Assembly (NCBI GenBank): GCA_030428255.1
Contig: JAUIBT010000032.1
Span: 1-33,799, forward strand
Direction of reading: 5' to 3'
Length of the DNA: 33,799 bases
DNA from: Alphaproteobacteria bacterium
Lineage (GTDB): Bacteria; Pseudomonadota; Alphaproteobacteria; UBA7985; JAUIBT01
Both the position numbers and the translations under genes were made by a program. This document shows, in pieces, positions 1 through 33,799 of this stretch. Numbering within the stretch: position 1 is the first letter of the stretch; every line of letters starts with the position of its first letter. The notes beneath the pieces are model-generated. The model did not search any database. It worked only from the letters and a program-made list of their open reading frames with translations, and was not told the origin of the DNA.

Positions 1-1
1 C

Positions 2-121
2 CTTCTGCCGCGCCCCATACTCACCGCCACCTTCATATGGGACTGGTCGCGATGGCGACGCGAGCATCAAGTCGCCGCCGCCATTGCTCATCGCAAAACA
101 CGCCATAAAATGCAACTGTAG
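2..121 (+). pseudogene. possible C-terminal tail of a truncated transposase, entering from the left edge
   Basis: A frame open from the window edge ends at a TAG at 119-121. It encodes a basic tail containing WDWSRWRREHQ followed by an Ala/His/Lys/Arg-rich stretch. A Trp-Ser-x-Trp-Arg-Arg-x-His-Gln tail of this kind is seen at the C-terminus of several DDE transposases. The fragment is only 39 residues, so the family cannot be fixed and the match may be fortuitous. If real, an insertion sequence borders the left side of the inositol locus. Confidence 0.3.
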
Positions 122-388
122 TACTAGCGGCGCGCCGAGCCCGTTGGCAAGCGCCAAAACCACGCTTTGAGCGCGGCTACGGCTGGATGTTCAGCCGCCA
201 TATTGAGCAGGCTGACAAAGGCTGTGACTTTGATTTCTTGCGCCACGAATTGGGGGCCCGACCGCCGCGCCCGACATTTTCTAGCCCCGATGGCCGCTCG
301 AGCGCCAGCGAGACACCTGCGGAGACCAAGGCAACAACCAGGCGACCAAGAAGGCTGCAATCAGAAGCACCCGCGCGGCAGGCGCCGA
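122..388. other. intergenic, no recognisable gene
   Basis: GC-rich sequence between the left-edge fragment and the stop codon of the ABC ATPase gene. Short open frames exist on both strands but none has a convincing ribosome binding site or a recognisable protein sequence. No clear intrinsic terminator for the transporter operon was seen. Confidence 0.4.
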
Positions 389-1165
389 TTAGCGCGCGGT
401 CTCTTCATACTCCGGTTGCGTCTTTGCGCCGGTGATGTAGGCCACCACGTCCTGACCGTCGGTCTCTTCTTTCTTCAGATTGGCGCAAATGCGCCCACGA
501 CGGAAGACCACAATGCGATCCACCAGATCAAAAACCTGGCGCATGTTGTGGCTGATCAGGATCAAGGGCTCGCCCGCTTCTTTCAGCGTTCGGATGATGT
601 TTTCAACCTGCAAGGTTTCTTGCACACCCAAAGCCGCGGTCGGTTCATCCATGATTGTCAGACGCGACCGGAAAGAGGCCGTTCGCGCGATGGCCACACA
701 TTGGCGCTGGCCGCCCGACATGTTGCGGATGGCATTGTTAATGTTTGGGATTTTGACCGCGGTTTTCTGAAGACCGGCCAAGGTCGCATCACGCATGCCC
801 TTGTAGTCCAGAAAACGGAACGGTCCCAGCCAATCCCATTTGGTCAGCTCGCGGCCCAAGAAGATGTTGTCCGGAACGTCTAGGTCATCGGCCAAAGCCA
901 GTGTCTGAAACACGGTTTCTATCCCGGCTTCCCGGGCGTCCAAAGGGCCCGCAAAGTGAACGGGTTTGCCTTCAAACAAGATGTCACCACGTGTGCGCTG
1001 CTCAACGCCAGTGATTTGGCGCACGAAGGTTGACTTACCAGCGCCGTTATCGCCCATGATGGCGACGTGCTCGCCTTTCTTCAGCGTAAAGTCGGCCCCT
1101 TCCAGCGCATGGACGCCGCCATAGTGCTTTGTCAGATCACGGGTTTCCAGAATGATATCGCTCAT
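389..1165 (-). CDS. iatA: sugar ABC transporter ATP-binding protein, single-domain (probable inositol importer)
   Basis: A 258-residue cytoplasmic ATPase that would power uptake by the permease and binding protein encoded just upstream. Visible motifs are Walker A GDNGAGKST (residues 38-46), Q-loop Gln87, signature MSGGQRQ (149-155), Walker B LTIMDE (169-174) and switch His206. The start at 1165 is chosen over an in-frame upstream start at 1210 because a GGAGGGG ribosome binding site lies just before it and the motif spacing then fits the family. The gene follows the permease by 11 bp. It is a single nucleotide-binding domain, as in FrcA-type fructose systems, whereas RbsA and the inositol ATPase described in Caulobacter are about 500-residue tandem proteins, so two copies probably assemble as a homodimer. 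The inositol assignment rests on gene context; another sugar is possible. Confidence 0.88.
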   Translation of the reverse strand: MSDIILETRDLTKHYGGVHALEGADFTLKKGEHVAIMGDNGAGKSTFVRQITGVEQRTRGDILFEGKPVHFAGPLDAREAGIETVFQTLALADDLDVPDNIFLGRELTKWDWLGPFRFLDYKGMRDATLAGLQKTAVKIPNINNAIRNMSGGQRQCVAIARTASFRSRLTIMDEPTAALGVQETLQVENIIRTLKEAGEPLILISHNMRQVFDLVDRIVVFRRGRICANLKKEETDGQDVVAYITGAKTQPEYEETAR

Positions 1166-1176
1166 GTGCCCCTCCG

Positions 1177-2259
1177 CTATGCTCTGGAACCAGCGCGCCG
1201 CTGACGCCATTGGTCCAATACAACCGCCGCAACGATGATGCCGCCCTTGACCATTTCCTGATAGAAGGCATCAAGTCTTAGGTAGGTGAATCCAGAAATG
1301 ATAACGCCGAATATCAGAGCACCAAGCACCGTACCGATAATGGAGCCACGCCCACCGGTAAGTGAAACGCCACCGATCACGGCCATGGCGATGGCATCCA
1401 GCTCGTACATGATGCCCATGCCGCTTTGGGCGGTCAGGTTCTTTGACGACAAGATGATGGCAGCGAAAGACGCCAGAATTCCTGCGATCGAATAGACAAG
1501 GATGCGATGGCGATCGACGTCGATGCCGGACATGCGCGCGGCGTCCTGGTTCGATCCGATCGCATAGGTGTGCTTGCCATAGACGGTGTAGCGCATAATG
1601 ATGTGGAACAGCACCGCCAGCATCACAAACCAGATGACCGGCATCATGCCCGAACCGATCCACGCATAGCTGTCCGTCGGGAACGAGATCGGGTTGCCGC
1701 GAGACCACCACTTAGCGACACCGCGTGCAGAAACCATCATGCCCAAGGTCGCAATAAAGGGGGGGATGCGGGTGTAGGCGATAAGGAACCCGTTTATAAA
1801 TCCTGCTATCAGACCGCAACTGAGGCCGACCAAAACTGGAATGATGACCGGCAGATCCATGGCCCAAGTGCCGAAGATGGCCTTGGGGTTTGGATGCCCG
1901 TTGACCAGGCCGGTTTGCGCAAAACTCATCGCGATCATGGCGGTTGCGCCAACAACCGAACCGGAAGACAGGTCAATTCCAGCCGTGATGATGACTTGGG
2001 TCACGCCCAGCGCGATGATGCCGATAATGGAAACTTGGAGAATAATGATCCGAAGCCGAGCTTCGTTGAAAATGGAATCAAAGCGATCATTGGTATCGAA
2101 CAAGAAGCTTTGCTGGCGCATATAGGGCATCACTTGCCCCAGACCTTCAAAAATAAGGATAATTAAAATCAGGGCGAACAGGATGTTGAGTTCGTTCGGC
2201 CAAGCCCGTTTCGATTTGTCAAACGTCAATCCGCCGATACCGTGCGCGTCGCGAGCCAT
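1177..2259 (-). CDS. iatP: sugar ABC transporter permease (probable inositol importer)
   Basis: A 360-residue polytopic inner-membrane protein of the BPD_transp_2 family (ribose/xylose/inositol-type permeases). A hydrophilic N-terminus is followed by a first membrane helix around residues 26-46 and then many further hydrophobic segments. Family-typical stretches include ITAGIDLSSGSVVGA and TGGRGSIIGTVLGALIFG. A strong GGAGG-containing ribosome binding site precedes the ATG. The gene lies between the binding-protein and ATPase genes in the usual order for this transporter type. A hairpin in the gap upstream may lower its expression relative to the binding protein. Substrate is inferred from the neighbouring iol genes. 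Confidence 0.9.
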   Translation of the reverse strand: MARDAHGIGGLTFDKSKRAWPNELNILFALILIILIFEGLGQVMPYMRQQSFLFDTNDRFDSIFNEARLRIIILQVSIIGIIALGVTQVIITAGIDLSSGSVVGATAMIAMSFAQTGLVNGHPNPKAIFGTWAMDLPVIIPVLVGLSCGLIAGFINGFLIAYTRIPPFIATLGMMVSARGVAKWWSRGNPISFPTDSYAWIGSGMMPVIWFVMLAVLFHIIMRYTVYGKHTYAIGSNQDAARMSGIDVDRHRILVYSIAGILASFAAIILSSKNLTAQSGMGIMYELDAIAMAVIGGVSLTGGRGSIIGTVLGALIFGVIISGFTYLRLDAFYQEMVKGGIIVAAVVLDQWRQRRAGSRA

Positions 2260-2310
2260 ATTGCCCCCCCTCCAATATTAAAACGATCCAACTGTCAGTA
2301 GAAAACAGTA

Positions 2311-2350
2311 GAAAACAAAAAGCGGGACAGGGCAAATGCCCCATCCCGCT
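2311..2350 (-). terminator. intercistronic hairpin with T-tract between binding protein and permease genes
   Basis: Read on the minus strand, 2350-2321 forms a stem with outer arms AGCGGGA and TCCCGCT and an inner GGGCA/TGCCC pairing around a very short loop. It is followed directly by a run of T residues (2320-2313). It sits 18 bp after the binding-protein stop codon. It looks like a leaky intrinsic terminator that leaves the binding protein more abundant than the membrane components, a common arrangement in ABC importer operons. Two mismatches interrupt the middle of the stem. Confidence 0.6.
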
Positions 2351-2367
2351 GCTTGTGCTAGTTGGGC

Positions 2368-3312
2368 TTAGTTCATGCCCAGGAAGTCGTCGATGTTCTC
2401 AGGAACAACCAGCTTGAAGGGAATGTAGACTTTCTGATCCACGTCTTCACCCTTTGACAGCGCGACAGCGGCGTTCACTGAACCAGAACCCTGGCCAAAC
2501 GCATCTTGGAAGACGGTTACATCCAAGTCACCGGCTTGCATAGCCAGCAGAGCGTCTTGGGTCGCGTCAACGCCACCGACCTGAACGTCTGCCATGTCGA
2601 TGCCCGCAGCTTTCATAGCCTGGATTGCGCCAATCGCCATTTCGTCGTTGTTGGCAATAACGAAATCAAACGCTTCACCTGCTGACAACCAGTTGGTCAT
2701 CAAGTCTTGCGCCTTGTCGCGCGACCACTCAGCGGTTTGCTCGTCGATCAGGGTCATGAAGTTACACATGTCCATGCCCATGACATCGTGAGCGTCTTTG
2801 GTGCGCTGAACGGCGGCCTGGTTAGACAATTGGCCCATCATAACGTAACCGCGTGCGCCGCCTGCTTTACCCGCGGCACGCAAGTTGCGGCAGATTTGGA
2901 AGGTTTCAAGCGTACCAGACTCGATTTCGTTTGATGCAACGAAGGCCTGGTTGTCTGGCAGGCTGTTTACGTTGATCGGCTCACGGTTAACGTAGACCAG
3001 AGGCACGCCCGCAGACGCTGCAGCGGCCGTCATCGCTTCAGTAGCCGATGTGTCCACCGCGTTAACGATGATGGCGTCAACGCCCGATGCGATGAAGTTG
3101 TTGATCTGATCCAATTGCTTAGCAACGTCATCGGTCGCGTCTTCAACCTGCAAGCTCACGCCAATATTGGCCGCGTGCTCTACCATGCCGTTACGCATAA
3201 CGGTCAGGAAGTTATCATCGAAGCGTGCGATAGACGCGCCGATGTTTTGCGCTACAGCAGCCGTTGACATGAGCGCAGTCAGGCCAACGACGGTTAGAAG
3301 TGTTCTTTTCAT
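2368..3312 (-). CDS. ibpA: periplasmic sugar-binding protein of ABC importer (probable inositol-binding protein)
   Basis: A 314-residue protein of the Peripla_BP_4 family (ribose/galactose/inositol-binding type). It starts with a clear Sec signal peptide: basic MKR, a hydrophobic core, then AVAQ with likely cleavage after Ala21. The mature part has the typical alternating Rossmann-like halves, for example FIASGVDAIIVNAVDTSA, FDFVIANNDEMAIGAIQA and VQVGGVDATQDALL. A GGAGGA ribosome binding site precedes the ATG. It is the first gene of the transporter operon, and its upstream region carries LacI-type operators. Myo-inositol is the likely ligand from the iol context, not from residue-level evidence. 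Confidence 0.88.
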   Translation of the reverse strand: MKRTLLTVVGLTALMSTAAVAQNIGASIARFDDNFLTVMRNGMVEHAANIGVSLQVEDATDDVAKQLDQINNFIASGVDAIIVNAVDTSATEAMTAAAASAGVPLVYVNREPINVNSLPDNQAFVASNEIESGTLETFQICRNLRAAGKAGGARGYVMMGQLSNQAAVQRTKDAHDVMGMDMCNFMTLIDEQTAEWSRDKAQDLMTNWLSAGEAFDFVIANNDEMAIGAIQAMKAAGIDMADVQVGGVDATQDALLAMQAGDLDVTVFQDAFGQGSGSVNAAVALSKGEDVDQKVYIPFKLVVPENIDDFLGMN

Positions 3313-3385
3313 GCTTTCCTCCTAGTTTCGAGAGGGGCACCGCCCCAGACGATTGTTCCTCGCAACAAACGAATTACATATTTTG

Positions 3386-3399
3386 TGCAACCGGTCGCC
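3386..3399. promoter_or_regulatory. LacI-type operator half-site in the transporter leader
   Basis: The sequence TGCAACCGGTCGCC preserves the left half and central CCGG of the better palindrome at 3518-3531 but has a degenerate right half. It lies 74 bp upstream of the binding-protein ATG. It may be an auxiliary site for the neighbouring LacI-family regulator. Confidence 0.4.
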
Positions 3400-3517
3400 C
3401 AAGGTTCACGAGAGCCTTGCCAGCAATGAATGCTAAGCTATAAGCCATATTAAGCTTAGGTTCCTCGTGGTTGGACGAATAATTGCCGTCAGCACCGACC
3501 TTGGTCAAGCATAATCG

Positions 3518-3531
3518 TGCAACCGGTTTCA
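3518..3531. promoter_or_regulatory. LacI-family operator upstream of the inositol transporter operon
   Basis: TGCAACCGGTTTCA is a near-perfect 14-bp palindrome (6 of 7 pairs) with the central CG typical of LacI/GalR-family operators. A near-identical sequence occurs at 8233-8246 in the other inositol promoter region. Its position just upstream of a candidate -35 element on the minus strand suits repression of the transporter operon by the LacI-family protein encoded at 3886-4914. Confidence 0.65.
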
Positions 3532-3885
3532 TTTCGTGATAGGCCGCAAGCAGAAATTGGGCTAAACTGGCTTTGAAAGGTAGAAATGCCGCTATCCAAA
3601 TAGGCAGGTGTGGATGGCTAGGTTGAGCATCACAGGGCGAATCGCGCAAGTTCTGAAACGGTCGCCGCTGTGTTGGCGGGCTGGAAGGCGGGTGTCGCTG
3701 CTGAGCCGCTGGCCAGCCATCAGGCCGCCCCGGCACCGCTAGGACTTGCCGCCAGGACTGGCGGCTAGAACTGGCCTCTAGGACTGGCCGCCGTGTTGTG
3801 TTTTGTTGCCTTGTGAAATATGCCTTTCGCCGGAAGCGACCAATGCCCTGATTGGACGAACGCCCTAGACGAGGAAACCGCGGCC

Positions 3886-4914
3886 ATGAATGTTACGCTA
3901 AAGGATGTCGCAGAACGCGCCGGGGTGTCACGCTCGGCTGTGTCGCGCACGTTTACGCCGGGCGCGTCGGTATCCGCTGCAACCCGTCGCAAGGTCGAAA
4001 AGGCGGCGCGCGAACTGTCCTACCACCCAAACGCGCTTGCAAGTTCGCTGACAACGGGGCGCACCAAGCTGATCGGCTTGGTCTCCAACAACTTTCACAA
4101 CCCCATTTTCCTTGAGGTTTTCGATCGTTTTACCCGCGGGCTACAGGATCGCGGCCTGCGGCCACTGCTGGTCAACCTGACCGATGAGACCGATCCCGAA
4201 AATTCGGTGCGCATGCTGCGGCAATACTCTGTCGATGGCGTGGTGGTGGCCTCCTCGACGCTGCCGCCGCTGTTCTCCAAGGCGTTTCGCGACGCTGGCG
4301 TTCCTGTCGTTCACTCGTTTGGGCGCCTCTCCTCGACGCCAGAAGTCCACGTTGTCGGCATTGATAACGTCGAGTGCGGGCGCATGGCCGCGCGTACCCT
4401 GCTGGCGCGCGGCTACACCAAGGTAGCCTTTTTAGGCGGCCCAGAGAGCGCCACCTCGACCCAGGACCGCTATAAGGGCTTCATGGAAGAGCTATGGGGG
4501 CGCGATGAACTGACTGTTACCAGCTCTTTTGCAGAGGCCTATTCGTTTCAAGCGGGCCGCAAAGAAATGCTGCGCCTTCTAGAAGGCAAGACCGCCGAGG
4601 CCTATTTTTGCGGTGACGACGTGCTGTCGATTGGCGTCTTGTCCGCCATCGCCGAAAGCGGCTTGTCCGTACCGAAGGACATCGGGCTGCTTGGCCTCAA
4701 CGACATGGAAATGGCGGGTTGGCAGAACATCAACTTGACGACCATCCACCAACCCATTCGCCACATCGTCAACTCGTCAATCGAGCTCATGATTACCATG
4801 TTGGGCGACCATGACCGCTATCCCGAGGCGCGCATCTTTCCGTGCAAAATCGTGGAACGCGGCACCTTGCGCCCGCTGCCTGAACCCGAAAATCCGGACG
4901 CAGCGGCGGGCTAG
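3886..4914 (+). CDS. LacI-family transcriptional regulator (probable inositol repressor)
   Basis: A 342-residue regulator with an N-terminal helix-turn-helix (TLKDVAERAGVSRSAVSR, about residues 4-21). The LacI hinge containing HPNALASSL follows around residues 48-56, and then a periplasmic-binding-protein-like effector domain (GLVSNNFHNPIF through TIHQPI). The start at 3886 is preferred over an in-frame upstream ATG at 3820 because LacI proteins begin a few residues before the first helix and a GAGGAAA site precedes it. It is divergent from the inositol transporter and convergent with the dehydrogenase operon. The matching operator-like palindromes near both inositol promoters argue that it responds to inositol or an intermediate. 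This differs from the RpiR-type IolR of rhizobia and the DeoR-type IolR of Bacillus. The specific ligand is inferred. Confidence 0.9.
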   Translation: MNVTLKDVAERAGVSRSAVSRTFTPGASVSAATRRKVEKAARELSYHPNALASSLTTGRTKLIGLVSNNFHNPIFLEVFDRFTRGLQDRGLRPLLVNLTDETDPENSVRMLRQYSVDGVVVASSTLPPLFSKAFRDAGVPVVHSFGRLSSTPEVHVVGIDNVECGRMAARTLLARGYTKVAFLGGPESATSTQDRYKGFMEELWGRDELTVTSSFAEAYSFQAGRKEMLRLLEGKTAEAYFCGDDVLSIGVLSAIAESGLSVPKDIGLLGLNDMEMAGWQNINLTTIHQPIRHIVNSSIELMITMLGDHDRYPEARIFPCKIVERGTLRPLPEPENPDAAAG

Positions 4915-5032
4915 GGCCGCCCCGTCACCTAGAGCAAGCCGCGAATGAGTAGCACTACGAATGAGCATGGACCTGCATTAGAAATCAGTCAGCTAGAGCG
5001 GAAGGGCGGTTGCAAGGCCAGGGCCCGACGCA

Positions 5033-6166
5033 CTAGCGAAACATGGGCGGACGCGCGTCCATCCATGCGCCACCGTTGTTCGCAGACGCCACAGCGACAT
5101 GCACCGCGGCCACAGAGCGCAAACCATCAGCAGCCTTGGGCAAACCATCGCGAACCTCGCCGCGAATGGCATCAGCCAGATCGCAATAAATATTGGCCAC
5201 CGCCAAAGGGAAACCCTCGGGATGCGCAATCGCGATCCGCGACAAGCGCTGAGCGTCCTCATGCAGCCCACCCTCGCCTTTCTCGATGATCTGCGTGCGC
5301 CCGCCCACCGGGGTATAGATGAGCTGGTTGGGCTGCTCTGAAGCCCAGCGCAAACCGCCGGTCTCGCCAAAGACTTGAATGTCAAAACCATGTTGGCGCC
5401 CAATCGCCACCGAGGAGGTCCAAAGCCGCCCAACAGTGCCGCCTTGCATGCGGAAATTGACCATGGCGTCATCTTCAAGCTCGCGGCTGGCGATTGTCGA
5501 AGCGAAATCGGAAGCCAGGCGCGCGACCTCATCGTCACAAATGAAGCTCGCCATGTGCAAAGCATGAATTCCACAGTCCGCGAACTGGCCGGAGACCCCG
5601 GCCATAGCCGGGTCATAGCGCCAGCGCACCCGGGGGTTATCGGCATCACTGGCATCGCCATGATGTCCGTGGCTGAAGTTTGTCACCACTAAGCGAACCT
5701 TGCCAATCTCACCCGCCCGCACCATAGCCCGCGCTTGTCGCACCATGGGATAGGCCGAATAGCAGTAGTTCACGGCGCAAATCTTGCCCGAAGCTTTGGC
5801 GACGCGCACGATCTCCTCGCCCTCTTCAACCGTCATGGTCATGGGCTTTTCGCACAAGACATTGAAGCCGGCCTCCAAGAAGGATTTGGTGATCTCAAAG
5901 TGGGTCGAATTCGGTGTTGCAACCGTGACCAAATCAATACGGTCGCTGCGGTCTTTCTCGCCCGCCAGCATCTCTTGCCAATCACCATAGGCACGGTCAG
6001 CGGCAATACCAAGCCGCTGTGCATACTCACGGCCCACATCCGCGCGATGATCCAGCGCACCAGCCGCCAGCGTGAACTGGCCGTCCGCCTGGGCGCCCAA
6101 GCGGTGGGCTGGCCCAATTTGGCTTCCTTCACCACCGCCGATCATACCCCATTTTAGCTTTGCCAT
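5033..6166 (-). CDS. Gfo/Idh/MocA-family NAD(P)-dependent oxidoreductase, probable inositol-isomer dehydrogenase
   Basis: A 377-residue cytoplasmic oxidoreductase with an N-terminal Rossmann fold (GMIGGGEGSQIG, residues 7-18). The family EKP signature contains the catalytic lysine (E106-K107-P108). In the second domain, ADCGIHALH places Asp197 and His201 at the positions usually involved in catalysis. It is the last gene of a three-gene operon with an IolE-like enzyme and another dehydrogenase, 12 bp after the iolE stop, with a GGAA ribosome binding site. Such paralogues next to iol genes usually oxidise scyllo- or D-chiro-inositol, or interconvert inosose isomers, feeding the main pathway. 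Which isomer cannot be read from the sequence; an oxidoreductase for another sugar is possible. Confidence 0.85.
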   Translation of the reverse strand: MAKLKWGMIGGGEGSQIGPAHRLGAQADGQFTLAAGALDHRADVGREYAQRLGIAADRAYGDWQEMLAGEKDRSDRIDLVTVATPNSTHFEITKSFLEAGFNVLCEKPMTMTVEEGEEIVRVAKASGKICAVNYCYSAYPMVRQARAMVRAGEIGKVRLVVTNFSHGHHGDASDADNPRVRWRYDPAMAGVSGQFADCGIHALHMASFICDDEVARLASDFASTIASRELEDDAMVNFRMQGGTVGRLWTSSVAIGRQHGFDIQVFGETGGLRWASEQPNQLIYTPVGGRTQIIEKGEGGLHEDAQRLSRIAIAHPEGFPLAVANIYCDLADAIRGEVRDGLPKAADGLRSVAAVHVAVASANNGGAWMDARPPMFR

Positions 6167-6178
6167 GGTCCGATTTCC

Positions 6179-7072
6179 TTAGTTGAAGCCAATGGATTCC
6201 AGGTATTCGCGATTCTTGCGCGCATCCCCAACCGGGTCTGGATCAAGCAAGGGGTCGCAATCCTGTTCAACCGTACACCAGCCTTCAAAGCCCGCCTCAT
6301 TCAGCACTTGCCGCACGGCGGGAAAATCCACGTCGCCCTGGCCCAGATTGCAGAATATGCCCTGCCCACAGGCATCATAAAACCCGGTGCGTTTTTCAAT
6401 GACCTCCGCTTTGACGCTGGGGTCTATATCTTTGAAATGCATGTAGGAGATGCGATCCATGTGCCGCTTCATAAAGGCAACCGGATCAAATCCAGCATAG
6501 GAATGGTGCCCCGTATCGAAGCAAATCTTTAGAATCTTTTCATCAACCTCGTCCAACAGGCGTTCCAGCTCGGGCTCGAAGTCCATAAAGCCAGCTGCAT
6601 GAGCGTGAATACCAACGGTCAAGCCGTACTCCTCAGCGCCCAACTTGGCGACGGTCGCGATGCGATCGCGGAAGGCTGCCCACTCCGCCTTGTCCATTTG
6701 CACCGCCTCGTCTGCACGGCCAGCCGTCGGTGCCCGCCGCGACGAGATGGAGTCGATCAGCACCAAATGCTGCGCGCCATGCGCTGACAGCGCCTTACAG
6801 GTGCGCAAGGCGCCATCCATGACATCATCCCAAGCTTCAGGATCATGGAACGGGCGAAAGACAACGCCGCCGATCAGCTCCAGACTATGAGCGCTTAGGG
6901 CGTCGCCCAGAATTGCAGGGTCTTCGGGCATGAAGCCGACCGGTCCCAACTCAATGCCGTTATAGCCCGCCTCGGCGCACTGTTGCAGCACAGCCTCCCA
7001 GGCAGGATTACGTGGATCGATTGCGAATTCGACCCCCCAGCTACAGGGGGCATTTCCAATGCGTATTGTCAT
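6179..7072 (-). CDS. iolE: inosose dehydratase / sugar phosphate isomerase-epimerase family (IolE-like)
   Basis: A 297-residue TIM-barrel protein of the AP-endonuclease-2/xylose-isomerase-like family. Expected role: dehydration of scyllo-inosose (2-keto-myo-inositol) to 3D-trihydroxycyclohexane-1,2-dione (EC 4.2.1.44), the step before IolD. Recognisable segments are GNAPCSWGVEF at the N-terminus, GYNGIELGPVGF, a metal-site ICFDTGHHSYAG, YMHFKDID, and the C-terminal EGWCTVEQDCDP, which resembles IolE C-termini (GWIVVEAEQDP-type). Length matches IolE. An IolI-like isomerase is the alternative because the families are related, but no other IolE candidate exists in the window. It is flanked closely by two Gfo/Idh/MocA dehydrogenases on the same strand. 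The ribosome binding site is weak. Confidence 0.8.
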   Translation of the reverse strand: MTIRIGNAPCSWGVEFAIDPRNPAWEAVLQQCAEAGYNGIELGPVGFMPEDPAILGDALSAHSLELIGGVVFRPFHDPEAWDDVMDGALRTCKALSAHGAQHLVLIDSISSRRAPTAGRADEAVQMDKAEWAAFRDRIATVAKLGAEEYGLTVGIHAHAAGFMDFEPELERLLDEVDEKILKICFDTGHHSYAGFDPVAFMKRHMDRISYMHFKDIDPSVKAEVIEKRTGFYDACGQGIFCNLGQGDVDFPAVRQVLNEAGFEGWCTVEQDCDPLLDPDPVGDARKNREYLESIGFN

Positions 7073-7104
7073 CTAGAGCGCTCTTTTAAAAGGACAAATG
7101 GTTG

Positions 7105-8208
7105 TTAGAAGTCGCGGACATCGACCCAAGCCTTGGATCGGCTTGACGCCATGGCTGCCGCAATGATTTGATTGACCGCCATGCCATCTCGAAACGTTGG
7201 CCACACGTCGCTACCGGTTTCAATAGCCTGCAAGAAGTCGCGGGCTTCAATGGCGATCGTATCTTGGAATCCTGTACCATGGCCCGGCCCTTGGCAAAAC
7301 GGTAGGTAATCTGGGTGCTCTGGCCCGGTCAAGATCTTGCGAAAGCCGCGCTCGGCCTCCTTGCCGTCCATGCGATACAGCCAAATGGCGTTCTGGTCTT
7401 CTTGGTCAAAGCGAATGGCGCCCTTCGTGCCCGAGATTTCGTAGGCGTAGCCCATTTTGCGCCCAGTCGAGATGCGACTGAAATAGATTTGCCCCATGAT
7501 TCCGCGCGCGAACCGCACCATCATTTGGCCGTGGTCATCATTGGTCACTTGCCCGCCGGGCCGGTCGGCGTGAACCGTCTCAACTTCGGCCACCAAACGC
7601 TCGATAGGCCCCAGCAAGGCGAGTGCCGCGTTAATCATGTGCGGGGCCAAGTCACCCATGGTCCCGTTGGCATCGCCCTGCCCGCGCCAACCGGCGGGCA
7701 GCTTGGGATCAGCATAAAAATCTTCGGTATGCTCGCCGCGGAACCAGGTCACATCGCCAATTTCGCCATCTTCAATAAGCTTGCGCGCAAACTGGCTGGC
7801 TGGGCAGCGGATATAATTGAAGCCGATCATGTTGGTACAGCCCGCAGCTTCAGCCGCTGCCACCATCGCGCGGCTATCTTCCAGCGAAGCGCCCAAAGGC
7901 TTTTCACACAGCACAGGTTTGCCAAGCGCGAATGCGGCCTCAGCAATAGCACGGTGGGTGGTCTGCGGCGTTGCGATCACAATCGCCTCGACGCGCGGAT
8001 CTTCAACCAGTTGCCGCCAATCGCTGGTCGCGCGCGCAAAACCATAAGCCGCCCGATAGCGTTCAGCGCTCTCGGGCGTTGTTGCGCAAGTCATTTCCAG
8101 CCGCGGCCGCAACTTGGTGTTAAAGATGGCCCCGACCGATGCCATGGCTACGGAATGAGCTTTGCCCATATAGCCGCCGCCCAAAATGCCAATGCCGATT
8201 TCAGTCAT
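7105..8208 (-). CDS. Gfo/Idh/MocA-family oxidoreductase, probable inositol dehydrogenase paralogue
   Basis: A 367-residue NAD(P)-binding oxidoreductase. The glycine-rich loop GILGGGYMGKAH lies at residues 7-18, the CEKP signature with the catalytic Lys at 101-104, and the downstream GDLAPHMINAA supplies the Asp/His pair of the family. The start at 8208 is chosen because it directly precedes the Rossmann strand and has a GGAG-containing site; the frame could be extended upstream to 8247, but that would run through the operator-like palindrome. It is the first gene of the minus-strand iol operon, divergent from iolD. Likely substrates are inositol isomers or a keto-inositol. It is one of three dehydrogenases of this family in the locus, so at least two are accessory to the canonical IolG at 12877. 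Confidence 0.85.
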   Translation of the reverse strand: MTEIGIGILGGGYMGKAHSVAMASVGAIFNTKLRPRLEMTCATTPESAERYRAAYGFARATSDWRQLVEDPRVEAIVIATPQTTHRAIAEAAFALGKPVLCEKPLGASLEDSRAMVAAAEAAGCTNMIGFNYIRCPASQFARKLIEDGEIGDVTWFRGEHTEDFYADPKLPAGWRGQGDANGTMGDLAPHMINAALALLGPIERLVAEVETVHADRPGGQVTNDDHGQMMVRFARGIMGQIYFSRISTGRKMGYAYEISGTKGAIRFDQEDQNAIWLYRMDGKEAERGFRKILTGPEHPDYLPFCQGPGHGTGFQDTIAIEARDFLQAIETGSDVWPTFRDGMAVNQIIAAAMASSRSKAWVDVRDF

Positions 8209-8232
8209 GCCTCGCTCCTGGAAAATAGTGTT

Positions 8233-8246
8233 TGCAACCGATTTCA
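8233..8246. promoter_or_regulatory. LacI-family operator in the divergent iol promoter region
   Basis: TGCAACCGATTTCA differs at one base from the operator-like palindrome at 3518-3531. It sits 24 bp upstream of the minus-strand dehydrogenase ATG and about 110 bp upstream of iolD. A LacI-type repressor bound here would block the minus-strand operon directly and could affect iolD transcription as well. Confidence 0.65.
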
Positions 8247-8354
8247 ATTTCTGTATCTTTTGCTAACGGATCAGGCAAGCGAATATTGGTGCGCGAGAAC
8301 GAACTCCCCTAGTTGCTAACCGAATTTTAACGTCAAATTGGATGAGCAAAACCC

Positions 8355-10211
8355 ATGGTTCAATTGACAACGGCCCAGGCGATTGTGCGCTGGCTGGCCA
8401 ACCAATACATCGAGATTGACGGCGAAGAACTGCGCCTTTGCGGCGGCGGGTTCGGCATTTTTGGCCACGGCAACGTGACCTGTCTAGGCGAAGCGCTCTA
8501 CAACTACCGTGACGAGCTGCCCCTCTACCGCGGCCAAAATGAGCAAGGCATGGGGTTCGCCGCGGCGGGATATGCCAAACAATGGCTACGCCAGCGTTTT
8601 ATGCTCTGCACCGCGTCAGCAGGCCCAGGCACGGCCAACCTACTCACAGCCTCCGGCCTCGCGCACGCCAACCGCTTGCCGATGCTCATGTTGTGCGGCG
8701 ACACCTTCTTGACCCGCCTGCCAGACCCCGTTTTGCAGCAAATGGAGAACTTCAACGATCCGACGTTTGGGGTCAATGACGCCTTTAAGCCGGTCACGCG
8801 CTATTGGGACCGAATTACGCACCCGGCCCAAGTGATCCAGTCCTTGCCCGCCGCGATCGCTACCATGCTGGATCCGGGCGACTGTGGCCCCGCATTCCTT
8901 GGGCTGCCCCAAGATGTCCAGGGCTGGACCTACGACTACCCCGATGTCTTTTTTGAAAAGAAGGTGCACCGCATTCGCCGCCAGGCCCCCGACGCCGATG
9001 AAGTCGGGGACGCGGCATCCCTGCTAGCCTCGGCCAAACGCCCCATGATCGTTGCTGGCGGCGGGGTTCAGTACAGCCGGGCCGTAGCAGAGCTCACGGA
9101 ATTTGCCGAATCGCACCAAATTCCAGTGGTCGAGACCATCGCCGGCCGCGCCAATCTGTTGTCGGATCATGCCCTTAACATCGGCCCTATCGGCGTAACG
9201 GGCTCGGACAGTGCCAATGCCGTCGCAAAGAAGGCCGATATCATTCTAGCCGTTGGCACCCGGTTGCAAGATTTCACCACAGGATCTTGGACTGCTTTTG
9301 CTCAAGACGCGCGGTTCATTTCCATCAACGCAGCCCGCCATGACGCGGGCAAGCATCGGTCATTGCCGGTGGTTGGTGACGCCAAACTGTCACTGATCGC
9401 GCTCGGTCAAGCGCTCGGGGATTATTCTGCGCCGCAGAGCTGGGTCTCCGACTCCAAAGACCAGCGCGCGAAATGGGACGCCTCGGTCGCCGATAATGTC
9501 GCCTATGACAACAACCGGCCCAATTCCTACGCGCAAGCCATCGGTGTGGTAAACGCCCTGTGCGATAAGCGCGACCGGGTCGTGGCTGCGGCGGGGGGAC
9601 TGCCCGCAGAGGTCACCGCAAACTGGCGCACGCTCGACATCGGCACGGTTGACGTGGAGTTTGGTTTCTCTTGCATGGGGTACGAGATTGCGGGGGCCTG
9701 GGGCGCCCGGATTGCCCAAAGCGAGCGTGAGCCCCAGCAGGATACCATCACCTTTTGCGGCGATGGCTCGTATTTGTTGATGAACTCGGATCTTTATTCT
9801 TCGGTTCTGAGCCAAAAGAAGATTATCGCGCTGGTGTTGGACAACGGCGGCTTTGCGGTCATCAACAAGCTGCAAAACAACACAGGCAATGAGAGCTTCA
9901 ACAACCTGTTGAGCGACTGCCCGACCATCCCCGCCCCCTTTGCCGTCGACTTCGAGGCCCATGCCCGCGCCATGGGAGCGGCCGCGGAGACCGTCGCCGG
10001 GCCCGCAGAGTTGGCCGATGCCTTCACGCGCGCCAAGGCAAGCCAGCGCAGCTATGTGATCGTCATGAAGGTCGATCCCTACGTCGGCTGGACAGAAGGC
10101 GGGCATGCTTGGTGGGAAGTTGGCACCCCGCATGTCACCGATAGTGATCGCGTGCGCCAGGCTCATCAGGACTGGGAAGCAACCCGCGTCAAGCAACGGC
10201 GTGGTGTGTGA
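8355..10211 (+). CDS. iolD: 3D-(3,5/4)-trihydroxycyclohexane-1,2-dione hydrolase
   Basis: A 618-residue ThDP-dependent enzyme of the acetolactate-synthase superfamily that hydrolyses the inositol-derived cyclic diketone, opening the ring to 5-deoxy-glucuronate (EC 3.7.1.22). The N-terminal Pyr domain has the cofactor-activating Glu63 in RGQNEQGMGFAAAGYA. The central domain contains AGGGVQYSRA. The C-terminal PP domain carries the ThDP motif starting GDGS (469-472) and closing with DNGG (496-499), the 26-28-residue spacing expected. Length is typical of IolD. It is the first gene of the plus-strand iol operon; its stop codon overlaps the iolC start (TGATG). The ribosome binding site is weak. 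Confidence 0.97.
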   Translation: MVQLTTAQAIVRWLANQYIEIDGEELRLCGGGFGIFGHGNVTCLGEALYNYRDELPLYRGQNEQGMGFAAAGYAKQWLRQRFMLCTASAGPGTANLLTASGLAHANRLPMLMLCGDTFLTRLPDPVLQQMENFNDPTFGVNDAFKPVTRYWDRITHPAQVIQSLPAAIATMLDPGDCGPAFLGLPQDVQGWTYDYPDVFFEKKVHRIRRQAPDADEVGDAASLLASAKRPMIVAGGGVQYSRAVAELTEFAESHQIPVVETIAGRANLLSDHALNIGPIGVTGSDSANAVAKKADIILAVGTRLQDFTTGSWTAFAQDARFISINAARHDAGKHRSLPVVGDAKLSLIALGQALGDYSAPQSWVSDSKDQRAKWDASVADNVAYDNNRPNSYAQAIGVVNALCDKRDRVVAAAGGLPAEVTANWRTLDIGTVDVEFGFSCMGYEIAGAWGARIAQSEREPQQDTITFCGDGSYLLMNSDLYSSVLSQKKIIALVLDNGGFAVINKLQNNTGNESFNNLLSDCPTIPAPFAVDFEAHARAMGAAAETVAGPAELADAFTRAKASQRSYVIVMKVDPYVGWTEGGHAWWEVGTPHVTDSDRVRQAHQDWEATRVKQRRGV

Positions 10212-11188
10212 TGGTCCTGCAAGGTATCGCCAAACGAAACTTTCTGGTCATTGGGCGCGTTGGCATGGACTTATCGCCCGAACCCGCTGGCACCGCCACC
10301 GTTGACGCAACCTCAATGATGGTTGCTATGGGCGGGTCGAGTGCAAACATCGCTGCGGGCCTGGTCAAATTCGGATGCCGCGCCTCGCTGGTAACCAGCG
10401 TTTCGGACGATGCAGTTGGCTGGTACTGCCTAGGTCAGCTGGACCGCTACAGTGTTCAGCGGCACCACGTCAAAAAAATCCGCGGCGAGGCGCGCACCTC
10501 CTTAGCGGTCTACGAGACACGGGTCGCGGACCATCAAAGCGTGATCTATCGTAACGCGGCCGCCGATTTTCAGATGACTACTGAAGATGTGGAAGCCATT
10601 GACTATAGCCAGTATGGCGCTTTGATTACCGCGGGCACCGTCTTTGCCGCGGAGCCCTCGCGCAGCGCTACCTTCCGGGCCTTCGAACTTGCACGCCAAG
10701 CGGGCTTGCCCATCATTTTTGACGTGGACTATCGCCCTTACAGCTGGCCGTCCCCAGACGTGGCAGAAGAGGTACTGACCCGCGCGGGCAACCTGTCGGA
10801 TGTCATTGTCGGAAATGACGAAGAATTTGGCTTTATGGCCGGATCCATCGACCGGGGGCTCGACAAAGCGCGCTACCTTGCCAAAACCAGCGCCGCAATC
10901 GTGGTCTACAAGATGGGCCCAGAAGGCGCTGTCACCTTTGCGGGAAGCGACGAGCTGCGCACGGGCATCTACCGCGTCGAGGCGCTGAAACCCACGGGCG
11001 CAGGCGACAGCTTCATGGCTGGATTCCTCGCCTCTTTGGGCACGGGCCATTCTTTGGAACAAGCCGTGCTGCGCGGATCGGCCTGCGCTTCCATCACCGT
11101 ATCGAAACCGGGCTGCGCGCCCGCTATGCCTGACGGCCCCGAACTGGAGGCCTTCTTGGCCAGCCACCCCGGCCCCAGCGCACTTTGA
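10211..11188 (+). CDS. iolC: 5-dehydro-2-deoxygluconokinase
   Basis: A 325-residue PfkB-family sugar kinase that phosphorylates 2-deoxy-5-keto-D-gluconate (EC 2.7.1.92). The N-terminal substrate region MGGSSANIAAGLVKFG and the C-terminal PfkB signature KPTGAGDSFMAGFL are clear, with catalytic base Asp266. The ATG at 10211 shares its A with the iolD stop (TGATG), implying translational coupling; a GTG at 10208 is an alternative start. In many alphaproteobacteria IolC is a fusion of about 640 residues with a DUF2090 aldolase-like domain; here it is a stand-alone kinase, and a separate class II aldolase gene lies two genes downstream. Confidence 0.93.
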   Translation: MVLQGIAKRNFLVIGRVGMDLSPEPAGTATVDATSMMVAMGGSSANIAAGLVKFGCRASLVTSVSDDAVGWYCLGQLDRYSVQRHHVKKIRGEARTSLAVYETRVADHQSVIYRNAAADFQMTTEDVEAIDYSQYGALITAGTVFAAEPSRSATFRAFELARQAGLPIIFDVDYRPYSWPSPDVAEEVLTRAGNLSDVIVGNDEEFGFMAGSIDRGLDKARYLAKTSAAIVVYKMGPEGAVTFAGSDELRTGIYRVEALKPTGAGDSFMAGFLASLGTGHSLEQAVLRGSACASITVSKPGCAPAMPDGPELEAFLASHPGPSAL

Positions 11189-11201
11189 CGAGGAACCCGA
11201 C

Positions 11202-12038
11202 ATGCACATAGCCCCGTTTGACAACCGCAACCAAGCGATCGTTGACGTTGACGACCCGGCGGTTCCCCTGAACTACTTCAACATTGTAAAGCTCAAAAAG
11301 GGCGAAGCGTTCGAGTATCGCGTGCCCGGTTATGAGACCTGTATTGTTCCGGCAACCGGCTCGGTTGACGTCGAAATTGAGGGCGTCCACTTCAAGCAGC
11401 TCGGCAATCGGAGCGAAGATGTCTGGGACGGAGAGCCGGAAGGCGTCTATGCCCCTGTCGGCACAAAAGTCACGATGGTCTGTGTATCCGACGAGACCGA
11501 GACCTTCGTCGCAGGCGCCAAGTACGACAAGGTGCTCGACCCCTTTGATGTGCGCCAGCACGACCTGGTGCAGTACGGCAGCGACGACACCAAGACCCAT
11601 CGCAAGATCAAGCATATTCTGGGACAAAAGCAGCACGGCAAGGTGGGACGTTTGCTCGTGAGCGAGCTCTACACCGTTGGCGCTGGGGGCTGGTCGGGAT
11701 TTCCGAGCCACAAACACGACACCAACCGCCTGCCGGACGAGACCCGACACGACGAGACTTATAATTTCCGCTTCAAGCCCAACTGGGGCTCGGGCCTTCA
11801 GATGCTCCAGCGCGAAGACGGCCAGCCGGGCGATGCCTATCACATCGTCGATGGTTCAACGATTTGCATCGACAATGGCTATCACCCCTGCTGCGTTCTG
11901 CCGGGCTATGAAATGTACTATTTCACCATTTTGGGCGGCCTGACACAGCGCTCCTTGGTGCAGTACTTCCAGCCCAGTCATGCCTATCAGATCGAAACAA
12001 TCCCGGGCATCAAAGACATGATCGCCAAGTTCAAATAG
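11202..12038 (+). CDS. iolB: 5-deoxy-glucuronate isomerase
   Basis: A 278-residue bicupin isomerase converting 5-deoxy-D-glucuronate to 2-deoxy-5-keto-D-gluconate (EC 5.3.1.30). The signature metal site is visible as GWSGFPSHKHD (His170, His172) followed by HDETYNFRF (Glu185), with a further His in IDNGYHPCC. The C-terminal LGGLTQRSLVQYFQPSH is also typical. A GAGGAA site precedes the ATG and the gene lies 13 bp after iolC. Length and motif order match IolB, so the assignment is firm. Confidence 0.95.
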   Translation: MHIAPFDNRNQAIVDVDDPAVPLNYFNIVKLKKGEAFEYRVPGYETCIVPATGSVDVEIEGVHFKQLGNRSEDVWDGEPEGVYAPVGTKVTMVCVSDETETFVAGAKYDKVLDPFDVRQHDLVQYGSDDTKTHRKIKHILGQKQHGKVGRLLVSELYTVGAGGWSGFPSHKHDTNRLPDETRHDETYNFRFKPNWGSGLQMLQREDGQPGDAYHIVDGSTICIDNGYHPCCVLPGYEMYYFTILGGLTQRSLVQYFQPSHAYQIETIPGIKDMIAKFK

Positions 12039-12044
12039 CGCGCT

Positions 12045-12875
12045 ATGACACTTGCAACGCTTTCAGACGTGCTACAGCCTGCCTTGGCCAACGGCTACGC
12101 AGTGGCGGGATTGGTGACACTCGGCTGGGAGGATATGCGCGCCTATGTTGACGCTGCGGAAGCCGAACAGGTGCCGGTCATCCTACAAGCTGGCCCCAGT
12201 TGCCGCGCGCACACGCCTTTGCCTGTTCTGGGCAAGATGTTCCGCCATTTGGCCGATCATGCTGGCGTTTCGGTCGTCGCCCACCTGGACCACGGCTACA
12301 CCTTCGAGGAATGCAAGATCGCGCTAGACAGCGGTTTTACCTCTTTGATGTACGACGGGTCACGCAAGCCGCTGCAACAAAACATCGACGAGACGGCCGC
12401 CGTTGCTGAATTGGCGCACGCGGCGGGCATTTCCTGCGAAGGTGAAATTGGCTTTGTCGGCTATTCCGGCGGCGAAGGCTCCAACGGCACCGATCCGCGG
12501 GAGGCCGAAGCCTTCGCGCACCACACCGGCGTGGATGCCATGGCAATTTCGGTCGGCAACGTGCATTTGCAACAAGACAGAGAAGGCGGCTTGGACGAAG
12601 CGCGCATCGCCGCGATTGAGGCGGTCACAAAGGTTCCCCTGGTGATCCATGGCGGATCGGGCGTGCCGGTGGACCAGCGCCGAAGGCTTTCCAAAAACAG
12701 CGCAATCTGTAAGTTCAACATCGGGACCGAGCTTCGCATGGCCTTTGGCGCGGCCCTGCGCGAGGCGGTGAACAAAGACCCAGGCCGATTTGACCGAGTG
12801 GCGATCTTAAAAGACACTTTGGACCCCGTGGAAGCAGCGGCCCGAACCGTACTGCAAAGTTTTAAGGGAGAATGA
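12045..12875 (+). CDS. iolJ: class II aldolase, probable 2-deoxy-5-keto-D-gluconate 6-phosphate aldolase
   Basis: A 276-residue class II (zinc) fructose-bisphosphate-aldolase-family enzyme. In this operon the expected reaction is cleavage of DKGP to dihydroxyacetone phosphate and malonate semialdehyde (EC 4.1.2.29). The catalytic/zinc motif AHLDHGYTFEECK gives Asp82 and His83. Further ligands are Glu134 in CEGEIG, His174 in ISVGNVH and His202 in VIHGGSG. It follows iolB by 6 bp and precedes iolG by 1 bp. A tagatose- or fructose-bisphosphate aldolase would look similar; the assignment to IolJ relies on the operon. Confidence 0.87.
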   Translation: MTLATLSDVLQPALANGYAVAGLVTLGWEDMRAYVDAAEAEQVPVILQAGPSCRAHTPLPVLGKMFRHLADHAGVSVVAHLDHGYTFEECKIALDSGFTSLMYDGSRKPLQQNIDETAAVAELAHAAGISCEGEIGFVGYSGGEGSNGTDPREAEAFAHHTGVDAMAISVGNVHLQQDREGGLDEARIAAIEAVTKVPLVIHGGSGVPVDQRRRLSKNSAICKFNIGTELRMAFGAALREAVNKDPGRFDRVAILKDTLDPVEAAARTVLQSFKGE

Positions 12876-12876
12876 T

Positions 12877-13872
12877 ATGCTAAGGCTTGGTCTTCTGGGC
12901 TGCGGACGCATTGGACAGGTTCATGCCCGCTCAATCGCGCAGGTAAACGGCGCGCGGGTCGCCGCGGTTGCAGACGCCTTTCCCGAGGTCGCCAGCACGC
13001 TCGCTGAACGTACCGGCTCTGCTGTCTTGAGCTCCGAAGAATTGATCGCAAACAGCGACATTGACGCGGTCGTGATCGGGACGCCAACCGACACGCACTA
13101 CGACCTCATCCTTGCCGCCGCAGCCGCTGGCAAAGCGATCTTTTGCGAAAAGCCGGTAGACATGTCGGCTGATCGCATCCGCGCCTGCATCAAAGCTGTC
13201 GATGCTGTCGGTGTGGCATTTCTTACCGCCTTCAACCGCCGTTTTGATCCCAACTTCGCCAATCTGCAAGCGCGTCTGGCAGCAGGCGAGATTGGCAACA
13301 CAGAGATCGTCACCATCTTGTCGCGAGACCCCTCGCCGCCGCCGATTTCCTACATCAAAAGCTCGGGCGGGATCTTTCGCGATATGATGATCCACGACTT
13401 AGATATGGCCCGTTTCTTGCTGGGCGAGGAGCCCGTACAGGTGTTTGCCACAGGCGCGGCTTTGGTCGATCCGGCGATTGGCGAGGCTGGCGATGTCGAT
13501 ACAGCAGCCGTAACCTTGACCACCGCGAACGGCAAAATCTGCCAAATTTCGAACTCGCGGCGCGCCACCTATGGCTACGACCAACGCATCGAAGTACACG
13601 GTGCAAAGGGCATGCTGAGGGCCGTCAACATCCTGGAAAACTCAGTGGAAAGCGCTGGTGGCACCGGCTTCAAGCGCGCCCCGGCCCAGCACTTTTTCTT
13701 GGAGCGCTACGAGGCAGCCTATCGCGCTGAGATGCAGCACTTCATTGAATGCCTGCATGCAGGAAAGGCGCCGTCACCGAGCATTCACGATGGGCTGCGC
13801 GCGCAAATGCTGGCAGACGCTGCCGCGCAATCGCTCCAAACGGGGCTGCCGGTGCAACTTGCAAGCTCATAG
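12877..13872 (+). CDS. iolG: inositol 2-dehydrogenase
   Basis: A 331-residue Gfo/Idh/MocA dehydrogenase oxidising myo-inositol to 2-keto-myo-inositol with NAD+ (EC 1.1.1.18), the first pathway step. The N-terminal GLLGCGRIGQVHA holds the GxGxxG loop (G8-G13). CEKPVD carries the catalytic lysine (Lys92), and FRDMMIHDLDMARFLLGEE gives Asp169 and His173, matching the Lys-Asp-His set of characterised IolG. Length (331) and the SGGIFRDMMIHD segment match rhizobial-type IolG better than the other two paralogues in the window. It is the last gene of the iolDCBJG operon, starting 1 bp after the aldolase stop, with a GGGAGAA site inside that gene's end. Confidence 0.92.
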   Translation: MLRLGLLGCGRIGQVHARSIAQVNGARVAAVADAFPEVASTLAERTGSAVLSSEELIANSDIDAVVIGTPTDTHYDLILAAAAAGKAIFCEKPVDMSADRIRACIKAVDAVGVAFLTAFNRRFDPNFANLQARLAAGEIGNTEIVTILSRDPSPPPISYIKSSGGIFRDMMIHDLDMARFLLGEEPVQVFATGAALVDPAIGEAGDVDTAAVTLTTANGKICQISNSRRATYGYDQRIEVHGAKGMLRAVNILENSVESAGGTGFKRAPAQHFFLERYEAAYRAEMQHFIECLHAGKAPSPSIHDGLRAQMLADAAAQSLQTGLPVQLASS

Positions 13873-13903
13873 CATGGCGCTTGTCGCGATGCTGTTGGCC
13901 AGC

Positions 13904-13937
13904 GGGGCGGTTTAGCAAACATGAGCTTGGCCGCCCC
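13904..13937. other. GC-rich inverted repeat downstream of iolG
   Basis: GGGGCGG (13904-13910) pairs with CCGCCCC (13931-13937) across a 20-bp loop shortly after the iolG stop. No T-tract follows, so it is at best a weak or Rho-assisted transcript end for the iol operon. The remaining bases up to 14072 hold no recognisable gene. Confidence 0.3.
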
Positions 13938-14072
13938 AGGCGGTGTATTTGCTGGCCGCTCCTTGGGGCTGCGCTAACGCTAAATGGCCCTCGAACCTGC
14001 TAATTGCCTGTCTTGTCTTGCAAATTGTAGAGTCCGTCGCATCCTTTTCAGAACCAAGGAGGAGCATTCGCC

Positions 14073-14507
14073 ATGATGACGGTCAAAAACATACTCGTAA
14101 ACAAAGATTCCCAGGTCTTCACGCTGTCTTTGGAGGCCACTGGTATGGACGCGGTAAACGCACTCACTCGCCACAACATCGGTGCACTCGTCGTGGCAAG
14201 TGCTGATAAAACCATCGAAGGCATTGTTTCAGAACGCGACATTGTTCGCGCGATCGGTCAGCGCGGCGCAGATGCTCTCGACGGCCCGATCTCCGAGTTG
14301 ATGACAAAAAAGGTACGCACCTGCACCGAGGATGCGACTGTGCCCGAATTAATGGGCACAATGACCGAGGGCCGCTTTCGCCACCTGCCCGTTGAGCGCG
14401 ACGGCAAGTTAGTTGGCGTGATCTCAATCGGTGACATCGTTAAGCACCGGATCGCCGAAATTGAGCGCGAAGCCGAAGACATCCGCACGTATATCGCTTC
14501 AGCTTGA
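14073..14507 (+). CDS. tandem CBS-domain protein
   Basis: A 144-residue soluble protein consisting of two CBS domains, about residues 8-66 (GIVSERDIVRAI) and 76-134 (LVGVISIGDIVKHRI). A short C-terminal helix, EREAEDIRTYI, is typical of this widespread alphaproteobacterial family. CBS pairs bind adenine nucleotides or S-adenosyl ligands and act as sensors; the partner of this stand-alone protein cannot be deduced. An AAGGAGGAG ribosome binding site lies 8 bp before the ATG. It stands alone between the iol operon and IS debris. Confidence 0.88.
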   Translation: MMTVKNILVNKDSQVFTLSLEATGMDAVNALTRHNIGALVVASADKTIEGIVSERDIVRAIGQRGADALDGPISELMTKKVRTCTEDATVPELMGTMTEGRFRHLPVERDGKLVGVISIGDIVKHRIAEIEREAEDIRTYIASA

Positions 14508-14733
14508 CTCGGTCGATTTTTGCAGGACCATTGGGCTGGTATAGACCAGATATCTTGCCGGCCCGATGAGTGCTGCACGGATCATCGGATTGCCTGGTCC
14601 CGCTGTCGGCTGGCGTTTTTGCCTGCGTTGGCAGCCCCAAACAACCAGCGGGTTGGCGAAGCGATCGAAGTCGAGCGGCACAAGGAAGGCGCCAAGCCCA
14701 AATCGGGGTTTGCCATGGACAAAATACGTTCTA
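14508..14733. other. intergenic, possible gene remnant next to IS5-family element
   Basis: No complete gene. On the minus strand a frame stays open from the IS edge to a stop at 14499-14501 and contains VPLDFDRFANPLVVWG and MIRAALIGPARYLVY. This could be the C-terminal end of a gene cut by the IS5-family insertion, but the sequence is not recognised and the evidence is weak. Confidence 0.2.
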
Positions 14734-14734
14734 G

Positions 14735-15427
14735 AGTCTGTTGAGATTCAGGATTCACAAACGGGATGAAAGATGATTCAAACTCCAGAAAGAAGTTTGC
14801 AATGCCACGTTTATGTTTGAGCGATGCCCAATGGGCGAAAATGCAGTCTCACTGTTTGGGCAAGCCCAGCGACCCTGGGCGAACTGGCAGTGACAATCGA
14901 ATGTTTCTGGAAGCGGTTTTGTGGGTTGCCCGAACGGGCAGCCCCTGGCGTGATTTGCCGCCGGTATTTGGCAAGTGGAACACGGTTTTCAGGCGTTATC
15001 GAGACTGGGTAAAAGCCGACGTTTTCACGGAAATCTTTGACGCTGTATCGGATGATCCCGACATGGAATACGCAATGATCGACGCGACAATCGTTAAGGT
15101 CCACCGCCATGGTCATGGCGCAAAAGGGGGACCCAAAATCAGTCCATAGGCAAGTCCAAGGGGGGATGGACCACCAAAATCCTCGCCCTTACGGATGCGT
15201 TGGGAAACTTGGTCCGGTTCGTTCTTCTTCCTGGGAACCGCTACGATACGGTTGGGGTTGCACCACTGATCAAAGGTGTCGAGTTCGACGCGCTTCTGGC
15301 CGACAAAGCGTTCGACTCCAATTGGATCATCGCCGAACTGAACCTGCGGGGCGCGGGGATTGTTATCGCCCAGCGTCCACAGCGCCGGGAGCCGTTGGAG
15401 CTTGACGAAGAAATGTACAAATGGCGG
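14735..15427 (+). mobile_element. partial IS5-family (IS427-like) insertion sequence
   Basis: The left end is placed near CTAG (14731-14734), a typical IS5-family target, followed by GAGTCTGTTGAGATTC, which resembles terminal repeats of this group. Homology to the transposase runs to about 15427 and then stops abruptly, where ISL3-family sequence in the opposite orientation begins. The right end and right terminal repeat are missing. The exact left boundary is an estimate. Confidence 0.65.
14802..15427 (+). pseudogene. IS5-family transposase, two-frame (orfA/orfB), 3' end lost
   Basis: OrfA (14802-15149, 115 residues) begins MPRLCLSDAQW and contains ARTGSPWRDLPPVFGKWN and the first catalytic Asp in YAMIDATIVKVH. 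An in-frame ATG at 14766 is an alternative start. OrfB continues in the -1 frame (NQSIGKSKGGWTTK, then MGNLVRFVLLPGNRYD) and has the second Asp in ALLADKAFDSN. The frames join at an A4G5 run (15121-15129), consistent with the programmed -1 frameshifting of IS427-group elements. The orfB frame reaches EEMYKWR at 15427 and then enters foreign sequence, so the region with the catalytic Glu is lost and no active transposase can be made. Confidence 0.85.
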
Positions 15428-16447
15428 ACTGTCTCCGATTTGTTTGGTGGCGTGCCGCAGGAAGTGCGACAGCCGCCAACGGGCCGCATGCAAAGTTCTT
15501 GCCCAACGCACCCAACGGAGCTTCTCCTTTATGCGCCAAGCCGTGGCGGTCAGGAAATCACCGGCTTCCAGTTCGGCCAAGGCCATCGCTTGTTTGTCCG
15601 TCAGCTTGCCATCGCTAGCCTTCAACACCGCGCAACGCGTGGCGGCGGGCATTTTCACCAGTTTGTATTCCGCCTTGCGCACATCATCCACAGCCCGAGT
15701 GAACAATTGCACCACATGGAACCAGTCCACCGTGACGGCGGCGGCGGGAAACTCTTTGCCGATGGCGGCGAGGAACACAGGGGACATATCACAGACTACC
15801 TCCCTGATACGCTCAGGCTTGCCGCCGCGCTGCTTCACAAACGTCTTGAATTCCTTGACCGTTTTCTTGCCCTTGCCAGGCGTGGCGAAGATGACCGGCT
15901 CGTTCTTGCGGTCCGCGTCGATGAACACGGTCACGTAGTTGTGGCCCCGCTTCGAGGCCGTTTCATCGAAGGCAAACGCCGTCAGGCCGGAAAGATCGAG
16001 GCGTTCCATCGCCTTGGTGACGTAGTACTCGACGATCCGCCACAGCCGCTTATCGGTGATGTTCATAAACCGGGCGGCGGCGAGTACCGGCATCTCCCGG
16101 ACTAAGGTCATCGCCGCCTGCTCGAACAGCAACGTGAAGCCGCTGCCGTTCCGCGCCCATGGAACGTTTGCCCGCCTCACGCCATGGTCTGGGCAATCGG
16201 TGCGCGGCACGCGGGCCGTGATCAAGCAGTGGTGCTGGAAAAAGTTCAGGTGTCGCCACGTGAATTCCTTGAAATCATGTGCCTTGCAGGCGGTGCCACA
16301 CTCTGGACAGGGGAACGTCGATCCGCGCTCCGCCTCAAGAAAAATCTCAAGAACATGCGGCTGTTTACTCGTATTGAGCCGCTGATAAACCAGCCGCCAC
16401 GGGAACTCCACACCAAGCCCGAGAGCCAACACATCCTGCGCATCCAT
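15428..16447 (-). pseudogene. ISL3-family transposase, C-terminus lost
   Basis: About 340 residues of an ISL3-family DDE transposase. The N-terminal zinc-finger-like part has CPECG (47-51) and CPDHG (85-89). The catalytic domain shows AFDETASKRGHNYVTV (Asp161) and VTVDWFHVVQLF (Asp241). Recognisable sequence stops after RHATKQIGDS; the usual C-terminal region with the catalytic Glu (typically around NARLEGLNG) is missing. The reading frame runs on to 15113, but those last about 100 codons are antisense IS5-family sequence, so the open 444-residue frame is a chimera and not a functional transposase. Confidence 0.87.
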
Positions 16448-16500
16448 CCTGAAACCCTCCGTTGCCGAAAATGTCAGCAGAGATTAGGCGATTACGCCCT
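15428..16500 (-). mobile_element. partial ISL3-family insertion sequence
   Basis: It contains an ISL3-family transposase gene reading leftward. The 5' side beyond the start codon (16448 to about 16500) ends next to the stop of an ABC ATPase pseudogene. The 3' side ends abruptly at about 15428 against the IS5-family fragment. The terminal inverted repeat at the right end was not identified with confidence, and the left terminal repeat is absent with the missing 3' part. Confidence 0.65.
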
Positions 16501-17511
16501 AAAAAGCCTCTTGGATTCCACTTGAAACGTCGAAGAGCCAATAAAGTTTGGGTTGCACCGAACCGCTACGAGGGTCCCGTCGCCCAAGCGAACATAAGCA
16601 AAAAGATCTGTGCCCAAATATTCGGAATAGACGAATGATGCTGTCCAACCCGTTTCATCACCGGCAATCTCAAAAGCTTCTGGACGAATGCCCAACACCA
16701 AGTTGGCCTGGCCCCTTGGCGCATTTTCAAGGACAATCTCACCGCTACCCTGAATGCCAAAACGCTCTTCACTGCGTGTGCAAGACAAAAGCGCAATCCG
16801 CAGTGAACCAATGAAAGCGGCCACAAAGGTATTCTGGGGCTGCTCAAACAGCTCGCGGGGTGTGCCGACTTGCTCTATGTGGCCGTTGTTCATCACCACA
16901 ATCCGATCAGCCAAGGTCATAGCCTCCACCTGATCGTGGGTGACATAGATCATTGTCGCTCCCAGCTCTTCATGCAAATTGGCGATTTGCAGCCGCACGT
17001 CAGATCGAAGGGCTGCATCCAAGTTCGACAGGGGCTCATCGAGCAAAAAAACTTCGGGCTGGCGGGTAATGGCGCGTCCGATGGCAACCCGCTGTCGCTG
17101 CCCGCCAGACAGTTCGCGCGGCTTGCGCTCTAACAAGGCTTCCAATTGCAGCATTGTGGCTGCCCGCTGCACCCGCGCTTCGATCTCGGTTTTGGTCAAC
17201 CCCATAACGCGAATGCCAAAGGCCATATTTTCGTAAACGTTCATATGTGGGTAGAGCGCGTAGGATTGGAACACCATGGCAATTCCGCGGCGTGCTGGCG
17301 GCTCCTTGCTCATATCACGGCCGTTGAGCAAGAATTGTCCCGACGTAAGCGGCTCCAGGCCGGCGATTACCCGCAGTAGTGTTGACTTGCCGCAACCAGA
17401 AGGCCCGACGAATACAATGAGTTCTTTGTCCCAAATTTCCAAGTCGATGTCATGAAGGACGCCAACCGACCCAAATTGCTTTTAAACACCACGAAGGCTA
17501 AGCCCTGCCAA
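16492..17511 (-). pseudogene. UgpC/MalK-type sugar ABC transporter ATPase with nonsense mutation
   Basis: A CUT1-type ATPase (339 codons) with Walker A GPSGCGKST, signature LSGGQRQR, Walker B VFLLDE, switch YVTHDQ and a C-terminal TOBE-like region (VLGIRPEAFEI). The natural start appears to be TTG at 17511, 4 bp after a GGGGAGGT site, giving MAGLSLRGV. Codon 10 is TAA (17484-17482), after which the frame resumes KQFGSVGVLHDIDLEIWDKE, exactly as in intact relatives. A restart within the gene would lose the A-loop strand. The usual GSPPMNF segment after the ATPase domain is also degraded (GSLRIALLS). The 3' end abuts the ISL3-family fragment. No permease or binding-protein partner is present, so it is a relic of a lost transporter. 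Confidence 0.75.
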
Positions 17512-18157
17512 TTCAACCTCCCCTGGTTTTCGTCTGACCAAGCGACCTTGATATTTGGTGTTTGAGTTGTCAAGCTCGCTCGATTGTGAACATGAGAAGT
17601 CGTTTTACAAACTTCACAAGTAAACAATTAACCGATCAAAGATCGCAGGCATTTCCCAAGTTTGCACACGCCCCCAATTTGCACGAACGCTGCTGTTAGC
17701 CAGACGAGCCATCTATCAGGCTTCGGCATTTGACAGATTGATTTGAGACCGCCCGTCTTTGGTTCTTTAGTCCGGATTCTTCCAATGAAATCATAGGTTC
17801 TTAGTCCTTTTGGGGGCGTCTGACCGTTTGGCAAAATTGGTAACGATGAAGAAAGAGGTAGTGCGTCTTTGGCTCCAATCATGAAGGTCGCAATAGAACC
17901 GGCTGGCGAGAGGGGCCTTGCGGGCTCGCATCGTTTTTTTCGTCTTGGCCCATGTCCAAAGATACCTGCTGGTCTGATCTCATCGTTGACGAACGAATTT
18001 GACAATTTTGACATACTTTTTGCTTATCGGCGCCACGGCTCTTGGAGACGCCCAAAAATGAAGAAGGGCAAGGCACACGTTGCGCCGAATTTCGTCGCCG
18101 ATGCCTCCCCAAAACCATCTGCCATGCCCGGTTTTCTCCAGGACGCCGGGCAAGCGA
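17512..18157. other. long intergenic region, no recognisable gene
   Basis: About 650 bp with several short open frames on both strands, none with family-like sequence or a supported start. It is less GC-rich than the flanks. It probably holds the promoter of the dead ATPase gene and decayed sequence left by the rearrangements next to the IS fragments. Confidence 0.45.
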
Positions 18158-19222
18158 TCACGTCACGCAACCGCGCGCGTCAATCGGCAATGTGCTGAGT
18201 TCACCGTGTTCATCGAGCAACCAGGCTTGATCAAACAGGTTCGACACAACGCAAACGTGGTTGGGAATGATCTTGACCCGTTGGCCCACGCACAAGGTCT
18301 TGCCGGGCTCCAGTTCGACAATGCCGTGCTCTTCGCTCAGTCCAACCATACGCGCGCCGGGGTGGCCCAGAATGGCACCATATCCCTCCAACCCCAGCAA
18401 GTCCGAGGTCAAGGCCTTTGAACCTGCATCAAGGATTGCACGGTCCCGTGTTGGTCTGCTGACCACCGTCGCCAGAACGTAGGCGCTGCAATCCTCCCAC
18501 TTACAGCTACCCCGCTCGGCCAGAGAACGGTCGTTGTAGACATAGGTCCCTGCGCGATATTCAGTGATGATACCAGCGCTTTCGGCCTGCCACATGTCCG
18601 GCGTACCGCCCGAAGACACCACCGGACAAGCAATACCACAGCTCTGAAGCATGTTGAGCGTCGCGCGCATGAAGGCCAGCACGTCGGCCCCGCCGCCCAG
18701 AGACGGGTAGGTCATGAGGCCGCCAAATTCGAGCCCTTTGCACATGTTGATGGCTTGGGCCAACTCGACCGCTTCAGCGGGTGTTTGCACACCAGAACGC
18801 TTTGCGCCCGTATCGCACTCTACCAATACCGATAGCGGCTTGTCAGCAAACGCGAAAGCCTGGGCAAGTCCTTCGATCACATCTTCGTTGTCCGCCACCA
18901 CAGCCAAGCGATCCAGGCGCGCTGCCAGTGCGCGAAGTCGTTGCAGCTTTTCTTGACCTAAAATATTGAACGTTATCAAGATATCGCGGATGCCAGCCTC
19001 GGCCATGACCTCCGCCTCGCCGATTTTTTGACAGGTGATGCCGCCTGCCCCAGCAGCCAGCTGCGCGTGGGCGAGCACAGCGCTTTTGTGGGTCTTTATA
19101 TGTGGACGGCTGGCCAAGCCCCGCTGGTCGCAAAAATCCTGAAACCGCTGAATATTGCGTAGGGTTTTGGCTTTGTCGATCACCAGGGCGGGGGTCTCTA
19201 CCCGCTCAAGACTAAAGGTCAT
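18158..19222 (-). CDS. PLP enzyme of D-threonine aldolase / D-serine dehydratase (DSD1) family
   Basis: A 354-residue fold-type III PLP enzyme. The N-terminal alanine-racemase-like barrel carries the PLP lysine in RPHIKTHK (Lys43). VECDTGAKRSGV and VVSSGGTPDMW (phosphate-binding Gly-Gly-Thr) follow. The C-terminal domain ends with IPNHVCVVSNLFD, where His322 and Cys324 are the metal ligands of the family. Members include D-threonine aldolase, 3-hydroxy-D-aspartate aldolase and D-serine dehydratase; I recall bacterial D-glucosaminate dehydratases being related, but cannot verify that here. The gene overlaps the upstream M81 hydrolase gene by 11 bp and is last in the dpp-like operon. Its substrate is probably a D-configured beta-hydroxy amino acid delivered by that transporter; aldolase and dehydratase activity cannot be separated from sequence alone. 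Confidence 0.88.
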   Translation of the reverse strand: MTFSLERVETPALVIDKAKTLRNIQRFQDFCDQRGLASRPHIKTHKSAVLAHAQLAAGAGGITCQKIGEAEVMAEAGIRDILITFNILGQEKLQRLRALAARLDRLAVVADNEDVIEGLAQAFAFADKPLSVLVECDTGAKRSGVQTPAEAVELAQAINMCKGLEFGGLMTYPSLGGGADVLAFMRATLNMLQSCGIACPVVSSGGTPDMWQAESAGIITEYRAGTYVYNDRSLAERGSCKWEDCSAYVLATVVSRPTRDRAILDAGSKALTSDLLGLEGYGAILGHPGARMVGLSEEHGIVELEPGKTLCVGQRVKIIPNHVCVVSNLFDQAWLLDEHGELSTLPIDARGCVT

Positions 19223-20681
19223 GTGGCGCCTCCACTCGGGGCCAGATCGCCCGCTTTAGGTTTTTATAGGGAGTGGTCTTTGGGTTGTTGGGGTAGGGTC
19301 CATCAACCGCCGCATAGAGAATCAAAGGTGAAATACGCGAAAAGGCGTCATGGAAATGGTTGGTTGACTTGACCACCAACAGCGTTTTGCTGCTGGGATC
19401 GATGCCAAGCGCTGAGAACGCGTCAGGGTTAAAGACCTGGCTGCGCACCGTGTTGAGCACAACGTCGATGCCCTCGACTTCGATCCAAACGCAATCGCCC
19501 ATCGGCACGACACTGGCCCCAAAGCTCTGCACGGCAGCGGGCACCACCCGACGCACGGTCACCTCCTTGTCGATGGGCTCGCCGCCCGCGCCCGACATCT
19601 TGCCGCCGAAGCGCAAGCGGAACCGCGCCCCCTCGCCCGCTGAAGCGCAGGTGCGAACAGCGATGGGGTCCCAAATCGTTGCCAATGCCGCGTTCTGCAC
19701 CTTGCGCTCCAACATGGTGCGCAGAATTATGGTCGAATCCCCTGGTACGCCGCCGCCCGGATTGTCCCAAACATCGGCGATCACAACAGGGCTTTGGCCC
19801 GCCGCAAGTGCACAATCCAACGCAACCTGCGGGTCCAAGAACTCGGGCTTGGTTTTACCGCGCATGGCGAACAACTCCATGCCAAGCTGCTTTGCCAGCG
19901 CGTCGCCTTCTGGCTTGGCATCGTTCGAAACGACGATGACATGAGCACCAAGGTCGGGCGTGTCCCCTGCCATGAAGCCATGAATGAGTGAGATCGAAAC
20001 GATGTTTCCTTGCCCTTCAAGGGACTTCATCCGATCAACATAACTGCGCATGGGGTCTCGGCTTGTCGGCAACACGTCGATCATTTTGCAGTCAAAGGTC
20101 GAAATGACCGGGCGCAACTCCCCGTTTACGGTCTTGCGCACCAGCTCGACCAGATTTTCGGCAACCTCCACAAAGTCGGTGTGCGGGAATTCCTTGAACA
20201 CCGTGATGAGGTCCGCATTGTCCACCCGCTTTTTCGACAGGTGGCTGTGCGGATCGAAGGTCACGCCGATAATGACCTGTGGGCCGACCAGAGCGCGCAC
20301 GGCCTCCAGCAGCTCCCCCTCGCAGTCAAGGCAATCTTGGGCTACCATGGCACCGTGCAGCCCCAACAAGACAATATCTACCGGAAGAGCTGCGCGCAGC
20401 TCGTCGAGCAGGTGATCAAGCAGGTGCTCCCAAGTTCGCCGATTGACAATCCCCCCAGGCTCAGCCCAGCTCGCCGTTCCCTCGATCAAGGTCCAGCCCA
20501 GCTCTTGCGCCCGCGCTCGCGCCACCGGGAACACAGCGCTACACAGCGTCGGCGTTTCTGGATGCTGGCCGGCAGGGGCGTAGAAGCTATCTTTGAAATC
20601 TTGCAGATCGGTCCAAAGGGGGGAGAAAGTGTTGGACTCTGTTGCGATTGACGCCAAGAAAACTCGTTTGTTCGCCATCAT
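19212..20681 (-). CDS. M81-family (MlrC-like) metallo-hydrolase
   Basis: A 489-residue protein of the M81/microcystinase C family. The N-terminal DUF1485-type domain has ATESNTFSP near the start, LLGLHGAMVAQDCLDCEGE, VTFDPHSHLSKK and FKEFPHTDF, which supply the Asp/His residues expected for a zinc site. The C-terminal MlrC domain includes DVWDNPGGGVPGDSTIILR. It has no signal peptide and is likely cytoplasmic. MlrC itself cleaves linear microcystin peptides, but most members sit with dipeptide-type ABC importers and have unknown substrates, as here. The ATG at 20681 overlaps the dppF-like stop by ATGA; a second ATG at 20678 is adjacent. It probably hydrolyses an amide or peptide bond in the imported compound before the downstream PLP enzyme acts. 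Confidence 0.87.
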   Translation of the reverse strand: MMANKRVFLASIATESNTFSPLWTDLQDFKDSFYAPAGQHPETPTLCSAVFPVARARAQELGWTLIEGTASWAEPGGIVNRRTWEHLLDHLLDELRAALPVDIVLLGLHGAMVAQDCLDCEGELLEAVRALVGPQVIIGVTFDPHSHLSKKRVDNADLITVFKEFPHTDFVEVAENLVELVRKTVNGELRPVISTFDCKMIDVLPTSRDPMRSYVDRMKSLEGQGNIVSISLIHGFMAGDTPDLGAHVIVVSNDAKPEGDALAKQLGMELFAMRGKTKPEFLDPQVALDCALAAGQSPVVIADVWDNPGGGVPGDSTIILRTMLERKVQNAALATIWDPIAVRTCASAGEGARFRLRFGGKMSGAGGEPIDKEVTVRRVVPAAVQSFGASVVPMGDCVWIEVEGIDVVLNTVRSQVFNPDAFSALGIDPSSKTLLVVKSTNHFHDAFSRISPLILYAAVDGPYPNNPKTTPYKNLKRAIWPRVEAPHDL

Positions 20682-21499
20682 GCCGCCTTTTGCGCTATGC
20701 GTGGGATTGAAGCCAGCAGCCTGCGCGTGTAGTCGTGTTGGGGGTTTTCGAAGATCTGACTTTTGTCGCCCATCTCCACAATTCTCCCCTTGTACATGAC
20801 CGCCACACGGTCAGAGATGTGGCGAACGACACCCAGGTCGTGGCTGATAAACAGCATGGACAACCCATTGTCTTGCTGTAGTTTTTTCAACAAATTCAAC
20901 ACCTGTGCCTGGATCGAAACGTCCAGTGCAGACACCGCCTCGTCGGCAATGACCAGGCGCGGTTTCAAAATCATGACACGCGCAATTCCGATCCTTTGCC
21001 GCTGGCCGCCCGAAAACTCGTGCGGGTATCGCTGCATGACTTTTGGATCCATGCCGACCTGCTCTAGGGTCTCGACAATCTTGCTGCGTGCCTCGGCCCA
21101 GTTACGCGCGAGTTTGTGGATGAACAAGGGCTCAGCCAGCGTTTGTTCAATGCTGCGGCGCGGGTTCAGCGAGGCAAAGGGATCTTGAAAGATCATTTGG
21201 ATCTGGCGGCGCAGCGGACGAAAGGCACGCGGCGACATGGCCAGGATGTCTTGGCCATCAAAGTCGGCGCGCCCACCTGTCGCCCGTTCGAGCTGGGTGA
21301 GGGTGCGCCCAACCGTGGACTTGCCGCAACCGCTCTCGCCGACAAGGCTTAGGACCTCGCCTTCGCGCACCTCAAAGGAGACGCCGTCAACAGCCTTGAG
21401 CTGCGACTTGGCCTGAAACAGCCCGGTCTTGCCGATTGTGAAGTAAGTCTTGAGGTCGCGAACATCGAGCAGCGCCCTCTTGCTTGTGGCTTGGGTCAT
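20678..21499 (-). CDS. dppF: peptide-type ABC transporter ATPase, DppF/OppF-like
   Basis: A 273-residue ATPase of the dipeptide/oligopeptide/nickel subfamily. Walker A GESGCGKST, signature FSGGQRQR, Walker B LVIADE and switch FISHDL are all present. FQDPFASLNPR is typical of this subfamily. The protein ends shortly after ENPQHDYTRRLLASIP and lacks the C-terminal extension with clustered cysteines that its partner carries, so it is shorter than the usual 310-330 residues. It overlaps the dppD-like gene upstream and the M81 gene downstream by ATGA, implying translational coupling. Confidence 0.92.
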   Translation of the reverse strand: MTQATSKRALLDVRDLKTYFTIGKTGLFQAKSQLKAVDGVSFEVREGEVLSLVGESGCGKSTVGRTLTQLERATGGRADFDGQDILAMSPRAFRPLRRQIQMIFQDPFASLNPRRSIEQTLAEPLFIHKLARNWAEARSKIVETLEQVGMDPKVMQRYPHEFSGGQRQRIGIARVMILKPRLVIADEAVSALDVSIQAQVLNLLKKLQQDNGLSMLFISHDLGVVRHISDRVAVMYKGRIVEMGDKSQIFENPQHDYTRRLLASIPRIAQKAA

Positions 21500-22494
21500 G
21501 CATCACCTCCTGCCTCGCCACCCGATGGGCGGTCGTTGGGAAAATGGCAGCGCACCAAATGGTCGTCTGACACATAGTCTGCGCTTGGCGGACTTGTGGC
21601 GCAGCTCGCTTGTGCAAAAGAACAACGCGGATGAAATGCGCAGCCTGGCAGCACCTCATCAATCAGAGGCACACGGCCTGGGATGGCGTTCAGCCACTCA
21701 ACGTCATGATCGACCACAGGGATTGAGGCCAAAAGCCCTTGCGTATAGGGGTGGCTCATGTTGGAAAAGAGCGTTGCCGTCTTGGCACTTTCGACGATTT
21801 TGCCGCGGTACATAACCACAACTTTATCGCAGGTCTCAGAGATGACTCCCAAGTCGTGAGAGATTAGGATAATCGCTGTGCCGGTGCGCTTTTGTAGGTC
21901 AAGCATCAGGTCCAGAACCTCCTTTTGCACCGTCACATCCAGTGCAGTCGTCGGCTCGTCCGCAATCAACAATTTGGGCCCACAGGCCAGCGCCATGGCG
22001 ATCATCACCCTTTGGCGCTGGCCGCCGGAAAGCTGATGCGGATAGCTGTCGACACGGCGCTCAGGATCTGGAATGCGCACCAGATCCAGCAGTTCAATCG
22101 CCCGGGCTCGCGCTTGTCTCTGCGACATGCTGCGATGCTGACGCAGGCTTTCGATGATCTGATCACCGATACGATAGACAGGATTGAGGCTGGTCATCGG
22201 CTCCTGAAAGATCATGGCCATTTGATCGCCCATGATCGCGCGGCGGGCCCGCGGCGACAGTGCCAGCAGGTCCTGCCCATTAAAGGAGATCGAGCCACCT
22301 GTCAGCCGCAGCATGCTGCCCTCTAGCAGGCCCATGATGGCCAGCGACGTCAGGCTTTTTCCGCAGCCGCTTTCACCGACGATGCCCAAGGTCTGGTTTT
22401 CTTCGACATCAAAGGAGATGCCCTGAACGACAGGCAGAACTTTGCCTCCGATCGCAACCCCGACCTCAAGGTCTCTTACTTCTAGAAGTGCCAT
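21496..22494 (-). CDS. dppD: peptide-type ABC transporter ATPase, DppD/OppD-like
   Basis: A 332-residue ATPase partner in the same importer. Walker A GESGCGKS lies at residues 40-47, FQEPMTSLNP follows, the signature LSGGQ is at 155-159 and Walker B LLIADE at 175-180. The C-terminal oligopeptide-transporter domain has the clustered cysteines of the family in GCAFHPRCSFAQASC and VRCHFP, which in several homologues form an iron-sulphur or metal site. It starts 3 bp after the dppC-like stop and overlaps the dppF-like gene by 4 bp. Confidence 0.93.
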   Translation of the reverse strand: MALLEVRDLEVGVAIGGKVLPVVQGISFDVEENQTLGIVGESGCGKSLTSLAIMGLLEGSMLRLTGGSISFNGQDLLALSPRARRAIMGDQMAMIFQEPMTSLNPVYRIGDQIIESLRQHRSMSQRQARARAIELLDLVRIPDPERRVDSYPHQLSGGQRQRVMIAMALACGPKLLIADEPTTALDVTVQKEVLDLMLDLQKRTGTAIILISHDLGVISETCDKVVVMYRGKIVESAKTATLFSNMSHPYTQGLLASIPVVDHDVEWLNAIPGRVPLIDEVLPGCAFHPRCSFAQASCATSPPSADYVSDDHLVRCHFPNDRPSGGEAGGDA

Positions 22495-22497
22495 GGA

Positions 22498-23349
22498 TCA
22501 GACCCCCGCAATGTCGTCTTTGAACCTGGGGTCCAGGCTATCGCGCATGGCGTCACCAATCAGGTTCATGGAAAAAACAGACAGAATAATCAGCGCGCCG
22601 GGGAAGATCAGCAGCCAAGGCGCGCGCGTGATATAGATGCGCTCTTCGCTGAGCATGTTGCCCCAACTGGGCACTTCGGGCGGCAGTCCCAGCCCAAGGA
22701 AATCGAGAGCGGCGGCCTGTAATTGAGAAAAGGCAAAGATAAAGCTGGCCTGCACCAGCAAGGGCGAGATCAGATTTGGCAAGATGTGGCGAAACAGGAT
22801 CGAGGCGTGCCCGGCGCCCGAGCAGGTCGCAGCATCAACAAAGACCTCGTTCTTCAACTTGAGCGTCAGCCCAAACAAAATGCGCGCTGTGGTCGTAGCA
22901 TAGACCACCCCGATCACGATGATGGTGTTCAAAACGCTGCGCTCGAGCAGGGCCATCAAGACCAGAGCGAGCAGAAGCGCAGGAAAGGCCATCAGTACGT
23001 CCACAAGGCGCATCAAGACATGCCCAAGCCGGGTGGAATAGGCCGACAGCATCCCGATGAGCCCCCCCGTACTAAGAGCCACCAGGACGCTGCCCAAGCC
23101 GATGAGAACCGCCATGCGAGCGCCAAAGAGAGCGCGAGACAAGGAATCTCGGCCAAAATGGTCGGTACCAAAGATGTAGGGCCATCCCGGTTCGCTCAAG
23201 CGGACCATCGGATCGAAATCCAGCGGGTCGAAGGGAGCGAGCAGAGGGGCTGCAACAGCAGCAACGACAACGATCAGCAACCAAATCAAACCAAAGGTTG
23301 CCAGGCGACGGCCACGGAAGATGGCCAGGAAAGACGTGATAGCGCTCAT
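22498..23349 (-). CDS. dppC: peptide-type ABC transporter permease, DppC-like
   Basis: A 283-residue inner-membrane permease. An N-terminal membrane helix (about residues 18-38) is followed by the OppC-type periplasmic segment ending in FGTDHFGRDSLSRALFGAR, then the BPD_transp_1 core. The cytoplasmic EAA-type loop DAATCSGAGHASILFRHILP contacts the ATPases. It overlaps the dppB-like gene by ATGA. Substrate specificity cannot be read from the permease. Confidence 0.93.
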   Translation of the reverse strand: MSAITSFLAIFRGRRLATFGLIWLLIVVVAAVAAPLLAPFDPLDFDPMVRLSEPGWPYIFGTDHFGRDSLSRALFGARMAVLIGLGSVLVALSTGGLIGMLSAYSTRLGHVLMRLVDVLMAFPALLLALVLMALLERSVLNTIIVIGVVYATTTARILFGLTLKLKNEVFVDAATCSGAGHASILFRHILPNLISPLLVQASFIFAFSQLQAAALDFLGLGLPPEVPSWGNMLSEERIYITRAPWLLIFPGALIILSVFSMNLIGDAMRDSLDPRFKDDIAGV

Positions 23350-24293
23350 GAAAGGGACACCCTTGGATCAAGGCGTGCGTAGGCCAGATCCACCAACAGG
23401 TTGATAAGCATGTAGAAAATGACGATGATCAAAATGACACCCTGGATCACCGGGTAGTCGCGTCGCAAGATCGACTGCACGACCAAGCGCCCAATGCCGG
23501 GTAAGGAGAAGACCGTTTCGGTCACTACCGCCTCGCTGACCAGGGCGGCGAATGTAAAGCCGAAGGCTGCGGCCACGGCAATCAAGGCATTGCGAAAGAT
23601 GTGCTTGATCGCAACACGCGCAGGATGCAGCCCCTTCGCCCGCGCCGTGCGCACATGGTCCTCGCGCGCAACATCCAACATAGAGGCACGCACCAGGCGA
23701 ATGATCAAAGCTGCGTTGGGTGCCGCGAGCGTCAGGCTTGGCAGCATGAGATAGCGCAAATTAAACACGCCGCCTTCGTCGGTGATCGACGGAAATCCCG
23801 AAGACGGAAACCAGCCAAGCCCAACCGCAAAAATCAAAATCAAATAGAGGCCTAGCCAGAAAGTCGGGACAGAGGCGAACAACATGGCGCCGCCGGAGGC
23901 CAACTGATCGGCCCAAGTCCCGTGGCGGGTGGCGGCAAGGATGCCGATAGGAATGCCCAAAACTATGATCCACATCATGGTCATGCAGGCCAATAGGATC
24001 GAAGTCTCCGCGCCGCTTGCAATGACTGCCAAGACCGGCTCTCGAAAGAACACAGAGGTGCCAAGATCGCCCTGAACCACGTTAGAAAGCCAGATAAAAT
24101 ATTGTGTCCACAATGGCTTATCTAGACCCATCGCACGCGTGAGTTCGGCGATCTCCTCGGGCGTTGCAGTGTCCCCCAACAAGATCGAGGCAGGGTCTCC
24201 GGGGATAAGATGGATAAACAAGAAGACCAAGATCGACGCGGCTAACAGCGTCGGTATCAGGGCCAGCAACCGGTTGAAGGTGTAGACAAACAT
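23346..24293 (-). CDS. dppB: peptide-type ABC transporter permease, DppB-like
   Basis: A 315-residue inner-membrane permease beginning with a membrane helix (MFVYTFNRLLALIPTLLAAS). The conserved HLIPGDPASILLG and ATPEEIAELTRAMGLDKPLW follow. The EAA loop is in VRTARAKGLHPARVAIKHI, and the C-terminus VDLAYARLDPRVS is typical of DppB/OppB. It follows the binding-protein gene by 69 bp containing a strong hairpin and is coupled to dppC by a 4-bp overlap. Confidence 0.93.
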   Translation of the reverse strand: MFVYTFNRLLALIPTLLAASILVFLFIHLIPGDPASILLGDTATPEEIAELTRAMGLDKPLWTQYFIWLSNVVQGDLGTSVFFREPVLAVIASGAETSILLACMTMMWIIVLGIPIGILAATRHGTWADQLASGGAMLFASVPTFWLGLYLILIFAVGLGWFPSSGFPSITDEGGVFNLRYLMLPSLTLAAPNAALIIRLVRASMLDVAREDHVRTARAKGLHPARVAIKHIFRNALIAVAAAFGFTFAALVSEAVVTETVFSLPGIGRLVVQSILRRDYPVIQGVILIIVIFYMLINLLVDLAYARLDPRVSLS

Positions 24294-24317
24294 GGGGCGA
24301 TCCTGGGTGGTGGAGGC

Positions 24318-24350
24318 GGCCTCCTCTGCCGCTGTGCGGCAGGAGAGGCC
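24318..24350. other. strong intercistronic hairpin between dppA-like and dppB-like genes
   Basis: GGCCTCCTCTGCCGC (24318-24332) pairs with GCGGCAGGAGAGGCC (24336-24350) around a TGT loop, with only the central two pairs mismatched. No T-tract follows on the transcribed minus strand, so it is not a standard terminator. Such hairpins after binding-protein genes commonly protect the upstream mRNA segment and raise binding-protein output over the permease; this role is inferred. Confidence 0.6.
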
Positions 24351-24362
24351 GGGGAGGATACG

Positions 24363-25904
24363 TTACTTGGAGACGTTCCAGAAGCTCGGCCAAATCAAAG
24401 TGGCCTCACCAAGTCCTTGAAGTTTGGGCGATGCAATGTTGTAGCTGTAGACATCACCAGTCTTCATGGTCGGAACCTGCTCATAGATCAGGCCCTGGAT
24501 TTCTGACCAAATCGCCTGGCGTTCGGCAGGGTCTGAGCTTTCGGTAAAGCGCACCTTCAGGGCCGCCTTTTCCGCAGTTGTCCACCAACCGGGGTAGTTG
24601 TCATTCATGACCGAGATCAGGATGGGGTCGGGCACGAAACCGTGGTGCGTGAAGAACAAGTCCCACTGGTCCGGCTGCGCGCGCTTTTCGATCAAAGTTG
24701 CCCAGTCATAGACCTGCAGGTCGATGTTGAAGCCTGCTTGTGCCAATTGCTTAGTGTAGACAATCGCCGTGTCGTAGTGGAAGGGGTAATTGGTTGACAC
24801 CATGAACTTGATTGGCTCGCCATTGTAGCCAGCCTCTTTCGCCATAGCGCGGGCAGCAGCAGCGTCGCCCTTGCTGAAGTTCTCCGTCCCAGACTCGCTG
24901 TACCAAACGTTGCCGTTGGGCAAGAACGAGCCGTTGGCACGCCAAAGGTTCTTCGGACCGATTGCAACTTGCAGCGCTGGCGTCTTGTTGATCGCGGTCT
25001 GGATGGCACGACGCAGAGCGAAGTTTTCCTTCAAGGGGCCGTCTTTTGAGTTCATGAACACCAGGCCGAAGATCGGGCCGCCATTCAAAATTGTGGTCAC
25101 AGACGAGTCTGCTTCTAAGTCGGCATATAGGTCACCTGGGATGCTTTCGGCATAGTCATAGTCACCTGCCTTCAGGCCAGCAACACGTGTGCCCACGTCA
25201 GGAACCGGGATGAATTCCAGCGTGTCGAAGTCTGCGACACGGGCTCCGCCGTAGCCGTCCGCATCGCCACTGGGCGAGGCGTAATCGTCGTAGCGGATCA
25301 GTTCAACATGTCGGTTGGCCTGCCACTCTTCGAACTTGTAAGGACCTGTTCCAATGTAGTTTTCTGGCGCAATGGGCTCTTTGCCGGCCCCCTCAACGAC
25401 CGACGCCGGATAGATCGCAGGACCGCCGTTGATGAAGGCCATGATGTTCTTCCAAGGACCAAACGGGCTGCTCAGCCTGATCGTCACCTCATAAGGGCCA
25501 CTGGCCTCAACACTCTCGACGTTGCCGAACAACAGGCCGCCGCGCGAGCCATACTTGCCCCAACGGTTCAAAGACGCCACCACGTCAGCAGAGGTCATAG
25601 CCTGGCCGTTGTGGAAGGTCACATCATCGCGCAGAGCGATCACGATGGTCTTGCCATCCTCGGACACAATCTCACCAGAGGCGAGCAGTGGGACGGGAGA
25701 GTTGGTGGAATCAAAAGTGTAGAGGCCTTCAAAAATATGGTGTGCTATGGTTGTGGCCAAATCAGACGTAACAACATGCTGATCCAAGCTGGGGGGCTCG
25801 CCTACGGTCGCGTAGCGCAGTGTGCCGCCGGCAAATGCGAAGCCGGCGATCGCGGTCATCGCCCCCGCTAGCACCGTGGTCTTTGCCCAATTTCTAAGTT
25901 TCAT
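24363..25904 (-). CDS. dppA: periplasmic substrate-binding protein, family 5 (DppA/OppA-like)
   Basis: A 513-residue extracytoplasmic solute-binding protein of SBP family 5. A signal peptide (MKLRNWAKTT, a hydrophobic core, cleavage near FAFAG) is followed by the family pattern LRYATVGEPPSLDQH, HHIFEGLYTFD and DDVTFHNGQAMTSADVVASL. It ends with the usual C-terminal lobe. A GGAGGA site precedes the ATG. It is the first gene of the dppABCD/F-M81-DSD1 operon, with a candidate promoter containing a perfect TTGACA box and an overlapping RpiR-type operator. The family binds peptides but also opines, nickel chelates and sugars, so the ligand is open. Confidence 0.93.
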   Translation of the reverse strand: MKLRNWAKTTVLAGAMTAIAGFAFAGGTLRYATVGEPPSLDQHVVTSDLATTIAHHIFEGLYTFDSTNSPVPLLASGEIVSEDGKTIVIALRDDVTFHNGQAMTSADVVASLNRWGKYGSRGGLLFGNVESVEASGPYEVTIRLSSPFGPWKNIMAFINGGPAIYPASVVEGAGKEPIAPENYIGTGPYKFEEWQANRHVELIRYDDYASPSGDADGYGGARVADFDTLEFIPVPDVGTRVAGLKAGDYDYAESIPGDLYADLEADSSVTTILNGGPIFGLVFMNSKDGPLKENFALRRAIQTAINKTPALQVAIGPKNLWRANGSFLPNGNVWYSESGTENFSKGDAAAARAMAKEAGYNGEPIKFMVSTNYPFHYDTAIVYTKQLAQAGFNIDLQVYDWATLIEKRAQPDQWDLFFTHHGFVPDPILISVMNDNYPGWWTTAEKAALKVRFTESSDPAERQAIWSEIQGLIYEQVPTMKTGDVYSYNIASPKLQGLGEATLIWPSFWNVSK

Positions 25905-25944
25905 AGCTTCCTCCTATACAAAAAATTACACGTTCATGTCGTGA

Positions 25945-25959
25945 TGTAACTTTCTTACA
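25945..25959. promoter_or_regulatory. RpiR/HexR-type operator overlapping the dppA -10 region
   Basis: TGTAACTTTCTTACA is a perfect TGTAA-N5-TTACA inverted repeat, the same form as the known HexR (RpiR family) operator. It overlaps the presumed -10 of the minus-strand dppA promoter, so a bound regulator would repress by steric block. A second copy in inverted orientation lies at 26019-26033, and a degenerate half-site, TGTAA on the minus strand, lies close to the dppA ribosome binding site. Confidence 0.75.
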
Positions 25960-25981
25960 TTTCATCCTCACCATTTGTCAA
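25952..25981 (-). promoter_or_regulatory. candidate sigma-70 promoter of the dpp-like operon
   Basis: On the minus strand a perfect TTGACA -35 box (25981-25976) is followed after 18 bp by TAAGAA (25957-25952) as a weak -10. The -10 lies inside the TGTAA-N5-TTACA operator. Transcription would start about 40 bp before the dppA ATG. Confidence 0.5.
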
Positions 25982-26018
25982 GAATTTGTTGTGAACCTTT
26001 GAAACACTTGCTAGTTTA

Positions 26019-26033
26019 CGTAAGAAAGTTACA
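26019..26033. promoter_or_regulatory. RpiR/HexR-type operator upstream of the ridA-like gene
   Basis: CGTAAGAAAGTTACA matches the operator at 25945-25959 in inverted orientation at 14 of 15 positions. It lies 23 bp upstream of the ridA-family ATG, around the expected transcription start. A weak TTGTGA...TAGTTT promoter (25989-26017) precedes it. Centre-to-centre distance to the other operator is 74 bp, close to seven helical turns. Confidence 0.7.
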
Positions 26034-26056
26034 CATTACCTAAGGAAAACCCAAAA

Positions 26057-26461
26057 ATGTCTCAAGCCATTGTCCGATATGATTCCGCCGATGCGGCGGC
26101 AGGCGGCACGAATCGCCCCTTCGCCAAGGCCGTGCGGGCCGGCGATTTCGTCTACGTCTCTGGCCAGGTGCCGAGCGTTGACGGAGAGATTATTGTCGGC
26201 GGAATCGGCGAGCAAACCGAACAAGTCATCCGCAATATCATCGCTGTGCTCGCACTTGCAGACTGTGGTCTAGAGCACGTAGTCAAGGTCAATGTATGGC
26301 TTGATGACCCCCGTGATTTCACCAGTTTCAACGGGGTCTTTAAGCGGTATTTTTCCGACCACCCGCCAGCCCGCTCGACCGTTCAGTCCCAGCTGATGGT
26401 GGATGCGAAGGTTGAAATTGATGTAATCGCCTATAAGCCCATGAGTCAGACGGGTCGGTAA
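26057..26461 (+). CDS. RidA/YjgF-family enamine/imine deaminase
   Basis: A 134-residue protein of the RidA family, which forms homotrimers and hydrolyses reactive enamine/imine intermediates released by PLP-dependent dehydratases. The active-site arginine is conserved in PPARSTVQ (Arg106), and Glu120 follows in KVEIDVIAY, matching the catalytically competent RidA subgroup. An AAGGAAA site precedes the ATG. It is divergent from the dpp-like operon and upstream of the RpiR and sugar-acid kinase genes. Its presence next to a DSD1-family PLP enzyme suggests a deaminating dehydratase step in the pathway. Confidence 0.9.
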   Translation: MSQAIVRYDSADAAAGGTNRPFAKAVRAGDFVYVSGQVPSVDGEIIVGGIGEQTEQVIRNIIAVLALADCGLEHVVKVNVWLDDPRDFTSFNGVFKRYFSDHPPARSTVQSQLMVDAKVEIDVIAYKPMSQTGR

Positions 26462-26527
26462 CCAGCGCAAGCCCCGCAGCCCCTCTCTGCGCTCTTCCCC
26501 AGCGCCCTCTCAGAAAAGCTAGGACCC

Positions 26528-27406
26528 ATGAACAAAGTAATCGACATCATTTCGCAAATGCGCAGCCTTGATGGGAGGTTTCCCAAGCAAGAACAGAAGG
26601 TCGCGGACTTTATCCTCTCCCAGCTTGAGCCTGCTTCTCAGATGACCCAAAGCGACATCGCCGAGGTGGCGGGCGTTTCGGTGGCCACGGTCAACCGCTT
26701 TTGCCAGGCGCTCGGCTGCGAGGGCTTTCGCGACTTCAAGATCCGGTTGGCGCAAAGCGTCGCCGTCAGCCTGCAGTATCTTGGCGGGCCGGGGCGCGCG
26801 GATTCGGAGTCGGATCAGTTGGTGGCTCAGGTTTTTGGAGCCTTGGTGGAGTCGCTCAATCGCGTGCGCCCACAACTGCTTGCCAGCGCAACACACGAGG
26901 CCATCAGCCTCCTCGCCCAAGCGCGTCGCATCTCCTTCATGGGGGTTGGCGGTGGCTCGGCCAACGTCGCTCGCGAGGGCGCGAACCGCTTTTTCAGGTT
27001 GGGGATTCCCGCCGAAGCCCACTCTGATGGCTATTTCCAGCGCATGCTAGCCTCAACCTTGTCTGATGGCGATGTGGTCTTCGCCATTTCTGCCAGCGGC
27101 CAGCCTACTGAGCTGCTGGACAGCGTTGCGATCGCACGCCAATACGGAGCCAAGACCATCGCCTTGACCAAGACGGGCTCTGCGCTGGCAAAATCCGCAG
27201 ATATCGCTATCGAAATCGATATTCCCGAAGATCAGGATATTTATAAGCCCTCAGCCTCGCGGTTGGTTTTCATCGCTATCGTCGATGTGTTGGCGGCGGG
27301 CGTTGCCCGCAAGCGTCCTGAGCTGGCCAAAGAATACCTGCGTCGCATCCGCACCTCGCTCATTTCCCTGTCAGACGACGTGGGACCCAAGCCCATTGGT
27401 GACTAA
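26528..27406 (+). CDS. RpiR-family transcriptional regulator (HexR-like)
   Basis: A 292-residue regulator with an N-terminal HTH_6 domain, roughly residues 1-78, in which VAGVSVATVNRFCQALG is the helix-turn-helix. A C-terminal SIS sugar-phosphate-binding domain starts around RISFMGVGGGSANVA. HexR-type members bind KDPG, the product of KDG kinase plus further ED metabolism, and recognise TGTAA-N5-TTACA; both the operator form and a KDG kinase are next to this gene. It lies 66 bp after the ridA-like gene and 4 bp before the kinase gene, so it is probably in one transcript with them and autoregulated. Confidence 0.92.
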   Translation: MNKVIDIISQMRSLDGRFPKQEQKVADFILSQLEPASQMTQSDIAEVAGVSVATVNRFCQALGCEGFRDFKIRLAQSVAVSLQYLGGPGRADSESDQLVAQVFGALVESLNRVRPQLLASATHEAISLLAQARRISFMGVGGGSANVAREGANRFFRLGIPAEAHSDGYFQRMLASTLSDGDVVFAISASGQPTELLDSVAIARQYGAKTIALTKTGSALAKSADIAIEIDIPEDQDIYKPSASRLVFIAIVDVLAAGVARKRPELAKEYLRRIRTSLISLSDDVGPKPIGD

Positions 27407-27410
27407 TCTT

Positions 27411-28325
27411 ATGTCCAAACCTTTCACAACTGCTTGCCTCGGAGAGGCCATGGTGGAGCTGTCGCTCGACGGCGATACCACCAGCCTTGGCTTTGCTGGT
27501 GACAGCCTGAACACCGCCATCTATTTGCGCCGTGGCTTGTCGCAGCAGTATAGCGTGTCCTTCGTCTCAGCCATCGGTGCCGACCCCTTGTCGCAGCGCA
27601 TGCTGCGCTTTATCAGCGCCCAGGGCGTGCGCACAGATCACCTGGCACAAAACCCTGAGAAATTGCCCGGCCTCTATGCGATTAACACGGATGAGGCCGG
27701 CGAACGCAGCTTTTTGTATTGGCGTGAGAATTCGGCAGCATGCGCTGCTTTTGATCAGGGATTTGACGCCCTGAGCGGGTTCGACCTAATTTATCTATCT
27801 GCCATTTCACTGGCCATTGTTCGACCATCCGTGCGGGATGCTTTGCTGACGTGGCTTGAGAATTGGCCCGGCCGGGTCGCCTTCGACTCCAACTATCGCC
27901 CGCGCTTGTGGGAGAGCCAAGAGGCCGCGCGCGTCGCCATCGCCCGGGCTTGGCAGCGCGCAGACATCGGCTTGCCTTCCCTGGACGACGAACAAGCTCT
28001 GTTCACTGACAGCGATGAGCAAACGACCTTGCATCGCCTGCAGGGCTATGGCCTCAAGACAGGCGCGCTGAAACGTGGCCCCTTGGGGCCAAGACTGCTC
28101 TCCGGCCAAACCATTGATCAACGGCAGCTCGCATCACCTGCTCAGATTGTCGATACGACGGCGGCAGGCGACAGCTTCAACGGCGCTTTTCTTGCGGTCT
28201 ATTTGTCCGGAGGCTCGCAAGAGCAGGCCGCCATAGCGGGGCACGCTTTAGCCTGTAAAGTCATCGGTCACCGCGGTGCAATTTTGGCATCCAGTCCGTC
28301 AAATGGCGAGGTGTCCAAACTTTAG
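27411..28325 (+). CDS. kdgK: PfkB-family kinase, probable 2-dehydro-3-deoxygluconokinase
   Basis: A 304-residue sugar-acid kinase phosphorylating 2-keto-3-deoxygluconate to KDPG (EC 2.7.1.45). The N-terminus ACLGEAMVELS and GFAGDSLNTAIYLRR are typical of KdgK (GDxxNTA pattern). SFLYWRENSAA is the substrate-facing segment with Tyr/Arg, and TTAAGDSFNGAFLA is the PfkB signature with catalytic Asp254. The frame is open further upstream to 27285, but the ATG at 27411 gives the expected N-terminus and follows the regulator by 4 bp. It is the last gene before the prophage remnant. Another keto-deoxy sugar acid kinase activity is possible. Confidence 0.88.
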   Translation: MSKPFTTACLGEAMVELSLDGDTTSLGFAGDSLNTAIYLRRGLSQQYSVSFVSAIGADPLSQRMLRFISAQGVRTDHLAQNPEKLPGLYAINTDEAGERSFLYWRENSAACAAFDQGFDALSGFDLIYLSAISLAIVRPSVRDALLTWLENWPGRVAFDSNYRPRLWESQEAARVAIARAWQRADIGLPSLDDEQALFTDSDEQTTLHRLQGYGLKTGALKRGPLGPRLLSGQTIDQRQLASPAQIVDTTAAGDSFNGAFLAVYLSGGSQEQAAIAGHALACKVIGHRGAILASSPSNGEVSKL

Positions 28326-28469
28326 AGACCAGCCAAGAAGCCGCTCATAGCTTAAAAAGATCGATGTTTGTACGTCGGGCGACGGTTGGACGCCAAAGTG
28401 GCGCCCCCTTTCTCGCCAAACAGCCAACGGCGCATCAATCTTCGTGACCATGGCCGAGCGCATGCACAT

Positions 28470-28853
28470 GAGGCGCGGTCCAAACTGGTCGGTCAAAAAT
28501 TCTTTGGTCGGGCCCACATAGATGATCGGCGCCGGACGCTGATCAAGGCGCGCGCCAATGATATCCAACATGCTGTCGGTCTTGCCCGTTTGGGCCGCGG
28601 TCACAGCCACCACCCGCCTATAGCCGCCTTGATGTACCGCCGATGACCAAGGGATCATATAGGGCGTTAGCTTGGGATTGCGGGGGCCAGGTAGGCCGGC
28701 TGTTTCAGGATAGACGCGGTTCTCCGCCGCCCAAGCTGCTGGGCTCTGCTTCTTGGCCGGCCGTAGGATCGAGGCTGCCAAGAGCCAAAGACTGGCTTGC
28801 TTGTTGCGCCTGGCCTGCGATGCGTTCCAAAGATCCATCAACCTCTTGCTCAA
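28470..28853 (-). pseudogene. phage terminase large subunit (GpA-like), C-terminal part lost
   Basis: About 128 residues of the N-terminal part of a lambda-GpA-type terminase ATPase are recognisable. ILRPAKKQSPAAWAAENRVY is followed by RVVAVTAAQTGKTD (Walker-A-like, residues 86-92) and PIIYVGPTKEFLTDQFGPRL. Beyond about 28470 the frame runs on to 28299 as unrelated sequence, even overlapping the end of the convergent kinase gene. The downstream ATPase residues and the whole nuclease domain are missing. The normal protein is about 600 residues. The true start is uncertain: the ATG at 28853 overlaps the small-subunit gene by about 150 bp, and a TTG at 28781 is an alternative. The prophage cannot package DNA with this gene. 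Confidence 0.75.
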
Positions 28854-29247
28854 GCGCGCGCCGCGCTTCTAAATCTCGTGTAAAGCGCGCGGGCAAGCCC
28901 CCAAATTCAGCGCGGAACAGGGCCGCCAAGTCACCAATCACCGCCCTGGCATCTTCGGTGGGCATAAGTTCTTTGCTGCGCTCTTGGATGCGCAGTTCAA
29001 TCTCGCGCGTGCGCGCTTCGCTGGCCTTGGTCGCAGCAGCGGCCTTATTGTTCTTGGCGAGCTGATCTTCGTAATAGGCCATGGCCCCGCGGATCAAACT
29101 GACCAGGGCATATTCTCCGCGCCCTGCTTTATCGACATAACCCGCTTTGGCCAGCCCCTGCACCCAGCGTTCAGAGCGCCCCATCAGGGCTGCTGCCTGG
29201 CCTAGCGATAGGGTCTGGCCTCGGGCTTGCTCATTAGATTGGGCCAT
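28705..29247 (-). CDS. phage terminase small subunit-like DNA-binding protein
   Basis: A 180-residue protein with an N-terminal winged-helix/HTH segment (LSLGQAAALMGRSERWVQGL), resembling Nu1/terminase small-subunit DNA-recognition domains. A charged, probably coiled-coil helix follows (AKNNKAAAATKASEARTREIELRIQERSKELMP, about residues 63-95), with a Glu/Arg-rich C-terminal helix. Its position directly before the large terminase supports the call. ATG at 29247 is preferred; a TTG at 29256 extends the frame by three residues. No strong ribosome binding site is visible. Confidence 0.7.
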   Translation of the reverse strand: MAQSNEQARGQTLSLGQAAALMGRSERWVQGLAKAGYVDKAGRGEYALVSLIRGAMAYYEDQLAKNNKAAAATKASEARTREIELRIQERSKELMPTEDARAVIGDLAALFRAEFGGLPARFTRDLEARRALEQEVDGSLERIAGQAQQASQSLALGSLDPTAGQEAEPSSLGGGEPRLS

Positions 29248-29260
29248 AACAATCAATCAG

Positions 29261-29449
29261 TTAATCGAAGAGCGCCAACAAGGCGGGCGGACCATCGAGA
29301 AAGAATATGCTGCCATCCGCGTTGGTATTGGCCTCGCCGCATCCTTTGCCAGGTGCTTTGAGCTTCAAGGTATCTTGGTTCAGTCGTATTGCCAGCACGC
29401 CCTTTGGTAGCTGGTTCATAGGAAGGGGTTCGCGCAAAAAGGCTTTCAT
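29261..29449 (-). CDS. small hypothetical phage-region protein
   Basis: A 62-residue frame beginning MKAFLREPLPMNQLPKG, with a GAGG site 8 bp before the ATG. It ends 13 bp before the small-terminase start. The sequence has no recognised domain or membrane segment. A second overlapping frame (29253-29456) in another phase is less convincing because it is Arg/Trp-rich and lacks a site. The call rests on ribosome binding site and position only. Confidence 0.5.
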   Translation of the reverse strand: MKAFLREPLPMNQLPKGVLAIRLNQDTLKLKAPGKGCGEANTNADGSIFFLDGPPALLALFD

Positions 29450-29675
29450 CGTTCAAACCTCATATCAGCAATAACCATCGCCCGGCAGATTTGGTTTGCA
29501 GGCTTGTGAATTTCAAGATCGCAGCCCGCACCGCCACAATCCTGCCGCCTGCCCGCCTGCTTTAGGAAAAATTTGTCTTCAACTTTCCATGTTGGCAGGC
29601 AGGCGTCCTTTCTGGCAGCAAATGCGACCTAGGATGCACGGCCTATTTGCGCGTATTTTCCCACCTGGAGGCACC

Positions 29676-30674
29676 ATGCTGAAACTCATAAAGTGGATCG
29701 AAAGGTCTTGGCTTGTGCTCTACGCTGGAATGCTCGTGATCGCCGGCCTGGGAATAGCCACTGGCCAGTATTTTCAAAATAAGCGGTCAGTTCAAGAATC
29801 ACTCGCGGCCCCCAGTTTGATTTTTGATCGTGTAGACCATCCGATGGACGGCTTTGGTGCGCCCTATGTTGAGCCGTCATTCCCGCAAGAATTATCCGAG
29901 GCAACCGCAGCCTCATTCTTCGGCCTGAAAGACACCCAGGCCACCGAAGCGCCTGTCTATGGCAGCAATGGCGTGCTTTATTGGGCAAGCTACGACCCGT
30001 CTGATTCTTTGGCTCCAAAGCGCCGCCCCCTGGCCCCCAGCAAGCGCGCCAATCCTTTTGTCACGCAAAAGCTAGAACACCTGGGCCCAACCAACGTCGA
30101 TGGCGGCCGCGTGCGCCTGGTTGGTATAAATGGTGTCACATGCATTAATTTGCCGTATGCGAATATTGTTCTGGGAGAGGGCGAGGTTCATGAGGTTTAC
30201 AAAGGCACCTTAAGAATTGCAGACGCAAGAACGTTGCCAATCCAATACCTCATCTTAATCGACAACAAGCCCGTGAGTCTGGCCTTCCGTTTGCCGGATG
30301 AAAGGGTCTCTGTCGATCCTGACGACTATGTTCTGACGTCTTCGCAAACTTGGGTGCCATCTTTAGAAGCCGCTGAGCGCTTGGTCGCAAACGCCTTTGC
30401 CGCCACCGACAACCCTCAAACACAAGCCGAAGCCTTGCTTGGCTTTGTGAGCTACCACGCTCTTGATGAAAGCAGTTTCAGCCTAGAACAGGCGGAATCG
30501 CTTCTTACCAAAGCAGCAGAACTGGGTCACAAGCCATCCCAAGAATGGCTCGCCTTTGCCTATGACGTGGGCGACGTCTTCGCGCAAGACAAAGCAAAAT
30601 CCAGATATTGGGCGAAGCGTGCCCAGGATCCTGAGGTCATGGGCGAGCACGATCCCTACCTCGTAGCTTTTTAG
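29676..30674 (+). CDS. membrane-anchored protein with C-terminal Sel1-like repeat
   Basis: A 332-residue protein with a single N-terminal membrane helix (LVLYAGMLVIAGLGIATG, about residues 13-30) and a large, probably periplasmic, domain of unknown type. A C-terminal Sel1/TPR-like helical repeat follows (SLLTKAAELGHKPSQEWLAFAYDVG and KSRYWAKRA). The start at 29676 has a GGAGG site 4 bp upstream; the frame extends upstream to 29496 without support. It is on the opposite strand from its phage neighbours and lies between prophage gene groups, so it may be an accessory (moron) gene. Function is unknown. Confidence 0.72.
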   Translation: MLKLIKWIERSWLVLYAGMLVIAGLGIATGQYFQNKRSVQESLAAPSLIFDRVDHPMDGFGAPYVEPSFPQELSEATAASFFGLKDTQATEAPVYGSNGVLYWASYDPSDSLAPKRRPLAPSKRANPFVTQKLEHLGPTNVDGGRVRLVGINGVTCINLPYANIVLGEGEVHEVYKGTLRIADARTLPIQYLILIDNKPVSLAFRLPDERVSVDPDDYVLTSSQTWVPSLEAAERLVANAFAATDNPQTQAEALLGFVSYHALDESSFSLEQAESLLTKAAELGHKPSQEWLAFAYDVGDVFAQDKAKSRYWAKRAQDPEVMGEHDPYLVAF

Positions 30675-30737
30675 GTTCTTAGGCTGGGGAAGGCGCGCGC
30701 ATGCGGACCTTAACCCCAGTAGCCTAGCATTGTGATC

Positions 30738-30986
30738 TTATTGATAACCGCGCTTGTGGTATTTTTTAACCCAGCGATCAAAGTTGCGCTGACCGCCTTT
30801 ACCCAATCGAATCGTCTTAGGCGCCGCCAGACCGATGGTTCCTGTTGGTGTCTTGCGAACATAGCAACTGCCGCTGTCGCACCACAAGAACAGCAATTCC
30901 TGGCCCTTGCGCATAATCGTTGAAGCGGCCTGCGCCGATGATGCCAGCAATACGCCCGCAAGAATGCCTGCAATTAATGTTTTCAC
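30738..30986 (-). CDS. small secreted hypothetical protein
   Basis: An 82-residue protein with a clear signal peptide (MKTLIAGILAGVLLASSAQA, cleavage after AQA). The basic mature part of about 60 residues has two cysteines in LWCDSGSCYVRK, likely disulphide-bonded in the periplasm. It ends with a Lys/Arg/Tyr-rich tail. No family recognised. An AGGA site precedes the ATG. It sits downstream of the methyltransferase on the same strand in the prophage remnant. Confidence 0.6.
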   Translation of the reverse strand: MKTLIAGILAGVLLASSAQAASTIMRKGQELLFLWCDSGSCYVRKTPTGTIGLAAPKTIRLGKGGQRNFDRWVKKYHKRGYQ

Positions 30987-31046
30987 GTCTCTAGTCCTGC
31001 CAGAAATTCATAAGAGCGCGGACACTAGATAGCCTCTCAGCTGCGG

Positions 31047-32306
31047 TCAATCTGCAAATGTGGATACCCCCTCCAACACCGCCTTTTCGCCTGTATAGTC
31101 TTCCCAGCGTTTGACCGCCACATCGACGTAGGTGGGGTTGAGTTCGATGCCCAATGCAATGCGCCCTGCCATCTCGGCTGCGATCAAGGTGGTGCCAGAG
31201 CCCATGAAGGGCTCGTACACTGCTTGGCCTGGGCTGGAGTTATTCTCCATCGGCCGGCGCATACACTCGACCGGCTTTTGGGTCCCATGGACGGTCTTGC
31301 TATCCTGGTCCTTGTTTGGAATATACCACAAAGTTGTCTGCTTGCGATCGCCAGCCCAATGGCCTTTGGCCTTTTGGCGCACAGCGTAGATGGCAGGCTC
31401 ATGCTGCCAGTGGTAATCGCCGCGCGAGAGCACCAAGCGCTCTTTGGCCCAGATGATCTGGCTGCGCATGGTAAAGCCGCAGGCCTCCAAGCTCTCGATC
31501 ACCTCGCGTGCATGGAGCGCGCCGTGCCAGACGTAGGCAACATCACCTGGGAAGAGAGCCCAGGCCTCGCGCCAATCCGCCTTGTCATCATTGAGCACCT
31601 TACCCGTGCGCTTGGTCTTGGCTGCCCCTGCTGCATTGCGCCAGGCCGGATCGTACTCCACGCCGTAGGGTGGATCTGTGATCATGAGGTGGGGGGTTAC
31701 GCCACCCAGCACCCGCTCAACGTCCGTGGCCACTGTGCTATCGCCGCAAAGCAGGCGGTGCTTGCCCAAAAGCCAGAGATCGCCTGGCTTTGTAATCGGC
31801 TCTTCCGGCGGCTCGGGGATATCATCGGGGTCAGTGAGGCCGCCGGTGGCGTCTAACAGAACCTCAGGGATCAAGCGCTCAAGGTCAGCCTGGCTAAAGC
31901 CAATGCCCGTCAGATCATCAAGGCCGAATTCTGCGTGCAGGTCACCAAGTTCAACGCGCAGCATCTCAGGGTCCCAGTCAGCGATCTCTGCCAAGCGGTT
32001 ATCGGCCAGCGTATAAAGGCGCCGGTCTTCATCGGACCAACCACGGGCCACCATGACCGGAACCTCGGCAAGGCCAAGCTTTGCCGCGGCCAGCAAGCGT
32101 CCATGGCCTGCAATGATGGTGCCGTCTTCTGCGACCAGCATAGGAATGGTAAAGCCAAAGCGCTCGATGGATCCTGCGATCTGCTCGACCTGGTCGTCTG
32201 GGTGAAGCCGAGCATTCTTAGCGTAGGGCACCAGGTCTTCGACCGGCCACATCTCAACGCTTGCCGCGGGCCATGCAGCCTGCTGGATGGAAGTCTTGTT
32301 TGTCAT
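31047..32306 (-). CDS. ParB-like domain/DNA methyltransferase fusion, phage-type orphan
   Basis: A 419-residue protein. Residues about 17-115 form a ParB/Srx-like nuclease-fold domain (EDLVPYAKNARLHPDDQ and IIAGHGRLLAAAKLG). Residues about 175-410 form a beta-class amino methyltransferase with motif IV DPPY (211-214), TQKP (342-345) and the AdoMet motif I FMGSGTT (367-373). The motif order, DPPY before FxGxGTT, defines the beta class, which makes N6-adenine or N4-cytosine. No restriction enzyme gene is adjacent. Such fusions are common upstream of terminase genes in alphaproteobacterial prophages and are thought to protect or mark phage DNA. A repeat-rich 331-bp region lies immediately upstream. 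Confidence 0.9.
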   Translation of the reverse strand: MTNKTSIQQAAWPAASVEMWPVEDLVPYAKNARLHPDDQVEQIAGSIERFGFTIPMLVAEDGTIIAGHGRLLAAAKLGLAEVPVMVARGWSDEDRRLYTLADNRLAEIADWDPEMLRVELGDLHAEFGLDDLTGIGFSQADLERLIPEVLLDATGGLTDPDDIPEPPEEPITKPGDLWLLGKHRLLCGDSTVATDVERVLGGVTPHLMITDPPYGVEYDPAWRNAAGAAKTKRTGKVLNDDKADWREAWALFPGDVAYVWHGALHAREVIESLEACGFTMRSQIIWAKERLVLSRGDYHWQHEPAIYAVRQKAKGHWAGDRKQTTLWYIPNKDQDSKTVHGTQKPVECMRRPMENNSSPGQAVYEPFMGSGTTLIAAEMAGRIALGIELNPTYVDVAVKRWEDYTGEKAVLEGVSTFAD

Positions 32307-32637
32307 GAGATCTCGTTGGGCTTTGGCGAAACGAAGCAGGTTTTACAAGGCCATTTCGTTTCGCGGCATGCTAAGCTATTGATTTATTTGAATACCGATG
32401 CGCTGAAACGAAACGCATTGGCCGGGGGCCATTTCGTTAATTCGCACCCTAAGTCATTGATTTTGCGCGTTTCATATGCCGAGTTAACGAAACGAAATGG
32501 CTTTTTCGATTTCAAAAAAACGCGCATGGATCGGGCGGCGGCGCACCGCACCATTACTGGGTGTCCAAAGGGACCCAAGGGGTGAGGTATTCCGCATGGT
32601 TGCTGGGTTTGTTGCCACAGCCGTTGGTTGCATAACT
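32307..32637. other. repeat-rich intergenic region upstream of methyltransferase gene
   Basis: This gap has no convincing gene. Its left half carries the duplicated inverted-repeat array described separately, and its right half holds an A-run (32513-32521) and no recognised site. It would contain the promoter and leader of the methyltransferase gene, read on the minus strand. Confidence 0.5.
32349..32501. repeat. two tandem degenerate units of about 75-78 bp, each an inverted repeat of GGCCATTTCGTTTC / GAAACGAAATGGC
   Basis: Unit 1 (32349-32426) begins GGCCATTTCGTT, contains CTAAGCTATTGATTT and ends with GAAACGAAACGCATTGGCC. Unit 2 (32427-32501) begins with the identical 12-mer GGCCATTTCGTT, contains CTAAGTCATTGATTT and ends CGAAACGAAATGGC. 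Within each unit the ends are complementary, and the 14-mer CGAAACGAAATGGC at 32488-32501 is the exact reverse complement of 32350-32363. A further GAAACGAAG lies at 32328-32336. Possible roles are operator array, structured leader or replication/packaging site; nothing in the sequence decides between them. Confidence 0.75.
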
Positions 32638-33171
32638 TTAATGTTCAAACAATACACTCAATTGACGTAAAACCTCATCCAAGACAGCTGGACAGGAGCC
32701 CTCAAAACTACGCAGACTTGCGCCCTTGATTAACTCTTTTGGGGTGGATGGGCCGTACAACCTCCTTATAGGAAGGCGTTCCTTGGATTTTCGAATAAAC
32801 ACTTCACCCTTAAGTTGATCGACGATGAAGGCTGACTTGAAGCGCTGTGAGCGTCCCCAAGGCTTGGCTCTAACGCCGTAGGAGAACTGCTTGGCGCCAA
32901 AGTGCGCTAGGCTCATGTGATCGCCTGTGGCAACGATCTTGTAGGACAGCCTTGCCTTTGTCGCTGGGATGGTTTTGGTCTGGCTTCGGATGACGCCAGC
33001 CTTGATGCCCGTCTGCTGGCGTAAGGCCCTACGCACCTTGGTGCGGACCTTATCGCCTTCTTTGTTCAGCGCCCTGGCAAAAGCTGTGGTCGCCGCCCCC
33101 TCACCCAGCCGCTGGACTGCAGCTTGGAAGTGGATGCGAGTCTGGTCGAGGTCTTTGATGATCAAGGTCAT
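32638..33171 (-). CDS. phage minor tail protein Z (GpZ-like)
   Basis: A 177-residue protein resembling the prophage minor tail protein Z family. A helical N-terminus contains AFARALNKEGDKVRTKVRRAL. QQTGIKAGVIR and the conserved core FSYGVRAKPWGRSQRFKSAFI follow, and then KERLPIRRLYGPSTPKEL. This family works in tail completion near the head-tail connector. The ribosome binding site is weak. It is isolated from other tail genes within the window, and its order relative to the terminase differs from lambda, pointing to mosaicism or rearrangement. Confidence 0.78.
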   Translation of the reverse strand: MTLIIKDLDQTRIHFQAAVQRLGEGAATTAFARALNKEGDKVRTKVRRALRQQTGIKAGVIRSQTKTIPATKARLSYKIVATGDHMSLAHFGAKQFSYGVRAKPWGRSQRFKSAFIVDQLKGEVFIRKSKERLPIRRLYGPSTPKELIKGASLRSFEGSCPAVLDEVLRQLSVLFEH

Positions 33172-33260
33172 GGTCGGTTACCGTCTTGCCGTTGCGAGTG
33201 CGGCGGGCTTCTGGTTTATTCGTCACGCCTTACCCACTCTAACTTGGCAGGACCATCGCC

Positions 33261-33731
33261 ATGCGATTTGTTTTACTGCTCGTGGCTCTTACGCTGAGCC
33301 TTGCCACATCGGCTTGCTCTTCGGACATCGTCGGCCGCGCATCAGTGGTTGATGGCGATACTGTTGATATCCATGGCCAACGGATCCGCCTCCATGGCAT
33401 TGACGCGCCTGAAAGCGGGCAGCGATGCAAAAAGGCTGGTCAAGAATACCGCTGCGGCAAGGTTGCCGCCTTTGCCCTTGCCGACAAGATCGGCGCCTCT
33501 CCCATTCGTTGTAAGGGCCAAGATACCGATCGATACAAGCGCCTCATTGCCATTTGTTATCTGGGCCGCATCGACTTGAATGAATGGATGGTCAGCGAAG
33601 GCCACGCTGTCGCCTACCGCAAGTACGCCATGGACTATGTCAGCGCCGAGCGGTGGGCCAGGCTCTACCGCCGGGGGATTTGGGCTGGCCGCTTCATTAT
33701 GCCTTGGGACTGGCGCAAGGGCGTGCGCTAG
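33261..33731 (+). CDS. secreted thermonuclease-like (SNase) nuclease
   Basis: A 156-residue nuclease of the staphylococcal nuclease family. A signal peptide (MRFVLLLVALTLSLATSA) ends at Cys19; the TSAC context is a poor lipobox, so ordinary secretion is as likely as lipidation. The SNase core VVDGDTVDIHGQRIRLHGIDAPE provides calcium ligands Asp31, Asp33 and Asp48, and catalytic Arg43 and Glu51. The second catalytic arginine is probably Arg94 in DRYKRLIA. Extra cysteines (56, 65, 84, 99) suggest disulphides in the periplasm. An AGGA site lies 8 bp before the ATG. It is divergent from the tail gene. It likely degrades extracellular or periplasmic nucleic acids. Confidence 0.88.
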   Translation: MRFVLLLVALTLSLATSACSSDIVGRASVVDGDTVDIHGQRIRLHGIDAPESGQRCKKAGQEYRCGKVAAFALADKIGASPIRCKGQDTDRYKRLIAICYLGRIDLNEWMVSEGHAVAYRKYAMDYVSAERWARLYRRGIWAGRFIMPWDWRKGVR

Positions 33732-33799
33732 CAGCACAGAGCGATTGGTAGTTTACCTCACCAAGTTCAAGGGTATGCTTGCTGGTACCAAGGAGCGAG

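Follow-up and report, generated by a model that had tools for sequence, protein, structure and literature searches.

The window (the whole stretch of 33,799 nucleotides that was analysed) carries on its minus strand a gpZ-like gene, a repeat array, a DNA methyltransferase (MTase) gene, a gene for a terminase small subunit (TerS) and a fragment of the large subunit (TerL), in that order, followed by host genes. The locus is a prophage remnant, with the following genes:

32638-33171, minus strand: gpZ-like minor tail or neck protein (phrog_27), just upstream of the cos site proposed below, and likewise in relatives
31047-32306, minus strand: ParB-like/N6-N4 DNA methyltransferase (phrog_498), in these phages the first gene to follow cos
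28705-29247, minus strand: TerS (phrog_57, the lambda Nu1 family), a wHTH protein with recognition helix RSERWVQGL
28299-28853, minus strand: TerL fragment (phrog_15/GpA_ATPase), truncated

The TerL fragment covers only positions 3-71 of the 247 in the GpA_ATPase profile; in the relative L004 TerL is full length. With a TerS of phrog_57 and a TerL fragment of phrog_15, a terminase of the Nu1/gpA type thus lies close to the array. Between the MTase gene and terS there are, in addition, an opposite-strand gene (29496-30674, plus strand) with a weak match to phrog_8741 and a small ORF (30710-30973, minus strand), which are possibly a later insertion into the remnant. A contig from a sister genome (L199 on contig C71 of G002, a different genome of the same genus) matches positions 23447-31446 of the window at 99.99% identity, over 8 kb that take in the remnant and adjoining host genes; the other MTase copies of that genome are just 65-70% identical. 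This near-identity might reflect a recent transfer, very close strains or a contig shared between the assembled genomes.

The array occupies the interval between the gpZ-like gene and the MTase. The sequence-only reading had described here two inverted-repeat units sharing a start, a middle and an end, and both were recovered, at 32349-32423 and 32427-32501. They form a direct repeat (32349-32385 and 32427-32463; 76% over 37 nt, spacing 78), and each contains inverted arms of the form GGCCATTTCGTTTCG / CGAAACGAAAtGGC, at 32354-32369/32398-32413 in the first unit and 32432-32444/32480-32492 in the second. A fifth copy of the motif, a half-copy reading CGAAACGAAG, lies at 32327-32336, so that the minus-strand orientations run > < > < >. 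The array is not a product of chance: its count of TTCGTT/AACGAA cores was reached by none of 5,000 dinucleotide shuffles (shuffle mean 0.24). The region is unique within its own genome, and in relatives it is non-coding, as indels between the aligned copies are not multiples of three.

The shared middle of the units, CTAAG..ATTGATTT, is in both of them an exact IHF consensus when reverse-complemented: the conserved CTAAGNNATTGATTT reads AATCAATNNCTTA on the other strand, an exact fit to WATCAANNNNTTR. Two exact matches to this consensus, which is that of E. coli and is here applied to an alphaproteobacterial host, arose in only 1 of the 5,000 dinucleotide shuffles. Four genes of the HU/IHF family are present in the genome. 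If the unit middles are IHF sites, and the arm motifs are denoted R, the minus strand reads R> IHF <R, R> IHF <R, R>.

This order recalls the cos site of phage lambda. There, TerS binds the R3, R2 and R1 sites of cosB, of which R2 points the opposite way from the other two, and an IHF site separates R3 from R2; once IHF has bent the DNA, a TerS dimer can dock on R3 together with R2, TerL nicks cosN, and cosQ is required for stopping at the next cos (PMC4669245, PMC9026076). Set against this plan, the features of the window on the way from the gpZ-like gene to the MTase are:

32570-32576, minus strand: cosQ-like heptamer GGGTCCC (lambda GGGTCCT), taken as offset 0
32526-32550, minus strand: cosN-like GC-rich stretch GGTGCGGTGCGCCGCCGCCCGATCC, which aligns with relatives
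32483-32499, minus strand: candidate TerS site equivalent to R3, CATTTCGTTTCGTTAAC (core 32488-32497), offset 79 from cosQ
32450-32462, minus strand: putative IHF site 1, AATCAATGACTTA, exact consensus, offset 114
32428-32444, plus strand: candidate R2 equivalent, inverted, GCCATTTCGTTAATTCG on the plus strand
32402-32423, minus strand: candidate third R site, opening the second module, GGCCAATGCGTTTCGTTTCAGC (core 32404-32413)
32372-32384, minus strand: putative IHF site 2, AATCAATAGCTTA, exact consensus
32349-32366, plus strand: candidate fourth R site, inverted, GGCCATTTCGTTTCGCGG (core 32354-32363)
32326-32340, minus strand: candidate fifth R site, in the orientation of R1, CTTCGTTTCG (core 32327-32336)

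The window thus presents the series > IHF < twice and then a last >, with both IHF matches exact. Its cosQ-like heptamer is identical to that of lambda at 6 of 7 positions, and dozens of prophages keep such a heptamer ahead of their MTase gene. The register agrees as well: counted from the first base of cosQ, the window and lambda alike have the R core CGTTTC at 82 nt (the TTTCGYTTCG core of the R3 equivalent begins at 79), IHF near 114 and R2 near 140, and the distance between R3 and cosN is that of lambda (bp 50-65). In lambda the sequence reads GGGTCCTTTCC, with the cut ACG/GGGCGGCGACCT/CGCGGG 30 nt from its start and R3 following (slashes mark the cut here and the predicted cut at corresponding positions below).

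The cosN of the window itself is recognisable only via its relatives, which were gathered as MTase homologues from viral contigs, genome contigs and related genomes. It matches lambda at 10 of 20 positions, inside the random range (random mean 8); its right half is altered, such that GCGGTGCGCCGCCGCC is kept and the flanking symmetry is lost, and the predicted nick falls near 32546/32547. In the relatives, by contrast, cosN is a two-fold-symmetric GC-rich stretch reading ATGCG/GGGCCGCCGCCT/CGCGGG, with up to 17 of 20 positions identical to lambda, against a maximum of 14 of 20 over 20,000 random positions with shifts allowed. With the close homologues of the MTase (Tateyamaria, Marivita and environmental contigs) the array recurs at the corresponding position, and ahead of it stands CCCTTGGGTCCCTTC..GCG/GGGCCGCCGCCT/CGCGG..CGTTTTTT; judged by its sequence, this leader is that of lambda cos in the same register. 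The Rhodobacterales prophages related to the window likewise show the same site with a lambda-like cosN. Hence, the array is not missing upstream of close homologues, even though its motif can change.

Across the relatives the elements keep their positions and vary in number. An IHF-like site is found at offset 114-115 in 16 of the 18 loci examined, an inverted R site near offset 140 was detected in those where it is well preserved, and the first R, IHF and inverted R of the window sit at the same offsets as in the relatives. The simplest forms (L006, L010, L011, L033, L044, L046 and L162) have a single R site with no inverted partner, and this lone copy keeps the conserved distance from cosN. 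The sister species (L197) has one R-IHF-R module, with R at 81, an IHF-like site at 115 and the inverted R at 140. Two modules plus R1 are seen in the window and its closest relatives. Searches further afield were negative: blastn of the cos regions of the window, L118 and L128 against 50,697 phage records gave no match; no GGGTCC string occurs near the MTase in the upstream region of L194, the best MTase match among phage records, or on the plus strand of AmM-1 (L195). One contig that ends at a cosQ-like string (L224) gave no sign of the gene set of the window, and a search of the scanned viral contigs for ends lying inside cosN returned none that was useful.

These forms bear on the earlier suggestion that the repeats might encode a structured untranslated RNA with two large stem-loops. 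The inverted repeats can indeed pair, with a folding z-score of about -2.2 on either strand, but such a value is expected of any inverted repeat; a scan of the whole window gave no Rfam match, covariation contributes only -1.59 of -25.92 kcal/mol to the consensus folding, and the single-site relatives, lacking an inverted partner, cannot form the stems. We consider this reading extremely unlikely. The array resembles combinations of integrase arm sites with IHF sites and could on that ground be taken as a site of recombination or integration (attP-like) or as a transposon end. Yet no integrase or recombinase gene was found beside it, it occupies the same place between neck gene and MTase in relatives, the adjacent cosQ and cosN match lambda, and the R motif matches TerS (see below), leaving this alternative almost no chance of being right. 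An attP and a plasmid iteron origin were also considered as candidates and dropped.

The choice of R motif proved to be related to the terminase. In lambda and phage 21, packaging specificity is set by the recognition helix together with the R sites (PMC4669245, PMC9026076). Among the loci holding both cos and TerS, we found 19 distinct combinations of helix and motif, which fall into four classes with no exception:

helix S[ED]RWV[QR]GL or SERRVQQL, with R motif TTTCGYTTCG
helix SRRW[VI][YF][ND]L, with R motif TGCACTGCAC (includes L196 of the same genome and L197 of the sister species)
helix SVPWVQML, with R motif TTACGTTATG
helix S[TRN]QW, with R motif TGGAGTT

Two dissociations set the recognition helix apart from the remainder of the protein. 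The TerS proteins of L010 and L011 are 96% identical in their C-terminal part and 59% in the DNA-binding domain, and their motifs differ. Conversely, the C-terminal parts of the TerS of the window and of L068 share only 23% identity, and both proteins have a helix of the pattern SER.VQ.L and go with the motif TTTCGTTTCG. L068, whose TerS is 33% identical overall to that of the window, carries this helix pattern and R motif on another cosQ-cosN backbone, which suggests module exchange or convergence. Few independent lineages underlie the match of motif and helix, from which we infer that TerS would bind at the R sites. In the structural model of TerS, the N-terminal domain is a winged helix (pLDDT 81-88 over residues 11-60). 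The folds closest to this DNA-binding domain are the viral DNA-packaging entries 7lxs, 7lwr and 7lw0 and the related 6hn7 (Z 7.2-7.7), with gpNu1 (1j9i) at Z 5.7; these Z-scores, all below 8, are modest, and other wHTH proteins follow close behind. A search of PDB sequences with the TerS profile recovered no terminase.

If the array served the MTase or a regulator, its motif should track those genes; instead it tracks the helix of TerS. The MTases of L006, L010 and L011 on the one hand, and those of L112 and L118 on the other, resemble that of the window to the same degree (74-82% identity), yet the two sets stand behind different motifs. The same observation tells against a site for the ParB-like domain of the MTase, which adjacency and the name of the domain had recommended, and we give that proposal next to no credence. 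An operator array, with several dimeric sites in alternating orientation through which a phage or host regulator would control the MTase, has in its favour the several inverted sites and a position just upstream of the start codon (about 20-200 bp). Against it, differences in motif go with the TerS helix rather than the MTase, it is the spacing from cosQ and cosN that is conserved, and the simple relatives have a single site; we deem it very unlikely, though TerS binding could affect transcription of the MTase as a side effect. The TTTCGTTTCG motif also resembles a DeoR-type operator, a reading that was considered and dropped.

Taken together, the elements, their order, spacing and conservation, the families of TerS and TerL and the pairing of R motif with TerS helix lead us to interpret the array, with high confidence, as the cosB segment, to which terminase would bind, of a lambda-type cos (packaging) site that lies in a prophage remnant and whose R-IHF-R module is doubled, with one more R> after it. 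The earlier idea of a phage element that offers protein-binding sites in alternating orientation agrees with this interpretation, and the impression that it was no known element gives way, as the layout is that of the lambda cos site. By analogy, IHF would bend the DNA at each of its sites and thereby bring the oppositely oriented R sites of each module face to face, and a TerS dimer would grip the pair through its winged-helix domain. TerS would then hold a gpA-type TerL over cosN, about 50 bp upstream of cosB, where staggered nicks would yield the cohesive ends and start packaging; cosQ, 30 bp further upstream, would stop it at the next cos.

Such binding, bending and cutting would apply to the site of the window in its intact form: since its TerL is truncated and its cosN altered, this copy probably no longer packages DNA. 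The cosB, TerS and MTase gene are intact. Their retention beside a decayed cosN and TerL raises the idea that a TerS-IHF-cosB complex is kept for another use, such as control of the MTase gene or interference with the packaging of incoming phages of the same specificity, which we regard as unlikely.

A lambda-type cos is a known kind of site, and its form with a doubled R-IHF-R module appears to be new: the open-access papers searched described neither such a site in prophages of this group nor a doubled module. With lambda, whose complex cosB has the order R3-I1-R2-R1, and its relatives 21, Monarch and gifsy-1, the window shares the cosQ-cosN-cosB order and the R3 register. It further shares the inverted R2, the IHF site between R3 and R2, the last R in the orientation of R3 and the terminase families phrog_57 and phrog_15. 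It differs in having five R and two IHF sites in two modules, where lambda has three and one, in its R motif (TTTCGTTTCG against CGTTTCCTTTCT in lambda) and in its altered cosN; moreover, lambda cos directly precedes terS, whereas here the MTase gene and further sequence intervene. In N15, cosB is simple, with a lone R (PMC4669245, PMC9026076). The single R at the R3 position in L006, L010, L011, L033 and L046 is like the simple cos of N15 and that of the PICIs, from which the array of the window differs as a complex, enlarged form.

With this site, a lambda-type cos is identified in prophages of Alphaproteobacteria, at a great distance from the phages of enterobacteria in which cos was elucidated, and its cosB is doubled in size. 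The natural series from one R through one R-IHF-R module to two modules plus R1, combined with at least four matched pairs of TerS helix and R motif, offers a set for studying the way DNA is read by TerS, the shifts in packaging specificity and the purpose of the IHF-bent complex. Identification of cos also allows prophage ends and cargo to be predicted from sequence.

A comparison with known ends is offered by roseophage vB_DshS-R4C, for which a 14-nt 5' cohesive end was reported (PMC6836515). Its record ends in GGGTCCTTCCTGGCGGACGCCACACG/GGGCACTTCGGCTG at the right and begins with CGCG at the left, with exactly 14 bases between. Joined, it reads GGGTCCTTCC..ACACG/GGGCACTTCGGCTG/CGCG, where the cut after ACACG is our reading of the record ends, modelled on lambda; the cosQ GGGTCCTTCC and the cut context CG/GGG.../CGCG are as in the group of the window. 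The last gene of R4C, at the right end before cos, encodes a minor tail protein that matches phrog_27 weakly, and the TerL of this phage belongs to phrog_15 (gpA-type). Unlike in the window, terS directly follows cos, R4C TerS scores best with phrog_141, and no R-IHF-R array was seen in the 84 bp before terS.

Further sites of this kind were observed in other prophages. A second prophage of the same genome (L196, on contig C4 of G000, with cosQ at base 5058 on the minus strand) has its own cosQ-cosN and a cosB with one inverted partner, whose R motif CACTGCACTGCAC differs from that of the window and is accompanied by the matching TerS helix SRRWIFDL. As this cosB/TerS pair differs from that of the window, two packaging specificities appear to be present in one host. 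L115 (from 4638 onwards) and L232 have the same cosQ-cosN backbone with a further R motif, GATAGAGTTGG / CCACTCTATTGG; no TerS was found within the stretch fetched for them. Another large group of prophages from Rhodobacterales, to which many of the loci in L012-L067 and L119-L155 belong, has the cosQ GGGTCCTTCC, a cosN-like TATACGGGCGGGCGAAGCGCGC, a different TerS (MEGLSERQYAARVGLSRGAIQKAK..) and repeated GGAAGCCACCC / GGCATCCACCC motifs, which look like candidate R sites for that TerS.
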